DNA of 64,000 bases, from contig NZ_REGA01000012.1 in NCBI RefSeq assembly GCF_003841505.1, positions 62,001 to 126,000 of the forward strand, in the 5' to 3' direction. The notes beneath the pieces were generated by a model. That model made no database searches, was not told the DNA's origin, and saw only the letters and a program-made list of their open reading frames with translations. Below are positions 1 to 64,000 of this stretch, piece by piece. Source of the DNA: Natrarchaeobius chitinivorans (GTDB lineage Archaea > Halobacteriota > Halobacteria > Halobacteriales > Natrialbaceae). Within the stretch, counting starts at the first letter, position 1. Every line of letters starts with the position of its first letter. Both the position numbers and the translations under genes were made by a program.

Positions 1-714
1 GGCGGTCTGTGGGGGCTCTTTCCCGACGTTCACTACGTGACGCCGGTTCTCGAAAGCGAACTGACCGCGCTGCACGACTCCCAGTGGGCCAACCTGTTCG
101 CGTTTCACTACGCGCTCGACCAGCCTCCCATCGCGACGCGACCGCTCGAGGCCACCGCGGCGTCGATTTTGCTCTTTCTCGTGGCGATCGGCATATTCAC
201 GGGCGCGAGTGTCGTGACCGGGCGGATACGCTCGAGCGCCGACCGACGAGCACCCGTTCCGACGGCGACGCGAATCGTCGCCACGGGCTACGCGATCGCC
301 GTCGCCGGGATCGTGGCTGGTGTCGCCGCAGGCCTCGTGTTCATCTCGGTCGATGGGATCGAACCGATGTCGACGCTGGTCGGTGCCGAGAGCGCTCGCG
401 TCGGCTGGCTGGTCCTGTTTGCGCTCTGTCTCGCTGGGAGCGCTGCGTTTGCCGCCCTCGTTTTCGCCGTCACCGCCGTCACCGGATCGCGTCCCCTCCC
501 CTCGAGTCTCCTCTCGGGATTGCTGTTCGGAACCGTCGTCTGGGTCGGCGCGACGGTCGCGGTTCCGATCTGGATGCACGTCGTCCTGGGCGATGCCCGG
601 CCGATTCCGTACGTTCACCGGACGGGGCTGGTGGCGCTCGGGACAGTCGTCGTCCTCCTCGCCATCGTTTACCCGCTCGGCTATCGGATGGCAGCCGGAT
701 CGACAGTCGGATGA
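1..714 (+). CDS. Membrane protein of unknown function, 5'-truncated
   Basis: The frame is open from base 1 to the TGA at 714, so the true start lies outside the window; the first in-frame codons read GGLWGLFPDVHYVT. An ATG-less internal start at 37 (GTG) would shorten it. About five hydrophobic segments are visible (roughly residues 65-85, 105-125, 145-170, 180-200 and 210-235 of the open part) separated by short charged loops, so it should sit in the cytoplasmic membrane. No catalytic motif is recognised and I assign no function. Coding character (high GC3) is strong. Confidence 0.75.
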   Translation, partial: GGLWGLFPDVHYVTPVLESELTALHDSQWANLFAFHYALDQPPIATRPLEATAASILLFLVAIGIFTGASVVTGRIRSSADRRAPVPTATRIVATGYAIAVAGIVAGVAAGLVFISVDGIEPMSTLVGAESARVGWLVLFALCLAGSAAFAALVFAVTAVTGSRPLPSSLLSGLLFGTVVWVGATVAVPIWMHVVLGDARPIPYVHRTGLVALGTVVVLLAIVYPLGYRMAAGSTVG

Positions 715-825
715 GAATCGCGATAGAAGGTGGTTCGGGTTCTGACCGCGGAATCGCCACTGACCGACAGTCGACTGTCTTCTCCCGACGGACGTTCAGG
801 CCAGCAGGTCTGTTCACTCCGGATG

Positions 826-838
826 AAAAAAATATAAC
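826..838 (+). promoter_or_regulatory. TATA-like promoter element
   Basis: The A/T run AAAAAATATAAC stands out in GC-rich DNA about 55 bases before the ATG at 890. It would place transcription start about 25-30 bases before that codon. It supports the 890 start for the downstream regulator over the GTG at 869. Confidence 0.5.
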
Positions 839-889
839 ACATTGGTTGGGGACGTGTGACACGAATGGGTGCCTTGCAGTGAGAATCGT

Positions 890-1954
890 ATGAGCGACTC
901 GAGTCTATCACCCGGTCGAACGCAAAGCCACGTGAACGCCCCTCGAGCCGTGATCCACAAGAAGATCCTCGACGCCGCAGAATCACGGCCGGAGGTGTCG
1001 ATGGAAGAACTCGCGGAGACGGTCAGCGGCGCAACCACCGAAATGGTCGAAAACGTCCTCGACGAGTACGGCGATCCGGCAGAGTCGGGGGACGACTCCA
1101 GTGGGGAGAACCCGGAGGTCAATTCCAGTAGCGAGAGCCCGGACGACGCCATGGAAGCAGACCAGCCAACCCTGGCAACCACCGACTCGACGGACGAACC
1201 GACGTCTGCGACAGACGACTCGACTGACGAACAGACACCAGCAACTGGCGATTCGACGGACGAACAGCCGTCCGGACCTCGGTCCAGGCCGACGCTCGAG
1301 CCGGACGACGTCACGGAAAAACAACTGGAAACGCTCAGGGAGATTCGCGAGTATCCGACCGCAACGCAAGCGAAACTCGCCGAAAACCTCGGCGTCACCA
1401 GTGCGACGATCAGTCAGCGGGTAAACGGAATCGACGGGTTCGACTGGTCGAACCGACAGCAACTCGTCGCAGAACTGTTCGACCTCGAGGGGAGTTTCGA
1501 TGGCGAAGACGCCCCCACCGAGGGCGGCGATTCGGACGCAGAACTCGCCGGCGAGGCAGTTCGCGATGGAGGCGAAGCCGATGAATCGGAGGCACGAATA
1601 CGGCGACAGAAAGCGTCACCGACCGATTCGGATCCACCAGCCCCCACCGATTCAGATGGTGCCCCGGGACGAGAAGGCGAACGCGGAGACGAAACTGCCG
1701 ATTTCAGCGAGATCGAAACCCAGATCGACGAGTCGCTGGCTGGACTGTCCGAACAGATCACACAGCTCAGCCACCGTCTCGAGACGCTGGAAGCGACCGT
1801 GACGGACAACACCTCGAGGGGAGCCGGTATTCCGTCCGACCCCGAACTGGTCCACAAGATGCTTCACGCGTGTCTCACGTCCGAGCAGATCACCGAGGAC
1901 GAAGAGTTGCGAATCGTCGAAGAGATGCTGGCGACCGACGTCGAACCGACGTAG
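890..1954 (+). CDS. Two-domain helix-turn-helix regulator with acidic linker and coiled coil
   Basis: The product is 354 aa. Residues about 12-60 form a small helical domain. Residues 65-135 are an acidic Ser/Thr linker with three copies of a DSTDE-type unit. Residues about 140-198 are a MarR/LysR-like winged helix (core LAENLGVTSATISQRVNGI). A second acidic linker follows, then a predicted coiled coil (about 270-305) and a C-terminal helical segment. It probably binds DNA as an oligomer; the target is unknown. The ATG at 890 is preferred over the GTG at 869 because MSDSSLSPG begins a clean haloarchaeal N-terminus. It precedes the 0.85-kb non-coding stretch with the CTAG array, a possible but untested target. 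Confidence 0.8.
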   Translation: MSDSSLSPGRTQSHVNAPRAVIHKKILDAAESRPEVSMEELAETVSGATTEMVENVLDEYGDPAESGDDSSGENPEVNSSSESPDDAMEADQPTLATTDSTDEPTSATDDSTDEQTPATGDSTDEQPSGPRSRPTLEPDDVTEKQLETLREIREYPTATQAKLAENLGVTSATISQRVNGIDGFDWSNRQQLVAELFDLEGSFDGEDAPTEGGDSDAELAGEAVRDGGEADESEARIRRQKASPTDSDPPAPTDSDGAPGREGERGDETADFSEIETQIDESLAGLSEQITQLSHRLETLEATVTDNTSRGAGIPSDPELVHKMLHACLTSEQITEDEELRIVEEMLATDVEPT

Positions 1955-2230
1955 CTTCGACTGGCCGTCTCGCGTCCCGATCCGGCGGCTCGAGCGAAAA
2001 ACCGACGACGGTTACTGAACGTTTCTGATCAGCAGTAGCCACTAAACGGCCATGCGGGTCCGATCGCACGAGGTGAGCGCGACTCGAGCGAGTGAACCGA
2101 GCGTGAACCGTGGAATGGTGAACGGCGACCGACGGCAGCCGTAGCGAACCGACGTGAGCGAGAACCGCCCCAACCCGAACGGAAACCGAGTGATCCGTGG
2201 GTGAGATTGTCTGGAGGGTATGTAACTCCG

Positions 2231-2450
2231 TTCAGTTGGGACGATACTAGTATCCTCGCTCTAGTACCCTCGCCGCACGATTTCGCTCGTCGATTCAGGG
2301 TTGGAACGGCTCAGGTTTGAAACGTCACTAGAGCCGTCGCTAGTACCGTTCCAAACGTCGGCTGGCAGGTCAAATCGACCCGCACAACAGGAGTTGACCC
2401 ACCAGTTCAGGTTGGAACGCCACTAGTACCCCAGCAGAGCCCTAGTACTC
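2231..2450 (+). repeat. Three degenerate tandem units with paired CTAG sites
   Basis: Each unit starts with a TTCAG(G)TTGGAACG-like word (about 2231, 2295 and 2406) followed by two CTAG tetramers, most inside CTAGTA. CTAG occurs at 2247, 2261, 2328, 2340, 2423 and 2442. The pairs are 14, 12 and 19 bases apart and recur about every 81-95 bases. Six CTAG in about 200 bases is far above expectation for a haloarchaeal genome. A binding-site array or a methylation-dependent switch is possible; function is unknown. Confidence 0.6.
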
Positions 2451-2771
2451 CTTCGAAGTGGACAGCAGCCGAGAAAGCCGACGTTTCGCCAGTTTTCCGG
2501 CGTTCGAGCGCTCTCTCCTGCGTGCCGGCCACCGACCGGAGTTCGAGGGGGAGTCAAAAAGGGGCGGGATTAGCTCGCCGTTGAGGTGAAAATCCGTGAG
2601 TTTCGAGGGAGTAACGACGGAATCACCCGCTGAACGAACAGTATCGGGGGATCCGGTGTGGAGTCACGTCCGGCGGCTCGAGTCGGTATGACGATGGTCC
2701 GACTCGCGTATCGAGTGGGTGTGCCGGCGGGATCGAACCCGGGATGGTAACCTGAAACTACGGGGACCAGC

Positions 2772-2777
2772 TATTTA
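2772..2777 (+). promoter_or_regulatory. TATA box of aglF
   Basis: TATTTA lies 31 bases before the ATG at 2803, the usual spacing for a leaderless haloarchaeal transcript. It supports choosing 2803 as the start of aglF over the upstream GTG at 2719. Confidence 0.6.
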
Positions 2778-2802
2778 CCCGGGTTTGGAGTGGTGGTCGC
2801 AC

Positions 2803-3576
2803 ATGCAAGCAGTCGTTCTGGCGGCAGGAAAGGGGACTCGCCTCCAGCCGCTCACCGATGACAAACCGAAAGCCCTCGTCGAAGTCGACGGCCAGCCGAT
2901 CGTCGAAGACGTCTTCGACAACTTGCTCGAGATCGGGGTCTCGGAACTGATCGTCGTCGTCGGCCACCTCAAAGAGCAGATCATCGACCGCTACGGCGAT
3001 AGCTACGAGGACGTACCGATCACGTACGCACACCAGCGCGAACAACTGGGACTGGCTCACGCCATCCGGCAGGTCGAACACCTCGTCGACGACGACTTCG
3101 CACTGATGCTCGGGGACAACGTCTTTCGGGCGAACCTGGCGGACGTCGTCAACCGCCAGCGCGAGGACCGGGCCGACGCCGCCTTCCTCGTCGAACAGGT
3201 TCCCTACGAGGAGGCCTCGCGCTACGGCGTCCTCGATACGAACGAGTACGGCGAGATCGTCGAAGTAGTCGAAAAGCCGGACGAGCCGCCGTCGAACCTC
3301 GTGATGACCGGCTTCTATACCTTTACGCCGGCGATCTTCCACGCCTGCCAGCTGGTTCAACAGAGCGACCGCGGCGAGTACGAACTCCCGGACGCGATCG
3401 ACCTGCTGATCCAGTCCGGGCGAACCATCGACGCCATCCGGATGGAAGGGTGGCGCGTCGACGTCGGCTATCCCGAGGATCGCGATCGGGCCGAAGAGCG
3501 TCTCGGAGGGAAACCCGGGCAGTTCGTCGAGGCGAGCACCGAGACGGAACAGACCGCGGAAGGAGGGACGGACTAA
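2803..3576 (+). CDS. aglF: UTP-glucose-1-phosphate uridylyltransferase, AglF type
   Basis: The product is 257 aa. It starts with the nucleotidyltransferase signature AAGKGTRLQPLT followed by DKPKALVEV (residues about 7-29). It continues with MLGDNVF, YGVLD and EKPDEPPSNLVMTGFY, and ends in the C-terminal block WRVDVGYPEDRDRAEERL. This matches the AglF group known from Haloferax N-glycosylation, which makes UDP-glucose from glucose-1-phosphate and UTP. The start at 2803 is set by the TATA box and by the family N-terminus MQAVVLAAG. The epimerase gene begins 5 bases after the stop, and aglB-like follows, so the three form one operon supplying and using activated sugars for surface glycans. Confidence 0.92.
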   Translation: MQAVVLAAGKGTRLQPLTDDKPKALVEVDGQPIVEDVFDNLLEIGVSELIVVVGHLKEQIIDRYGDSYEDVPITYAHQREQLGLAHAIRQVEHLVDDDFALMLGDNVFRANLADVVNRQREDRADAAFLVEQVPYEEASRYGVLDTNEYGEIVEVVEKPDEPPSNLVMTGFYTFTPAIFHACQLVQQSDRGEYELPDAIDLLIQSGRTIDAIRMEGWRVDVGYPEDRDRAEERLGGKPGQFVEASTETEQTAEGGTD

Positions 3577-3581
3577 CCGCC

Positions 3582-4589
3582 ATGACACACGCTCTCGTCA
3601 CCGGCGGTGCGGGGTTCATCGGCTCGCACGTCGCGGCCGGACTCCTCGAGCGGGGACATACGGTCACCGTGCTCGACGTGTTAGATCCCTACTACGATCT
3701 TCGGATCAAAGAGCAAAACCTCGAGCGCTGTCGCGAAATCGGCGGCGATCGCTTCCGGTTCGTCGAGGGATCGGTCACCGACGAGGAACTCGTTCGCTCG
3801 CTGCTCTCGTCTCACGACGTCGAGATCGTCTACCACCAGGCCGCCCAGGCGGGCGTTCGAACGAGCGTCGAAAATCCGAAAAAACCCCACCGGATCAACA
3901 CGACGGGGTTGCTGACGCTGTTGATGGCGGCCGACGAGTTCGGCGTCCGTCGGTTCGTCAACGCCTCGTCGTCGTCGGTGTACGGCGAAGTCGAGTACCT
4001 CCCCTACGACGAAGACCACCAGACCGTTCCACAGAGCCCCTACGGCGTCACCAAACTCGCCGGCGAACACTACTGTCGGCTCTGGGACGAGATCTACGAC
4101 CTCCCGACCGTCTCGCTTCGGTACTTCACCGTCTACGGGCCGCGGATGCGGCCGAACATGGCGATCACGAACTTCACCTCGCGGTGTGTAAACGGCGACC
4201 CGCCGGTAATCTACGGCGACGGAAAACAGACGCGGGATTTCACCTACATCGACGACGTCGTCGACGCCAACCTCACGCTGCTCGACACCGACGACTGCGA
4301 CGGCGAGGTCGTCAACGTCGGCTCGACGCGGACGATAACGATCGAAGAACTCGCGACCCACGTGATCGACGAGACGGGCGCGGACGTCGGCCTCGAGTAC
4401 GCCGACCCGAAAGAAGCCGACGCGCGACACACCCACGCCGACGTGTCGAAAGCCTGTGATCTGATCGATTACGAGCCGTCGACCGGCATCCGCGAGGGCG
4501 TCTCGCAGTTCGTCGACTGGTACCGCGACAACCGCGACTGGTACGAGCCGATGGTTCTCGAGTCACAGACAGTTCGGTCGTCGGCGTAA
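3582..4589 (+). CDS. NAD-dependent sugar-nucleotide epimerase/dehydratase (UDP-glucose/UDP-glucuronate 4-epimerase-like)
   Basis: The product is 335 aa, an extended short-chain dehydrogenase. The NAD-binding TGGAGFIGSH spans residues 7-16. The catalytic Ser region SSSSVYG is at about 129-135, and the YxxxK pair is Y154/K158. RYFTVYGPRMRPNMA and GDGKQTRDFTYIDD are typical of GalE/UDP-glucuronate 4-epimerase relatives. It would interconvert UDP-hexoses or UDP-uronic acids for the adjacent glycan assembly. It starts 5 bases after aglF and ends 28 bases before the oligosaccharyltransferase gene. The exact substrate (glucose or glucuronate) cannot be decided by eye. Confidence 0.88.
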   Translation: MTHALVTGGAGFIGSHVAAGLLERGHTVTVLDVLDPYYDLRIKEQNLERCREIGGDRFRFVEGSVTDEELVRSLLSSHDVEIVYHQAAQAGVRTSVENPKKPHRINTTGLLTLLMAADEFGVRRFVNASSSSVYGEVEYLPYDEDHQTVPQSPYGVTKLAGEHYCRLWDEIYDLPTVSLRYFTVYGPRMRPNMAITNFTSRCVNGDPPVIYGDGKQTRDFTYIDDVVDANLTLLDTDDCDGEVVNVGSTRTITIEELATHVIDETGADVGLEYADPKEADARHTHADVSKACDLIDYEPSTGIREGVSQFVDWYRDNRDWYEPMVLESQTVRSSA

Positions 4590-4617
4590 CGACACCGAAC
4601 CACAGTTTCGATCATCG

Positions 4618-7134
4618 ATGGCCGACGAACCGACCCCCGCAGACGTCGCCGACGCATCGATCGCGTTTCGAGACGAGTACGACGACGGACGAGAGGCCCT
4701 CGAGTCGATCCTCGCCGTCGACGCCGACCACGATACGTGGACGTTCGAGGACGTTCCGCTCGATTCGGGCACGTTCGGCGAACTCGTCTCGCGCGGGATC
4801 GTGACGAACGTCGACGGCGAGTACCGCGTCTCGAGCCGAACGGGGGTTCGGGCGGGACTCGACGGAACCGAGCTTTCAGACGGTCCCTCGAGGCCGTCGA
4901 TCTCGCTCTCGAGTCCGGTTTCGATCGACGTCCGCGCGGTCGGGGCGTTGCTCGCGTCGCTCGCACTCCTGTTCGGGATGCGGGTGCTGAACTACCGGTC
5001 GGTGATGCGCGGCGATCACGTCGTCTCGCCGGCGAACGACCCGTACTACTACCGGTACTGGATGGAGGAACTGCTCGCGGAGTCGGACGGCGTTACGGAC
5101 GCGAGCGTCCTCGCCAGCATGCCCGACGGGACGCAGATACGGCCGCTCACCCACGCGACGAACTGGTTTTTCGCCGAGTTGCTCGGAGGCGACGCAGCGG
5201 CGGCAGATCTGGTCGCGGCGTGGCTCCCCGTCGTCGCGACGCTCGCGCTCGGCGTCGTCGTCTACTGGCTCGCCGTCGTCCTCACCGACGACGTCCGCGT
5301 CGGCGTCGCGTCCGTGGTCTTCCTCGCGCTCACCCCCGCACACGCCGTCTACACGGGGATCGGCTTCCTCGAGCACCGGGCCCATCAGTACCTCTGGCTC
5401 GGCGTGACGATGCTGGCGCTCGCCTGGCTCGCTGTCGACCTCGAGCGCCGACGAGCGCGCCACATTTCGACGCTGGCGACGGAGGGCGTCTCGGCTCGGT
5501 CGGCGGACCGCGTTTCGACCGACTCGTCGAAGATCGCTCGCGGTCACCTCCTGACCCCGTGGACCTGGATCGCCGCCGCGGCGTTCGGCGTGGCGCTCGC
5601 GTTCTTCGTCCACGCCTGGGGCGGCTCCGTGCTGTTACTCATTCCGGTCGCGGCGTACGTCGGGCTGAAGGTCGCACTCGACGTGCGCGCCGGACTGTCT
5701 CCCGTTCCGGCGAACCTTCCCGTGCTCGTCGGACTCGGCCTCGGCTCGGCACTCGCGGCGGGGCTGCACCTTCGTCTCGGGTGGCACGAATCGTTCGTCG
5801 CCGCCGTTCCCGCACTCGTCGTCGCCGGCGCGGTGGCCGTGACGGCACTCGGCGCGCTGTGGCATCGCCTCGAGTGGCCGGCCGGCGGGCTCGTCGGCCT
5901 CCAGGTGATCCTCGCCGGCGGCGGACTCTACGGCTTTCGCCAGGTGCGCCCAGTGGAGTGGAGTCGGCTGCTCGAGCGGGCGGACGACCTGTTCTTCCGA
6001 GAGAGCGCCGTCGAGACGAAGTCACTGTTCGCGGCGGAGAACGCGGTCATCTTCGAGCCGATCATCCAGATGGGGCTGAGCTTCTACCTCGGGCTGTTGG
6101 TCCTCGGCTGGGCCTGCTGGCGCGCGCTCCGAGGGTACCGGCCGGGCTGGTTGCTGGTGTCGACGGTCGCACTCTTCTGGCTCGCGCTGGCGACGGTCCA
6201 GGGCCGGTTCGCGGGACAGCTTTCCGTTCCGCTGTCCGTACTCAGCGGCCTGGGCTTCGTCTACTTGCTCGGCCGGCTCGAGCTCGCCCGGCTTCCCGCC
6301 CAGTTTCGGTCGGACGGCGACGACGTCAGGAAGCGACGGTTTGCCGATGAGCGTAGTACCGCGACCGACGGGGGCGGACGCGCCACCGCGACGACCGAGA
6401 GCGAACGCGGACCCAGCATCGTCTTTCCCCGGAGTCCGCGGACGATCGTCGCCCTGTTCTGGATCGCGCTGTTGATCTGCGGGATGGGCCTGATCTATGC
6501 CCCCTCGTTGAGCGCACAGACTGCCCACGACGACGCCCAGTTCGACGCCGCGATGGCCATCGACGAACACGCCACGGAGGCGGATCGGGAGTACCCGGCG
6601 AACTTCGTCCTGAGCTCGTGGGGGGACAACCGAATGTACAACTACTTCGTCAGCGGCGAGTCGGCGAGCTACTCGTACGCGAGGGCGACGTTCGACGAGT
6701 TCCGGACCGACGGCGATCCCGACGGCTGGTACGAGGAGTTCGACGGCGAGGTCGGCTACGTGGTCCTGACCGACGCGGCCGGCGACGAGGACAGCGCACA
6801 GGCGCAACTCCACGGCGATCTCGGCGCGGGCGGCGACGAAACCGAGCCCCTCGAGCACTACCAGCTGCTCCACCGCGGCGACGGCGTGACGGCGTTCGCC
6901 GTCGTGCCCGGCGCGACGATCGAGACGTCCGGCGACCCCGGCGAGACGGTGACCGTCGCGACGGACGTGACCGTCTCGGGCGAGCAACTCGCGTACGAGC
7001 GGGACGCGACCGTCGACGACGACGGCACGCTCGCGGTGACGGTTCCCTACCCCGGCGAGTACGAGGTCGGCGATCGGACCGTCGAGGTGACGCCGGAGGC
7101 CGTCGAAACCGGTTCGAGCGTCGAACTCGAGTGA
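4618..7134 (+). CDS. AglB/STT3-family oligosaccharyltransferase with altered WWDxG motif
   Basis: The product is 838 aa. An N-terminal cytoplasmic domain of about 95 residues looks like a winged helix. About 11-13 membrane segments follow (about 105-560, plus one near 610-630), then a soluble C-terminal domain. The metal-binding loop motif NDPYYYRYWME is at 140-150 and GFLEHRAHQYLW at about 248-259, as in STT3. Where STT3/AglB proteins have WWDxG, this one has SSWGDNRMYNYFVSG (W668). The family transfers lipid-linked glycans to Asn on exported proteins. Operon with aglF and the epimerase supports this. The altered motif suggests a divergent subgroup, so the acceptor or chemistry may differ from canonical AglB. 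Confidence 0.85.
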   Translation: MADEPTPADVADASIAFRDEYDDGREALESILAVDADHDTWTFEDVPLDSGTFGELVSRGIVTNVDGEYRVSSRTGVRAGLDGTELSDGPSRPSISLSSPVSIDVRAVGALLASLALLFGMRVLNYRSVMRGDHVVSPANDPYYYRYWMEELLAESDGVTDASVLASMPDGTQIRPLTHATNWFFAELLGGDAAAADLVAAWLPVVATLALGVVVYWLAVVLTDDVRVGVASVVFLALTPAHAVYTGIGFLEHRAHQYLWLGVTMLALAWLAVDLERRRARHISTLATEGVSARSADRVSTDSSKIARGHLLTPWTWIAAAAFGVALAFFVHAWGGSVLLLIPVAAYVGLKVALDVRAGLSPVPANLPVLVGLGLGSALAAGLHLRLGWHESFVAAVPALVVAGAVAVTALGALWHRLEWPAGGLVGLQVILAGGGLYGFRQVRPVEWSRLLERADDLFFRESAVETKSLFAAENAVIFEPIIQMGLSFYLGLLVLGWACWRALRGYRPGWLLVSTVALFWLALATVQGRFAGQLSVPLSVLSGLGFVYLLGRLELARLPAQFRSDGDDVRKRRFADERSTATDGGGRATATTESERGPSIVFPRSPRTIVALFWIALLICGMGLIYAPSLSAQTAHDDAQFDAAMAIDEHATEADREYPANFVLSSWGDNRMYNYFVSGESASYSYARATFDEFRTDGDPDGWYEEFDGEVGYVVLTDAAGDEDSAQAQLHGDLGAGGDETEPLEHYQLLHRGDGVTAFAVVPGATIETSGDPGETVTVATDVTVSGEQLAYERDATVDDDGTLAVTVPYPGEYEVGDRTVEVTPEAVETGSSVELE

Positions 7135-7186
7135 TGGCTCTCGATAGCGCTAGCGGTGGACCGCGTCGATCGTCCGTCGGTAGCTC

Positions 7187-7266
7187 ATACTACCGGCTGT
7201 AAGTCATTCTAGATTCTCGCCGCTCCGGGGTGGCGAGAATCTTGACACAGTTACAGCCGGCAGTAT
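7187..7266. repeat. 80-bp palindromic element, variant form
   Basis: Outer arms ATACTACCGGCTGTAA (7187-7202) and TTACAGCCGGCAGTAT (7251-7266) pair at 15 of 16 positions. An inner perfect stem GATTCTCGCC / GGCGAGAATC encloses a short loop. Size and nested-stem layout match the dispersed ATACGG elements, but the arm sequence differs, so it is a variant or a separate family. It lies about 50 bases after the oligosaccharyltransferase stop and could act as its terminator. Confidence 0.7.
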
Positions 7267-7699
7267 CACTCTCCCCGAAGATCGTCGCTTCACCACCCCT
7301 CCGGCCGGTGGCCGTCGAACGCGTCGCCCGGGTGCCGTCCGCAGTGTAGTTCGGTGATTGCAGGGCTGTGGAATCCGATCAGCCGGTAATGACGTCGAAC
7401 GCCGAATAATTCCTGGTTTAGACGGGAATACGCCGTGATTTAACCCGCGAAACGAAACGCAATCCTCCGTAGTAAACGCGAACGCTGCCATCGCATGCGG
7501 TTCACGTCTCACTCCCTGAAACGGAGCATATCGTTACCGTGCGTCCGATCGCGGGTTTCCGCCGAACCCGGTTACCGATGGTCATACGGTTTCGACGACT
7601 GAATAAGCAATTGTTCCGCACTGATAAACTTACGAGGGGGAAACCCTCTCGAGAAAACATCAAATGCGTTATACGATCGGTGGAAGTGACAAGCGATGA
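7267..7699. other. Non-coding stretch upstream of the sugar transferase
   Basis: About 430 bases lack a credible gene. AT-richer segments such as GAATAAGCAATTG (about 7600) and GATAAACTTACGAGG may belong to the promoter of the following gene. Nothing else is seen. Confidence 0.4.
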
Positions 7700-9130
7700 A
7701 TGTTGACTGGGTGGCGGTATCGGACGGTGAGTACGCTCGGCGTCATCGGTCTAGCCGTCGGTGCCGTCGCGGTGGCGAACCACCCCACCGCCCAGCTGTT
7801 GTTTACGAGCCACGTGCCGCTGTTCGATCGCCTCGAGGCAACCGTCCTCTCCGGTCGGTCGCTGTACCTGGCGCTCGTGCTGACGGTCATCGCCGTCTCG
7901 TGTAGCCTGGTTCCGCTCTACAAGCCACAGCCGCGGCGCGTCCTCGACACCGTCGTGCTCGCCCAGAAGCGCGTCCTCGTCGCCGGCCTCGCGCTCGCCA
8001 CGCTCGGCTACTTCAAGTGGTCCCACCGGCTGCCCCGGGCGACGCTCGTGATGACGTTCGGACTCCTGGGAATCGCCGTTCCGCTCTGGTTCGTCTGGAT
8101 CCGAAGACGCCCGTCCGAGGGCTCTGACCGGACGCTCGTCGTCGGCGACGACCTCGAACAGATCGAACGCATCTCGCCGGCGGTTTCGGTCCCCGTGCTG
8201 GGCTACCTCTGTCCGTCCGTCGTGAGCGTCTACGGCGAACCCACGTCCGCCGAAACCGCAGCCGACGGCGGTGTCACCGTCGGCGACGGCGGCGAGCGGG
8301 ACCGACTCGAGACCCTGAACCGACTCGGCGGCCTCTCTCGACTCGAGAACGTCCTCCGCGAGTACGACGTCGACACCGTCGTGCTCGCGTTCCGCCACGC
8401 CGACCGCGCGGAGTTCTTCGGCGCGCTCGACACCTGCCACGACCACGGCGTGTCCGTGAAGATCCACCGCGAGTACGCCGACAGCGTACTCGTCTCCGAA
8501 GGCGACGTCGGCGAGGTCGTCGACGTCGACCTCGAGCCGTGGGATCCGCTCGATCACCTCTACAAGCGCGTCTTCGACGTCGCGTTCGCGACCGTGGGGC
8601 TCGTAACGTTCGCCCCGCTGTTCGCCGTGATCGCGCTCGCGATCAAACTCGACAGTCCCGGTCCGGTGCTGTACAGTCAGGACCGAACCGCCGGCTTCGG
8701 GGACACGTTCCCCGTCTACAAGTTCCGAACCATGATCCCGGAGGGCGAGTCGGCCACGCCCTCCGAGGACGAGGAGAACGACCGGATTACGCGCGTGGGG
8801 CGGGTGCTGCGTCGGACGCACCTCGACGAGTTGCCCCAACTGTGGTCGATCCTGGCGGGCAACATGAGCGTCGTCGGCCCGCGAGCCGCCTGGACCGAAG
8901 AGGAGGTCCTCCTCGAGGAAGACGCACCGGCGTGGCGAAAGCGCTGGTTCGTCAAACCCGGACTGACCGGGCTGGCCCAGGTGAACGACGCGTCCAGTAC
9001 CGATCCCGAAACGAAACTGCGCTACGACCTCGAGTACATCCGACGCCAGTCGTTCTGGCTCGACCTGAAGATCGTCGTGCAACAGGTGTGGGGCGTGCTC
9101 GAGGACGTGCTCGAGATGCTCGACCGATGA
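7700..9130 (+). CDS. Polyprenyl glycosylphosphotransferase (exopolysaccharide sugar transferase, PF02397 type)
   Basis: The product is 476 aa. Four N-terminal membrane segments (to about residue 135) are followed by a nucleotide-binding-like linker domain and the conserved bacterial-sugar-transferase module. That module has YKRVFDVAFA plus a hydrophobic segment (from 288), DSPGPVLYSQDR, YKFRTM (about 340), DELPQLWSILAGNMSVVGPR (about 375-394) and KPGLTGLAQVN. This family transfers a sugar-1-phosphate from UDP-sugar to a polyprenyl phosphate, the first step of glycan assembly on a lipid carrier. ATG 7700 is chosen over the out-of-frame ATG 7696. Its stop overlaps the next small frame (ATGA at 9127). 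Confidence 0.9.
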   Translation: MLTGWRYRTVSTLGVIGLAVGAVAVANHPTAQLLFTSHVPLFDRLEATVLSGRSLYLALVLTVIAVSCSLVPLYKPQPRRVLDTVVLAQKRVLVAGLALATLGYFKWSHRLPRATLVMTFGLLGIAVPLWFVWIRRRPSEGSDRTLVVGDDLEQIERISPAVSVPVLGYLCPSVVSVYGEPTSAETAADGGVTVGDGGERDRLETLNRLGGLSRLENVLREYDVDTVVLAFRHADRAEFFGALDTCHDHGVSVKIHREYADSVLVSEGDVGEVVDVDLEPWDPLDHLYKRVFDVAFATVGLVTFAPLFAVIALAIKLDSPGPVLYSQDRTAGFGDTFPVYKFRTMIPEGESATPSEDEENDRITRVGRVLRRTHLDELPQLWSILAGNMSVVGPRAAWTEEEVLLEEDAPAWRKRWFVKPGLTGLAQVNDASSTDPETKLRYDLEYIRRQSFWLDLKIVVQQVWGVLEDVLEMLDR

Positions 9131-9276
9131 ATTCGATCGATAGCACGCAGGCGAACGTGTTCACTCCGTTACCGGGTAGCTGGTGGGGCCGCTCGATGGT
9201 TTCGTCGCGGGCGTTCAGCTTCCGACGGACAGACGGACGAAACGACGCCGACTTCAACGAGGCTCGATACGGATGA
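9127..9276 (+). CDS. Possible 49-aa coupled small protein
   Basis: An ATG at 9127 overlaps the preceding stop (ATGA) and its own TGA overlaps the next ATG at 9273 (ATGA again). The frame links two glycan genes with the tightest possible coupling on both sides. GC3 is about 73 percent, below neighbouring genes but above random. The product is hydrophilic with a Trp-Trp pair near residue 20 and no recognised domain. It may be a real small protein or only a spacer kept open for translational coupling. Confidence 0.35.
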   Translation: MNSIDSTQANVFTPLPGSWWGRSMVSSRAFSFRRTDGRNDADFNEARYG

Positions 9277-10103
9277 CAGCGAACCTGCCTCGCTTCTCCG
9301 TACTGATGTCCGTCTATCACGACGAAACGGCCGACCACGTCCGGGTAGCGCTCGAAAGCGTGTTCGACCAGACGACACCGCCGGACGAGGTCCTGATCGT
9401 CGAGGACGGACCGTTATCGCCCGATCTCGAGGCGCTGATCTCGACGTTCGAAACGCGGTATCCGGAGACGGTACGAACGATCTCGCTGCCGACGAACCGC
9501 GGACTGGGCGTCGCGCTTCGCACGGGCGTCGAGGCGTGCTCGAACGAGCTGATCGCTCGAATGGATGCGGACGACGTCGCCGTCGAAACTCGTTTCCAGG
9601 ACCAGTTAGCGTACCTCTCCGACAATCCCGAGGTCGACGTCCTCGGCGGATACGTGATGGAGTTCGACAGCAATCCCAACGAATCGGGACGCGTTCGGGA
9701 CGTGCCTAGCGACGCCGAACAGGTTCGGTCCGTCGCTCGTTTCCGGTGTCCTGTGAACCACCCGACCGTGATGTTCCGTCGAGAGGCGGTGCTCGAGGTC
9801 GGAAACTACCGATCGTTTCGCTCGATGCAGGACTACGAACTCTGGATGCGCATGCTGTCCGAGGGGTACACGATTGAGAACCTTCCCACCGTTCTGGTGA
9901 AATGCCGGACGGGGAACGATCTGTTCGACAGGCGGGGCGGGCTGGGATATGCTCGGACCGAGTTTCGGATTCAACGGGAGTTCCTGGAACGCGGTTCGGT
10001 TTCGCCCCTCGTGTTCCTGCTCAACGTAGCGATTCGAACACCCCTCCGATTGACGCCCAACGCGGTTCGTAAGCGGGTTTACCAGGCGTTCTTACGGAGC
10101 TAA
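9273..10103 (+). CDS. Family 2 glycosyltransferase
   Basis: The product is 276 aa with a GT-A fold. It begins FSVLMSVYHDE, has IVEDG near residue 46 and the metal-binding ARMDADD (D98-D101), then VNHPTVMFRREAV and SMQDYELWMRMLSEG typical of EPS-type GT2 enzymes. It should add a sugar from a nucleotide donor to a lipid-linked glycan on the cytoplasmic membrane face. It is coupled by a 4-base overlap to the preceding small frame and lies in the sugar transferase operon. The transferred sugar is unknown. Confidence 0.88.
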   Translation: MTANLPRFSVLMSVYHDETADHVRVALESVFDQTTPPDEVLIVEDGPLSPDLEALISTFETRYPETVRTISLPTNRGLGVALRTGVEACSNELIARMDADDVAVETRFQDQLAYLSDNPEVDVLGGYVMEFDSNPNESGRVRDVPSDAEQVRSVARFRCPVNHPTVMFRREAVLEVGNYRSFRSMQDYELWMRMLSEGYTIENLPTVLVKCRTGNDLFDRRGGLGYARTEFRIQREFLERGSVSPLVFLLNVAIRTPLRLTPNAVRKRVYQAFLRS

Positions 10104-10147
10104 ACCGCCGCTCTCTACGACGACTCTCACAGCACTCCCCGTTGAAC

Positions 10148-11230
10148 CTACTCCGTCTCGATCAGCTCGAGATACTGCGACACGATGGTTTCTACGCTAA
10201 AGTCCCGAGCGTGTTCACGAAGCAGTTCTGGAGCGGGCGGATCGGATACGGTTTCCAGCATCGCGTCCGCCATCCGAGACGCGTCCCCTACGGGAACCAG
10301 TGGCCCGTACGTCCCGTCCTCGAGAATCGTCACGGGACCGCTTCCACAGTTCGTTGCGACGACCGGCGTCCCACACGACATGGCTTCGACCAGCACGTTT
10401 CCGAACCCCTCGGACCGAGACGAAAGCACGAACAGATCGGCCGCCTTCATGTAGGGGTACGGATCGTCGACGAATCCGTACAGACATACTCGGTCCTCGA
10501 GAGACAGTTCCCGCGACTGTGCTTCCAACTCGTCCCGTAACTTTCCGTCACCCAAAACGATCAGATATCCGCCGACGGTCTCTCGAACCTCGTCGAACGC
10601 TCGGAGTAGCGTCGAGAAATCCTTTTCAGGCGTGTACCTCCCGGCAGCGACGATCACCGGTTCGTCGGAGCCGAACCATCGATGCGGAGGCTCGTCATCG
10701 CTGTCTGCCGATGCAAGCTCTACCGGATTGTGGATAACCGAAAGATCCTCCCGAGGAACGTTCGCCCACGACGCAACGTCGCGAGCGACGGAACTCGAGG
10801 CGGCGACGATTTCGTCGGCTTGCCGGTAAAAAACCCTCCCGAGTAGAAAATCGCCTTTGAACGCGACGCTCTTCCACGGTCGATCATCTCGAACCGAGTG
10901 TTCAGTCGCGATTACTTTCGGCTGATATCTGGCCAGTCTAGCGGCTAGTATCGTCAACGCATTTTCGACGGTCATCACGGAGATCACTGCCGATGGCTGT
11001 CTTTCGTTCAGATACCGGACGATAGCGGGAAGACTCCACCGTACCCTCGAAGCGTTGAGCGTCTCGAGGGTAACGTCCGAAGAAACGTGGGGTTCCAACT
11101 CGAGGTCGTCTCTGAGTACGACTAAATCGGTCTCGTGTCCACGGTCGGCTAACCCGTTAGCGAGGTTAACAGCGACTCTTTCAGCGCCGCCGATGGTTAA
11201 GGTGCCTACCAGAACAGCTATATTACTCAT
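10148..11230 (-). CDS. Family 4 glycosyltransferase
   Basis: The product is 360 aa with two Rossmann-like halves. The N-terminal glycine loop is VGTLTIGGAERV (residues about 8-19). The C-terminal half has VAAGRYTPEKDFSTLL and the GT4 signature SSRSEGFGNVLVEAMSCGTPVVATN (about 275-300). It is convergent with the GT2 gene (44-base gap) and divergent from the polymerase-like gene. It marks the right edge of normal base composition; DNA to its right is AT-rich. Donor and acceptor are unknown. It resembles the other GT4 at 19468-20598, so both may act in the same glycan pathway. Confidence 0.88.
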   Translation of the reverse strand: MSNIAVLVGTLTIGGAERVAVNLANGLADRGHETDLVVLRDDLELEPHVSSDVTLETLNASRVRWSLPAIVRYLNERQPSAVISVMTVENALTILAARLARYQPKVIATEHSVRDDRPWKSVAFKGDFLLGRVFYRQADEIVAASSSVARDVASWANVPREDLSVIHNPVELASADSDDEPPHRWFGSDEPVIVAAGRYTPEKDFSTLLRAFDEVRETVGGYLIVLGDGKLRDELEAQSRELSLEDRVCLYGFVDDPYPYMKAADLFVLSSRSEGFGNVLVEAMSCGTPVVATNCGSGPVTILEDGTYGPLVPVGDASRMADAMLETVSDPPAPELLREHARDFSVETIVSQYLELIETE

Positions 11231-11431
11231 AGCTATATTTGACCTGCTAATTGTGGCGATTCAAGCACGTCGATATAGTATAATACTTGCTGCCTAGCTA
11301 CTTCCAGCTTATCACGCAGATGCCAATTAGATTTCTACGTTGTCGAGAAACATCATGGAGTATCCTAACACGCTGTTATTCCAGAAATATCGTCGCAACT
11401 CTTTTATCCAGCTTTGTTGTGACGATGTTCC

Positions 11432-12745
11432 GTGAGTTCGTTCCAGCAGAATAGGCGAATAGCTGATCGACATCTCGAGTCGTTGCTCCGAGGCTTAGTC
11501 ATACTCGCAATTATTTCAGCTTTTGTCGAAGGCCCGATGGTCGAGTTTGGATATATAGGTCTCTTCCTTTTTGATTTAATAATACTGTTTCTTGCTTGTA
11601 CACTCTTACTGTATTTACCAGCGATTGATGAACTAAGTCTACCTTCCGACCGGCTCTTTTTACACCTTACGACAATATACTTACTCTTAGTGGTTACACT
11701 CCCATTTTTAGGAATCATTGTTTATGGACACCCCCTTGAGTACGTCGTTGGCGATATTCGATGGCTTCAAGTGTATTTGGTTGGGGTAATTGCGTTAACA
11801 GTATACTCAAAACACAGGCTTTGTTTCAAATCCGATGTTGTTTATGTGTTTAAATGGGTAGTCGGAATATATTTTTCCATTTTCCTATTTCAGCTTTCAT
11901 TGTTTCTTGAATTATACGATACATCTCCTTTATTGGAGTTTTGGTTTCTAAATCAATCAACATACGGTGAGTTAGGATATCATATCGGACGTTTTTCTGG
12001 AGCAGGCTCTTCTCCATCGCTAATCGGACTTGTTGCATTAATTGGCATCTTATTATTTTTCCATACATATTTTGAAAACAGAGAAAATATTACATTCGGA
12101 TTGTTGTCTCTCGTATTATTGATAGCATCTGGACAACGGACCGCTTTTGTAGCCACCGTTATACTTATAACAGTACTGTTCACTTTCCACACTAATGCAC
12201 TAGATGTTGCGTTAAATCCAAAGGCTGCGGTACCAAGTATTGGTGGTATTTCTGCAGGGTTCCTAATTGCATATAGGTTAAATATTGGCCGGTTGCAAAG
12301 CGATAGTCGATTTGATGAATTGCTAGTGGTCATTCTTAACCCACATAAATTACCCCAAGTGTCTGGACGTGGTCCCCGGTGGGAAGCTGCTATTAGTGAT
12401 ATGAGTGTATACTATCCCATTGGCACGCTAGCTAACCCTGCACATGTATTAGACACAAAAACTATAGATTCATATTATGTAATTGCTTTCACACAAGGTC
12501 ACTTCCTATTGCTATTAGTGTTCCTTTCGTTTATCATAGTGGCCTGGCGAACAATTGTGAAATACCGTTATCAGGGTCGCCAATATGCTATTTTTGCTAT
12601 TATATTCTTTGGTCCCGTAACAATTCTGTCCTCTATGCAGAACTTTTTAACTTCAATAACTGGGAAAATGACACTTGTATTAGCAATAACCTTCATGACC
12701 ATGATGTGTCATAAGAGCATAGGAAACAAAGAGATTAATCACTAA
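11432..12745 (+). CDS. Wzy/O-antigen-ligase-like membrane protein
   Basis: The product is 437 aa with about ten membrane segments and one large polar loop (about 270-345). GSSPSLIG, ASGQRTAFVA and SGRGPRWEAA resemble conserved spots of the O-antigen ligase/polymerase family, whose members join lipid-linked sugar repeats at the outer membrane face. The start is GTG at 11432; the nearby ATG at 11425 is out of frame. Codons are unusually A/T-rich for this genome (many AAT, TTA, ATA), unlike the genes left of 11.2 kb, which indicates recent transfer. Role in polymerisation is inferred from topology and neighbours. Confidence 0.72.
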   Translation: MSSFQQNRRIADRHLESLLRGLVILAIISAFVEGPMVEFGYIGLFLFDLIILFLACTLLLYLPAIDELSLPSDRLFLHLTTIYLLLVVTLPFLGIIVYGHPLEYVVGDIRWLQVYLVGVIALTVYSKHRLCFKSDVVYVFKWVVGIYFSIFLFQLSLFLELYDTSPLLEFWFLNQSTYGELGYHIGRFSGAGSSPSLIGLVALIGILLFFHTYFENRENITFGLLSLVLLIASGQRTAFVATVILITVLFTFHTNALDVALNPKAAVPSIGGISAGFLIAYRLNIGRLQSDSRFDELLVVILNPHKLPQVSGRGPRWEAAISDMSVYYPIGTLANPAHVLDTKTIDSYYVIAFTQGHFLLLLVFLSFIIVAWRTIVKYRYQGRQYAIFAIIFFGPVTILSSMQNFLTSITGKMTLVLAITFMTMMCHKSIGNKEINH

Positions 12746-12883
12746 TTGTAACAATGATCTGATTGGCAAGTCCAAGAAAGCATCGCAGATGGAGGCAAAC
12801 ACCTTCTATTCCATGTGACATATCAAAAGGATTGGGAATGGCACGTCATACGGACATACTCGCATTAGAAAGCAGACAAAACG

Positions 12884-13506
12884 ATGAGCAATCCAGCCTA
12901 CGACACTCTCAGCTTGAACGAGGAGTATTTTGATGACGGGACGGTTCCAATTATACGTACATACAGCGGGGGTCAACCTACTAAACCCCACCTTTTTGTA
13001 ATAAAGTATTTGACGAAACAGAGTCGTCGGATGAAACGGGTCTCGTCCGCCTTCTGGGCCACCTCAATTGCCGGGTCCAATTCCACGTTCGACAGATGCT
13101 CAACGACCGCAAACCAACGTGCTCCCACCATCACGAAGAATACGCTGGCTACGTATCCATCCGGTACCCTAATCACTCGGCGGTGATCACTTTTTCGCTC
13201 GATTCGAGGAGTACGTAACCGCCGAACACGCTAAACATTTCATTCTTGAATCATGAAAAGAGTTCGAAGGTGATTTACTCATTGTGCTGGATGGAGCGCC
13301 GTATTTTCAGCGTCGGCCGTCACGCACCTAGCGGCCCGTGACGACCTCGCATTCATCACGTTATCGGCAACTCGCCAGAGCTGAATTCTGTCAAGGAGTG
13401 CTGGATACAGCTCCAATCCGCTCTCAGCAACAGCTTCCTTGAGCCACTAGACGATCTTACAACGGGATTGTTACAGCTCTTGACCAGCTTTCTATACCTG
13501 AAGTGA
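12884..13506 (+). pseudogene. IS630-type transposase remnant
   Basis: Fragments of one transposase are readable in shifting + frames. IVLDGAPYFQ from about 13281 is the second catalytic Asp block. DDLAFITL follows, and SPELNSVKECWIQLQ with SALSNSFLEPLDD ends at the TGA 13504-13506, matching the SPELNPVEECW block with the catalytic Glu. At least two frameshifts and internal stops break it. The N-terminal HTH region is not recognisable. It is the first of several decayed insertion sequences in the AT-rich island. Confidence 0.7.
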
Positions 13507-13915
13507 GTAACTACTTCTAATGTTTGCTATAGATTGACCGATCTAAGCGCTACGACTCAAGAATCTAACTGCTAATATTGGAGAACGAAACCAGCTGATT
13601 ACCGCATGGGTCGGGTAAATTTAAGAGGCCTCTTTGTGGGATAACTGTCTGCCTACTCTGTTTGTTTGGTCACAACTCAGTAAGTGGAATTCTCAACCAA
13701 TGAGCTTGTGAAGCACTGATTGTCGCGCATTCCAGAGGGCGTAAATTTATTAGTCACTCTCATCACCATTCTTAGTACACAGATATTTGACAAGGGATTT
13801 GATCAAGGTTTTATTACCAGCGTAAATATTGTCTATTGTAACCGATTAGGACGAAGATTCCATTTTAACAGAACTAGTCATTCATGTACAACTATCAGCA
13901 TCTGTCTTTTATACA
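13507..13915. other. AT-rich gap without a gene
   Basis: About 410 bases between the IS630 remnant and the methyltransferase gene show no credible reading frame. TCTTTTATACAATG just before 13916 includes a TATA-like word that is too close to serve a leaderless start at that ATG. Confidence 0.4.
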
Positions 13916-14662
13916 ATGAAGGCTACTCGCCTAGATCAAGTTTTTGATGAAGACAGTAGACAAATACATTCAAACTATTCACATATCGGCCATATGTATA
14001 CCGGTGCATTCTCAGAGTACTATTATAAACGATTTGACCAAGCGTTAAGATGTTCTAACGTGGACGGGTCTGATCGAGTTCTTATTGTAGGTGGAGGGAC
14101 AGGCGTCTTTGCACTCACACTTGTTGATCTCGTCGATGAGCTCGTATTTAATGACCTCGCTCGAGAGGATCCCCTCTTCGCAACTGTCCGATCGATATTC
14201 GATTTGGCTTCTGTCGATGACGAAAACCTGAGATACGTTGCTGCGGACGTGGAAGATCTTCCCTTCAAATCAAATACTTTTGACGTGGTGTTTGCGTTGG
14301 ACGTGCTTGAACACGTGCCCGACGAGAATAGCGGAATCAAGGAGATCTATAGAGTGACGAAAGATGGCGGTAGTACCATAATCTCTGCCCCAATCGAAAT
14401 TGGCCCTGCTATGGCCGTACGCGAGGGATACAGATTTATTGACGGCAGAAGGCACAATGTCGAATCGATATCTGAGTTTTTTGAGTCACTAATTGGAAAC
14501 CCTCCACTTGAAAAAAATCAGCATCATCGAGGGTACGATTATAGACAGACCACTGCTCTACTTCGAAGCTATTTTTCCGATGTTTTCGTTGAGTACTGTC
14601 CTTATCCCAATCTCCGTTGGCTAAATCCCACTGCAATTATTTCTGCCGAACTAGACCCATAG
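13916..14662 (+). CDS. SAM-dependent class I methyltransferase
   Basis: The product is 248 aa. Motif I is VLIVGGGTGVFALTL (about residues 55-69). It is followed by AADVEDLPFKSNTFDVVFALDVLEHVPDE-type blocks (about 103-130, quoted here as separate motifs VEDLPF and LDVLEHV), typical of Methyltransf_11 enzymes. The N-terminus carries an aromatic stretch (SEYYYKRFDQAL). It probably methylates a sugar or lipid-linked intermediate in the surface-glycan pathway; the substrate is inferred from neighbours only. Codon use is AT-shifted like the other island genes. Confidence 0.82.
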   Translation: MKATRLDQVFDEDSRQIHSNYSHIGHMYTGAFSEYYYKRFDQALRCSNVDGSDRVLIVGGGTGVFALTLVDLVDELVFNDLAREDPLFATVRSIFDLASVDDENLRYVAADVEDLPFKSNTFDVVFALDVLEHVPDENSGIKEIYRVTKDGGSTIISAPIEIGPAMAVREGYRFIDGRRHNVESISEFFESLIGNPPLEKNQHHRGYDYRQTTALLRSYFSDVFVEYCPYPNLRWLNPTAIISAELDP

Positions 14663-14679
14663 TCTCGAGAATTTCGCCG

Positions 14680-14778
14680 ATGACACAAGACCCCATGAGA
14701 CGGATGTTGTTCGTCGTACTCAGCCTGCTGATTCAGAACGTCAGGCGGTACTTGCACTGGGCACTGGTCTTTAGCTAA
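14680..14778 (+). pseudogene. Transposase C-terminal scrap
   Basis: A 32-codon frame (RRMLFVVLSLLIQNVRRYLH) resembles the hydrophobic C-terminus of haloarchaeal IS transposases. It lacks the rest of the protein. It sits directly after the methyltransferase gene, at a mosaic of insertion-sequence debris. Confidence 0.4.
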
Positions 14779-14811
14779 GCCTCAGCAGTCGGTTTGATGG
14801 TAGTAGTGAGC

Positions 14812-15410
14812 TGTTCTTGGAGGATCGGTCGTTGCTTATGTATTTTCTGAGCGTCAGTGATCAGTCGATGTAGCAGTGACGGGAGTGAGTAAGCGAGGTA
14901 CTCCCTCAGTCCGCAGAAGATGAGCTGGGCGTGCGACCGGAGGGTCGCCGCCCAGCGTCCGGCGGGAATACGACCCCATCATCAGCGTGCTCAATAACCA
15001 GACCAAGCAAATCACGACTCACCACCAAGGGTAACAACGCTGCATACAGCAGAATCTCTACGACGTGCTTCTCCGTCGCGTCGAACTTGTCCAATTCGTA
15101 CTATAGTGACAACTGAAACGATTACTATAGGTCAGCCGGGCGAAACTCATCCCGAGACAGGTTCGTGATGTACAGATGGTAGTCGGCGGCGTCCTCGTTG
15201 CGGATGCCGACGGCGCGGAATCGTTTCGTATCTCGTAACTACTTACCCGCGTACTCTCGTCAGTCGAACTCGATCTCGATTTCCACATCGATGTACTTAC
15301 GAGAGAAATTGTCCACGCAATCGAAGATCTTCTCGCCTTCCAGGGGAATGGTGCGGCCGCGCCATTCGCGTAACTCGAAGGAGACGGCGATGCGCGTCAC
15401 CCGTGACGCG
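14812..15410 (-). pseudogene. ISH8-like (IS4-type) transposase remnant
   Basis: Read on the minus strand, REWRGRTIPLEGEKIFDC (about 15375-15315), FSRKYIDVEIEIEFD and AADYHLYITNLSRDEF (about 15205-15150) precede a break. FDATEKHVVEILLYAALLPL and SRDLLGLVIEHADD (about 15085-14980) then resume the same protein. This order fits the catalytic and C-terminal half of ISH8-type transposases. Stops and a small foreign footprint at 15100-15130 interrupt it, so it is dead. Confidence 0.65.
15100..15130. repeat. Solo IS end flanked by 7-bp direct repeats
   Basis: ACTATAG occurs at 15100-15106 and again at 15124-15130, enclosing an 17-bp tract that reads on from the first copy as TATAGTGACAACTGAAACG. That word closely resembles the arm of the 84-bp element at 49383 (TATAGTAACAACTGGAA). 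It looks like a footprint left by loss of an element inside the ISH8-like remnant. Confidence 0.4.
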
Positions 15411-15823
15411 CTCGACGTCAAACAGCCAATCTGGATGTTCAGAGACAGTGCCTACGATATCCTTGACTGGCACGACTTCCTGCTTCAAGCAGGAGTTGTG
15501 CCGATCGCCCCGTACAGTCCACGAAACACCACTGATACGCTCGATATCGAATACCGCGTCGAAGACAGAATCAGCGAATTTACCGAGGATGTGACGCTCA
15601 AGCGTTCGATCCTTAATGAGACCTACAAGCGTCGAACGCAAGTTGAGCGAACGTTCGGAGCGTGTTCAGACTGCGGCCTCGGGCGCGAAGCGTCCCGAGG
15701 CCGCGTCCGTGCGCGGGTACAAGCGTATCTTGGACTGTGTCTCCGAGTGATCGTCGCCATCACGAACTACGAACAGGGTGAAATCCAGGCAGAACCAAGC
15801 TCGTGGCATGAGATGAATTGTTT
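15404..15823 (+). pseudogene. C-terminal fragment of an IS4/IS5-superfamily transposase
   Basis: The + frame reads IWMFRDSAYDILDWHDFLLQ, then APYSPRNTTDTLDIEYRVED, YKRRTQVERTFGACSDCGLG and LCLRVIVAITNYEQG, a familiar C-terminal half of haloarchaeal DDE transposases. The N-terminal half is missing and replaced by the ISH8-like debris. The frame stays open into the downstream gene, giving an artificial fusion of 513 codons. The real downstream gene has its own promoter at 15871. Confidence 0.7.
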
Positions 15824-15870
15824 GACACCCTCTTCGCTGAGCTACCTTGTATCAATATCGAATCAAAAAA

Positions 15871-15880
15871 TAATAAATAG
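15871..15880 (+). promoter_or_regulatory. TATA box of the first ParB-like gene
   Basis: TAATAAATAG lies about 33 bases before the ATG at 15909. The surrounding 80 bases are nearly repeated before the second ParB-like gene (16871-16880), so the promoter was duplicated with the gene. It supports starting translation at 15909 and not inside the transposase scrap. Confidence 0.6.
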
Positions 15881-15908
15881 CTGTCCAATGCTTTTTCGAC
15901 AGTCAGAT

Positions 15909-16739
15909 ATGGCTACGTACTACGCTGAGAGGGCTCTTAATATACTTCGGGAGGAAGGCATTATTGAATTATATAGGAAGTTTTCGAGATTTATTTTTAG
16001 ACACCCGATGGGGCTATTAGACCCTCAATGTCGCCGTCGTTTCAAGTTTCACACTTGGAAAAATCATTTGCAAAATCGTATCCGCTATGATGCGCCACCT
16101 GACCCATACAACACCATTCAGATACGACCAAGCAACATAGATTATAGAGTGGGTTATACTCACAGGATGAGGACAGTTCAACGAGTTAGGTATAAGGGAA
16201 TAGCTCAGACAAAATCAGGAAACTGGGATAAGAACAGAGTAGCTGTTAATGACTCGTTTATTATTAAAGGGATTCAAGAACGCTTTGGAGAAGGTAAAAA
16301 CTGGGAGAATACCAAATATTACAACTATGTCCGGGAGAAATTTGCCAAAGATAACACAAAATACACAGAAATAGGGTTCAATTGTTTAGATGGTTATTTA
16401 CAAGAGAATTTCAATTCTGTGGAAGAACTTTTTAATAAAATAAAATATGGAGGGTATAAGTCGAACCATGATGGTCAACACGTTAGACCAGGGTCTACTC
16501 AACCTATACGGGACAAATTGGAAGTATTAGTCACAATTGATAGAAATGGCGAAATAAATTTTTTTGAGGGAAATCACCGATTTGGGATAGCCCGGGTATT
16601 AGATATAGAAATCCCGGTTCACGTGGTTTGTAGACACAATCAATGGCAAGAACTCCGGGACGACATCTACAACAATGGCCTCACTGAGGGGCATGAAGAG
16701 TTACATGATCATCCCGACCTTCAAGACGTACTCAACTGA
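15909..16739 (+). CDS. ParB/sulfiredoxin-like protein 1 of surface-glycan locus
   Basis: The product is 276 aa. The C-terminal part (about residues 205-276) holds VTIDRNGEINFFEGNHRFGIAR followed by an IPVHVV strand, WQELRDDIYNNG and DHPDLQDVLN (split here into motifs). EGNHRFGIA matches the G-x-x-R box of the ParB/Srx fold, a nucleotide-binding loop in ParB and in ParB-fold kinases. Upstream, FGEGKNWENTKYYNYV is shared by all three paralogues in this window. No DNA-binding HTH is present, so classic partitioning is unlikely. A kinase-like or nucleotide-hydrolysing role in glycan synthesis is inference. ATG 15909 is preferred over 15888 from promoter spacing. Confidence 0.75.
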   Translation: MATYYAERALNILREEGIIELYRKFSRFIFRHPMGLLDPQCRRRFKFHTWKNHLQNRIRYDAPPDPYNTIQIRPSNIDYRVGYTHRMRTVQRVRYKGIAQTKSGNWDKNRVAVNDSFIIKGIQERFGEGKNWENTKYYNYVREKFAKDNTKYTEIGFNCLDGYLQENFNSVEELFNKIKYGGYKSNHDGQHVRPGSTQPIRDKLEVLVTIDRNGEINFFEGNHRFGIARVLDIEIPVHVVCRHNQWQELRDDIYNNGLTEGHEELHDHPDLQDVLN

Positions 16740-16870
16740 GTGCAGAGAGTTCTGGGAAAGGAAAAAATGTTTCTCTTCTCGGTCGAGAGGAGATTGAGAT
16801 CCCATCGTTTGGGACTTTCTCCGTGGGGCTGCATTTGCTGAGTCATTTTGTATCAATCCTGGATCAAAAA

Positions 16871-16880
16871 GTAATAAATA
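16871..16880 (+). promoter_or_regulatory. TATA box of the second ParB-like gene
   Basis: GTAATAAATA lies about 33 bases before ATG 16910, in an 80-base block that closely repeats the one before the first paralogue. Both copies also share ATGCTTTTT-GACAGTCAG between TATA and start. Confidence 0.6.
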
Positions 16881-16909
16881 GCTGCTCAATGCTTTTTGGA
16901 CAGTCAGGT

Positions 16910-17602
16910 ATGACCATTCATTATCCTAAGAGGGCTCTTGAGATACTCCAGAATGGGGGGTCTCTTGAACTATTTAAAAGGTCAATCAGATTTCTTAATA
17001 AAAATATTAGGAGAAAGATACAATATACTAAATACGATGCTGTACCTGATTTTGGAAGAGTTTATTCAGTGCCAGTTTCTGGAGTAAATTACACACTGTG
17101 GGATGACGATCTAAAACATTATTTTGGGGGAGAGATACCACCTGAGCGGATATGGACTGGAGAGTGGCACAAATTAAAAAAGGATTTTTCCACAACATAC
17201 ATTCACCGTAGCTTCAGACGAAGATTTTGTAAAGGAAAAGAATGGGAGCAGACACCATATTATGAAATATTAAGAGATGGTGGAAAGTATAACGAATATC
17301 AGACGGCGATTGAATATTTGAATAAGTACGAGAATATATACCACAATATCAAACAAAATGGATATTGTCAGGATGGGTATATTTCGGTCTATATTGGTCC
17401 TGCTGGAGAGTATATCCGAAAGGATGGTGCTCACAGGTTATCTATTGCAAAAATAATTGATAGTATTGATATGATTCCGGTAAAAGTCCATTCAATACAC
17501 AAAGAATGGCAAGAACTACGGGATAGAATTTACAACAATGGTATCCCTAAGGAGCATGAGGAGCTACGTGATCATCCCGGCCTTCAAGACGTTCTCAACT
17601 GA
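16910..17602 (+). CDS. ParB/sulfiredoxin-like protein 2 of surface-glycan locus
   Basis: The product is 230 aa and a tandem paralogue of the gene at 15909. Shared blocks are FCKGKEWEQTPYYEIL (about residues 108-123), YIRKDGAHRLSIAKIID (about 175-191), EWQELRDRIYNNG and DHPGLQDVLN at the end. The GAHRLSIA box is closer to the ParB GERR-type loop than the GNHRFGIA of copy 1. The N-terminal third is basic and differs between copies. Strong AT bias marks it as island DNA. Duplication of promoter and gene with divergent N-termini suggests different partners. Confidence 0.75.
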   Translation: MTIHYPKRALEILQNGGSLELFKRSIRFLNKNIRRKIQYTKYDAVPDFGRVYSVPVSGVNYTLWDDDLKHYFGGEIPPERIWTGEWHKLKKDFSTTYIHRSFRRRFCKGKEWEQTPYYEILRDGGKYNEYQTAIEYLNKYENIYHNIKQNGYCQDGYISVYIGPAGEYIRKDGAHRLSIAKIIDSIDMIPVKVHSIHKEWQELRDRIYNNGIPKEHEELRDHPGLQDVLN

Positions 17603-17789
17603 GCTTTAAGTTCCTCCAAGACAACGCCAATAGTGGAAGTAATAGGTGGTAACCACGGGTTTGTGGCCACAATATAAATCTTGATCACACGGCAGCTACA
17701 GGTATAGACTCCAGATGGACTCTTCCTCTGGCCACACCAATCTCGATCTGAGAGTTTGAGTTTACGCTCATATACCTACTTCTACAAAG
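17603..17789. other. Short AT-rich gap
   Basis: No gene is seen between the second ParB-like gene and the IS5-type debris. Confidence 0.3.
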
Positions 17790-18270
17790 CCCTCTGACAT
17801 ACAGAGATGGACGCGCCGTTTTTCGACCGCGGAACGTCAGTAAACACTACTTTAGGCGAACGAATTGACGAGTTTAGACTCTCAAAACAACTACTCTCGT
17901 CTCTCCAGAGACAACAGCTGTCCTCAACATTCATTGTACGAACGAGAATTGGCAGGACCCTCAACTCGGCTGGTAACTCGCCGCTGCAACGCGGGCGAGT
18001 TGTACAGCCCCGCTGCCGACCAAGACTACGATTGGCAGCAATTACCGATAAACGGAGAGAAAGGGACACGAGGCCGCTGATCAAGCATCGTGAGTCCGCA
18101 CCATTGGTCAGGCGCGCTATCTACGTAGTAGATGAGCCCCTCTACGGACAGAGAGCGCTGTCTAAGACCGTTACTTCGCTGACCAAGGTACGGTCGGCGA
18201 CGCCGTACATGAGTATCCCTAGCATCAAGAGCCTCATGACATCCTCTATCTCATATTATTTGAAGCATCT
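17790..18270 (+). pseudogene. IS5-family transposase remnant
   Basis: Scattered + frame pieces read DAPFFDRG, YSPAADQDYDWQQLP and TRPLIKHRESAP, then EPLYGQRALSKTV. These correspond in order to the FDR start, the AADKGYD block, the RPLIKHRE block and the YGQRSxxETVNS block of haloarchaeal IS5-type transposases. Multiple frameshifts and a missing middle show it is dead. Confidence 0.65.
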
Positions 18271-18410
18271 TTAGCAGTGGAAAGTATGTGGATCCGCCGG
18301 AATATGGCGATCCAGCATAAACCCATAGGGTAAGTAAGGTTAAACAAGGGAATATTAATATCTGAATCCAATACATTCATCACTCATATATAAAATTGTT
18401 GGCGAGAATA

Positions 18411-18418
18411 TTTATACA
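18411..18418 (+). promoter_or_regulatory. TATA box of the sulfatase-fold gene
   Basis: TTTATACA lies about 30 bases before ATG 18444, giving a transcript with little or no leader. It indicates the gene is transcribed on its own despite the upstream IS debris. Confidence 0.6.
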
Positions 18419-18443
18419 TATGGCTGGTGTTCTTTAGACCACC

Positions 18444-19346
18444 ATGTATAGTATTGTCGACATTAAAAGCGCAATTGAGCAACCATATCTCTTTGTTAGA
18501 GAATTTAATACATTATGGAGTCAGCGACTTGGATTACGTGAACACAATCCAAATGGGACGGGAATTTTTGACATGGACTGGGATAATCTCATAATTTTGG
18601 ATGCATGTCGTTACGACATTTTTTCCGAGGTCGCGAACCTCCCGGGTGAACTTGAGCAACGCGAAACAGCGGGCGCTGCAACCAGAGAATTCATCGATGC
18701 AAATTTTGCCGGAGAGGAGCACCATGACACTGTCTACGTGACCGGAAATTCGTGGATATTGAAACTTGATGCAGTGTCAAGTGTTCACACTGTTTATGAT
18801 GTAATCGCGGATCCTGACGATGGCAACAAACCTACGCGCATCACCGACTGTGCAATTGATGTAGCCGAGAAACATCCGAACAAACGCCTGATCGTTCATT
18901 TTATCCGTCCACACCATCCGTTTATCGGTCCATTGGCGAGCAGCCACTTTGCGGACATTGAGCAACCCCCAGATCTTTATAATCGAATTCAACGTGGTGA
19001 GGTGGACATATCTGATTCCATGTTGAGGCAGCTTTATATCGAAAATTTAGAATATGTTCTCCCATACGTTGAAAAGTTGATGGCTGAACTTAAGGGAAAG
19101 ACCATTGTGACATCCGATCACGGGGAATTGCTGGGTGAGCGAACTGGTCTCCTCCCGATAAAGACATATGGACATATTCCTGGCCTCTATACGGATAAGC
19201 TAGTTACTGTTCCGTGTCAGACCTATCAAAATGGATCAAGACGAGAAATATTTGCCGGTGAACCACGCGGTGAACCAGACTATTCATATGCTGTATCGGG
19301 AAAACCAATTGACAAACGTCTCCGGGAGTTGGGTTATAAACTCTAA
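18444..19346 (+). CDS. Alkaline-phosphatase-superfamily (sulfatase-like) protein
   Basis: The product is 300 aa. NLIILDACRYDIF (residues 48-60) carries the first metal-binding Asp (D53), VHFIRPHHPFIG (151-162) follows, and TSDHGELLGER (223-233) and YGHIPG (242-247) give the DH and H metal ligands of the fold. The CxPSR site of formylglycine sulfatases is absent. It is soluble with no signal peptide, so it may act on cytoplasmic nucleotide or lipid-linked glycans as a hydrolase or phospho-transferase. Such genes are common near haloarchaeal glycosyltransferases. Codon use is AT-shifted. Confidence 0.78.
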   Translation: MYSIVDIKSAIEQPYLFVREFNTLWSQRLGLREHNPNGTGIFDMDWDNLIILDACRYDIFSEVANLPGELEQRETAGAATREFIDANFAGEEHHDTVYVTGNSWILKLDAVSSVHTVYDVIADPDDGNKPTRITDCAIDVAEKHPNKRLIVHFIRPHHPFIGPLASSHFADIEQPPDLYNRIQRGEVDISDSMLRQLYIENLEYVLPYVEKLMAELKGKTIVTSDHGELLGERTGLLPIKTYGHIPGLYTDKLVTVPCQTYQNGSRREIFAGEPRGEPDYSYAVSGKPIDKRLRELGYKL

Positions 19347-19467
19347 TATTATATAGACATACATTATAACTTTATTTATCACTTGGGAGATATATGGTGC
19401 CGATGCTTCCCACTAGCAACATGTCTGGACTTTGTCCCAATAAGAAGTTAAGAAAGTAAAACACTGA

Positions 19468-20598
19468 TTACCAATCTAAAGCATGGACATATTTATCAGC
19501 CGTATCAGAAATCCTGAACATTTGGTCCCATTTGTCACTAGCCGTATCCGCTGTATTTCCATCTAAGCAGTTAGCGATCTCTTTCGCCATCGAATCGACA
19601 TCATCGACTGGGACAAGTGAGCCAACACTGCTGTCATTTAAAATCTCTCGTGGACCGTTTGGACAGTCAGTCGCCACAACCGGTGCGCCGCAGGCCAACG
19701 CTTCGATAAGTACATTGGGGCATCCCTCCCATCTCGAAGAAAGTACGAACGCATCACACTTTGCCATATACGCGTACGGGTTTGCGACAAATCCCGGTAA
19801 GTCGATTCTTTCCGCGATTCCAAGACCCTCTGCGAGTTGAAGAAGTGAATCTCGTTCGTCTCCCTGACCTAAGATGATCAACCGAGATTCAGGATATGTG
19901 TCAATTTTGTTGAACGCTCTAACCAGTGTATCGAAGCCTTTTTGATCAGATAGTTCGCCCACGCCAAGGATAACGGGTCCTACTTCAGTTCCAAGCCATG
20001 GATGATCGACGGGTTCTTCACGAGCTGTCAACAGCGATTCGTCCACTACTGGATTATAAATCGTCGTCGCCTGACTAGGATCAACCCCAAAATGTGTGAC
20101 GACATCTTGTGTCACCCCTTCTGAAACTCCGATAACGTGATCGGAATGTGGGTACGTGAGCTTCGCTGCCAGATGTACAATCTGGTGTTTTGGATGGGAC
20201 AACTCCTCTGTTTTTGCGCTCATAGTATTGGATATCCGAATTATGAGGCGGCTATCTACGCTGGAGAGTTTCTCGGCGACGATTGCCGTGACGTTGGCAG
20301 TATCGATCGTCGACATCATCACGTCCGGGCTTGACGACGACATGTACTGTACGAGCGAGGGGACTGCTGCAAGAAACCGACGAGTGTCGAGGTCAAATAC
20401 ATTAACGTTGTCGGAGACATCATCCAGATACTCTCCTTTCCTTTGGACGAGAACGATGTCTACCGTGTATCCTCTGTCCGCAAATTCGTTCGCGAGTCGG
20501 ACCATGACCCTTTCAGCGCCGCCACCCCTAAGCGATGGAAGATACAGACAAATGTGGTTCACAGAGCGATCTTCCGTGTGTGTTTGCGATTCGTTCAT
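19468..20598 (-). CDS. Family 4 glycosyltransferase
   Basis: The product is 376 aa. YLPSLRGGGAERVMVRLA (residues 19-36) is the N-terminal donor loop. LGVGELSDQKGFDTLVRAF and SSRWEGCPNVLIEALACG (about 285-305) are the GT4 C-terminal signatures. It starts 4 bases after the stop of the third ParB-like gene, which itself overlaps the ABC transporter, so all three are one transcript read right to left. It should extend a lipid-linked glycan exported by that transporter; the sugar is unknown. Confidence 0.88.
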   Translation of the reverse strand: MNESQTHTEDRSVNHICLYLPSLRGGGAERVMVRLANEFADRGYTVDIVLVQRKGEYLDDVSDNVNVFDLDTRRFLAAVPSLVQYMSSSSPDVMMSTIDTANVTAIVAEKLSSVDSRLIIRISNTMSAKTEELSHPKHQIVHLAAKLTYPHSDHVIGVSEGVTQDVVTHFGVDPSQATTIYNPVVDESLLTAREEPVDHPWLGTEVGPVILGVGELSDQKGFDTLVRAFNKIDTYPESRLIILGQGDERDSLLQLAEGLGIAERIDLPGFVANPYAYMAKCDAFVLSSRWEGCPNVLIEALACGAPVVATDCPNGPREILNDSSVGSLVPVDDVDSMAKEIANCLDGNTADTASDKWDQMFRISDTADKYVHALDW

Positions 20599-20602
20599 CT
20601 GT

Positions 20603-21391
20603 TTATACCATATGGAATTTCGTCAAATGTGTGTGGACTGCCTTGCCACTTCTCGGATCTAAATCAGGATGGTTCTTGGTCCATATCTCATCTTGTTCGC
20701 TTCCTTCGTAAACTCGATCGCGAAGCTCCTTCCATTTTTCATAACGAACCCGAATGCGGACCGGGATCGATTCGAGCTCTAGAATTTTTGCGATCGACAA
20801 TCGATGAGCACCGGCACACCACAGAAGTTCCCCGTCACGAGCGACGTACACTGTAATTTGCTTTTGTTCTAGCGGAAAGTATGGCTCATAATCTAATCCT
20901 TGTATTTTTCGTTTCGACAAGCGTCGTTGGGTTGTATATCCATCCCGTTTGATCATTGTATACAGTTTCTCTATCTGGGAACAACATCGATCCAAATCAG
21001 TGGTGTCAGTCATTCCTTTGTACGAGCCGTACTTAGCAATCCACTCTTTCATACGGCTGTAGTACGGTGTCTGATTCCATCCGACACCCTCGTTGAAGCG
21101 CTTCTCGAACGACCGAAAAACCACATCGTCCTGAAACGCCCGTAACTCTCGATCCCAGTTTCCACCGACGACGACCGAGGGGATCACTGGAGAAACCGTG
21201 GGCGATTCGGCGGGACACCGATCGATCGAAGCTGGTGACACCCATACAAGGTCGTACGATTTTAGTGGTGCTCGATATCTACGGCCTGAATGGAGCCAGG
21301 TCATCAGATAGCCACTATATCGCCGAAACTTTCGCTCAAGGCGGTTCTTCAGACCTAAACCGGTCGATTCTGAGTTAAACTGTGTAATCAT
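20603..21391 (-). CDS. ParB/sulfiredoxin-like protein 3, between flippase and glycosyltransferase
   Basis: The product is 262 aa. It shares with the copies at 15909 and 16910 the block FNEGVGWNQTPYYSRM (about residues 104-119), the loop GELLWCAGAHRLSIAKIL (about 192-209), IPVRIRV, KWKELRDRVYEG and NHPDLDP. The GAHRLSIA loop fits the ParB/Srx nucleotide-binding box. Its ATG overlaps the ABC transporter stop by 4 bases, and a GT4 gene begins 4 bases after its own stop. This tight operon is the best evidence that the family works in glycan assembly or export. Base composition is closer to the core genome than the other two copies. Confidence 0.8.
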   Translation of the reverse strand: MITQFNSESTGLGLKNRLERKFRRYSGYLMTWLHSGRRYRAPLKSYDLVWVSPASIDRCPAESPTVSPVIPSVVVGGNWDRELRAFQDDVVFRSFEKRFNEGVGWNQTPYYSRMKEWIAKYGSYKGMTDTTDLDRCCSQIEKLYTMIKRDGYTTQRRLSKRKIQGLDYEPYFPLEQKQITVYVARDGELLWCAGAHRLSIAKILELESIPVRIRVRYEKWKELRDRVYEGSEQDEIWTKNHPDLDPRSGKAVHTHLTKFHMV

Positions 21392-23199
21392 TGCGATTGC
21401 AGCGCATATAATGATGAATACGTACTCGAGTTCGATACCAACTCTTCGTGGGGGCCTGCCTCAACGATCCTGCCGTCTTCCATCGTGTAAATCCGATCCG
21501 CGTTGGTGACCGTCGAGAGCCGATGCGCGATTACTAACATCGCGTAATCCCGATTCATCGATTCGATCCCTTCGTGTACCCGCTGCTCGAGCGACGTGTC
21601 CAGATCGCTCGTCGCTTCGTCCAGTATCAGCAGATCGGCGTCCTTCAACAGGGCGCGAGCGATCGCGACGCGCTGGCGCTGACCGCCGGAGAGTTTGACT
21701 CCTTGATCGCCGAGCACTGTGTCGTAGCCGTCCGGCAGCTCGTCGAGGAACTCGGTCACCTGGGCGATCTCGCACGCCCGTTCGACCGCCGATCGCGTGG
21801 CACCGCGGTTTCCGACGGTGACGTTCTGTCGCAGGGTGTCGTTGAACACGTGCGGGTCCTGCCTGACGACGGTGACTCGAGAGCGCCACTCCTGGATATC
21901 GAACGCGTCGATCGGTCGATCGTCGGCTCGAATCACACCGCTGTCCGGCTCGTACATCCGCGCGAGTAACGAGGCGATCGTGGATTTGCCGGCACCCGAG
22001 GGGCCGACGAACGCGACGAAGTCGTCGCGGTGGAACTCGAACGAGACCTCGTGGAGGACAGTCTCGTCGTTCGAGTCGTAGCTGAACGAGACGTCGTCGA
22101 ACTCGAGACGATCGATCGAACCCGGGACGCTCCGCGACGTCCCGGTTCGTTCTCGGTTTCCTTCGAGTTCGTCGATGAACTCCTGTGTCCGAACGAGGTG
22201 GGGAAGTTCGCTATCCACGCGATAGACGTATTTGTTGAGGTTGCTGATCTTCGGCCCGAGCTGGAACATCGCGAACAGAAAGACACCGAGTTGCCCGAGG
22301 TTCATCCCCGAAAACGTCAATGCCAGGTAAATGAGCACGAAGACGGCGATAGCGGTCATCAACTGGTAGTAGTTCGTGATGGCGGCGTCGTTCCGCTCGA
22401 CTTTGATCCGGTTGGTCTCGAACTTCGCCGCCGATTCCGAGAATCCCGATCGGAGTTCGTCGATCATCCCGAACAGCTTCACATCTCTGATTCCCTGCGT
22501 TCCGGCCTGCGCTCGAGACTGAATGCCCTCTTTCGCGTCGGCCACCTCGTCGCCGAGGGAGTAGCCTGTGGTGAGGACGTTTCTGAACAGGAGCGTCATT
22601 CCGCCGAGAAATACCGCCGTGAGGAGCGTCAGTACCGGGGAGAGAATTAGCGCGATCGTGAGGTACATCAGGGCGAGGAGTCCCTGTTCGACGGACCGCA
22701 ATGCGTACTTGATCACTTTCCCAGCGTACTCCGCCTGCGTGACGATGGCGTTCAGGATGTCGTCCGAGCCCTCCTGATCGAAGTACGAAATCTCCGCCTC
22801 GAGCGCACGATCGAACGATTCCTCCTGCAGGTGGCGGACGTACTTCGTCTCGATTGCGGCCCGGAACCAGCCGACCAGAAACGACGTGGTGTATCGAACC
22901 GTCATCACGCCCGCGACCCCGGCGACGAGGTAGCCGAGCGTGAACGGAATGCCGAGCGTCTGGTAGGCCAGCAGAAACATCCCGAGGAGTCCGTCGGCGT
23001 CTTCGGGCGGCGTATCGGCCTGTGCGACGTCGACGATCGGCATGATGAAGCTCAGGCCGACTCCCTCGAGGAGGGCGGCGACGACGCTCAGTACGATCAC
23101 CGCCGCGGCGAACCGCGGCTGGAACTTGGCGACGCGATAGAGGGCGTGACCCTTCTCGCGCCACGTCAGGTCTAGGTCGACGTCATCAGTATCGGACAT
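21388..23199 (-). CDS. ABC exporter/flippase (fused membrane and ATPase domains)
   Basis: The product is 603 aa with a six-helix type IV exporter domain (about 30-325) and an ATPase domain with FVGPSGAGKST (about 394-404), LSGGQRQR (about 503) and LLILDEATSDLD. This matches MsbA/PglK-like half-transporters, which form dimers and flip lipid-linked oligosaccharides or export lipids. The operon with a ParB-like protein and a GT4 points to a lipid-linked glycan as cargo. It starts at ATG 23199, with a TATA box at 23251. Confidence 0.88.
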   Translation of the reverse strand: MSDTDDVDLDLTWREKGHALYRVAKFQPRFAAAVIVLSVVAALLEGVGLSFIMPIVDVAQADTPPEDADGLLGMFLLAYQTLGIPFTLGYLVAGVAGVMTVRYTTSFLVGWFRAAIETKYVRHLQEESFDRALEAEISYFDQEGSDDILNAIVTQAEYAGKVIKYALRSVEQGLLALMYLTIALILSPVLTLLTAVFLGGMTLLFRNVLTTGYSLGDEVADAKEGIQSRAQAGTQGIRDVKLFGMIDELRSGFSESAAKFETNRIKVERNDAAITNYYQLMTAIAVFVLIYLALTFSGMNLGQLGVFLFAMFQLGPKISNLNKYVYRVDSELPHLVRTQEFIDELEGNRERTGTSRSVPGSIDRLEFDDVSFSYDSNDETVLHEVSFEFHRDDFVAFVGPSGAGKSTIASLLARMYEPDSGVIRADDRPIDAFDIQEWRSRVTVVRQDPHVFNDTLRQNVTVGNRGATRSAVERACEIAQVTEFLDELPDGYDTVLGDQGVKLSGGQRQRVAIARALLKDADLLILDEATSDLDTSLEQRVHEGIESMNRDYAMLVIAHRLSTVTNADRIYTMEDGRIVEAGPHEELVSNSSTYSSLYALQSQ

Positions 23200-23248
23200 G
23201 TATAGGGAAGAGCGACGGAACGATTCGTCACTGCCCGTATCAGAACCA

Positions 23249-23259
23249 GGTATATAGTA
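23249..23259 (-). promoter_or_regulatory. TATA element of the flippase operon
   Basis: ACTATATACC on the minus strand lies about 55 bases before the ATG at 23199. It would give a leader of roughly 28 bases and drive the ABC/ParB-like/GT4 operon. Confidence 0.5.
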
Positions 23260-23525
23260 CCCGTCTCCGTTTTCGCGGGGTAATCCGCCCTATCGCTGCA
23301 ATCGGAACCCGTCCCGACGGTCGGAAATCTCTCAATAGTCTCTTACTGCGACCGTTGAGATGCGGACGAAAGCGCTCGCGGACGTTTTCGGGCGGTTCGA
23401 GTGTGAGAAATACCGTCCTACGCGCGGTGAACTGAGCGGTGGATTATCGAGAGTCTATCTACACGGCGTGGCGATTTACTTTGGCGGTACAGCGGTGTTG
23501 CACCGAACCGAAACGGATGAACAGC

Positions 23526-23801
23526 TTATTCGTTCTCCAAATCCTCTCGCTCGAGTTCCCCGGCCAGATACGCCTCTCCTTTCCGGCTGATTTGGTAGTA
23601 TCCCGCTTCGTCGACCCGTTCGATCAAATCGTGCGTTTCGAGTTCTCCAAGACGCTGTCTGACGGTCGAATATCCGATCTCGTGACCGTGGCGGTTCAGG
23701 TTCCGATAGAGGGGCTTCGCCGGGAGCTCGAGGTCGTGCTCGTAGAGGAACTCGAGGATGAGTCCGTCTTTCAACGACATCCACTCCGGGCGAGGGCGCA
23801 T
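23526..23801 (-). CDS. PhiH1-repressor-like winged-helix protein
   Basis: The product is 91 aa. MSLKDGLILEFLYEH starts a compact winged helix, followed by GYSTVRQRLGELETHDLIER (recognition helix and turn) and a wing GYYQISRKGEAYLAGEL. This is the usual form of haloarchaeal phage-PhiH1-like and PadR-like regulators. A GTG at 23819 would add six residues; ATG 23801 gives the family-like MRPRPEWMS start. It is a single-domain DNA-binding protein with unknown target, in a gap between the glycan locus and the unrecognised trio to the right. Confidence 0.8.
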   Translation of the reverse strand: MRPRPEWMSLKDGLILEFLYEHDLELPAKPLYRNLNRHGHEIGYSTVRQRLGELETHDLIERVDEAGYYQISRKGEAYLAGELEREDLENE

Positions 23802-24026
23802 TCGACAGTGTTGTCCCACTGATAGCCATTAACTTGATTCGGTTTTGTGAATTAGTAGCGCATATAGTATTCGATAATAGCATAAATACGCTAAAAGTTA
23901 AGTACGATAGGGGCAGTACTGAAATGTACGGGGCGCGGCCTGGACAGAACGATTGAACGGCTGAACAAGCGGATCGGTGAAGGAGCACCGGTCCGCGATA
24001 GGCCCCGTAACCACACTACGGAAGCC

Positions 24027-24425
24027 ATGTCGAACGACAAATCGCGGGGACGTAAACTCCCCGACCGACAAGAGAACAGAAATCGTGCCGATGACCACCC
24101 AGCGAAACCGGGTGACTGTCTCAGTCACGCCGGCCGTCTCGAGGCGATCGAGCGGTTGGCCGACGACTGTCTCGCGGACGTCCGGACGGACGAGGATCTC
24201 GAGAGCGGTGACGTAGAGCGCCACCTGCGAGAGATTCGTGCGGAAGTCGAGTGCGCCCGCCGGGCGCTGTCCGGACACGATTTCGATGCGGACGTGCCGG
24301 CGGTGATACACCGGGGCAACGGATTGACGTCCTGTCTCGGCCCGGATCCGGTCGCGTTCGAGCGTGAGTTCGGTTCTCACAACAGGGCAAACGAGAATCG
24401 TGACGAGGAACGACGAAAGGAATGA
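24027..24425 (+). CDS. Unrecognised hydrophilic haloarchaeal protein
   Basis: The product is 132 aa. GC3 is high on the plus strand, so this frame is preferred over the open minus-strand frame across the same bases. The central part (about 38-80) is helical and charged (RLEAIERLADDCLADV), with four Cys in the protein, two of them near residues 76 and 102. It has no signal peptide or membrane segment. The next gene starts 80 bases downstream in the same direction. I recognise no family; the C-terminal 20 residues are highly polar and probably disordered. Confidence 0.5.
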   Translation: MSNDKSRGRKLPDRQENRNRADDHPAKPGDCLSHAGRLEAIERLADDCLADVRTDEDLESGDVERHLREIRAEVECARRALSGHDFDADVPAVIHRGNGLTSCLGPDPVAFEREFGSHNRANENRDEERRKE

Positions 24426-24505
24426 GCAACACCAGATCGAACGACGCGAACAATCCGCTGTCGAGCAGAACGTTAATACAACTATAGCACCTACGACTAG
24501 GTACG

Positions 24506-24619
24506 ATGAGGGACGCTCGTGATGCGCCAACTGCCGAAGAAGTCGCAGCCGTCGCCCACGCTGATCGACAAACCGCCGAGGAAGCACTGGCTGCGGTTCG
24601 GTTCGACGACGAGGAGTGA
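24506..24619 (+). CDS. 37-aa acidic small protein
   Basis: The short frame MRDARDAPTAEEVAAVAH to FDDEE has typical haloarchaeal GC3 and an amphipathic Ala/Glu helix. CAACTATAGCACC, 20-30 bases before the ATG, looks like a TATA box. The next gene begins 15 bases after its stop, so the two are probably co-transcribed. Its size and position before a larger soluble protein recall antitoxin or adaptor arrangements, but that is only a layout argument. Confidence 0.5.
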   Translation: MRDARDAPTAEEVAAVAHADRQTAEEALAAVRFDDEE

Positions 24620-24634
24620 GTCCGGTAACTGTCG

Positions 24635-25288
24635 ATGTCGTCGTACGAATACGAGATTCAGGCGATATATGGGGATTCGATCGAACCAGCCAGTAGACTC
24701 TCGGAAAGCGAGAGGACGCGTCTCACCGCCTCCAAGCGGGTAGTCGACCAGAACTATTTCGAACTGGACCAGTATATCGACGGGACACTCGCAACGAACC
24801 CGATTTATCTGTGTTCGCGGGATCGTCGTCAAGAGGCTGGATTCGAAGTGCTCCGGCTCCTTCACAACTATCTCGCGTCACTGTACTCGTTCAACGAGAC
24901 GGTTCGGGTTCTGTGTAACCGCCGGACGAGGGACGGAACTTCACTTTCCAGTGGTGCGTTTTCTCCCAGTAGTTCCGACGATTCGTACTACGGACGAAAG
25001 CTCGAGTTTTTACGAGGATTGCGAACCGATTTCCAACACGGCGGATTTTCCTGTCTCACGTTCGAGACCAGCGGCACGCTCGGTGAGTTCGCGGGGTATC
25101 ACGTCGTCTTTGACAGACAGGCGTTCCTCGAGGAGAGCGGCCTCCGTGAACCACAGCGATTCCTTACGAGTACGAACGAATCGGAACGACAGTACCCGCT
25201 TTGCTTCGTCGCCCGGTTTCACACGGAGCGGTTACAATCGTTCTATACGGAGCTCGAGGCGTGGTTCAAATCTGCCTCTCACGAGTAA
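24635..25288 (+). CDS. Unrecognised soluble protein
   Basis: The product is 217 aa, with clear coding bias. It is mixed alpha/beta by appearance, with aromatic-rich stretches (GFEVLRLLHNYLASLYSFN, about residues 69-87; RGLRTDFQHGGF, about 127-138) and no membrane segment or signal peptide. No catalytic motif is recognised, though the R-x-x-D-x-Q-H-G-G stretch could hold polar active-site residues. It follows the 37-aa gene by 15 bases and converges with the VanZ-like gene. Confidence 0.6.
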   Translation: MSSYEYEIQAIYGDSIEPASRLSESERTRLTASKRVVDQNYFELDQYIDGTLATNPIYLCSRDRRQEAGFEVLRLLHNYLASLYSFNETVRVLCNRRTRDGTSLSSGAFSPSSSDDSYYGRKLEFLRGLRTDFQHGGFSCLTFETSGTLGEFAGYHVVFDRQAFLEESGLREPQRFLTSTNESERQYPLCFVARFHTERLQSFYTELEAWFKSASHE

Positions 25289-25429
25289 ACACTATCCTGT
25301 ACCGTGTGAGGACACGGGCTTCGAATGGGCATCGAACTCCGCAAAGTGAACAGTCCCTCATCGACGCTGCTGCCTCCAGATCGGGCCAGAATCGACCGTA
25401 CGATCCGTAACGAGGCCCGCTCGGATCCC

Positions 25430-25876
25430 CTACGAATCAGTCGACTCACATCCCGAATCCCACTGCGAGACTGGCATAAGCTCGAGCCGCGGCCGAATCG
25501 CGAACCAGAACAGGACGAGCGTCGCACCGAGTGCGTTCGCGACGACATCGCCGGGGTCGAACCCTCGGTCGGGAACGACGGACTGGCCGAGCTCGATCCC
25601 GGCACCGTACAGGGACGTCAGTACGACCACCAGCACGAACGCCCGCCACCGACGCCCGTCCCAGATAGTGCTGGTCGCGTACGCGGGCGCGTATCCGAGC
25701 GTCGCGTAGGCCACGAAGTGACGCCACTTATCCAGCGGGAGGAACCCCGGTTGTGCGGTGTCGACGACCGTCTCCGGCGGCGGTGAGAGGATCGAGGCGT
25801 AGAAGATGAACGCCGCGACGCCGGCGACGAGCGCCCAGCGAACGAGGGGAGGAAGGAGCGGAACCCGGACTGTCAT
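25430..25876 (-). CDS. VanZ-like membrane protein
   Basis: The product is 148 aa with four membrane segments. FYASILSPP, the DKWRHFVAYATLGY block (about residues 46-59) and GIELGQSVVPDRGFDPGDVV (about 95-114) are the conserved features of VanZ proteins. Their biochemical role is unsettled; some affect glycopeptide resistance in bacteria. The start ATG 25876 lies 13 bases after the stop of the next gene of the operon. The open frame further upstream lacks haloarchaeal character. Confidence 0.85.
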   Translation of the reverse strand: MTVRVPLLPPLVRWALVAGVAAFIFYASILSPPPETVVDTAQPGFLPLDKWRHFVAYATLGYAPAYATSTIWDGRRWRAFVLVVVLTSLYGAGIELGQSVVPDRGFDPGDVVANALGATLVLFWFAIRPRLELMPVSQWDSGCESTDS

Positions 25877-25889
25877 GGCAGTAATGGGT

Positions 25890-26666
25890 TCAGGGGGTTT
25901 CACTACGGACGGAGTCGGGTCTCGGGCCCGATTCGTTCCGGCGGTCGCTCCGATTGGCCGGTCGATCCCGTGCCGATTCCGGCGGCTCCGGCGGTCCGAG
26001 TGCCGCCCCGAGCGCCCGTCCGATCCTCGTCTCGAGCAACTCGTCCAGACTCTTTCGCGAACGAAGGCCGACGCTGGCGAGGCCGGCCGCGAGCAGGTGT
26101 GCGAGCACGAGGTCGCTCGAGAGCGGAGCCGCCGACAAGGTAGCCGCCAGCGAGCCGATTGCCGCAACGAGGACGAACAGACTCGCGGCCCGAATCGGGC
26201 GGTCGCGAACGCTCGAGGCGAACCGACGAGCGCCGGCGACGAACAGCGACGTCCTCGCGGCGACCGACGCCTCGCGTTCGATTCGGTCGACGACCCGAAT
26301 CGCGGGGCCGACGGTCCACGTCTCCCGGAGGTCGACGACGATCACGTCCGGCTCGGGTTCGGCGGTGAGCCAGCCGTAGATGGACGACAATTCGACGGCA
26401 CGTTTTGTCGCCCGCCAGACGCTCGCCAGCGTCGATGTCGATCCGATCCGGACGAGCGCATCCCCGGAACGCGAGACGGCCGAGACGCCGGCCACGAGCC
26501 GGGAGCCGGCGAAGGGGAACTCGCGATTCCGACGCGGCTTCGTCGTCCCCCGAGACGGACGCGACGACGACCGGCCGACGAGCAAGGATCGAACTCGAGT
26601 GCGGACGCCGCTCATCGCCTGTACCAGGATCGATCCGTCGCGCGCACGGTGGAGCACAGTTTGCAC
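25890..26666 (-). CDS. Unrecognised protein with two C-terminal membrane segments
   Basis: The product is 258 aa. The N-terminal half is basic and soluble, with a Rossmann-like strand PDVIVVDLRETWTVGP (about residues 103-118). Two hydrophobic helices follow (about 160-178 and 185-200), then a polar Pro/Arg-rich tail. It lies 6 bases after the DUF4330 gene and 13 bases before the VanZ-like gene on the same strand, so the three form an operon. I do not recognise the family. The open frame continues upstream of 26666, but its start near the DUF4330 stop fits the operon. Confidence 0.6.
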   Translation of the reverse strand: MQTVLHRARDGSILVQAMSGVRTRVRSLLVGRSSSRPSRGTTKPRRNREFPFAGSRLVAGVSAVSRSGDALVRIGSTSTLASVWRATKRAVELSSIYGWLTAEPEPDVIVVDLRETWTVGPAIRVVDRIEREASVAARTSLFVAGARRFASSVRDRPIRAASLFVLVAAIGSLAATLSAAPLSSDLVLAHLLAAGLASVGLRSRKSLDELLETRIGRALGAALGPPEPPESARDRPANRSDRRNESGPRPDSVRSETP

Positions 26667-26672
26667 GGACGA

Positions 26673-27590
26673 TCACCGACTCGAGTCGCTCGCCGGATCG
26701 CCGCCGATCCGGGTAATCTCGCCCTCGAGGTCGATCGTCTCGAGCGCGAGTTCGATGGTGGTTCCGATCCCGATCCGTTCGTCCCGGAACGTGAGTCCCG
26801 TCTCCGACTCGACCGTCTGCAGCGTGACGGAAAGCGTCACGTCCTCGTGTCGCGGATGCTCGCGCTCGTGGACGGTTCCGTCGTCGCTCTCGAGGACGAC
26901 CGTCGCCGGCTTCCGCTCGATCGCCTCGACCGTGGCGATCGTCTCACCGCGCACCGTCTCGGTCATCCCGACCTCGAGTCCCTCGGCGACGGCGGGAGAG
27001 ACGCCTCGTGCCTCGAGTTCGACGGTGGTCGTCCTCGCGTCGAGCGGGAGCGTCGGTTCGGCTCCGACGTCGGTGATCGCCCCCGAAACCGCGTACGCGC
27101 CGAAGTCGAGACGCAGTTCGCGACCGAGTCTGAGCGGAACGTCCGCGAAGCGTTCCGTCGATCGGCCTCGATCGTTCGCTATCGTCACGCCGTCGAGTTC
27201 CACCTCGATCGTTACGCGCGGGTGGTCCGTGACGGGTGTGGCGTAGACGTCCGTCACCGTGATCTCTTCGTCGGCGTCCTCGAGCGCGGCGACGTCGCCC
27301 GCCTCGAGGCGATCCACGACGTACGCCGGCTGCTCGCCGAGGTCGACAGTCGCGTATCTGGTCTCGAACTGCGGGCCGTCGTTCGAGACGACCGCGACGC
27401 CGGCGAACAGCACGACGAGCACCAATCCGACGGCGAGTGCACCGACGGCACCGAGGTTCGTTCCCGCGCCATCGCCGCCCGAGACGACTGCGATTCCCGC
27501 GGCCGCGACGGAAGCAACCAGGACGATCGCGATCGCATCGATGACGTTGACGGTCCCGAAGAGGTCGCCGTTCTCGTTTATCACCGACAT
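26673..27590 (-). CDS. DUF4330-type membrane-anchored protein
   Basis: The product is 305 aa. It opens with INENGDLFGTVNVIDAIAIV, the DUF4330 pattern, with two N-terminal membrane segments (about 17-37 and 45-68). A large extracytoplasmic beta-rich domain follows, containing two similar halves that begin near ITVTDVYATPV and ETIATVEAIERKPA. It heads a three-gene operon with an unrecognised membrane protein and VanZ. The role is unknown; DUF4330 members sit near envelope genes. Confidence 0.8.
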   Translation of the reverse strand: MSVINENGDLFGTVNVIDAIAIVLVASVAAAGIAVVSGGDGAGTNLGAVGALAVGLVLVVLFAGVAVVSNDGPQFETRYATVDLGEQPAYVVDRLEAGDVAALEDADEEITVTDVYATPVTDHPRVTIEVELDGVTIANDRGRSTERFADVPLRLGRELRLDFGAYAVSGAITDVGAEPTLPLDARTTTVELEARGVSPAVAEGLEVGMTETVRGETIATVEAIERKPATVVLESDDGTVHEREHPRHEDVTLSVTLQTVESETGLTFRDERIGIGTTIELALETIDLEGEITRIGGDPASDSSR

Positions 27591-28048
27591 GGCTCACCCC
27601 GCCGGTGATCCGTCCGTCGTCCGCCAGGAAAGCGCTGGTTACAGTCTCGCTGTTCGGGCTCTCGCCGTTCGGTTCGCAGGATTTGCGCGTTCTGGATACC
27701 GGCTGGTCGTGGTCGACTGGTAGCGACCCTCGCCCCGTTCGACGAGGCGATGAGAGCCGATGGTGACCGCGGGAACGCGGGATTTCGAGTCGCAACGACG
27801 ACGCTGTGCATAGCCCCTTGCACCATACTCGCCACCAAATAGCTTACCCGATAGTCCGTGATTTCGACGAATCGTGACCTGACCGACGCGATACTGTTAC
27901 CGGTCGTGGACACCGAAAACGGCACACACTGCGAGTGGGGTCGTCAACGTCGGAGTGCCACAACCAATGTCGGTACGGATTCAGCGGAGAAGCGGAAAAT
28001 CGAAATCGCGAATACGGCGGTTGAACGTGAACGGAGATGTCGTGCAGT
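27591..28048. other. 458-bp gap between the DUF4330 operon and the Q/N-rich gene
   Basis: No credible gene is seen. Its left end must hold the promoter of the DUF4330 operon (minus strand), and ACCAAATAGCTTACCC near 27835 is AT-richer. The right end is the 3' flank of the Gln/Asn-rich protein gene. Confidence 0.4.
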
Positions 28049-29566
28049 TTACGATGCGGCCCAGACGTTCGTCGAGGAGACGGACGCGAACTGGACGTTC
28101 TCGTTCTCCTGCATGCTCACCTGAGCTGCGCTCGCGGTGTCACCGTCTTCGGCGATCGCGACCGCGCCCTGCTGCTCGAGGACGTTCTCCTGCGTGATGA
28201 ACTGGCTCTGGGCGATCTGCGAGGTGGCGTACTGCTCACCGTCGTGGGTCTGGATCGCGTTGCCAGCGTAGTCGAAGGCGACGCCCGGAGCGTCTTCGAC
28301 GTCTTCGCCGCCGAGGATTACGCTCGAGGTCTCGCTGTGGACGACACCTTCGTGGACGTAGCCGGGTGCGGCGTAGACGTTCATGGCGTCGGCGTAGCCG
28401 ACCTGTGCGTTGATGTTTTGCTGCGTGGCCAGCTGGACGGCGGTGGCGTCGCTACCGTTGGTGGCGATCGCCATCGCGGTGTTCTGGAGGTTGACGTTCA
28501 TCTGTTCGGCGCGCTGATCTTGCTCGACGGCGGACGTCGCGGATTGGACCTTGTCGCCTTTCTTGTGGTGGTCGTCTTCCTTGTCGTCGTAGAGCTTCTC
28601 GACGTCCTGTTCGATGTCGACGACCGAACTCTCCCCGGAGGTTGCGACGTGCATGCCGGCGAGGGAGCTGATGACGTTTTCGGCGTCCGCAGCGCCGATC
28701 TGCTGGTTGAGGTTGGTCTGTTCGGTGATCTGGATGGCCGTTGCGGAGCTGCCTTCACCGACGGAGATCGCGACGGCACCGTCTTGCTGGTTGATGTTCG
28801 TCTGTTCGACCGACTGCCCCTGCGCGACGGACGCGCTCGCGGACTGGTCTTCGAACTCGCCGTCGCCGACGTAGACGTTGGTCGCGTTCGCAACGCCTTG
28901 CTGGAGGTTCTGGTTCGACTGCTGGGACTGCTGGAGCGCGATCGCTTCGCTTCCGTCTTCCGCGATCGCGAACGCGGTGTTCTGTTCGTTGTAGTTCAGC
29001 TGCCCGACTTCCTGGGCCTGGGTCACTTCGGCGGTTGCAGCCTGGTCGGGGTCGACCTCTCCTTTGTCGCCTTTCTTGTCGGCGACGCCCCAGCCGTCGA
29101 AGTGCTTTCCGTCGCCGTTACCGATAACGACGTTGACGGTGCCGACGTTTTCGAACTGGGTCGACTGTTCGTTGACCGCAGACGCCTGCGCGATCTGATC
29201 GTTACTGTTGTACTGGGTCGCCTCCTGGATCGCGTTGGCCTCGCCACCGTCGATCGAGATCGAGGTCGCGTTCGCCTGCTGGTTGATGTTAACCTGTTCG
29301 ACGTCCTGATACTGCGTGACTTCGGCATCCGCGATCTGATCACCGGCCTCGAGTTCCTCGATGTACTCCTCGAGGGTCTGATCGCCGAGATCAGCGCCGA
29401 AAACCAGATACAGTTCTTCGCCATTATCGAGCGCGTGGACCGCGCCATTCGAAGTGTCGTCGCCCGCAGCGGCCATCGGAGCTCCGACAGCCAGCATCGA
29501 TAAGGCGACGATACACGCCATAAGAGCCGTCGTACACTGTGAACGTGTCGTCGTCGTGGTAGTCAT
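28049..29566 (-). CDS. Secreted Gln/Asn-rich repeat protein, curlin-like (putative amyloid or beta-solenoid)
   Basis: The product is 505 aa. A signal peptide (residues 1-35, ending GAPMAAAGDD) is followed by five copies of a 55-60-residue unit at about 79-130, 177-231, 240-297, 341-397 and 445-501. Each reads roughly V-x-Q-x-Q-x-V-x-Q-x-N-x-N-x-Q-x-x-A-x-A-I-x-x-x-G-x-x-A-x-A-x-Q-x-x-x-Q-x-N-x-x-x-Q. Alternating Q/N and small hydrophobic residues predict stacked short strands, as in curlin. Acidic linkers (for example about 318-340, KLYDDKEDDHHKKGDK) separate units. There is no membrane anchor. ATG 29566 is chosen because the signal peptide follows directly; ATGs at 29605 and 29629 would add an unlikely basic lead. 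Two smaller relatives lie divergently at 30474 and 31254. Confidence 0.75.
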   Translation of the reverse strand: MTTTTTTRSQCTTALMACIVALSMLAVGAPMAAAGDDTSNGAVHALDNGEELYLVFGADLGDQTLEEYIEELEAGDQIADAEVTQYQDVEQVNINQQANATSISIDGGEANAIQEATQYNSNDQIAQASAVNEQSTQFENVGTVNVVIGNGDGKHFDGWGVADKKGDKGEVDPDQAATAEVTQAQEVGQLNYNEQNTAFAIAEDGSEAIALQQSQQSNQNLQQGVANATNVYVGDGEFEDQSASASVAQGQSVEQTNINQQDGAVAISVGEGSSATAIQITEQTNLNQQIGAADAENVISSLAGMHVATSGESSVVDIEQDVEKLYDDKEDDHHKKGDKVQSATSAVEQDQRAEQMNVNLQNTAMAIATNGSDATAVQLATQQNINAQVGYADAMNVYAAPGYVHEGVVHSETSSVILGGEDVEDAPGVAFDYAGNAIQTHDGEQYATSQIAQSQFITQENVLEQQGAVAIAEDGDTASAAQVSMQENENVQFASVSSTNVWAAS

Positions 29567-29636
29567 GATTCGTTTGACTTGAGCCGTGAGAGTCTTTTGT
29601 TTCTGCATCTCCACGGCGCAAACCTTCATATCCGGA

Positions 29637-29658
29637 TGACAGACTTTGTTATCTGTCA
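29637..29658. promoter_or_regulatory. Perfect inverted repeat upstream of the Q/N-rich gene
   Basis: TGACAGA (29637-29643) and TCTGTCA (29652-29658) form a perfect 7-bp inverted repeat with an 8-bp AT-rich spacer, 71 bases before the ATG at 29566. The layout suits a dimeric regulator binding near the promoter. No regulator is identified. Confidence 0.4.
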
Positions 29659-30447
29659 GTTGAATCGCGTCCGAAACGGCCTACCGTATCGAAGCGAACT
29701 ACTTATCGAGAGAAACCACGCCCTTCACGGCGGTAGCTGATGCGAACTGTCGTGACGAATCCCCGTCACAGCTGTGGCCTGCCCCGGTTGTTCGATACCG
29801 ACCTACGGCAATCCATACGAGGTCACTCAGAGTGGTTATCGTTGTCAGCCGAAAATCCCGAGGCCCGGCCGTCGGCGTCGTATCTCGACCCGTCGCACGA
29901 AAACCCTACTTTCCGGCGATCCCCAGTCCACGAGACGCGTTCGACGCGTCGAAGCGTCGGAGACGAACGAGTGATGTGGACTGTCGTACCGATCTACCGG
30001 TGAGACTGTGATCCGTTCGCGGCCACACCGGAAATGACGGGGGTAGGCCCTACGAGACAACAGCGAACCTGTAACTCTCGTTTGCAGACTGTTTCGGCGG
30101 TCAAACCTGACGGTTACTGGAAATCAGATCGCGAAACGATGGCAATAGCCTTTCCGTAAGTGAGACAGATCGCAGTTTCACAATTTTGATGTGACCGAGA
30201 CGACACAACGAATCGCGGTAGGACACTCACGTTTGCCAACCGTTTCACGTTCGACTATCTACGGTTTCAGCGCTTCTAACCCTATTATTCGCCACGAAAC
30301 CGTTGTTCGGATTCAAGAGGCAGTCCGTCCCCAGTGTCACCTGGGCAACGCGTCACATCGGGGCATATCTGGGTGGTTTCGGCGTTCGATCCGGTACGAA
30401 CGATCGAGCCAGGAAATCACCCTGCTCCGTTTCGGTGATGCGTTCCT
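29659..30447. other. About 790 bp between the divergent Q/N-rich genes
   Basis: Several short open frames exist but none has convincing codon bias. The right part (about 30300-30370) repeats words found before 31254 (GTTCGGATTcAA..., CCTGGGCAACGCGTCAC), which shows that the upstream region was duplicated with the small genes. Confidence 0.4.
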
Positions 30448-30454
30448 TATAAAC
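30448..30454 (+). promoter_or_regulatory. TATA box of the first small Q/N-rich gene
   Basis: TTATAAA lies 20-26 bases before ATG 30474, suggesting a leaderless transcript. Confidence 0.55.
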
Positions 30455-30473
30455 GTCAAATGATAGATTCACT

Positions 30474-30908
30474 ATGAAGCGCACACTCGCAATTACACTG
30501 ACGGTAGCGATGATCGGCAGCCTCGCGGTAATGGGGCTCGCTGGAACGGCAGCGGCAGGAGAGTACCCGAAGGACAACGGCGTCGATCCGGTTATCGTCG
30601 AAGACGACGGCGTAACGGTCAATCAGGAAGCGTTCGCGGGCGTGATCCAGGGCCAGAACGTTGAACAGTCGAACGTTGGCGTGCAATCCGCAACACAGAG
30701 CGCCAGCCAGGATGCAACCGGTATCGACGGTGACGCCAACGTCAACGTGAACGTCAACGTCGACGACGGTGACAACGGCGCTAGCACGAACGTCGAAGTC
30801 GGCACCACCGGAGACCAGTCGATCAGCCAGAGCATCAGCCAGAGCCAGAGCCAGTCCAACGTGAACAACCAGGTCGGTGGAGCGATTGCGGCCAACGTTC
30901 TCGGATAA
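30474..30908 (+). CDS. Small secreted Gln/Asn-rich protein 1
   Basis: The product is 144 aa. The signal peptide is MKRTLAITLTVAMIGSLAVM followed by GLAGTAAAG, with cleavage near residue 28. The mature part has EYPKDNG, then VIQGQNVEQSNVGVQSATQ, DATGIDGDANVNVNVNVDD and QSISQSISQSQSQSNVNNQ, ending AANVLG. Q/N and V alternate strictly over long stretches, predicting exposed beta strands. The pattern matches the repeat unit of the 505-aa protein at 28049. It is almost identical over the first 35 residues to the next gene. Structural role in a fibre or matrix is inference. Confidence 0.75.
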   Translation: MKRTLAITLTVAMIGSLAVMGLAGTAAAGEYPKDNGVDPVIVEDDGVTVNQEAFAGVIQGQNVEQSNVGVQSATQSASQDATGIDGDANVNVNVNVDDGDNGASTNVEVGTTGDQSISQSISQSQSQSNVNNQVGGAIAANVLG

Positions 30909-30935
30909 CGTCCCTACTCGAGCACTCGATCTGTA

Positions 30936-30945
30936 CCCTTTTTTG
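30936..30945 (+). terminator. Poly-T terminator
   Basis: A CCCTTTTTTG run about 30 bases after the stop at 30908 fits an archaeal U-rich termination signal. Confidence 0.5.
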
Positions 30946-31253
30946 AACGCGAGCGCGATCGATAAAGCGCGATAGTCGTTGATATCGGCCCGATGGTCGT
31001 TGATATCGTTCGAGTGACGGTCAACTGTACGAGGACATATCCAGCAGTAGGACACTCACTCGAGAAAACGATCAGAATTACGGACCGTTTCGTGGGGCCT
31101 CAGTCCAGAATTAGCCTCGTAACTGTGGTCCGGATTAATACCATCCCCTGTAATGACTCTCTCCCGGGCAACGGGTCACGATGCGGGGACTGGTAGCGTC
31201 TACCTGCGAAGAGCCGCCGCTCTGCGACACCCCGTGTTGCCCGTAGATCAACA

Positions 31254-31718
31254 ATGAAACGTGCACTCGCGATCACACTGACGGTAGCGATGATCGGCAG
31301 CCTCGCAGTTGTAGGGCTCGCCGGAACGGCAGCGGCTGGAGAGTATCCGAAAGACAAGAACGGGGACGTCGATCCGATCGTCGTCGAAGAAGGACCGACG
31401 ATCACGCAGACGTCCTCCGCGGAAGTCGTCCAGGGACAGGACGTAACGCAGCAGAACGTCGGTGAACAGACCGCCGTGCAGGAAGCCGACCAGGATGCGA
31501 CGGGTATCGACGGTGACGCTAACGTCAACGTGAACGTCAACGTCGGCGACGACACCGACGACAACAACGACAACAACAACCCGGACAGTGACAGCGTGAG
31601 CGTCGACGTCGGCACCACTGGCGATCAGTCGATCGAACAGAACATCGTCCAGGAACAGACCCAGGTGAACGAGAACAACCAGATCGGCGGCGCTGAGGCC
31701 TTCAACTTCATCGGATAG
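31254..31718 (+). CDS. Small secreted Gln/Asn-rich protein 2
   Basis: The product is 154 aa, a tandem paralogue of the protein at 30474. The signal peptide and EYPKD start are nearly identical. VVQGQDVTQQNVGEQTAVQ, DATGIDGDANVNVNVNVGD and QSIEQNIVQEQTQVNENNQ follow, ending EAFNFIG. An Asp/Asn insert (TDDNNDNNNPDSD) in the middle and more acidic residues distinguish it. The matching 5' nucleotides (CACTGACGGTAGCGATGATCGGCAG) show recent duplication or gene conversion. Probably secreted by Sec; no anchor is present. Confidence 0.75.
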   Translation: MKRALAITLTVAMIGSLAVVGLAGTAAAGEYPKDKNGDVDPIVVEEGPTITQTSSAEVVQGQDVTQQNVGEQTAVQEADQDATGIDGDANVNVNVNVGDDTDDNNDNNNPDSDSVSVDVGTTGDQSIEQNIVQEQTQVNENNQIGGAEAFNFIG

Positions 31719-31756
31719 GTAAACCGGTGACAACCCCGTTCGCACCGAACTCTCTC

Positions 31757-31765
31757 GGTTTTTTG
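31757..31765 (+). terminator. Poly-T terminator
   Basis: GGTTTTTTG about 40 bases after the stop at 31718 fits an archaeal terminator, parallel to the one after the first small gene. Confidence 0.5.
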
Positions 31766-32349
31766 TGACTTCGACCACTCGGAACAGCCCGTTTATTTTT
31801 CCGATGGAGACGAACGGTCCCTGCGAGAGTAACCTACGGAGAAGACGTGGCGGCGAGCGGAAAGACGTGGTGGCGAGCGAATCGACTCGAGAGCCTGGCA
31901 GAAAAGAGGATAACCGCATTAGCGAGCCGGTCGAGCGCCACAACCCGGAGATCGGTTCTCCAGCGGTCGTGACGCATCGAGGGCGATCGGAACGTCGCAG
32001 GTGACGGGTTCCACCACACACCCTGAACGTATCGAGCCGATCTCGAGTTCCGTGTTCGAACGAGTGGCGGGACGTGCGGTTCACCTCGGCTCACTTCTTC
32101 GAGCGGGTCCGGTGGCGACGGGTCGCTTAGGCACCGACTGTCGAACGGAAGGAGGTCGTTACGCACGAGCAGGTGGGAAGAAAGCCGTCCGTTCGGGGGT
32201 CGGAAAAGGCCCCTAAATCGACCGAAGCCGACACTCCTATGTACCGTCCAGTCGAACTTAGATGTGATAGCATCTAGCACAAGTTGGGCTAGCAAAAAAC
32301 CTATCCGATCACGTATCGGAGTGACTGACATCCCCGTTCAACCCGAATC
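31766..32349. other. Non-coding stretch before cdc48
   Basis: No credible gene is seen in about 580 bases. A short imperfect duplication (GACGTGGCGGCGAGCGGAAA / GACGTGGTGGCGAGCGAA) lies at about 31843-31880. GCTAGCAAAAAACCTATCC near 32292 and the palindrome TCCGATCACGTATCGGA near 32304 may be part of the cdc48 promoter. Confidence 0.4.
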
Positions 32350-34578
32350 ATGAACGAAGTTCAACTGGAGGTTGCCAAGGCGTACCCGAACGACTCGGGT
32401 CGCGGTATCGCCCGACTCGACCCGGACACACTGTTGCATCTGAAGCTGAGTCCGGGCGATATCATCGAAATCGAAGGCGCAGACACGACTGCGGCGAAAG
32501 TGTGGCGTGCGGATCGCCAGGACTGGAACACGGACACCGTCCGAATCGACGGTTTCACCCGACAGAACGCCGACGTGGGGATCGGCGAGCGGGTGACGAT
32601 CCGGAAGGCGGAAGCGACCAAAGCGGATTCGCTCGTCCTCGCACCCCCGGAGGAGGCGTCGGTCCAGTTCGGTTCCGACGCGGCGGGAATGGTGAAACGC
32701 CAGATCCTCAAACGACCGGTCGTCGGTCGCGACATCGTCCCCGTGATGAGTTCGACGAACCACCCGTTCATGCGCTCGCCAGGGCAGGCGATCCCCTTGA
32801 TCGCCGTCGAGACCGAACCCGAGGGGGTCGTCCTCATCACCGAGGACACCGACGTCGAACTTCGCGAAGAGCCGATCTCCGGCTTCGAGAAGACCGGAGG
32901 CGGGATCACCTACGAGGACATCGGCGGCCTACAGAGTGAGATTCAACGGGTTCGGGAGATGGTCGAACTCCCGATGAAACACCCGCAGATCTTCAAAAAG
33001 CTCGGGATCGAACCGCCCCAAGGCGTCTTGCTCCACGGACCGCCGGGTACCGGCAAGACGCTGCTTGCGAAGGCCGTCGCCAATGAGACCTCCGCCAGTT
33101 TCTTCTCTATCGCCGGCCCGGAGATAATCTCGAAGTACTACGGCGAGTCCGAACAACAGCTCAGAGAGATATTCGAAGACGCGAGCGAGGAGTCGCCCGC
33201 GATCATCTTCATCGACGAACTCGACTCCATCGCACCCAAACGCGAGGACGTCACCGGCGAGGTCGAACGCCGCGTCGTCGCCCAGTTGCTGACGATGATG
33301 GACGGCTTAGAGGCCCGCGGGCAGGTGATCGTCATCGCTGCGACGAACCGCGTCGACAGCGTCGATCCAGCGCTTCGCCGACCCGGCCGATTCGACCGCG
33401 AGATCGAGATCGGCGTCCCGGACGAAACCGGTCGCGAGGAGATTCTGCAGATTCACACCCGCGGGATGCCGCTGTCGGATGACGTCAACCTCCCCCACCT
33501 CGCGGACGAAACCCACGGCTTCGTCGGTGCGGACATCGAATCGCTGACCAAGGAGGCGGCGATGAAGGCGCTTCGCCGGTACCTCCCGGAGATCGATCTC
33601 GACGAGGAGGACATCCCGCCGAGTTTGATCGACCGGATGATCGTCAAACGCGAGGACTTCCGCGGCGCGTTGAACGAGGTCGAGCCCTCGGCGATGCGGG
33701 AAGTGCTCGTCGAGTTGCCGAAGATATCCTGGGACGACGTCGGCGGACTCCACGAGGCCAAAGACCAGGTCAAAGAGTCCGTCGAGTGGCCGCTGAACAA
33801 CTCCGAACGGTTCGATCGACTCGGCATCGATCCGCCGGCCGGGGTCTTGCTGTACGGTCCACCCGGCACCGGAAAGACGCTGATGGCGAAAGCCGTCGCC
33901 AACGAGACCAACGCGAACTTCATCTCCGTCCGGGGCCCGCAGTTGCTCTCGAAGTGGGTCGGCGAGAGCGAGAAGGCGATTCGACAGACCTTCCGCAAAG
34001 CCCGACAGGTCTCGCCGACGGTGATCTTCTTCGACGAACTCGACGCCCTCGCACCAGGCAGGGGCGGCGAAGTCGGCTCGAACGTCTCCGAGCGGGTCGT
34101 CAACCAGCTCCTGACCGAACTCGACGGACTCGAGGAGATGGAGAACGTGATGGTGATCGGTGCGACCAACCGGCCGGATATGATCGATCCCGCGCTCTTG
34201 CGCTCGGGTCGATTCGACCGGCTCGTCATGATCGGCCAGCCGGACGTCGACGGTCGGGAACGCATTCTCGACATTCACACGCAGGAGATGCCGCTCGCGG
34301 CCGACGTTACGCTTCGCGAGGTCGCCGAAATCACCGACGGCTACGTCGGCAGCGATCTCGAGTCGATCGCTCGAGAGGCGGCGATCGAAGCGCTGCGCGA
34401 GGACCACGACGCCGACGTCGTCGAGATGCGCCACTTCCGCCAGGCGATGGAGAACGTCAGGCCGACGATCACCGACGACATCCTCGACTACTACGAACAG
34501 ATCGAAGAGGAGTTCAAAGGCGGCTCGAGCGGACCGGACCCGACCGGCCGGCGTGGCAGCCGAATCGGCTTCCAGTAA
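32350..34578 (+). CDS. cdc48: Cdc48/VAT AAA+ ATPase
   Basis: The product is 742 aa. The N-domain (1-180) opens with [21 protein letters not shown]1 has Walker A GPPGTGKT at 231-238 and Walker [10 protein letters not shown] near 284. D2 has Walker A at 503-510 and [15 protein letters not shown] near 558. Arg fingers lie in [11 protein letters not shown] and [10 protein letters not shown]. This hexameric unfoldase feeds substrates to the archaeal proteasome and remodels complexes. Length and order match the family. It is transcribed alone with a stem plus T-run after it. Confidence 0.97.
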
Positions 34579-34600
34579 CGACCGATTACTGGACGATAAA

Positions 34601-34638
34601 ACCCCGAATTTCGGGTACGACTGGCGCGACTCGTTTTT
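34601..34638 (+). terminator. Stem plus T-run after cdc48
   Basis: CCCGAATTTCGGG can fold into a short stem and is followed after 20 bases by CGTTTTTG, just before the palindromic element at 34642. Confidence 0.45.
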
Positions 34639-34641
34639 GTG

Positions 34642-34723
34642 ATACGGTTTACTGTCCGTCAGTGCCGGCGCACCCACGATCCGGGCGGCGGGTGCGCCGA
34701 TACACAGGTACAGTAATCCGTAT
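34642..34723. repeat. Dispersed palindromic element, full copy
   Basis: Outer arms ATACGGTTTACTGTCC and GGTACAGTAATCCGTAT pair with one or two mismatches. Inner arms GGCGCACCC / GGGTGCGCC pair perfectly around a GC-rich loop. The 82-bp unit is one of four close full copies (also 50383, 56102 and 59701) plus a divergent copy and solo halves. Confidence 0.85.
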
Positions 34724-34857
34724 GAGTTCGGGTACCCACCAGACCGATTCTACGGTGCGGTCGGATTAGAACGCCCGTACTCGAGTGAATCTGTTACAAG
34801 CGTTCGAAACGTTCGCGTCGGTATATGTCTATCTGCGTCCGATCAGGGGGGTATCAG

Positions 34858-35139
34858 ATGTCGGATTCCTCGACGGCACGCGACCGACCGAACTCCACGG
34901 TAAGCGACCCCAAAACGGAGGGCGAGTCCGGAACCGAGCGAAAGACGTTAGAGCGCGTCGTTCCCCCGCTTGCGGAGCCGATCCGCCGGGCCGGCTTCTG
35001 GACCGCTATCGTGATCCCGTTTCTGTACGTTCCCGTGTTGGCGAACGGACTGACCACCTGGCTCGAGTCGAGTTTGTTCCTCTGTCTGTTGGTGATAAAC
35101 GTCCTGGCGCTGTACGTGGGGCACGCGTATCGGCGGTGA
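34858..35139 (+). CDS. Small haloarchaeal membrane protein with two membrane segments
   Basis: The product is 93 aa. A polar, acidic N-terminus (about 40 residues, MSDSSTARDRPNS onward) precedes two hydrophobic helices (about 47-65 and 70-87) and a short basic end. ATG 34858 is preferred over ATG 34825 because GGTATATGTCTAT (about 34821-34832) looks like the TATA box. No family is recognised. Confidence 0.65.
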   Translation: MSDSSTARDRPNSTVSDPKTEGESGTERKTLERVVPPLAEPIRRAGFWTAIVIPFLYVPVLANGLTTWLESSLFLCLLVINVLALYVGHAYRR

Positions 35140-35166
35140 ATCCGGCTCTAGTCTAGGGGGTTGCGT

Positions 35167-36102
35167 TCACTCGCTCGTTCTCCACCGGTCGAGGTGAACG
35201 AACTCGTCACGAATTGCTCGTCGCTTGACGAGGAGGAAACCGACGGCGATGAATCCGAATCCGACGAGCGTCGCCGCGTCGACGATTTCGCCGAGGTAGA
35301 GCCATCCGACGAGCGCCGTAAAGATCGGTGCGACGTACGAGACCATGTTGATCTCGACCGCACCGAGGCGCTCGAGCAGATCGAAGTAGAGCAGAAAGCC
35401 GACGGCGCTTGCGACGATCGCCAGGTAGGCGAGCGAACCGAGCGCTTCGGGGTGGGTCCACGCCGATGGTTCGATCGGCTCTCTCAGTGCGAGACTGACG
35501 ACGTGCATGATCGCCGCTCCGCCGAGCATCGACCAGGCTTCCATCGTCTCGATCGGGAGGTCGGCATCGATCCGCCTCGTGAGGACGCTGCCGAGCGCGA
35601 ACGACGCGGCCGCACAGAAGACGAGCAACTTCGCGACGACGTCGGTCGTAAACAGGTTCGCCGGATCGGGTTGTGCGATGATTGCAACCCCAACGACGCC
35701 GAGGAGGACCCCGACGACGCCGACGACCGACAGCGCGTCCGATGGCATCAGCGCGCGTGCGAATCCGGTCGTCAGAACCGGCGAGAGACTCACCAGAACC
35801 GCGGCCGCGGCGGCCGTCGTGTTCTGCTGGCCGACGAACAGGAACGCGTGGTACGCCGCGATCAACAGCACGGAGCCGACGAGGACGATTCCCCACTCGT
35901 TGTGCCCTCGAGGACGCCACCGATCGACGGCGTAGACGGCGTAAACGAGCATGAGGACGCCGGCGACGTCGTACCGGAACGCGGCGAACAACACCGGTGG
36001 AAAGTGCCGGAGACCCGCACTGATCGCGACGAACGCTGATCCCCAGACGGCCGCGAGCGCGAGAAACAGTGCCGCGTTTCGGTACCGGGTCACACCGGTC
36101 AT
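35167..36102 (-). CDS. EamA/DMT-family transporter
   Basis: The product is 311 aa with ten membrane helices in two EamA halves. AAVWGSAFVAISAGLRHFP starts the first and VSYVAPIFTALVGWLYLGE is in the second (about 250-268), both typical signatures. Members export metabolites or amino acids; the substrate is not predictable. It stands alone, converging with the small membrane protein. Tandem 28-31-bp repeats lie upstream (36207-36295). Confidence 0.88.
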   Translation of the reverse strand: MTGVTRYRNAALFLALAAVWGSAFVAISAGLRHFPPVLFAAFRYDVAGVLMLVYAVYAVDRWRPRGHNEWGIVLVGSVLLIAAYHAFLFVGQQNTTAAAAAVLVSLSPVLTTGFARALMPSDALSVVGVVGVLLGVVGVAIIAQPDPANLFTTDVVAKLLVFCAAASFALGSVLTRRIDADLPIETMEAWSMLGGAAIMHVVSLALREPIEPSAWTHPEALGSLAYLAIVASAVGFLLYFDLLERLGAVEINMVSYVAPIFTALVGWLYLGEIVDAATLVGFGFIAVGFLLVKRRAIRDEFVHLDRWRTSE

Positions 36103-36206
36103 CGACCCGGTTTCGTCGTATACATTTCGGTTCGAAACTCACGACTGGGCGTACTCGACGCCAAACACAACAGAAATCGACGAATTTGGCGGTAAACCGG
36201 TTTGGT

Positions 36207-36295
36207 GACCCTCGAGTGGTGGTATCGTATTGTCGACTTTCGAGTGGTAGTGGTATCGTATTGTCACCCTCGAGTGGTGATCTCGTACCGCCGAC
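36207..36295. repeat. Three tandem ~30-bp repeats
   Basis: Units at 36207-36234, 36235-36265 and 36266-36295 share CTCGAGTGGT-GGTATCGTATTGTC, the third being most diverged. They lie in the gap between the EamA gene start and the 3' end of the DUF7344 gene. Function is unknown. Confidence 0.7.
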
Positions 36296-36409
36296 TGTCT
36301 CGGTCAACTCGAGCGTCGGCCCATCGGGTGGCCGGTAGAAGAAGTAAAAGCCGGCAGTACCGGTCCGTTACCGGGAAGCGAGCGACAGCCGGAAGGCGCT
36401 CTGCCTGTT

Positions 36410-36775
36410 TTACAGAGTCGGACGCTGTCGGATCTCGGGCAGTTCTTCGGTCTGTCGGAACTGCTCGAGAAGCGGCTTGATGTCGTCGAACCCTTCGGCC
36501 AACACGACGTCCCCGCTGCGAAGGTCGTAGTCGATGATGTCGTAATCGGCGAGACGTGGAAGGTGGTTGTGGACCAGAGAAACGTAGATACGCTGTCTGG
36601 TTTCCTTGTCGACCTCCGTCCCAGGCGCTTCGGTCTCCCAGGTTGTGATCTGGGGGACGAGATCCTCGATGTTGGCGTCTCGGTCTTCTGCGAGCAGGTA
36701 CAGTAGATACCGGCGTTCTGACTCGGCTAACAGTGAGCAGGCGTCTTCCATACGAGTTGCACTCGTCCGGTCCAT
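36410..36775 (-). CDS. DUF7344-type winged-helix regulator
   Basis: The product is 121 aa. LLAESERRYLLYLLAE begins the winged helix, followed by TRQRIYVSLVHNHLPRLADY with the conserved HxHLPxL motif of haloarchaeal DUF7344 proteins, then a wing IIDYDLRSGDVVLAEG. It probably binds DNA or acts as a small regulator. ATG 36775 (MDRTSATRMEDAC) is preferred; GTG 36790 would add five residues. It stands alone. Confidence 0.82.
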   Translation of the reverse strand: MDRTSATRMEDACSLLAESERRYLLYLLAEDRDANIEDLVPQITTWETEAPGTEVDKETRQRIYVSLVHNHLPRLADYDIIDYDLRSGDVVLAEGFDDIKPLLEQFRQTEELPEIRQRPTL

Positions 36776-36971
36776 ACAGTCACCAGGCACTTCGGGGTAT
36801 TACACCTGCTGCCAACATGGATAGGTTGGAACGTCGAGAGTGTCACGGATCAGTGACCGGTATCTCGGCTACTGGACGGCGATCGTTTCCGCCGGAACGA
36901 CCGACGTGTCGGGCTATCGTAGACCCCGATAGATTCGGACCCCGGCTCCCGAAGAGGCCCCACGCCCGAGT

Positions 36972-38273
36972 TCACCGACGAATCGACTCCTCGGCGTCGT
37001 CGTGGAGGTGGCACGCGGCCGGGTGGGACTCCTCGCCGAGTTCCGGCCGGCGGCGCTCGCAGACGCTTTCGTACCGCGAGGACAGCACGTCAGCGGCCCG
37101 TTCCCAGTTCGAGGACGCCAGTTCGGCCAGCGCTTCCTCGACGACCTCGTCGTGTTCCGGGGCCAGCGTCCGGTCGATTACCCGCGTTTTCAGTGCCGTG
37201 ACGAACGCCGGGAGGTCAGTTTCGGAGACGGCTCCGTCGACGAACTCGAACCCGCCGTCCTCGCCGACCGACTCGAGGGAGATGTCGCGACGTTCGATTC
37301 GCTCCCGGAGGTCCATGATCGCCCGGTACTCCTCCTGATCGATTTCGACGTCGTCAGGCGGGATGACCTTCGGACACCGGGTTCGAAACCGACAGCCGCT
37401 CGGTGGGTCGCGAGGGGACGGAACGTCACCGGAGATCGTTTCTCGATCACGCTCGCGTTCGTCGGTCGTCGCCCGCGGAACGCTCTCGAGCAGTGCCTCG
37501 GTGTAGGGATGTTTCGGTTCCTCGAAAATCGCCTCGACCGGCCCGATCTCGACGATTTCGCCGAGATACATCACGGCGACGCGGTCGCAGATGTGGCGGA
37601 TGACCGAGAGGTCGTGGCTGATCAACAGGTACGTCAGATCGAACTCCGCCTGGAGTTCGTCGAGTAAGTTCAACACCTGCGCCTGGACCGAGACGTCGAG
37701 GGCCGACGTCGGTTCGTCGAGGACGAGAAACTCGGGCTCGAGGGCGAGCGCTCTGGCGATGCCGATTCGCTGGCGCTGGCCGCCGGAGAACTCGTGGGGG
37801 TATCGATCGAGTTGATCGGCAGAGAGGCCGACGCGCTCGAGTAACTCCCGCACTCGTTCACGCCGCTTCTCTACTGTGTCGACGTTGTGGACGTCCAGCG
37901 GTTGTCGGACGATTTCGCCGATCGTCATCCGCGGATCGAGACTCGAGAAGGGGTCCTGGAAGACGACCTGGGCGTCCCGGCGGAACTCGGTGAGTTCGCT
38001 CCCGGCGAGTTCGTACACGTCGTGTTCGTCGAACTCGACGTGGCCGTCGGTCGGCTCCTGGAGTCGGAGCAGCGTCTCACCGGCCGTCGACTTTCCACAG
38101 CCGGATTCGCCGACGAGACCGAGCGTCTCGCCCCGATAGATGTCGAAGCTCACGCCGTCGACCGCACGGACCGGAACCGGCTCCGCGCCGAGCAGGCGGT
38201 CGAGAATCGAGTCTTGTTCCCAGAAGTACTTCTGGAGTTCTTCGACGCGAACGAGGGGCTGGCCGGAGCTCAT
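36972..38273 (-). CDS. dppF: Peptide-type ABC transporter ATPase (DppF-like)
   Basis: The product is 433 aa. It has Walker [10 protein letters not shown] (about residues 55-63), [15 protein letters not shown] (about 163-177), Walker [13 protein letters not shown] and the oligopeptide C-terminal region [14 protein letters not shown]. An extra segment of about 95 residues sits between that TRCP motif and the closing CERRRPEL...PAACHLH block, where bacterial DppF has about 20. Its ATG overlaps the DppD stop by 4 bases. It powers uptake of peptides or related solutes bound by the protein at 41618. Confidence 0.92.
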
Positions 38274-39547
38274 CGCCGATCACCTCCGGAGTCGTCGACT
38301 ACCGACCGGGTTCGTTCGGGTTCGACGTCGTCTTCGGTCCGGTCCGGATCGGCGTGTTTGTCTCCGGCGGGGCGTTCCGTGTCGCCGAAGTAGTCCGCCG
38401 GAAGCGCTCGTCCCTCCTCGTAGTCGATTTCGGCGAGTACACACCGGGCCTGGTGGCGATCGCTTCCGCCGGCGTCGTACTCCGGCGGGTGCTCGAGGCA
38501 GGTCTCCATGGCCTTCGGACAGCGATCGGCGAAGTAACACCGGTCGTCCATCTCCGCGTCGATGAGGCTGGGGACGTTTCCAGGGATCGGCTGGAGACGA
38601 TCGCCCGCGCGCTCGAGGTCGGGAACCGAGCCGAGCAGGCCCTCGGTGTAGGGGTGGACGTGCTCGTCGAAGACGTCCTCGAGTCGCCCGCGTTCGACGA
38701 TTTCGCCGGCGTACATCACGCCGACGCGATCGCACATTCGGGCGATGACGCCGAGGTTGTGGGTGATCAGCAAAATGGTCATTCCGGTCCGTTCTTGCAG
38801 GTCGTCGAGCAGATCGAGCACCTGCGCCTGAATCGTCACGTCGAGGGCCGTCGTCGGCTCGTCGGCGACCAGAACGTCGGGTTCGCCGGCCAGCGCCTGG
38901 GCGATCATCGCCCGCTGGAGCATTCCGCCGGAGTACTCGTGTGGGTACTCGTCGGCTCGTTCGACCGGGTCGGGGATGCCGACCATCTCGAGCAGTTCGA
39001 TCGCTCGCTCGCGACTGGCCTCGGAGACGTACCGCTGGGACGGAAGAACCGACGACAGGAGGTAGTTGCCGAGCGAGTACTCCCGCGTTCGCGCCCGCGT
39101 CGATCGCGGGTTCGCGCTGGCCCGGCGCTGGACCTCGACGGCTTCCGCGAGTTGCTCGCCGACGGTCAGCGTCGAGTTGAAGCTACTCTCCGGATCCTGA
39201 AAGATCATGCTGAACGACGTCCCGCGAAGCGACCGCCTGAGGTCGTCCGGAAGCTCGAGCAAGTCGACGAACTCGCCGTCGACCGCGTCCGGATAGTCGT
39301 CTTCGACCTCCGCGACGAGATCACGGTTTCGATACCAGATCTCGCCGCTCGTGATCTCTCCCGGCGATTCGATCAGGTTCATGACCGAACGGGCGGTGAC
39401 GCTTTTGCCGCTCCCGCTCTCGCCGACGATCCCGAATATCTCGCCGCGTTCGATCCGAAGATCGAGACTCGAGACCGCGTTTATCTGTCCCTCCGTCGTG
39501 AAAAACCGCGTCGAAAGATCGTTTACTCGAAGTACATCTTCTGTCAT
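38270..39547 (-). CDS. dppD: Peptide-type ABC transporter ATPase (DppD-like)
   Basis: The product is 425 aa. [13 protein letters not shown] (about residues 39-51) is Walker [17 protein letters not shown] is the signature, [12 protein letters not shown] is Walker B, and [20 protein letters not shown] is the C-terminal Cys motif. An insertion of about 35 residues lies between the Q-loop region and the helical domain (around [17 protein letters not shown]). It overlaps the permease upstream and DppF downstream by 4 bases each. Forms the ATPase pair with DppF. Confidence 0.93.
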
Positions 39548-40539
39548 CGTCCTTCACCCTCGATGTTCGGGTCGAGTGCGTCCCGGAACCAGTCGCCCAG
39601 CAGGTTGACGCTGATCACTGCCAGGACGATGCCGATCCCCGGAAGCATCGAAACCCACGGCCTGGTTCTGAGGACGTCCTGTCCCCGTTCGATCTCGTAC
39701 CCCCAGGAGAGCGTCGTGCCGGAGAAGCCGAGATACGCGAGCGACGCTTCCAGCAGGATGATCACCGCGACCTGAATCGTCGCGAGCACGATGATCGGCG
39801 TCAGGCTGTTCGGGAGGACGTGTTTCGACAAGATCGTCCAGTTGCTCGCTCCGAAACTGCGTGCCGCCTTGACGTACTCTTCGTTCCGGATCGACAGCGC
39901 CTCGCCGCGGGCGACCCGCGCGAACCACACCCAGGTGACGAGTCCGACGACGATCGTGACGGTTCCGGGGATCGGTATCGATTCGGGCATCCCCTCTGCC
40001 AACCCCGCCAGTACGATCGGATCGGGAACCTGGACCGGTGACTCCCCGAACACGCCGATGAGCGCCAGTGCGAGCACGAGCGCCGGGAACGCCAGCATGA
40101 CGTCTGCGATACGCATCAGACCGTCGTCGACCCGGCCGCCGTAGTATCCTGCGACGAGTCCGACCGGGACGCCGATCGCGACTGCCATGCTCGTTCCGAG
40201 GAGTCCAACGAGCAACGAAATTCGCGCCCCGTAGAGGAACCGCGAGTAGACGTCCTGTCCGACGTTGTTCGTTCCGAGGACGTGTTCGCTCGAGCCCCGT
40301 ACGGTTACTTCACCGATTTCGCCGTCCGCTGCGACCTGCGTCGTGTACTCGTGACCGAGCGGCGGATACTCCGCTCCTTCCTCCGTGTAGTGGCCCGTCC
40401 GAGTCGGATCGTGAGTAGCCAGAATCGGTGCGAACATCGCCATAAAGAGAATCGAGATCAACAACAGCAGTCCGATTTTCGGGAGTAGACTCTCGGAGAA
40501 CGTCTGTTTGAGGTTCGATTTGACTCTCTCGGAGATCAT
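39544..40539 (-). CDS. dppC: Peptide-type ABC transporter permease (DppC-like)
   Basis: The product is 331 aa with six membrane helices. The EAA loop is FARVARGEALSIRNEEYVKAARSFGASNW-type (quoted as EEYVKAARSFGASN, about residues 219-232). HVLPNSLTPIIV and FLGFSGTTLSWGYEI-like ending match DppC. A periplasmic-type insert of about 60 residues after helix 1 is usual for haloarchaeal members. Overlaps DppB and DppD by 4 bases. Confidence 0.93.
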   Translation of the reverse strand: MISERVKSNLKQTFSESLLPKIGLLLLISILFMAMFAPILATHDPTRTGHYTEEGAEYPPLGHEYTTQVAADGEIGEVTVRGSSEHVLGTNNVGQDVYSRFLYGARISLLVGLLGTSMAVAIGVPVGLVAGYYGGRVDDGLMRIADVMLAFPALVLALALIGVFGESPVQVPDPIVLAGLAEGMPESIPIPGTVTIVVGLVTWVWFARVARGEALSIRNEEYVKAARSFGASNWTILSKHVLPNSLTPIIVLATIQVAVIILLEASLAYLGFSGTTLSWGYEIERGQDVLRTRPWVSMLPGIGIVLAVISVNLLGDWFRDALDPNIEGEGR

Positions 40540-41525
40540 TCGTCGCTCACCCGTGGGTCGAGAGAGGCGTACAGCGCGTCGACGACGATGTTAATCGAGA
40601 CGAACGCGATGGCGATGAAGACGACGATCCCCTGCATGAGCGGCCAGTCTCGCGCATCCAGTGCGTCGATGAGTCGGAGCCCGAGACCGGGCCAGTTGAA
40701 CACCGTTTCGGTGATGACAGCACCACCCATCAGCGTCCCGATCTGGAGGCCGAGGACAGTGAGGATCGGAATCATCGTGTTTCGAAGCACGTGTTTGTAC
40801 CGGACGAGGACCGCGGGCAGTCCCTTCGCCTGACTCGCCGTTACGTAGGGTTTTCCGAGCTCGTCGACCATCCCGCTCCGGGTGAGACGGGTGATCAGAG
40901 CCGTAAAGTAGGTTCCGAGCGTGATGGCCGGAAGCGCGATGTATTTCAGCCACGTGAAGATATCGCTCGGAGAACCGGTCTGGGCGAGCGTCAGGACGGC
41001 TGTCCCGAACCCGACCGGTCGCCGACCTGTCGGAAAGAGACCGGCCCACACGCCCAGAATGAGAATCAACATGAGTCCGAGCCAGAAGTTCGGCGTGGAG
41101 ATCCCCAACAACGAAAACAGCGTCGCTCCGTAGTCCGAGGGCTGGTTCCGTCGCGTCGCCGAAACGACGCCTAGTGGAATCGCGATGACGATCGCGACGA
41201 TCGTTGCGGCCACCGCGAGTTCGACCGTCGCCGGAATGCGTTCGATGACCATCGCCTCGACCTCTCTGTTCGATTGCCAGGAGTAGCCGAAATCACCGAC
41301 GACCATCCCCTGAAGGTAATCGAAGTACTGCACGTAGATCGGTTCGTTCAATCCCTCCTCTTCTCTGACTTGCTCGACGAGTGCCTGTGTCGCTCCCTCG
41401 GCAAGCATCAGGTTCGCCGGGTCGCCGGGCGATACCGCCCGGAGACCGAACATGATCGTGATGACTCCCCAGATGACGAACACACCCTGAAGTATCCGCC
41501 GTACGAGGAACTTCCCCAGCGTCAT
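40536..41525 (-). CDS. dppB: Peptide-type ABC transporter permease (DppB-like)
   Basis: The product is 329 aa. MTLGKFLVRRILQGVFVIWG is the usual DppB start, followed by PGDPANLML, YLQGMVVGDFGYSWQ, and the EAA loop near YVTASQAKGLPAVLV. Six helices are visible. ATG 41525 is chosen because earlier codons in the open frame are not conserved. It lies 92 bases after the binding-protein stop and overlaps DppC by 4 bases. Confidence 0.93.
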   Translation of the reverse strand: MTLGKFLVRRILQGVFVIWGVITIMFGLRAVSPGDPANLMLAEGATQALVEQVREEEGLNEPIYVQYFDYLQGMVVGDFGYSWQSNREVEAMVIERIPATVELAVAATIVAIVIAIPLGVVSATRRNQPSDYGATLFSLLGISTPNFWLGLMLILILGVWAGLFPTGRRPVGFGTAVLTLAQTGSPSDIFTWLKYIALPAITLGTYFTALITRLTRSGMVDELGKPYVTASQAKGLPAVLVRYKHVLRNTMIPILTVLGLQIGTLMGGAVITETVFNWPGLGLRLIDALDARDWPLMQGIVVFIAIAFVSINIVVDALYASLDPRVSDE

Positions 41526-41617
41526 TTGAATGTAGTACCCATAGACCGTATCGAGTGAATCGAGGGCCTGATAATCACGCTTTCGTTTCACCGGGAGACA
41601 GGCCGCGAGACCTGTCG

Positions 41618-43276
41618 TTACCGCTCCATTTCCCAGATGTAGACGGTCTCGTCTTCGCGTGGGTCCCACTGGATGTCGTCTCTGACACCGTAGATGCTCT
41701 CCTGGGTGTGCAGGAAGACGAACGGAGCCTTCTCGTGGGCGAGCTGATTGACCTCCTCGAGTTGCTCTCGTCGCTCGTCGGGATCCTCGATCTGCTGGCT
41801 CTCGAGGATCGCGTCGCTGAGTTCTTCGTCGTGGAACGTCCGGTTCGGGTTGTCAGGGATCGTAAAGAAGCCCTGGACGCCGTAGTCGGTGTCACCGGTG
41901 ATAGTCCCCCAGCCGATCAGGTAGAACGGAATTTCCCAGGTGTCTTCGTACTCGTCGGGATCGACGCCGGCCTGGTTTGCGTCCGAGACGACACCGAAGT
42001 CGACGATGTTCGCCGAGCAGTCGACGTTGTCGAGTTGGTCGATCTGGTCGGCGACCGTCTCGCCGACGTCGGCGTCGTTGAGGTATCGGCCGGACGGTGC
42101 GACGAGTTCGATCTCCACGCCGCCGTAGCCGCTCTCCTCGACGAGGCTCTCGGCCGTCCCGATGTCCTGTTCGTAGGGTTCGATACTGTCGTTGAAGCCG
42201 TTGATTCCGGGTGCAACTGGCTGCCCTCGCGCCTCGCCGAACCCGCTGAGGATCGTATCGACGATCTCCCCGTTGTCGACGGCGTAGTTCATCGCCTGGC
42301 GGAACTCCTGGCTGTCGAACGGTTCGACCGTGTTTTTCATCGGGCAGAAGATGTTCCGGAAGCTCGTCACCTGCCGAATCTCGACTCCGTCGGCGTTCTG
42401 GACGGTCGTCACGTCCTCCGGAAGGATGTTGATCGTGAGATCCGTCTCTTCCGTCTCGAGTGAGGCCACCCGACCACTGGATTCGCCGTCGGCGTTGAAC
42501 CTGACCGTCTCGAACGGTGGCTCGTCGCCCCAGTAATCGTCGAACCGCTCGAGGACGATCTCTTCGCCCGAGGTAAAGTCGACGACCTCGTACGGGCCGG
42601 TTCCGTTGAAGTCCTCCGGATCGGCACCGGAGATCGCCTCGTTTTCGGCGTCGTGGTTGTCGATCGCCCACTCCATGTTTATCGCGCGAGCGTAGTTGCC
42701 GAACTCGAACTCGGCCAGACCGGGCGCGGCTCCGTAGTGGACCTCGAGGGTCGTATCGTCGATTGCCTCTGCCCCCTCGATCGAACCGAGACCGAAGGTC
42801 CCGATCGGGCTCGGGACGCCCATCTCCGGATCGACCGTTCGCTCGATCGTCCAGGCGACGTCCTCCGCGGTCAGGTCGTCGCCGTTGTGGAAGACGACGC
42901 CGTCCCGGAGGGAAAGCTCAGTCGTCCCTTCGCCCTCCTGGATCTCCCAGTCTTCGACGACGCGCCCGAAGATCCCCTCGCCCGGCTCGAAGTCGAAAAG
43001 CGGTTCGTAGATGTGATCGTACACGTCGAAGTAGTCCCCGGTAATGTGATCGAGCGGATCGATCGTGTCCGGAAACTGCGACAGCGTGATCGTGAGTTCG
43101 TCGGCGTCGCCGTTTACCCCACCATCGCCGTTGCCATTGCCGTTGCCGTCATCACCGTTCCCGTTTCCGTCGTCCACACAGCCCGCGAACGCGCCGATGC
43201 CGGTCGCTGCTCCGGCGGCCCCGGTGAGTTTCAATAGCGTTCGTCGATCGATACTGCGTCTATTAGCACCCTTCAT
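41618..43276 (-). CDS. dppA: Peptide-type ABC transporter substrate-binding lipoprotein (DppA-like)
   Basis: The product is 552 aa. RRTLLKLTGAAGAATGIGAF with AGC (about residues 11-33) is a Tat signal with lipobox, so it is a Tat-exported lipoprotein. A Gly/Asn/Asp-rich linker follows, then the SBP_bac_5 domain: NDGDDLTAEDVAWTIERTVD-like region, FRQAMNYAVDNGEIV. First gene of the dppABCDF-ordered operon. AT-rich CATTTATGAAA about 33 bases before the ATG may be its TATA box. Substrate (peptides or other solutes) is not determined. Confidence 0.92.
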   Translation of the reverse strand: MKGANRRSIDRRTLLKLTGAAGAATGIGAFAGCVDDGNGNGDDGNGNGNGDGGVNGDADELTITLSQFPDTIDPLDHITGDYFDVYDHIYEPLFDFEPGEGIFGRVVEDWEIQEGEGTTELSLRDGVVFHNGDDLTAEDVAWTIERTVDPEMGVPSPIGTFGLGSIEGAEAIDDTTLEVHYGAAPGLAEFEFGNYARAINMEWAIDNHDAENEAISGADPEDFNGTGPYEVVDFTSGEEIVLERFDDYWGDEPPFETVRFNADGESSGRVASLETEETDLTINILPEDVTTVQNADGVEIRQVTSFRNIFCPMKNTVEPFDSQEFRQAMNYAVDNGEIVDTILSGFGEARGQPVAPGINGFNDSIEPYEQDIGTAESLVEESGYGGVEIELVAPSGRYLNDADVGETVADQIDQLDNVDCSANIVDFGVVSDANQAGVDPDEYEDTWEIPFYLIGWGTITGDTDYGVQGFFTIPDNPNRTFHDEELSDAILESQQIEDPDERREQLEEVNQLAHEKAPFVFLHTQESIYGVRDDIQWDPREDETVYIWEMER

Positions 43277-43725
43277 ACCAGATGGAAAAACACGCAGGTT
43301 TTTCATAAATGTTACTGATGTCGAAATCCATTAGTAGCCGTTTTCGCATGTTCGGAAAACTGAATAGACATCCATTTCACACTTTGTAAGTTTCATAAGT
43401 TCTGAAAGTGCGGCGAACCTGAGAGTCGAAACCTGACGATCACCAAGTGGCCGCCGTATTCCAACGGGCTACTCGGCCGGTCTGCCATCCGTCGGTATCG
43501 TGCGAACGCGACCGTCTCGTCTCCGGGACGACGGTACAGTAATCCGTATCACTCACCGGAAACTTCCTATTCGCGCTCTACTACCCGTGTCCGGGTACGA
43601 TAACTCGCACTGTCCGGTCGGGAAATCGACACCTTCCGCTTGGGTCCGGTTCGACCTCCCCTCGAGAGACAGTCGACAGGCGTATGTGGCCGCTCGCGGC
43701 CGGTAGAAAACGAACTGCGAACGCG
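43277..43725. other. Gap between the dpp operon and CBS gene
   Basis: No gene is seen in about 450 bases. It contains the dpp promoter at its left end, an AT-rich patch near 43365-43410 and a solo right arm of the palindromic element. Confidence 0.4.
43533..43549. repeat. Solo arm of the dispersed palindromic element
   Basis: GGTACAGTAATCCGTAT is identical to the right arm of the copy at 34642; no matching left arm is visible within 100 bases. Confidence 0.6.
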
Positions 43726-44883
43726 TTACAGTTCGTTCAACTTTCGCAGCAACTGGCCGCGATACTCCTCGTCACTCGTGACGCCTTTCACCTCGAGTAC
43801 GTTGCGCTCGAGTTTATCGAGGGCGACGCGGAAGGCATTCTCTGCGCCGTAACCCTCGCCGGTGCCGGCGACCTGTCCCTTGTTGGTACGGAGGCGGATC
43901 TGACAGTGGATCAGCGGCGTACCGCGCAGTTTCTCCTTGTGCTCTTTGAACCGGACGTGAGCGTGGAGGACCTGCATCTCGGCGTACTTGTCGGAGACGT
44001 CCGTGATGCTCTCGACGATCGATTCACGGGTGATCGTATCGAGAAGCGAGATATTTGTAATCTGGACGTCCATGTGTTCTTCCTCGGTGAACGTCAGCGC
44101 ACGCAGGACGTCGGTTTTCGTGATAACGCCGGTTACGACGCGATCGTCGTCTTCGGGCGTGACCATCAGCCCGCCGTAATCGAGGTCGAGCATCATCTCG
44201 ACGGCGTCCTCGGCGGTGGCGTCGAGCGTCGTCGTCTCGACGGGGCTGTTCATGATGTCGTAGACGGGAACGTCGAGCATTCGCTCGTTGTCACCGACAC
44301 GGTCGCCGGTGGTCATGCGTTCGTTCTCTCGGATGACGAAGTCGGCGATGTCGTGGGTCGTCACGACGCCGGTGAGATAGCCGTTCTCGTTGAGAACCGG
44401 GATCCGGGAGATACCGTGTTCGCGAAGGTTGTTGATCGCCTTTCCGATCCCGTCGTCTTCGCGAATAGTCACCGGATCGTCCGTGTAGACGTCTTCGACC
44501 GTGAGCGCGTCGAGGTTCTCGAGAACTGCCTCGAGAAGCGCATCGCTGCTGATCACCCCCCAGAGTTCACCGTCCTCGAAGACGGGTGCCATCTTCGCGT
44601 TGCTTTCGATCAGTACCCGTGCCGTTTCCCGGACGTCTTCGTCGCGGCCGACCCGTGGGGCCGGGGCGCTCCGACTCGGCTTGATCAGCGCTGCAACCTT
44701 CGCATCGTCTTCGACGTGGGACTGGAGGACCTCCCGCTCGCTGATGACGCCCTCGTACTCCCCGTCGTTAGTGACGATAATTCCCTTTGGGTTGCCGTTC
44801 TCGAACGTCGAACGGACCTTCCCCATACGCGTCCCGACGTCGACTTCGATGTAGTCCTGCGTGGCGATATCAGCGATATTCAT
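43726..44883 (-). CDS. Four-CBS-domain protein with HPF/RaiA-like C-terminal domain
   Basis: The product is 385 aa. Four CBS motifs cover about 1-60, 70-125, 130-190 and 205-275 (for example GIIVTNDGEYEGVISEREVL and SRIPVLNENGYLTGVVTTHD). The last 100 residues (HVRFKEHKEKLRGTPLIHCQ, then RLRTNKGQVAGTGEGYGAEN) look like the ribosome hibernation-factor fold. CBS pairs sense adenine nucleotides; the tail may bind the ribosome, so a nucleotide-sensing translation regulator is a fair inference. It stands alone, divergent from the lycopene-cyclase-like gene. Confidence 0.85.
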   Translation of the reverse strand: MNIADIATQDYIEVDVGTRMGKVRSTFENGNPKGIIVTNDGEYEGVISEREVLQSHVEDDAKVAALIKPSRSAPAPRVGRDEDVRETARVLIESNAKMAPVFEDGELWGVISSDALLEAVLENLDALTVEDVYTDDPVTIREDDGIGKAINNLREHGISRIPVLNENGYLTGVVTTHDIADFVIRENERMTTGDRVGDNERMLDVPVYDIMNSPVETTTLDATAEDAVEMMLDLDYGGLMVTPEDDDRVVTGVITKTDVLRALTFTEEEHMDVQITNISLLDTITRESIVESITDVSDKYAEMQVLHAHVRFKEHKEKLRGTPLIHCQIRLRTNKGQVAGTGEGYGAENAFRVALDKLERNVLEVKGVTSDEEYRGQLLRKLNEL

Positions 44884-44977
44884 CGTTACGGTGGGTTATA
44901 CTGCTGCGGGGGTTTTGAAGATACTGCCTGTTCCCACACCGTCGTGGGAACGCTCTTGGGTCCGGGTACGAAAACGG

Positions 44978-45292
44978 ATGGATATGAGAGCGGATATCAG
45001 CGTCCTCGGTCGGTACACGTACCTCGCAACCGAACTGTTCTGGGGAACCGTCGCATTGCTGTTGCTCAAGCGGGCAGGTGCGCTCAGAAAGGCCGCCGTG
45101 ACGATCGTCGTCCTCTATCCGATCGCGTACGTCTGGGACCGGTACACCCTCGCAGTCGGCGTCTTCGACATCCCGCTTCGGACTGGGATCGACGTCGCCG
45201 GCATCCCGCTCGAGGAACACCTGTTCATGGCGGTCGTCCCCGGACTCGTGATCGGCGTCCACGAGACGATCTTCGGCGGCGAAACCGAGTAA
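44978..45292 (+). CDS. Lycopene-cyclase-domain-like membrane protein
   Basis: The product is 104 aa with three membrane helices. FWGTVALLLLKRAG starts the first, YPIAYVWDRYTLAVGVFDI follows, and IPLEEHLFMAVVPGLVIGVH matches the PxEE-x-x-F/LF motif of CrtYc/CrtYd-type lycopene cyclases. Only one half-domain is present, so a hetero- or homodimer would be needed for cyclase activity. Carotenoid cyclisation is possible, not shown. ATG 44978; ATG 44984 would also serve. Confidence 0.78.
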   Translation: MDMRADISVLGRYTYLATELFWGTVALLLLKRAGALRKAAVTIVVLYPIAYVWDRYTLAVGVFDIPLRTGIDVAGIPLEEHLFMAVVPGLVIGVHETIFGGETE

Positions 45293-45379
45293 CACTGTCA
45301 GACAGAAAGGGTATCGGGCGCGCCACTGCTGCCCTCACCCACGGAGAGCACCTCGAATTCGCAGACCAGTCGGGGCCTG

Positions 45380-46087
45380 CTACGACGAAAAGAACCGTTT
45401 GAGCCGTCCGAACACTCCGCCCGACCCGTCTGACTCGTCCCCGGCGTCGTCCCGTGAGTCGGTCGCGCGGGTGGTCGACTCGGTATCCGTCGTCCCCTCA
45501 CGTCGGCCCGCGTCGTCCTCGTACCGACCCCCTCCACTCCCGTGCGTGTCGTCTGCCTCGCGGTTCGGGACGCCCACAGCGGGCTCCGAGGCCTCGAGGT
45601 CGTCCATCGAGAGTTCTATTTCGCCGATGTCGGACGTCGGCTCGCGTCCCTCGCCAGCTTCGGCCGCCCGGACGTCCGCGCCGGTGACGTCGCCGCGTTC
45701 GATACGCGCCTGGAGTGCATCGGACGCAGCGTCGACGGACGCCGACTCAGTGATCTCCGTCGTACCCGCCCTCCCGGACGCAGGGTTCGATCCCGTGTCA
45801 CCGGGATCGATTTCCGTCCGCTCGTCGGGATCGGTTTCCGTCCGTCCGTCGGGTTCGGCCGTTGGCGTGCTGTCGGACTCCGCGTCCTCGTCGGGTTCGG
45901 CCGTTGGCGTGCTGTCGGACTCCGCGTCGGACGGATCCACTCGATCGAGCGAGTCGAGGATGTCGTCGACGCTTCGCTCCGAGACGACCCGCCGCGGACC
46001 GCCCCCGGGCTCGAGACCGTCACTCGACCCATCGTCGGCCGGTTCGTCCCCCTCGTTTCTCGAGCGGTGTGGTCGCTCGTCGGTCAT
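45380..46087 (-). CDS. Acidic disordered haloarchaeal protein
   Basis: The product is 235 aa, dominated by Asp, Glu, Ser, Thr and Gly. A DAESDSTPTAEPD unit is duplicated exactly at about residues 55-80. Short ordered stretches occur near 36-50 (VSERSVDDILDSLDRVD) and at the end (GGVFGRLKRFFSS), the latter an amphipathic basic tip that could bind membrane or a partner. The family is seen in haloarchaea but without assigned role. ATG 46087 begins MTDERPHRSRN. Confidence 0.65.
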   Translation of the reverse strand: MTDERPHRSRNEGDEPADDGSSDGLEPGGGPRRVVSERSVDDILDSLDRVDPSDAESDSTPTAEPDEDAESDSTPTAEPDGRTETDPDERTEIDPGDTGSNPASGRAGTTEITESASVDAASDALQARIERGDVTGADVRAAEAGEGREPTSDIGEIELSMDDLEASEPAVGVPNREADDTHGSGGGRYEDDAGRREGTTDTESTTRATDSRDDAGDESDGSGGVFGRLKRFFSS

Positions 46088-46191
46088 CGTGGAGTTCTGT
46101 CTACGCAGCGCCCATAGCCTTTTCCCACGGCACCACTTGGCGGAAACAGTTTTCGCGCTCTCGTGGTCGTCGGGACGGCCACGGCGCTGCC

Positions 46192-46941
46192 TCACCACTC
46201 GTGACAGAAGTTGTGTGACGCGTACACCTCGCCGTCGTCGGCGATGTAAACTCCGACTCCGCCGCGGTCCCACTGCGGTCCACCGTGATTTTCGAGGATC
46301 GCATCCCGGTGGGCACTCGAGTTCATCCACTGGTCGACCAGCCCCGTCGCGAGCCCTTCGGCCGTGTGGTACTCGACGATGTCGTCGTCACCCGGCCGCT
46401 CGACCGGCCTGTCGACCCACGTCAGTGCGATGTTTTCGCCGTATCCCCGACAGTAGTCGTCGACGGCCGAGAACCGATCGTACGGTCCCTCGTCGTCCGG
46501 GTTGACGTGTGCGAAGTACTCGCGATCGGCCATGTCGTGACTGTGTGCCCGAGAGACGGAGGCGACCGTTCCGTCCCACTCGAGCGCCTCGAGGCCGTGG
46601 TCGGCCCGGCGGTCGTTTACTTCGGCGTGAACGAACCGCTCGACGTCGTCCGAGGTGATCGTCTCGACGTCGGTTTCGTATTCCGAGACTCCCGGATCGT
46701 CGGGATCGGTAACGGCCGGCGTGTGTTCGTCCACCGGCGGCGGATCCGAACTCGGATCAGGCGGCTCCCGGACGTCGACGACGTCGACGTCACTCACGGT
46801 CTCGAGCGTCGATGGGGCGAGCGTGACGACGCCGAATGCCAGTACCGAGATGAGCGCAACCGTACCGAGTAGTCGAATCGCCGATCGAAACACGGCCCGC
46901 TCGTTCCGATCCCCGTCTCCGTCCGGCGACCGACGTTCCAT
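46192..46941 (-). CDS. CAP/SCP-domain (PR-1 fold) membrane-anchored protein
   Basis: The product is 249 aa. One N-terminal membrane helix (about 20-42) leads to an Asp/Pro-rich linker, then a CAP domain from about 105. Visible motifs are HAEVNDRRADHGLEALEWD, SRAHSHDMADREYFAHVNP, GYGENIA and WMNSSAHRDAILE, with the His and Glu of the CAP cavity. The domain faces outside. CAP proteins have diverse functions, some as proteases or lipid binders; none is assigned here. Confidence 0.87.
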   Translation of the reverse strand: MERRSPDGDGDRNERAVFRSAIRLLGTVALISVLAFGVVTLAPSTLETVSDVDVVDVREPPDPSSDPPPVDEHTPAVTDPDDPGVSEYETDVETITSDDVERFVHAEVNDRRADHGLEALEWDGTVASVSRAHSHDMADREYFAHVNPDDEGPYDRFSAVDDYCRGYGENIALTWVDRPVERPGDDDIVEYHTAEGLATGLVDQWMNSSAHRDAILENHGGPQWDRGGVGVYIADDGEVYASHNFCHEW

Positions 46942-47043
46942 TGTCCGTCGATCACCGGCCCGAGATAAGACCCTCCGGGTCCGTTGCAGTCGCTGATACT
47001 CGCCGACGAACCGAGACACGACGTCGACGACCGGGCCTCGAGT

Positions 47044-47080
47044 CGCGGGTGCGCCGGCAACGACGGACAGGAAACCGTAT
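47044..47080. repeat. Solo right half of the dispersed palindromic element
   Basis: CGGGTGCGCCGGCAACGACG and ACAGGAAACCGTAT match the inner arm, spacer and outer right arm of the copy at 50383. The stop codon of the AEC transporter (TCA on this strand, 47080-47082) overlaps its end. Confidence 0.65.
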
Positions 47081-47988
47081 CAGCCGACCAGCGTGATAAG
47101 AACGAACAACGTCCCGATGGACGCGACCGTCGTCACGAAGACGTTCAGCGAGGCGAACTTCCTGTCCCCACCTAACTCCGCTGCGAACACGTACGTCGAG
47201 ACCGCAGTCGGTGTTCCGAGCATCACGATGGCCGCGGTGAACGTCGCTGTCCCCACCTCGAGTGCCGAGAAGACGAGCCACGCGAGCAGGGGCATACAGG
47301 CGATCTTGAGCGCGACGACCGAACTGACTGCACCGACGTCGAGCGTCGACGCTTCGATCTGGAGTGCAGCGCCGACACAGAGTAACGCGAGCGGCAACGC
47401 GAGCGATCCGACGACGTTCAGTCCACTCCCAATTGCGGGTGGAATCGACACTCCGATCGTTCCCACGGAAAGACCGGCTATCAACGAGACGAACACGGGG
47501 TTTTTCGCGAGGCCGAGCAGTTTGTCGCCGATCGCGACGTCGGTCCCGTTGAACGTCGACAATACGATAATCGTCAACGGAACCTGTGTCAGCGTCACGA
47601 CGCCGAGGACCACGCTCGCGATCGCCGTCACCCTGGCGTCGAACGTCGCGGCGACGAGCGGGAGACCGAGGTAGCCGAGGTTCGAGTGATACGACTGAAC
47701 GATCGCGACGCTCGAGCGGGCGCTCGACGACCGGTTCCGGTGAATCAGCCAGGCGATCCCAGCCGTCAGAAACACCACGAACAACAGGCCACCGATCAAC
47801 GCGGGCGAGAGCAACTCGGCGATCGCCTGGTCGTACGTCGAGACGAATATCAGCGCCGGAAGCGCGACGTAGTACGCGAGCGCGTTCAGTTTCGCCGTTC
47901 GACCCGCGTCGAGAACGCCCGTCGTCCGGAGTGCCGTGCCGACGAGTAACACGGCGAGCAACGCCAGCAGCCGACCGAGCACCTCCAT
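47080..47988 (-). CDS. AEC (auxin efflux carrier) family transporter
   Basis: The product is 302 aa with about ten membrane helices. LNALAYYVALPALIFVST (about 33-50), YHSNLGYLGLPL and the second-half repeat PTAVSTYVFAAELGGD match the AEC family, which exports organic anions or auxin-like acids. ATG 47988 opens MEVLGRLLALLAVLLVG. The stop overlaps a solo half of the palindromic element. Substrate is unknown. Confidence 0.87.
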   Translation of the reverse strand: MEVLGRLLALLAVLLVGTALRTTGVLDAGRTAKLNALAYYVALPALIFVSTYDQAIAELLSPALIGGLLFVVFLTAGIAWLIHRNRSSSARSSVAIVQSYHSNLGYLGLPLVAATFDARVTAIASVVLGVVTLTQVPLTIIVLSTFNGTDVAIGDKLLGLAKNPVFVSLIAGLSVGTIGVSIPPAIGSGLNVVGSLALPLALLCVGAALQIEASTLDVGAVSSVVALKIACMPLLAWLVFSALEVGTATFTAAIVMLGTPTAVSTYVFAAELGGDRKFASLNVFVTTVASIGTLFVLITLVG

Positions 47989-48685
47989 ATCCGCCTCGAG
48001 TCGACTCGAAGGTTTGACCGTTCGGTTTCCGACGCGGCCGTGACGGCGTACCCGGTGGACGTGTAGAAGCCGCTGCCCGCTGGGTTGGGCCGGTCTGAAC
48101 ACAGTAAAAACGAGTTATGGAAGCGGTTTTCGCGCGGATTGACGCGCCGCTCGAGCCTCGTCCGACGCCTGACGAATCTCCCGACGGTGATCATCCCACG
48201 AGGCGTACGGTGAAACGGGGGTGTTCCCGACCGGTACTCTGGCCGAACTGTGCTTTTGACTACCACGCATAGCAATAGTAGATACGCCGCGGACAATACT
48301 GTACTTTTGCAACGATTCACCGGAAAATCACGCCCCTGGGAGATATTTCTGGACATATGGTGCTTTCACTCGAGAGGTACACCGTCAACGCCGTCGATCA
48401 GTGTCGGCCGGAAAACGAATCAGGACGGAACCCGCGGCCCGTCGACGATGCCTCGAGCGCGCTCGGCCACCTTCTGGGTCCTGCCGAAATTCGAGAGAGT
48501 CGCCTCGAGGTAGTCGGAATTTCGTCCGTCGAATCGACGTCGGGAAAAGTGGGTTGGGGCAGATTTGAACGACGCCGAGACGTGCTCGCTTGCGCTGCGC
48601 GCGCCTCGTCTAGTTCAAATCTCCCGTAACGATTTCTGACGACACGGACTCCTCGCTTCGCTCGTCGTCGTTGTGTCGTCAGAAA
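47989..48685. other. Gap beside tRNA-Val with hairpins and tRNA debris
   Basis: About 700 bases show no firmly supported gene. A 90-codon plus frame at 48357-48629 has only moderate GC3 and runs through the duplicated tRNA 3' end, so I treat it as doubtful. The right part holds the tRNA-end duplication and two hairpins. Confidence 0.4.
48550..48570. repeat. Duplicate of the tRNA-Val 3' end (att-like)
   Basis: TGGGTTGGGGCAGATTTGAAC is identical to 48686-48706, the last 21 bases of the tRNA-Val gene, in the same orientation 136 bp away. Duplicated tRNA 3' ends typically mark integrase attachment sites. An inverted partial copy GTTCAAATCT lies at 48613-48622. Confidence 0.7.
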
Positions 48686-48686
48686 T
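48632..48686. terminator. Perfect 14-bp hairpin at the tRNA 3' end
   Basis: ATTTCTGACGACAC (48632-48645) and GTGTCGTCAGAAAT (48673-48686) pair perfectly around a 27-base loop. The right arm touches the last base of the tRNA gene. It may act in tRNA termination or 3' processing. Confidence 0.5.
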
Positions 48687-48760
48687 GGGTTGGGGCAGAT
48701 TTGAACTGCCGGCCTCCTCCATGTCAAGGAGGTGTCATAACCAGACTAGACCACCAACCC
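48686..48760 (-). tRNA. tRNA-Val (GAC)
   Basis: The acceptor stem GGGTTGG pairs with CCAACCC, with discriminator A. The D-arm region is TGGTCTAGTCTGGTTATGAC. The anticodon stem CCTCC/GGAGG holds loop TTGACAT (anticodon GAC), and the T-arm is GGCAG-TTCAAAT-CTGCC. The gene is 75 nt with no intron and no encoded CCA. Confidence 0.95.
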
Positions 48761-48992
48761 GCCTGGTATCAGTCCGTGGCACCGACGCCACGTCGTCTGC
48801 ATTCCATCGTTGCCCGCCACCGTAATTGAAGGTTTCGATTGACAGCCTCCAGAGCGACTCCGTCATGGTATTCCATCTCGGGATTTCGGTCCCCCAACGG
48901 GTCCGTTGCATATCCGTCGGCTCACGAACAAGCATCGAACCGACTGCATCCCACCCGGGCAAATACGAACCCCCGTTCGACGAACTCGAGGG

Positions 48993-49268
48993 TCACTGAT
49001 GGACGAACGTCGATCTGACCTGCTCGAGGTCATCGTCACACGTCGAGCAGACTTCTTTCTCGGTGGCGATGTAGACGACGCCACACGTCTCGCAGTGAAA
49101 GAGATTCCCGGTGTCGTCGTCCGTACTCGAGGATCCGTTCGACCGCCGATCCGAGGCTTTCAGAGATTCGGTTTCGCTCGAGCGTTCATCGAAGGGGAGA
49201 CTCGCGCGGACGCGGTCCCGGAGGCGACCCAGTCGCGAAGATGACGACCGTTCGTATTGACTATCCAT
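48993..49268 (-). CDS. Small zinc-ribbon protein
   Basis: The product is 91 aa. A polar Ser/Arg-rich N-terminus (about 55 residues) precedes FHCETCGVVYIATEKEVCST followed by C, giving CxxC-x(11)-CxxC zinc ligands, and an acidic end. Such small haloarchaeal zinc ribbons are often nucleic-acid or protein-interaction modules. ATG 49268 is preferred; ATG 49283 adds five residues. An A/T word TTATATAAT lies just upstream. Confidence 0.72.
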   Translation of the reverse strand: MDSQYERSSSSRLGRLRDRVRASLPFDERSSETESLKASDRRSNGSSSTDDDTGNLFHCETCGVVYIATEKEVCSTCDDDLEQVRSTFVHQ

Positions 49269-49382
49269 ACAGTGGTCGTCCATTATATAATAGAAGAACG
49301 TACCGTCTAAACGATTTGGTGGTCACGGGTTCGAACGGGTGTAGCGGTCCCGGAGTTTCGGGGACTGAGAGACGTCGACGGG

Positions 49383-49466
49383 TATAGTAGCCACTGGAAG
49401 TCAATGCACACCTGATCGCACGACAGCTGTGCGATCAGTGTGTAAATAGTTCCAGTTGTTACTATA
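49383..49466. mobile_element. 84-bp MITE-like palindrome
   Basis: Ends TATAGTAGCCACTGGAA and TTCCAGTTGTTACTATA pair at 15 of 17 positions. An inner stem CACACCTGATCGCAC / GTGCGATCAGTGTG pairs with one mismatch. It encodes nothing and differs in sequence from the ATACGG family. A related end is at 15101-15118. It looks like a non-autonomous element of an IS with TATAGT ends. Confidence 0.65.
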
Positions 49467-49530
49467 TGCGGTCGGATGTGCAGTGACTGCGATAGCAACC
49501 TTTTCGACCGTCCCACCGCCACTCGAGTAC

Positions 49531-50331
49531 ATGAACTTCTTCGATCGACTGCACGACCGTATTCGGACGGTCGACAGCGTCGTCAGCGTCGGCCTCGACC
49601 CGGACCGCTCGCGTCTTCCTGACCACCTGACCGATCACGACCTCCCGCGGTGGGCGTTCAACCGGCGGATCATCGACGCGACCCACGAACACGCGGCCGT
49701 CTTCAAACCGAACGCGGCCTTCTACGAGGATCCGGACGGGTGGCGTGCGCTCGAGGAGACGATCGCCTACGCCCACGGGAAGGACGTTCCCGTCCTGCTC
49801 GACGCCAAACGGGCAGACATCGGCAACACGACCAGACAGTACGCGAAGGTCCTCGAAACCGTCGACGCGATCACGGTCAACCCCTACATGGGACGGGACT
49901 CGCTCCAGCCGTTTCTGTCCGACGAGGAAGCCGGCGTTTTCGTCCTCTGTCGAACCTCGAACCCCGGTGGGGCCGACCTGCAGGACCTCGAACTCGAGAC
50001 CGGTGAACCGGTCTACGAGCGCGTCGCCGCGCTGGCCGACCTGTGGAACGAAAACGACAACGTCGGCCTCGTCGTCGGCGCGACCACTCCGGAGGAACTC
50101 GAGGACGTTCGGGATATCGTTCCCGACCTCCCCTTCCTCGTTCCCGGCGTGGGAGCGCAGGGGGGTGACGCCGAGGCGGCGATCGAACACGGCCTGGCCG
50201 ACGGCGTCGGACTGATCAACTCCTCGCGAGGGATCATTTTCGCCGGAGAGGATCACGGCGAGGAGTTCGCGAAGGCGAGCGGGCAAGCCGCAAAACGGCT
50301 CAAAAAGCGGCTGAATCGGTACCGCGACTGA
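49531..50331 (+). CDS. pyrF: Orotidine-5'-phosphate decarboxylase
   Basis: The product is 266 aa. The catalytic block LLDAKRADIGNT has K93 and D96. SVGLDPDRSRLP starts the TIM barrel, NPYMGRDSLQPFL and VPGVGAQGGDAEAAIEHG are the phosphate-binding loops. Length and motifs fit the longer (type 2) OMP decarboxylases. It converts OMP to UMP, the last step of pyrimidine synthesis. ATG 49531 gives the family start MNFFDRL. pyrB-pyrI lie 5 kb downstream in the same direction. Confidence 0.96.
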   Translation: MNFFDRLHDRIRTVDSVVSVGLDPDRSRLPDHLTDHDLPRWAFNRRIIDATHEHAAVFKPNAAFYEDPDGWRALEETIAYAHGKDVPVLLDAKRADIGNTTRQYAKVLETVDAITVNPYMGRDSLQPFLSDEEAGVFVLCRTSNPGGADLQDLELETGEPVYERVAALADLWNENDNVGLVVGATTPEELEDVRDIVPDLPFLVPGVGAQGGDAEAAIEHGLADGVGLINSSRGIIFAGEDHGEEFAKASGQAAKRLKKRLNRYRD

Positions 50332-50382
50332 TCGCGTCTCGAGCGAGCGATCGCCCCTCGAGTCGGCCCGTCCGGCAGTATC

Positions 50383-50464
50383 ATACGGATTACTGTCACT
50401 GTGTACCGGCGCACTCACCGCCCGGGTCGCGGGTGCGCCGTCAACGACTGCCAGTAAACCGTAT
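50383..50464. repeat. Dispersed palindromic element, full copy
   Basis: Arms ATACGGATTACTGTCAC and GCCAGTAAACCGTAT, with inner GGCGCACTCACC / GGGTGCGCC. Its right terminus overlaps the stop codon of the small zinc-finger gene on the minus strand (TCA at 50464-50466). Confidence 0.85.
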
Positions 50465-50640
50465 CAGAACCGATGGATGTCGACGTCGTCTTGCCGACCG
50501 GGGTCCGCGCGAGCGGCACAGTCGGCACACAGCCCCTTCCCTCGTTCGTAGTGTTGCTCGCACGCGAGCGTCCCGCAGTTGTCACACCGTTCCTGGGCCG
50601 GCCGACTCTCACAGATCTGACAGAGTCCGCTGACGCTCAT
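50464..50640 (-). CDS. 58-aa zinc-finger (HIT-like) protein
   Basis: The minus-strand frame reads MSVSGLCQICESRPAQERCD then NCGTLACEQHYERGKGLCAD and CAARADPG. Cys/His spacing CxxC-x(8)-CxxC-x(4)-C-x(2)-H-x(7)-CxxC is a two-zinc HIT/B-box-type finger. Coding character is clear though the gene is short. Its stop overlaps the palindromic element. Probably a protein-interaction module; partners unknown. Confidence 0.75.
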   Translation of the reverse strand: MSVSGLCQICESRPAQERCDNCGTLACEQHYERGKGLCADCAARADPGRQDDVDIHRF

Positions 50641-50809
50641 ACTGCCCTTACGCGCTCGAGTCTCTTGAAACCGGGCCCGGCGTCGGGACGGACGTAGCGA
50701 CCGAAATCGTGATACGCCGAGGAAATCCGCCCATAACGCACACCCGGAGTATGTCCATTGTCAGCAGGTGACGAGAAGGCTTTTGTCGTGGGGGTCGCTA
50801 CCGGTTCGT

Positions 50810-52423
50810 ATGAGCCGTGACCGGGCTCTCCTCGAGCGAGCCCTGGACCGTGGCGAACAGGACGGTGGCAGCGTCGAATTCAAAGAACGGTTGTCACGCG
50901 ACGTCCACCTCGAGGGTGGACGCCGAGAGAGTCTGGCCGCACAGCTCCGACACCGCATTCTTTCCGGCGATGGCGAGGCGACGTACGTCGTCGGCGTCAC
51001 GGACGACGGCGGACTCGCTGGCGTCGATCCGAACACGTTCTCCGAGACGATGGACGTCCTCTCGTTGCTCGCCGAGGAGGCCGATGCCCACATCGACGAC
51101 GTACAGACGTGGGGCGTCGGAGCCGACCGGAACGAGGGGCTCGTCGGCGTGGCCACGATTCGCGAGGGTGGCGTCCTCGAGACCGACGACGAACACGTCG
51201 TGGTCGGAACTGCGGGTCACGTCGACCACGGAAAGAGTACCCTGGTCGGCTCGCTCGTCACCGGAAAAGCGGACGACGGCGATGGTGCCACGCGCGCCTT
51301 CCTCGACGTCCAGCCCCACGAAGTCGAACGAGGGCTCTCGGCCGACCTCTCCTACGCCGTCTACGGCTTCGACGACGAGGGCCCCGTCAGGGTTCGAAAT
51401 CCGAACCGGAAAGGCGACCGCGCGGAGGTCGTCGAAAACGCGGATCGGCTGGTCTCGTTCGTCGACACCGTCGGTCACGAGCCGTGGCTCCGGACCACGA
51501 TCCGCGGGCTCGTCGGGCAGAAACTCGACTACGGACTGCTCGTGGTCGCCGCCGACGACGGGCCGACGCGCACGACGCGCGAACACCTCGGCGTCTTGCT
51601 CGCGACGGATCTGCCGACCATCGTCGCGATCACGAAAACCGACGCCGTCGACGACGACCGGGTCGAAGAGGTCGAACGCGAGGTCGAACGACTCCTCCGG
51701 GAAGTGGACAAATCTCCGCTGCGAGTGGCTCGCCACGGCGTCGACGCCGCCGTCGAGGAAATAAACGAGCGGGTCGTTCCGATCGTCGAGACGAGCGCGA
51801 TCACGATGGACGGGCTCGAGACGCTCGACGAACTGTTCGATCGGCTTCCGAAGACCTCCCAGGATGCCGGCGAGTTTCGGATGTACGTCGATCGAAGTTA
51901 CTCGGTCACCGGTGTCGGCGCGGTTGCGTCGGGAACCGTCATGTCCGGCGAGGTCGAGGCCGGCGACGAACTCCTGATCGGTCCGATGTCGGACGGCCGG
52001 TTCCAGGAAGTCGAGGTCCGATCGATCGAGATGCACTACCACCGCGTCGACAGGGCCCGGGCCGGCAGGATCGTCGGGATCGCCCTCAAGGGAATCAAAG
52101 AGAGCGCTATCGAACGGGGGATGACGCTCCTCCCCCGCGACGCCGACCCCAACCCCGTCCGGGAGTTCGAGGCCGAAGTCATGGTGCTCAACCACCCGAC
52201 CAGGATCGGCGACGGCTACGAACCCGTCGTCCACCTCGAGACGATCGGAGAGGCCGCCGCCTTCTATCCCGACGACGGCCGGCTCCTGCCAGGAGATACG
52301 GGCGAAACGACCGTCCGCTTCAAGTTCCGCCCGTACCTCGTCGAGGAAGGACAGAAGTTCGTCTTCCGCGAGGGCCGGAGCAAGGGCGTCGGAACCGTAA
52401 CCGACGTTCACCCGGCCGACTGA
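50810..52423 (+). CDS. GTPBP1-like translational-type GTPase
   Basis: The product is 537 aa. An N-terminal domain (1-125) precedes an EF-Tu-like GTPase: G1 GTAGHVDHGKST (133-144), G3 DTVGHEPW and G4 TKTD near 280, then beta-barrel domains 2 and 3. This matches the GTPBP1/GTPBP2 group of EF-1alpha relatives found in haloarchaea, whose role in RNA quality control or translation is only partly known. ATG 50810 is used; codons before it lack family character. Confidence 0.88.
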   Translation: MSRDRALLERALDRGEQDGGSVEFKERLSRDVHLEGGRRESLAAQLRHRILSGDGEATYVVGVTDDGGLAGVDPNTFSETMDVLSLLAEEADAHIDDVQTWGVGADRNEGLVGVATIREGGVLETDDEHVVVGTAGHVDHGKSTLVGSLVTGKADDGDGATRAFLDVQPHEVERGLSADLSYAVYGFDDEGPVRVRNPNRKGDRAEVVENADRLVSFVDTVGHEPWLRTTIRGLVGQKLDYGLLVVAADDGPTRTTREHLGVLLATDLPTIVAITKTDAVDDDRVEEVEREVERLLREVDKSPLRVARHGVDAAVEEINERVVPIVETSAITMDGLETLDELFDRLPKTSQDAGEFRMYVDRSYSVTGVGAVASGTVMSGEVEAGDELLIGPMSDGRFQEVEVRSIEMHYHRVDRARAGRIVGIALKGIKESAIERGMTLLPRDADPNPVREFEAEVMVLNHPTRIGDGYEPVVHLETIGEAAAFYPDDGRLLPGDTGETTVRFKFRPYLVEEGQKFVFREGRSKGVGTVTDVHPAD

Positions 52424-52543
52424 CGTCGCTCGACCGGACTATCCTCACGCCCGTTCGGACCACCGTGTCCCGATCGACGAGCGTCGACGTTCGCGTTTCC
52501 GACTCCAAACGGTATTTACTGTCGCAGCCGAAAGCCGGAGACG

Positions 52544-53632
52544 ATGGAACGCGGGTCGCCGGAATCGTTTACGCGTATGGGCACGCTGGGGATCGAAGAG
52601 GAGTGTTTCGTCGTCGACGAGCGGGGTCGTCCCACGAGCGGAACCGACGAACTCGTCTACGAACACGACCCACCGAGGATCCTCGAGGAGCGGCTCGATC
52701 ACGAACTGTTCAAGTTCGTCATCGAAACCCAGACCCCGCTAATCGAATCGCCTGCCGACGCTCGCGACTCGCTTCTCGAGATCCGTCGAGCACTGCGCGA
52801 CCACGCACGTGCCCACGGCTATCGAATTGCCGCCGCCGGACTCCACCCGCTCGCGAAGTGGCGGGAACTCGAGCACGCCGAAAAGCCCCGGTACCGATCG
52901 CAACTCGATCGAATCCAGTACCCACAACACCGGAACACGACCGCGGGCGTCCACGTCCACGTCGGGGTCGACGACGCGGACAAGGCCGTCTGGATCGCCA
53001 ACGAACTGCGCTGGTACGTCCCGATCATCCTCGCTCTGTCCGCGAACTCGCCGTTCTGGAACGGGTTCGACACCGGGTTGCAGTCCGCACGCGCCAAGAT
53101 ATTCGAGGCCCTTCCGAACACCGGAATGCCGACCTACTTCGAGGATTTCGACGCGTTCGACCGGTTCGAACGCCGGATGCTCGAGACCGAATCGATCGAG
53201 GACCGCGGCGAACTCTGGTACGACGTCCGCCCGCATACGGCCCACGGGACCGTCGAACTCCGAACGCCGGACGGGCAGGCCGACCCCGACATCGTCCTCG
53301 CGTTCGTCGAGTACGCCCACGCGCTGGTCGAGGCCCTGAGCGAGGAGTACGACGACGGCGCGGAGGGGATGGCCAGAGAACACCGGCGCGAACTGTTAGA
53401 CGAGAACAAGTGGCGCGCGATCCGCCACGGCCACGACGCCTCGTTTATTTCCCGCAATCTCGAGGGGACGATCGAGCTTGGCGAACTCGTCGACCGCGAG
53501 TGCGAGCGGTTGGGCGTCGACGGGATCAGACGCGTCTACGAGCGAGAGAGCGGCGCACGTCGCCAGCGACGACTGCTCGAGGAAGAGGGGCCGGACTCGC
53601 TTTGCGAATCGCTGTCGCTCCAGGTCGAGTGA
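52544..53632 (+). CDS. gshA: Glutamate-cysteine ligase (GCS2 family)
   Basis: The product is 362 aa. [18 protein letters not shown] (about 11-28) is the family start with GIEEE metal-binding Glu residues. [30 protein letters not shown] and [15 protein letters not shown] follow in order. Haloarchaea make gamma-glutamylcysteine in place of glutathione, and this GshA type is the known enzyme. It would join Glu and Cys with ATP. It stands alone. Confidence 0.93.
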
Positions 53633-53868
53633 CGAGGGGGAAAGGGGTACGTCGGCAGGGGTCCGTGCGTGTATGGCGCAGGTGATGATGTGGCGCCCTG
53701 CCGTATTTCTTCGTAGCACTGGGAGGGTGATATCGGTGATGCCAAACTATGTTGGTGTCGATCGGCTGTCGATACCATCGGTTCCGGTCTCGACGAGGGC
53801 GACGCGACGAACGACGTTCCCTCGGACGATCGAGATCGCCTCGGGGACCAGCGGCCACGATCCGTAGT
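53633..53868. other. Non-coding stretch after gshA
   Basis: No gene is seen; the divergent palindromic element follows. Confidence 0.35.
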
Positions 53869-53966
53869 ATACGGTCTGCGATGACTCGGTACCGGGTGAT
53901 CGGAGATCCGGAGCGACCGGTCGCCGTACCGCAGTCGCTCCGGTAAACAGTTACAGTAATCCGTAT
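53869..53966. repeat. Dispersed palindromic element, divergent copy
   Basis: Left ATACGGTCTGCGATGACTCG and right TTACAGTAATCCGTAT bound a 98-base unit with inner pairing CGGTAC / GTACCG. The right arm is perfect but the left is diverged. Its last base is part of the RecA-like gene stop codon (TCA, 53966-53968). Confidence 0.65.
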
Positions 53967-54592
53967 CAGGCGATATCTCGGCTCGTGTCGATCGCGACCT
54001 CCTCGGTGAGTTCGAGTTTGATCGTCTCCGTCGGCTGGTTGCCGTGACGGAGCTTCGGTATCGTGAGGTGGTTCTCGAGTTCGGTCCCGGCCACCGTGGT
54101 CCGAAGGTCGAACACCGCGTCTGCTGCGTGATGCGTACGGGTACGGTTTGCCGGTTGAGACGGCTCTTTGAGGCAGTGGAGTACCGCGATACTGCTCGTC
54201 TCCAGCATTCGGTCTTTCAACCCGTTGAGAAACGAAACGTAGTCGTCGGTGTCGGTCCGCTCGAGGACGTTCATCGTGTCGACGATGAGATTCGCGCCGT
54301 CGGGAAGCGCGTCGACGAACTGTCTCGCTTCCTCGAGCGGTTCCTCGCCGGTAATTCGTCTCACCGTCGGATTTCCGACGGAGGACGGAGAGCTTTCGAT
54401 AGCGGTGGTAATCGCCCCATCGGAGCGTTCGGTCGAGAGATACAGCGTGCCGCGTGCAGCGGTGAGTTCGTACAGTAGCAACTCGGACTGGCTGGCCGGG
54501 CTGGCGTCGTAGGCGACGACACAGCCCGGCGGTAACCCCCCACCCAGTTTCCGATCCAGTACGTCGATCCCGGTCTCGAGCCGCTCCTCCAT
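53966..54592 (-). CDS. RecA/KaiC-fold protein lacking Walker A
   Basis: The product is 208 aa. It opens METRLETGIDVLDRKL-like (MEERLETGIDVLDRKLGGGL), as RadA/KaiC-family proteins do. Where those have G-x-x-G-x-GK(S/T), it has YDASPASQSELL, so the P-loop lysine is missing. Walker-B-like NLIVDTMNVLE is kept. It is probably a non-ATPase regulator of the RAD55/KaiC group. It is divergent from pyrB by 120 bases, and its stop overlaps a palindromic element. Confidence 0.78.
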   Translation of the reverse strand: MEERLETGIDVLDRKLGGGLPPGCVVAYDASPASQSELLLYELTAARGTLYLSTERSDGAITTAIESSPSSVGNPTVRRITGEEPLEEARQFVDALPDGANLIVDTMNVLERTDTDDYVSFLNGLKDRMLETSSIAVLHCLKEPSQPANRTRTHHAADAVFDLRTTVAGTELENHLTIPKLRHGNQPTETIKLELTEEVAIDTSRDIA

Positions 54593-54712
54593 TCGATTGT
54601 GCTCACTTGCGTCACCGACCGCATAATTCTTTGCCTTTGACTCCCTTTCAAAAGGAACGCCAGTAGTGTCGAACGAGGGATTGAAGAGGGACGCAAGAGC
54701 GTACACGAACGA

Positions 54713-55648
54713 ATGCGTCACGATCACCTCATCACGAGCAAACAACTCTCACGATCGGACGTCGAAACGGTTCTCGACCGGGCAGCCGAGATCGACGCCG
54801 ACCCTGTCGCGGTCGCGGACCGCCACGCGGGAACGCTCCTCGGACTCCTCTTTTTCGAGCCGAGCACCCGGACGAAGATGAGCTTCGAGACGGCGATGAA
54901 ACGCCTCGGTGGCGACGTCGTCGACATGGGAGCGGTCGAATCCTCGAGCGTCACGAAAGGCGAGACGCTCGCGGACACCGTCCGCGTCATCGAGGGGTAC
55001 GCCGACGCACTCGTGCTCCGTCACCCGAAACAGGGATCGGCGACGATGGCGAGTGAGTTCGTCGACGTCCCGCTCTTGAACGCGGGCGACGGCGCGGGCC
55101 ACCATCCGACCCAGACGCTGCTCGATCTCTATACGATCAGGAAAAACGCCGGGCTGGACGATCTGACGATCGGGATCATGGGAGATCTGAAGTACGGACG
55201 GACCGTTCACTCGCTGGCGTACGCGCTGACGAACTTCGACGCGCGTCAACACTTCATCAGTCCCGAGAGCCTGCAGTTACCGCGGGAAGTCGTCTACGAT
55301 CTCCACCAGGCGGGCAACGGATCGGGTGTCCGCGAGCACGAGTCCCTCGAGGACGTCCTGCCGTCGCTCGACGTCCTTTACGTCACTCGCATCCAGCGCG
55401 AGCGGTTCCCGGACGAAAGCGAGTACCAGAAGGTCGCCGGCGAGTACCAGATCGACCTCGAGACGCTCGAGCGGGCGAGTGACGATTTGACGGTGATGCA
55501 TCCGCTTCCACGCGTCGACGAAATCGCACCGGAGATCGACGACACGGAGTACGCGGCGTACTTCGAGCAGGCTCACAACGGAGTTCCGGTGAGGATGGCG
55601 TTGCTCGATTTATTCCTCTCGGCGAACGGAGGTGGGGCCGATGAGTGA
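54713..55648 (+). CDS. pyrB: Aspartate carbamoyltransferase catalytic subunit
   Basis: The product is 311 aa. [13 protein letters not shown] (about 47-59) has the STRT carbamoyl-phosphate motif. [27 protein letters not shown] and [10 protein letters not shown] complete the active site. It condenses carbamoyl phosphate and aspartate. pyrI overlaps by 8 bases, so both are coupled and form the ATCase complex. Confidence 0.97.
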
Positions 55649-56102
55649 GGACCACCAACTGCGAGTCAGCAAGATTCGAAACGGAACGGTCATCGATCAC
55701 GTCAACGGCGGACAGGCGCTCAACGTCCTCGCGATCCTCGGAATCGACGGAAGCGAGGGTGAGGAGCTCTCGGTCGGAATGAACGTCCCCTCGGATCGAC
55801 TGGCACGCAAAGACATCGTCAAAGTCGAAGGCCGGGAACTCAGCCAGGACGAAGTCGACGTCCTCTCGTTGATCGCTCCCGACGCAACGATCAACATCGT
55901 TCGCGAGTACGAGGTCGTCGAAAAGCACCGCGTCGAGCGCCCCGACGTCGTCGAAGCCGTCCTCTCCTGTCCCAACCCCGGGTGCATCACGACCGAGGGA
56001 GAGCCCGTGACCTCGCGATTCGAGGTGCTCGAGGACGGCGTGCGCTGTTCGTACTGCGGGACGATCGTTCGAGAATCGATCGCGTCGATGATCGACACCT
56101 GA
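55641..56102 (+). CDS. pyrI: Aspartate carbamoyltransferase regulatory subunit
   Basis: The product is 153 aa. [14 protein letters not shown] begins the allosteric domain with nucleotide-binding residues. The zinc domain has CPNPGC and CSYC (about 114-139). ATG 55641 overlaps the pyrB stop by 8 bases; the earlier ATG 55632 adds three residues. Its TGA is completed by the first base of the palindromic element (56102). Confidence 0.96.
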
Positions 56103-56182
56103 TACGGATTACTGTCCCTGTGTACCGGCGCACCCGCCGCCCGGTCGCGGCTGGGCCGGCATCGACGTACAGTAAACCGTAT
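56102..56182. repeat. Dispersed palindromic element, full copy
   Basis: Arms ATACGGATTACTGTCC and GTACAGTAAACCGTAT with GC-rich inner arms. The left terminus supplies the A of the pyrI stop codon. Confidence 0.85.
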
Positions 56183-56290
56183 GACATCTCGAGGGACGCT
56201 TTCGTCGGATCGACAGCGGTCGACCGCTCCTCGTTTCTAGAACGATATCCAGAATATCTAAGTGGTAACCCCTCAATAGTGAGATCGTAT

Positions 56291-56404
56291 ATGTCCCGTA
56301 TTGTGAAAATACTGGTCGCCCTGGTCGTTATCGCAGTCCTCGTGAAGGTCGCTATGAGCCTGACCTCGGACGTCGAGGAGATCGAGTACGAACCGACCCA
56401 GTAG
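56291..56404 (+). CDS. 37-aa single-pass membrane protein
   Basis: MSRIVKILVALVVIAVLVKV begins one membrane helix, followed by a short acidic outside tail (DVEEIEYEPTQ). AATATCTAAGTG about 40 bases upstream may be its TATA box. Small hydrophobic proteins of this kind are widespread in haloarchaea but unassigned. Confidence 0.6.
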   Translation: MSRIVKILVALVVIAVLVKVAMSLTSDVEEIEYEPTQ

Positions 56405-56454
56405 CATCGAGTCACAACCGAACGCCTTAGGGCGGCGGCGTCGTATCCGGAAGT

Positions 56455-57294
56455 ATGTACGGCGTCGTCACCCGAAACGAGGACGAACTCCGCTGGCCGG
56501 AGTTCGACACCGGATTCTACGAGGTGAAAGACGTTACCGGTCGGTCCGCCGAACCGGTCGCGGACGCGGTGAACATGGTCTCCTGTTTCGGGGACAACGC
56601 CGCGTCGGACGCCGATCCGTCGCTCGTTCCCGTCGACGAGATGGGACGACCCGCGACGCGCGACCGGACGTACTTCGACTGGGACTACGTCTGTCCGACC
56701 CGACGGGACTACCGCGAGGGACTGCTCGACGTGATCGACGACTGCGTCAGCGCGAACGGCGACGTCAGACTCGACGACGTGGGTTTCCCTCGAGCCGAAT
56801 ACTGTCGCTGTGGCTTCTGTGAGCAGGGATTCGAGGAAAGCGAGTACGAGGATCGCTTCGCGTGGCGAGCAAGCGTCATCACCGAGTTTGTCGCGGACGC
56901 GACGGCGCGGATCCCCGGTCAGGTGTACCTGACATTGTATCCCGACCCGTATCCGGGCCACCTCTACGAGCGGGCCGGTATCGACCTCGACGCACTCTCC
57001 GAACACGTCGACGAGTTCGTCGTTCCGCTGTACGATACGGCCTACGAGACGACCTACTGGCTCGAGACGATCGCCAGCGGGTTCGAGAGCGCACTCGACA
57101 CGCCGTTCAGTATCGAACTGTACGCGGTCGATGTCGATATCGACAATCTGATTCACGCCCTCGAGGTGGCCGATGCCTACGGGGACGACGTCTTCTTCGG
57201 GTACGATGCGTCCACTGCCCGGGCCGCGTTGCGTCGAAAACGGGCCGACGAACGCGACGGTGTCTCACACGGCGACCCGAGTTCCGGATCGTAA
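56455..57294 (+). CDS. Unassigned TIM-barrel-like protein with Cys cluster
   Basis: The product is 279 aa. Barrel-type strands with acid residues are visible (DVRLDDVGFPRAEYC, about 102-116; VYLTLYPDPYPGHLYERAG, about 161-179; EFVVPLYDTAYETTYW, about 190-205). A CRCGFC cluster near 116-121 suggests metal binding. Carboxylates at strand ends recall glycoside hydrolases, but no family is recognised with certainty. It stands between the small membrane protein and the phasin-like gene, transcribed alone. Confidence 0.65.
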   Translation: MYGVVTRNEDELRWPEFDTGFYEVKDVTGRSAEPVADAVNMVSCFGDNAASDADPSLVPVDEMGRPATRDRTYFDWDYVCPTRRDYREGLLDVIDDCVSANGDVRLDDVGFPRAEYCRCGFCEQGFEESEYEDRFAWRASVITEFVADATARIPGQVYLTLYPDPYPGHLYERAGIDLDALSEHVDEFVVPLYDTAYETTYWLETIASGFESALDTPFSIELYAVDVDIDNLIHALEVADAYGDDVFFGYDASTARAALRRKRADERDGVSHGDPSSGS

Positions 57295-57553
57295 TCGTCC
57301 CTTATTCAGTCGGCAGTCGTTTCATCGCGAAATTACCACGTTTCAGTTTCCCGGGAGAGACACCTCGTCGAATCGAATTTCGACCGATCGAACCGTTTCG
57401 ATCGGTTGGGACAGTGCTTCCAGGCGGAACCGACTGCGGTCTTTATTGCGGTCTCGGTTCCGGACCGTCACGGCGGCAGACCGTACCGGCGGACGTCTTA
57501 CGTCGACTTGTAATCGATGGCGGGAGGCCGAACTCGAAATCTCGAACCTACCC

Positions 57554-58543
57554 ATGACAGAGCAACACTCAAACGCGGATTCGACCGACCGGCCGCATCA
57601 GGCGACGATGTGGCAGGGACAGGAAGCGATGGAACAGATGTTGAACGTACAGCGGAATATGGCCGAGATGACACTGAGCGCGTTGAAGTGGCAGGATACT
57701 GCCCAGAAGCAGAGCATGGAGATGACGCGGTCTATGATGGGGACCGTTCCAGGACAGCAGTTTACTCAGTCGATGCTCGAGAGCTACCTGCAGGGGATGG
57801 AGGCGATCGTTCCCGAGATGAAACGCGCCGTCGAGCAGGGAATGCAGGCGGCAGACCAACCCGAACAACGGATGACCGGTCGATCCGGCCAGCACGCGAA
57901 AACACACCAGTCAACACCGGACACGCAACGGCGAGAGCAACGCCCGCACCAACGAGCGTCCGGTGAACGTGAGACGACGCGACAGCGCCGGCGGATGGAC
58001 GAACGGAGGACGCCCCAGCAGTCCGGTTCGGAACAGACGCCCGCTCGAGGCGAGACGCCGATACCGCAGTCGGGCCAGCGGAGAGAGGGCCGCCGGTCGA
58101 GTGAGCCGACACAACACCCTCGAGAGCCGGTCGAACAGCAGGCTCGAGCACCGACCGAACGACCCGTGGGACAGTCGAGCGAACAGCCGCCACGACAGTC
58201 GACGGAACGCTCTCCACAGCGGTCAGGCGAACAGTATCCCCAGACCGGCGAGTGGGTTTCACAACAGGAGTACGCCGGCGACTCGAGCGGGGAGAGAGAG
58301 CGCCGGTCGGCCCCTCGAGGGCAAAGCGGCCGGGCCCCGCAGTCGGGACGGCAAGACCGGCAGCCCCCGGAACCGCGACAACGCCGAACGCCGGAACAGG
58401 ACCGACGCCCGGTCCAGAATCCGCCGGCGCCACAACGAACTGAGCGGGCCGAGCCGAGCCACGACCGCGAGGAGTCGTCCGCTGAACGGTCCGGTCAACC
58501 GGAACGACGAAGCGACGAAGACGACGACCACGAGCAACAGTGA
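57554..58543 (+). CDS. Phasin-like helical protein with long Arg/Gln/Pro-rich tail
   Basis: The product is 329 aa. Residues about 15-105 are Met- and Gln-rich amphipathic helices (QEAMEQMLNVQRNMAEMTLS, SMEMTRSMMGTVPGQQFTQS), recalling phasins or PHA-synthase partner proteins. Residues 106-329 are disordered, rich in Arg, Gln, Pro and Ser, with little hydrophobic content. A basic tail is odd in an acidic haloarchaeal proteome. It converges with the gene for an Asp-repeat protein, a possible opposite-charge partner. ATG 57554 starts MTEQHSNADS. Confidence 0.7.
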   Translation: MTEQHSNADSTDRPHQATMWQGQEAMEQMLNVQRNMAEMTLSALKWQDTAQKQSMEMTRSMMGTVPGQQFTQSMLESYLQGMEAIVPEMKRAVEQGMQAADQPEQRMTGRSGQHAKTHQSTPDTQRREQRPHQRASGERETTRQRRRMDERRTPQQSGSEQTPARGETPIPQSGQRREGRRSSEPTQHPREPVEQQARAPTERPVGQSSEQPPRQSTERSPQRSGEQYPQTGEWVSQQEYAGDSSGERERRSAPRGQSGRAPQSGRQDRQPPEPRQRRTPEQDRRPVQNPPAPQRTERAEPSHDREESSAERSGQPERRSDEDDDHEQQ

Positions 58544-58655
58544 CGTCTCCCCGGGCGAACACCGGGGATTCCCGTACTACGGAGTCATTCGTGGCCGTGT
58601 TTACTTTTTGCAGAATACGGTGAGGATTGTACAGCAGACCCCCCGACCGTCGCCG

Positions 58656-59408
58656 TCAGTCGATCAGGTCGTCGTCATCATCGTCGTCGTCCATCAGCCC
58701 CTCGTCGTCGTCACCGATGAGGTCGTCATCGTCGTCGTCCATTAGCCCCTCGTCGTCGTCCATCAGCCCCTCGTCGTCATCGCCGATGAGGTCGTCATCG
58801 TCGCTGACGCCGGTATTACGATCCCGATCACGGGCTCTCCCAGGGTCGTCGCCGCCGATCATATCGTGATCGTCGTCGTCGCCGATGAGGTCGTCGTCAT
58901 CGTCGCCCACCAACCCCTCGTCGCCGATGAGATCGTCGTCATCGTCGCCCACCAACCCCTCGTCGTCGTCACCGATGAGATCGTCGTCATCGTCGCCCAT
59001 CAGCCCATCGTCGTCATCGCCGATGAGGTCGTCGTCATCGTCGCCCATCAGCCCATCATCATCTCCCATACCGGTATCGGTGTCGCGAGTGGTGTCAGTA
59101 CCCGCTGTCCTCCCGGCTTCGGTTCCCGTCGATCCGCCTGCTGAGCCAGCACCACCTCCCGGGCCGGTGAGTTCGCTCTCGAGACGCACTTCGTCGGAGG
59201 TCACCGTCGCGACCGATTCATCCTGAAGTGGATACGCGTCGTCGTCGGTTCCACCCCATCCCAGCTTCGCTTTGATCGTATCGGTTATCCCGGGGTCGGG
59301 TTCGACGTGAGCGGTGCCGTGTTCGACATCTGCGACGATACCGACTTCCTCACCCGCTGCGTTGATAACGGTCTTTCCGATGTCGTCATCCGTAAACTGT
59401 GGGGACAT
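58656..59408 (-). CDS. PRC-barrel-like protein with Asp-repeat tail
   Basis: The product is 250 aa. The first 85 residues (MSPQFTDDDIGKTVINAAGE, VGIVADVEHGTAHVEPD) form a PRC-barrel-like beta domain. From about 112 the tail repeats GDDDDDLIGDDDDGLMGDDD-like units about ten times, broken once by RARDRDRNTG. The tail is extremely acidic and the DNA beneath is repetitive, so unit number may vary between strains. Ca2+ or salt binding is possible. It converges with the Arg/Gln-rich gene 112 bases away. Confidence 0.75.
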   Translation of the reverse strand: MSPQFTDDDIGKTVINAAGEEVGIVADVEHGTAHVEPDPGITDTIKAKLGWGGTDDDAYPLQDESVATVTSDEVRLESELTGPGGGAGSAGGSTGTEAGRTAGTDTTRDTDTGMGDDDGLMGDDDDDLIGDDDDGLMGDDDDDLIGDDDEGLVGDDDDDLIGDEGLVGDDDDDLIGDDDDHDMIGGDDPGRARDRDRNTGVSDDDDLIGDDDEGLMDDDEGLMDDDDDDLIGDDDEGLMDDDDDDDDLID

Positions 59409-59700
59409 TGCGATAACACTGACAACGAAGACGACCAAGATGGTGGTGCTTGCGCAGGCTTGCGGCCACTCGTCGACCGAGGGGCGTTCGTTCGGCAGAT
59501 ACGAATCTCCGGAGTGTTCGGGAAATGGAGAGAATTCGATCCAGGAAAAGGACGTCCGCAATCGAAGACGGTCCGTTCGCCACGAGAACCGATCTCGAAC
59601 ACAGTTACCCGCGTTCAGACCGGAAAATTTGCTGTTCGATCGGTACTGGCGGCCGAAAACTGGTCTGGACGTCGCCCAGACATCGTCCGTCGACGACCTG
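59409..59700. other. Non-coding stretch upstream of the Asp-repeat gene
   Basis: About 290 bases hold the Asp-repeat gene's minus-strand promoter region; no gene is seen. Confidence 0.35.
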
Positions 59701-59780
59701 ACACGGTTTACTGTAAATCAATGTCGGCGCACCCACCGGCCGGGCGGCGGTGCGTCGGGAATCGGTACAGTAATCCGTAT
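59701..59780. repeat. Dispersed palindromic element, full copy
   Basis: Arms ACACGGTTTACTGTAA and GGTACAGTAATCCGTAT, inner GGCGCACC / GGTGCGTC. It ends 20 bases before the 3' end of the HTH_10 gene (minus strand). Confidence 0.85.
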
Positions 59781-59799
59781 GAAACCGACGCGAGCGGTA

Positions 59800-60468
59800 T
59801 CAATCAGACGGGACCGGCGGTGCGGTCGCCTCCTCTTCGGTCACGTTGAGTTCCGACGTGACGAGCGCGCGATACGCCCGGCGAAGCCGCTCGGATAGTG
59901 CCTGGTGGGAGATGTCGAGTTCGTCCGAGAGCTCCTGCATCGAGACCTCGCGCGGGATTTCGAAGTAACCGTGATCGATCGCGGCGACCAGCGTCTCGTA
60001 CTGACGGGAGGTGAGTCCACACTGCGTGCGGCTTTCCTCCGCCAGACCGAACAACCGAACGATCGTCGGCGAGACACCGTTATCGGCGAGTCGATCGTAC
60101 AACGAGCTTACGCTTTCGCGGTCGATCACTCGGACGCTCAACAGCCACGTTCCGCTCGAGGCGGACGCGCTCAACACGGTGCCGCCTTCCTCGAGAACGA
60201 CCTCGAAGGGATCGACGGTTTCCGGTTCGAACTCGATGTCGTACAGGAACCGACCCTCCTCGGCGGTGATACACGAGTACGATTCGATCGCGGACGTATC
60301 CGTCAGCGCGTCCTCGATCTCTGACTGTGGAGCCCCCGACAGCCACAGCCCGTGCCCACTCGAGGCGATGACGCGTTCCATCTCACACGTCAGCGAGGGA
60401 ATCGCCTCGAACATGTCGCCCAGTCCGGTACCGTCTGCCGGGATTTCGATGTCAGCGATCGATGTCAT
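59800..60468 (-). CDS. HTH_10 (bacterio-opsin activator-like) regulator
   Basis: The product is 222 aa. The N-terminal sensor-like half has mixed strands. The C-terminal half carries LTSRQYETLVAAIDHGYFEI followed by EVSMQELSDELDISHQALSE and RLRRAYRAL, the standard HTH_10 of haloarchaea. ATG 60468 begins MTSIADIEIP. It lies 128 bases after the ABC permease on the same strand. Regulation of the metal transporter is possible but not shown. Confidence 0.9.
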   Translation of the reverse strand: MTSIADIEIPADGTGLGDMFEAIPSLTCEMERVIASSGHGLWLSGAPQSEIEDALTDTSAIESYSCITAEEGRFLYDIEFEPETVDPFEVVLEEGGTVLSASASSGTWLLSVRVIDRESVSSLYDRLADNGVSPTIVRLFGLAEESRTQCGLTSRQYETLVAAIDHGYFEIPREVSMQELSDELDISHQALSERLRRAYRALVTSELNVTEEEATAPPVPSD

Positions 60469-60596
60469 GATCTCGTCAACGAATACAGCCACGACTGCAA
60501 TAACCCCACTTCCAAAGAGATTAGAAGGGGCAATAGAGACTGTCCGTCGGGTTGAACTCTTGGTTCTGTCTATTCTCGTCGAAAGGAATGTGTTGC

Positions 60597-61412
60597 TCAG
60601 TGATTCGTCGGACGCCAGACGAGGAGTTGCACGACGGCGACGACGACGACGGTCACCGCGACGAGCGCGAGCGTGAGCGGAACGACCGACTCGAGGCCAC
60701 GCGAGACGAACGAGATCCAGATACGGGTCGGTATCGTTCGCGGATTGTACGCGACCATCATCGTCGCACCGAACTCGCCGATCGCTCGCACGAACGTGAG
60801 GACGATTCCGGCGGCGATGGCGTTACGGGCGACCGGCAGTGTCACCCGGCGTACCGTCTCTAGCGGCGTGTACCCCAGGGTTCGGGCGGCCTCCTCGAGT
60901 CGACGATCGACGCTATCGAAGCCCGCACGTGCCGTAATGACCAGAAACGGCGCGGCGACGAACGTCTGTGCCAGGACGACGCCGGCGTAACTGTCGGTGA
61001 GCGGAACGCCGACCGCCGCCGCAGCCGACCCGACCGGGGTAAAGCGGCCGACGAGAGTCAACAACACCGCGCCGCTGACGACGGGGGGTAACACCAGCGG
61101 GATCAGGACCGCCGCCTCAACGAGGCGTTTCCCCCGGAAATCGGTCCTCGAGAGCACGTACGCGAGCGGGAGGCCGAAGGCGGTTGCGATCGCGGTTGAG
61201 ACGGGAGCGGTGAGCACCGACGTCGCGATTGCGGCCCGCGTCGCGGGTGCGGTCAGTTCGTCGACGACGCCGACCGAACCGACCTCGACGAGAAACAGGA
61301 CGAACGGGACGACGAAGTACGCGAGCAACACCGCCCCCAGAAGCACCGGCACCAGGAATCCGCTCTGGATCGATCGGAGGCCGCTGCCGAGTGCCTTCGT
61401 CGATCGACTCAC
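60597..61412 (-). CDS. Molybdate/tungstate-type ABC permease
   Basis: The product is 271 aa with six membrane helices. SRTDFRGKRLVEAAVLIPLV and the EAA loop EAARTLGYTPLETVRRVTLP (about 181-200) with VRAIGEFGATMMVA match ModB/WtpB/TupB permeases. Its ATG overlaps the stop of the binding protein by 4 bases. No ATPase gene follows within the window. Confidence 0.9.
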   Translation of the reverse strand: MSRSTKALGSGLRSIQSGFLVPVLLGAVLLAYFVVPFVLFLVEVGSVGVVDELTAPATRAAIATSVLTAPVSTAIATAFGLPLAYVLSRTDFRGKRLVEAAVLIPLVLPPVVSGAVLLTLVGRFTPVGSAAAAVGVPLTDSYAGVVLAQTFVAAPFLVITARAGFDSVDRRLEEAARTLGYTPLETVRRVTLPVARNAIAAGIVLTFVRAIGEFGATMMVAYNPRTIPTRIWISFVSRGLESVVPLTLALVAVTVVVVAVVQLLVWRPTNH

Positions 61413-62350
61413 GGAAGGACCCTCCCTGGAACGTCGCCGTGGCCGCGGGGCAGTGGCGTCGGCGTCCGCAGACCGGATTTCTCGAGGCCGTCCGGATTCT
61501 CGAGGAGATGCGAAACGAACCGTTCGCCCCCGTCCTCGCCGTCCGCACCGTTTCGAACCGACGCGTTGTAGACGATCGGCGAACCCGCGATCGTTCGTCC
61601 TTCGGTCGTCGTATACGACGCTCGCGCGTATTCGGTGTCGGGATCGCCGAAGTTGTAAGCGTCCGGGAGCTCCCGAACGGGAAGATCGCGGTCGGCGGCC
61701 ATGTTTCGATAGACGACTGCACAGGATCGAGTGCCGGCGTCCACGCCGCCGAGTACCTGTCCTTCCCCGGCGTCGACCTGAACGCGCTCGACCGTGGCGT
61801 CGTAAAAGCCCTCGAGGTCGTGTTCCCGCTCGGCCAACTCGAACAGTTGAAGCGCTCGATACCCGACCGGGCTTCGATCCGGATCGCTGATTCCGATCGC
61901 CCCTTCTTCCGCGTCCGCCAGGACGTCGTACCAGGGTTCGTCGCTCTCGAGGCGCGCCCCGAGTTCGGTGTCAGCAGCGTAGGCGATCACCATCTCGTTA
62001 GTCGCGAACTCGACGTCCCAGTCGACGAAATCCGGATAGAGCCGGTCACGAAGGAGCGAGACGTCGACGCCAACTATCACGTCCGGGTGGGCGCGTCCTT
62101 CCTCGATCATCCGAAGGATCGCGTTCGTTCCGTGGTACTCCCCGTCGAACCGGATACCGGTCGCCGACTCGAACGCCGGACCGAGCCGTTCCTCGAGGGC
62201 GACCGTGAGACTCGTCGCTGCGAGCACCCGGACCCGGCCAGCGGTTGCGAGACAGCCGGCCACCCCCACCAGACCCCCCGAAACCGTGGCGCTCGCCGCG
62301 AGAAACGACCGCCGGCTACCGCGGGTGGGAAACCGGTCCTCATCGCTCAT
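61409..62350 (-). CDS. Molybdate/tungstate-type ABC substrate-binding lipoprotein
   Basis: The product is 313 aa. SRRSFLAASATVSGGLVGVA with GC (about 12-33) is a Tat signal and lipobox. LAATSLTVALEERLGPAFES begins the ModA/WtpA-like domain, with VIVGVDVSLLRDRLYPDFVD and EGAIGISDPDRSPVGYRALQ. Oxyanion capture outside the membrane is expected; molybdate and tungstate cannot be told apart. It overlaps the permease by 4 bases. Confidence 0.88.
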   Translation of the reverse strand: MSDEDRFPTRGSRRSFLAASATVSGGLVGVAGCLATAGRVRVLAATSLTVALEERLGPAFESATGIRFDGEYHGTNAILRMIEEGRAHPDVIVGVDVSLLRDRLYPDFVDWDVEFATNEMVIAYAADTELGARLESDEPWYDVLADAEEGAIGISDPDRSPVGYRALQLFELAEREHDLEGFYDATVERVQVDAGEGQVLGGVDAGTRSCAVVYRNMAADRDLPVRELPDAYNFGDPDTEYARASYTTTEGRTIAGSPIVYNASVRNGADGEDGGERFVSHLLENPDGLEKSGLRTPTPLPRGHGDVPGRVLP

Positions 62351-62615
62351 ATCGCGACCTTCGAACGCCGGCGTAATATAACTACTTTCGATTTCAATTT
62401 CGAGTTGATGTAACCTATTAAGATTTCGTCCCTCGACCGGTTCCGCTCGAACTCGAGGTTTCAGGACCGCAGTGTCGCGGTCGTTGGGGTTTCCGGGCCG
62501 CAGTATCGTGGTCACGGTCGCGTGGTCACGGTCGGCGACGAGACGTATGGGGCGCTCGGCTTCTCCAATATGCGAGAAAGGAACCGATACCGGTGGAACA
62601 CAGGATCGATCGACG

Positions 62616-63281
62616 CTAGAACAGTTCGACGCGGATACCGCGTTCCTCGAGATCGGACGCGAACGCCTCGGAATCGGTTTCGATCGCTTCGAACGTATCG
62701 TAGTGGATCGGTAACACCACCTCCGGATCGACGCTTCGTGCGAACGAAGCAGCCTCGTCGCGATCCATCGTGTAGTGGCCGCCGATCGGCGGGACGAACA
62801 CGTCCGCCGAGAGGTCCTCGTGATGGGCGAGAACGTCCGTGTCCGACGGGACGAACACGTCCGTTCCCTCGAGGGTGAAAACGAGTCCGATCACCTCACC
62901 CTCCGCGTGAAACGGTTGCCCCTCGTCGTCGACGTGCGAGCCGTCGGGATCGTTGTAGGCAGGGATCGTCCGGACGTCGATCCCGTCGACCTCGACCGAT
63001 CCCTCGTAGGGGAGATCGACGACGTCGAACTCGAGGTCGCTCGTATCGACCGCCTCGTACACGGCGACGGTTGCCCCGGCGGACGCGACCGCCGCGACGC
63101 CGTCGGGATCGTAGTGATCGAAGTCGTCGTGCGTGACGAAGACGACGTCGCCGTCTTTGGGTTCGCCCTCGAGTACCTCGCTCCACGGATCGACGTACAC
63201 GACGGTTCCGCTATCGGTTTCGATTCGGACGGTCGCGTGTCCCGGGCGTTCGAACCGAAGGGTCTCGTACTCGACTGTCAT
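62616..63281 (-). CDS. MBL-fold (UlaG-like) hydrolase
   Basis: The product is 221 aa. THDDFDHYDPDG (about 53-64) is the metal-binding HxxxDH motif. GHATVRIET, VFVPSDTDVL, GGHYTMDRDEA and VVLPIHYDTF complete the UlaG-type metallo-beta-lactamase fold. Substrate is unknown; many such haloarchaeal proteins are unassigned. Stands alone. Confidence 0.88.
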   Translation of the reverse strand: MTVEYETLRFERPGHATVRIETDSGTVVYVDPWSEVLEGEPKDGDVVFVTHDDFDHYDPDGVAAVASAGATVAVYEAVDTSDLEFDVVDLPYEGSVEVDGIDVRTIPAYNDPDGSHVDDEGQPFHAEGEVIGLVFTLEGTDVFVPSDTDVLAHHEDLSADVFVPPIGGHYTMDRDEAASFARSVDPEVVLPIHYDTFEAIETDSEAFASDLEERGIRVELF

Positions 63282-63483
63282 GGTCACTCCGAGCCTACGA
63301 GGCAATCGGCCTTATAACTCGAGGGGGCGCTCGATCCGCTCGAGGGACACACCGATCGTTCCGACCACCCGTTCGTGACCGTGAGTGCAAGACGTCCAGA
63401 AAATATCACACATCCTTCAGTTCCGTTCGTGAAACAGTGATACCACTCGCTCTACTTTCGTTGGAATGAGTTTCAGGGCGGAT

Positions 63484-63489
63484 AATTAA
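63484..63489 (+). promoter_or_regulatory. TATA box of the terminal HTH gene
   Basis: AATTAA lies 26-31 bases before ATG 63515, indicating a leaderless transcript. Confidence 0.55.
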
Positions 63490-63514
63490 GTGTACGTGTG
63501 TGAATATTGCTCAC

Positions 63515-64000
63515 ATGGACCCCCCCGAGAAGCGGGTTCTTCGGCTGATCGCCGAGCCGCGGAATCGAGCGATACTGACAGTTCTCAACGACGCTGCCCG
63601 ATCGCTCTCGGTTTCGGAGCTGGTCGAACGGCTCGTCCGGCTAGAGTCCGATACGCTCGGTTGGTCCGACGAGAATCCGGATCGCGAGACCGTCCACATC
63701 TCCCTTCATCACAACAATCTACCGAAGCTAGACGAGGCGGATCTGGTGGAGTACGACCGATCGGAGAAGACGGTTTCCTACGAGAGCTATCCCGCGGTCG
63801 ACGTCGAGTTGATGGAGATCGATATGATCGACGAGCTACTCTCCTGTTTCAGTTCAGGAACCGACGTCACCGGGGACGCAATCGGCGTGATCGACGGTCG
63901 AGAGGAGGTGATCGAGTACGGGCGACACCTCATCGACGAGGCCGAGACCGAACTGTTTCTGATGTCCGTCTCCGAGGAGTTGCTCGAGGACGAGTGCCAT
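63515..64000 (+). CDS. Winged-helix regulator with TrmB/PLD-like sensor, 3'-truncated
   Basis: The frame runs from ATG 63515 to the window edge without a stop (162 codons). MDPPEKRVLRLIAEPRNRAI starts a DUF7344/ArsR-like winged helix with VHISLHHNNLPKLDEADLVE as recognition region. From about 120, GDAIGVIDGREEVIEYGRHL then IDEAETELFLMSVSEELLED resembles the TrmB or phospholipase-D-like ligand domain. It is a transcription regulator whose ligand domain is cut by the window end. Confidence 0.85.
   Translation, partial: MDPPEKRVLRLIAEPRNRAILTVLNDAARSLSVSELVERLVRLESDTLGWSDENPDRETVHISLHHNNLPKLDEADLVEYDRSEKTVSYESYPAVDVELMEIDMIDELLSCFSSGTDVTGDAIGVIDGREEVIEYGRHLIDEAETELFLMSVSEELLEDECH

Follow-up and report, generated by a model that had tools for sequence, protein, structure and literature searches.

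We examined a 64,000-nucleotide stretch of DNA, referred to here as the window, in which a gene on the minus strand (28049 to 29566) encodes P0001, a secreted protein of 505 amino acids plus a stop codon that carries five Gln/Asn-ladder units. The open reading frame, its translation and the conserved family to which it belongs identify it as the large subunit of the locus. An initial annotation had placed a secreted repeat protein at these same coordinates, correctly and with the strand left unstated. Its signal peptide can also be recognized: residues ~1-35 (29462 to 29566, minus strand) are hydrophobic and Sec-like without an RR pair, and the hydrophobic stretch is kept in homologues. A conserved N-terminal segment outside the repeat follows, HALDNGEELYLVFGADLGDQTLEEYIEELEAGD (29339 to 29437, minus strand), with YLVFG(A) near-invariant in alignments. 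The units, all on the minus strand, span residues 81-133 (unit 1; 29168 to 29326), 179-231 (unit 2; 28874 to 29032), 245-298 (unit 3; 28673 to 28834), 345-397 (unit 4; 28376 to 28534) and 449-501 (unit 5; 28064 to 28222), and a ladder position in the first half of unit 5 is altered from N to L. Linkers of ~45, 13, 46 and 51 residues separate the units, and the protein ends in ...TNVWAAS, with no PGF-CTERM anchor at this C-terminus. The five units of the initial annotation are thus present, but they measure 53-54 residues rather than 55-60.

To assess the repeat against chance, we shuffled the mature P0001 sequence 5000 times at the same composition. The motif Q-x3-Q-x-N-x-N-x-Q occurred in nine copies in the mature protein, compared with 0.006 ± 0.08 (maximum 1) in the shuffled sequences, and Q/N pairs at a spacing of two were twofold enriched (36 observed vs 18 expected). 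The alternation of Gln/Asn with other residues, earlier described as strict, is not so: the register shifts by a step at unit positions 18-19, and a turn occupies 26-29. The repeat is not a product of chance, because it is retained in homologues down to ~37% identity. Outside the units, residues ~50-75 (YLVFGAD...EEYI) and ~138-165 (VYVVxG...FDGW) of P0001 resemble copies of one another; this likeness between the N-terminal segment and the linker of units 1 and 2 is clearest in a Tat-exported branch of the family (ELYLVFGADTDEKGLGKWVDDH and RAYIVFAEETGCRKFSGWVARED).

Two small secreted companions are encoded on the plus strand. P0002 (30474 to 30908; 144 amino acids), divergent from the large gene, has a single unit split by an acidic insert into half-units at residues 55-80 and 115-142, and P0003 (31254 to 31718; 154 amino acids), 73% identical to P0002, has a split unit at residues 56-~82 and 132-151. 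Both match the unit profile weakly, yet the match spans both halves. Upstream of the large gene lies a conserved element, GATAACAAAGTCTGTCATCCGGATA (29629 to 29653, minus strand), whose core, GATAACAAAGT, is ~87 nucleotides before the start codon. In the form GATAACAAAGTCTGTCATCnGGATA, it precedes the large gene at ~25 loci, many of them in Natrialbaceae (L061-L073, L075-L078, L080, L083, L085, L086, L092, L114), and it occurs only once in its own genome; it probably serves the large gene as promoter/operator or as 5' leader. The small genes have a conserved upstream stretch of their own, approximately GTGTGA...TGCGTGCC...GATCAACnATGAA (for example, window positions 30354-30473 and 31134-31253). 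This stretch differs from the large-gene element, so the divergent genes seem to be separately promoted. Elsewhere in the window, positions 10001-22000 have a G+C content of 41-53%, compared with 57-68% over most of the remainder, and are possibly an integrated mobile element.

Spread and naming of the family

We identified 71 distinct large homologues of P0001; all come from Halobacteria, and the number of units is exactly five in each. Among the 60 nearest genomes, which were sampled first, the gene was present in 27 besides its own, all of the same taxonomic family as the window. We also scanned species genomes and obtained 57 named loci in Natrialbaceae (including Natrialba, Natrinema, Haloterrigena, Halobiforma, Halopiger, Natronorubrum, Natronococcus and Halovivax), in Haladaptataceae (Haladaptatus and Halomicrococcus) and in Halegenticoccus; the closest named relative was Natrarchaeobius chitinivorans (76%). 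When 392 genomes spread evenly over the class were searched, the unit profile matched 84, 79 of these 84 falling within the family of the window, and no members outside Halobacteria were found in a phylum-wide sample of 393 genomes.

Database entries name these homologues only as hypothetical proteins or PGF-CTERM sorting domain-containing proteins. We searched P0001 and its homologues against Pfam, NCBIfam and PDB sequences, and the repeat had no match in any of them. The Pfam and NCBIfam names that did arise were chance matches, save for PGF-CTERM tails in two homologues, and a PDB profile match to PhoQ (3bqa; E value 0.02-0.09) was dismissed as a short Q/N-rich stretch. No report of the family was found in the literature searched, in which subscription journals were mostly not covered. 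By sequence, this is an unnamed and undescribed, real conserved haloarchaeal family of secreted repeat proteins, and both the haloarchaeal origin and the possible new repeat family of the initial annotation are borne out. The one-unit companion genes, the constant number of five units and the evidence for burial of the ladder had not featured in it.

Conservation and predicted structure of the unit

We aligned 50 units from ten proteins, which fitted together readily. None of the positions Q5, Q7, Q11, N13, Q34, Q38, N40, N42 and Q44 varies among them, and A20, A30, A32 and N52 hardly do. We then computed column conservation over 55 full-length homologues, reaching down to ~37% identity. Within the units, 51 of 67 Q/N columns were at least 95% conserved, compared with 10 of the 155 remaining ones; in the linkers, 9 of 171 columns reached this level. 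Among all columns that did so, the conserved residue is Q or N in 53 and A in 20. As the Q/N columns of the units are far more conserved than the linkers, selection acts on the ladder. A low-complexity, largely disordered Gln/Asn-rich protein with no defined fold would account for the high Q/N/A/G content and for the low confidence with which linkers are predicted. Such position-specific invariance across many genera, the fixed unit number and the fairly confident strands of the units speak against this reading, which we hold to be improbable in the extreme.

The two faces of the unit differ in charge. In both strands, charged residues of either sign account for no more than 0.2% of ~5,500 alignment cells on the ladder side, whereas the opposite face is variable and contains 21-31% Asp and Glu alone. 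Haloarchaeal protein surfaces are acidic. The simplest reading is that the ladder is buried, since its face is uncharged and the opposite face is acidic and variable; most likely, judging its inward direction from the absence of charge, it forms a polar zipper of Gln, Asn and Ala. These same observations bear on the idea that an exposed Gln/Asn face recognizes a repetitive ligand such as a polysaccharide, mineral or ice, in the manner of beta-helical antifreeze proteins. Ice-binding proteins do use regular flat ladders to bind repetitive surfaces, and two structures of this kind appear among our non-significant fold hits, but an exposed ladder in a halophile predicts the reverse of the charge distribution found, and we regard a binding array of this kind as very improbable. 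On the side opposite the ladder, unit positions 14, 21 and 23 are hydrophobic in 92-99% of cases, and part of the non-ladder face may therefore pack against something. With the turn at positions 27-28, a like-faces-like register is predicted, in which Q11 would face Q44, N13 would face N42, N15 would face N40 and Q17 would face Q38. Internal homology between the two half-units (score 18.3, exceeded by at least one of 40 shuffles) is no more than suggestive.

Structure prediction, put forward in the initial annotation as a check on its reading, gave long strands in every unit of two proteins that are ~41% identical. For mature P0001, AlphaFold2 with 55 sequences yielded a mean pLDDT of 63.8 and a pTM of 0.55, with unit blocks mostly at pLDDT 64-87 and disordered-looking linkers. 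The distant Haladaptatus homologue had a mean pLDDT of 66.3, with blocks mostly at 70-91, and each of its units was modelled as two strands, mostly of 20-32 residues, joined by a short turn. Both models thus contain ten long strands, two per unit; at a pTM of 0.53-0.55, they have linkers below 50 and a wide spread among the five models. The predicted strand-turn-strand repeat is of the cross-beta or beta-arcade kind, as are conserved ladder residues that, to judge from the lack of charge, would point inward. We consider it very likely that the units are stacked beta-arches.

Foldseek returned no significant fold match for the models (best E value 0.74). A second fold search against the PDB gave seven hits, including CsgA (E value 0.74), FapC, known for a Greek-key cross-beta layer per repeat, in second and fourth place (E values 3.0 and 5.5, TM ~0.05) and two beta-helical ice-binding proteins. 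That CsgA and FapC lead this list is a hint only, and we did not count these matches as evidence given that they are non-significant (E values 0.74-5.5, TM ~0.05). Viral fold matches were also dismissed (best E value 0.0026, probability 0.08, TM 0.08).

Companion genes, export and possible assembly

Small unit-bearing genes accompany the large gene well beyond this locus. At 32 of 55 loci, a small ladder gene in divergent orientation is found no more than 1.5 kilobases upstream, most commonly at a distance of 500-700 base pairs; up to three small genes adjoin one large gene. Small proteins in other genomes match the unit clearly (E values down to ~1e-16). Among 26 distinct small unit-bearing open reading frames, 22 carry a single full unit and none carries a second; one of the 26, L117, seems to be part of a broken large gene and not a companion. 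In G002, a congener of the genome that contains the window, both the large and the small gene are missing. In Haladaptatus salinisoli, five tandem small open reading frames (L116:5902-7858) comprise four whole units and one half, and no large gene was found within this 13.8-kilobase locus; it is possible that such tandem frames were fused to give rise to the five-unit protein, or that they encode five separate subunits. We clustered open reading frames around 83 loci and, judging from the cluster sequences, found no conserved secretion, nucleation or assembly genes nearby. Besides the small ladder proteins, the clusters comprised only putative housekeeping genes, to judge from their sequences (LarC-like, CDC48-type AAA ATPase, CBS-domain and RadB-like).

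The initial annotation's claim of secretion is supported by signal peptides throughout the homologues and by PGF-CTERM anchors in some. In the main branch, signals are Sec-like, and most members lack a twin arginine. In a second branch, 15 sequences carry Tat signals; they fall together to one side of a tree branch with support 77/97, and eight of the 15 are from Natrialbaceae and are placed beside Haladaptatus sequences, some of which are plasmid-borne, a placement that suggests gene transfer between families. Many of the proteins at the Tat-branch loci (L099-L110, L112, L113, L115) have Lys-rich C-terminal tails. In several homologues the C-terminus consists of an acidic linker followed by PGFG and a membrane helix, and the PGF-CTERM profile matches two of the 55 (best E value 5e-7), with more visible by eye. 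Given these signals and anchors, the family is located at the cell surface or outside the cell. Unrelated PGF-CTERM/archaeosortase surface proteins have nothing but the anchor in common with some homologues, and nothing in common on this count with the anchorless P0001.

How many molecules take part in a stack is the point on which the main rival explanation differs. In a monomeric beta-solenoid of fixed length, the five arches would stack within one molecule and be capped, giving a rigid surface stalk or adhesin rather than a polymer, with the one-unit proteins as caps or partners. The five units of all 71 large proteins, together with the conserved linker lengths and N-terminal segment, suit this design, and PGF-CTERM forms resemble anchored surface proteins. 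Tat signals in one branch imply folding before export, which also argues against the idea that an amyloid precursor must stay unfolded in that branch. The small proteins fit a solenoid poorly: an intramolecular ladder is impossible for a one-unit chain, and both the presence of up to three small genes per large gene and the five tandem small frames in H. salinisoli, where no large gene was found, would be better explained by polymer subunits than by a single cap. We therefore regard the solenoid as unlikely, although it deserves more weight than the other alternatives. A one-unit chain has no ladder partner within itself and so would stack on other molecules; we infer from the sequences that this is the strongest argument favouring assembly.

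A two-component cross-beta assembly is supported by the five-unit large proteins, the one-unit small ones, their divergent pairing and their joint absence in a congener. We propose that each 53-residue unit is a beta-arch, with two long strands around a G/S turn, and that units would stack in register so that the invariant Gln and Asn line up between two parallel sheets as hydrogen-bonded ladders without charge. Five stacked arches would then make up the large protein, and one arch each of the small divergent proteins. After Sec export, open edges may dock onto other subunits outside the cell, building up a fibre or sheet of amyloid type, either on the cell surface or within the matrix, with a possible role in matrix formation or adhesion; in some species, PGF-CTERM-anchored versions may hold the assembly to the cell and possibly serve as its base. 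Polymerization itself seems to us moderately probable, and we lean, with slightly more reserve, towards the whole as a new haloarchaeal two-component secreted cross-beta system working like curli or Fap fibres, with the look of a counterpart to bacterial biofilm amyloids that evolved independently. Against a fibre stand the fixed number of five units, which also suits a closed monomer, the Tat-exported branch, the lack of conserved nearby secretion genes, the weak unit match of the companions at this locus and the lack of a significant fold match.

Comparison with known surface fibres

The initial annotation had described a curlin-like ladder logic without the curlin motif, and had suggested profile searches against curlin repeats and archaeal proteomes. 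These returned the haloarchaeal homologues and no curlin match. The motif S-x5-Q-x-G-x2-N-x-A-x3-Q was present in none of 55 homologues, while a slightly relaxed form recovered all five CsgA repeats. Pfam gave no curlin match for P0001 or the 55 homologues, and the curlin profile PF07012 had no hits above the cut-off in 41 haloarchaeal genomes, with a positive E. coli control. By hhalign, the unit scored 8.5 against curlin repeats, within the shuffled null (maximum 11.3), compared with 21.3 for the CsgA vs CsgB control. Curlin membership was ruled out on these profile, motif and profile-profile failures, as the controls succeeded.

Similarity of design is a separate matter. Curli, like this family, have secreted imperfect strand-arc-strand repeats, internal Gln/Asn ladders, and a main and a second subunit, CsgA and CsgB (PMC10192328). 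Unlike the 53-residue unit with its two strands of ~20-30 residues, curli repeats average 23 residues with short strands; an N...Q pair flanks a hydrophobic core there, whereas five to seven ladder Q/N residues line each strand here; and repeat number varies from 4 to 62 in curli (PMC10192328) but is fixed at five in this family. No csgDEFG-like genes were seen near the haloarchaeal loci, nor was any csgG-, csgE- or csgF-like conserved export family found, by cluster sequence, among the clusters around them. The FapC/FapB system of Pseudomonas is similar in its longer imperfect repeats, long linkers, stacking of different repeats within one chain and conserved Asn/Gln hydrogen-bond network in the inner core (PMC12392863), and in FapC and CsgA fibres alike, the imperfect repeats contain internal networks of Asn and Gln that are conserved (PMC12392863, PMC12822426, PMC10192328). 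It differs in that FapC of UK4 has three repeats rather than five, there is no sequence match to FapC or FapB in the PDB, no fap-like operon was seen at the haloarchaeal loci and the fold match is non-significant (E value 3.0). FapC chains of the PDB were not matched up to an E value of 10 by the protein, the family profile or the unit profile, and the family is not recognizably Fap by sequence. Within archaea, the Methanospirillum sheath protein SH is likewise secreted and stacks beta-arches into an amyloid-like surface structure (PMC10593813); this methanogen sheath, however, is built of giant beta-rings with a cap domain and six beta-arches of differing side-chain composition. If it belongs anywhere, the family would appear to be a variant among the broad beta-arcade or functional-amyloid-like proteins.

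We tentatively put forward, as a bolder possibility held with less confidence, that this is an independently evolved two-subunit functional amyloid in which an almost purely polar Gln/Asn zipper core replaces a hydrophobic one and suits molar salt. One-unit subunits would elongate or seed the fibre, and the five-unit protein, perhaps derived from fused tandem one-unit genes, would form the fibre body or an anchored base.

Staining of Haloferax volcanii biofilms by the amyloid dyes thioflavin T and Congo red was reported in 2014, with a candidate gene suggested and left unproven (PMC4180959). No haloarchaeal amyloid protein was found in the literature we searched, with subscription journals again mostly outside its coverage. 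The family described here offers a concrete, single-locus putative amyloid candidate in a haloarchaeal family other than that of Haloferax volcanii, and gene deletion is practised in Natrinema, one of the carrier genera (PMC6085418). If these proteins do polymerize, archaea would have arrived anew at the curli and Fap solution of repeats plus Gln/Asn ladders without the export machinery of those systems, and the resulting protein fibre would tolerate salt and have a fixed number of units.
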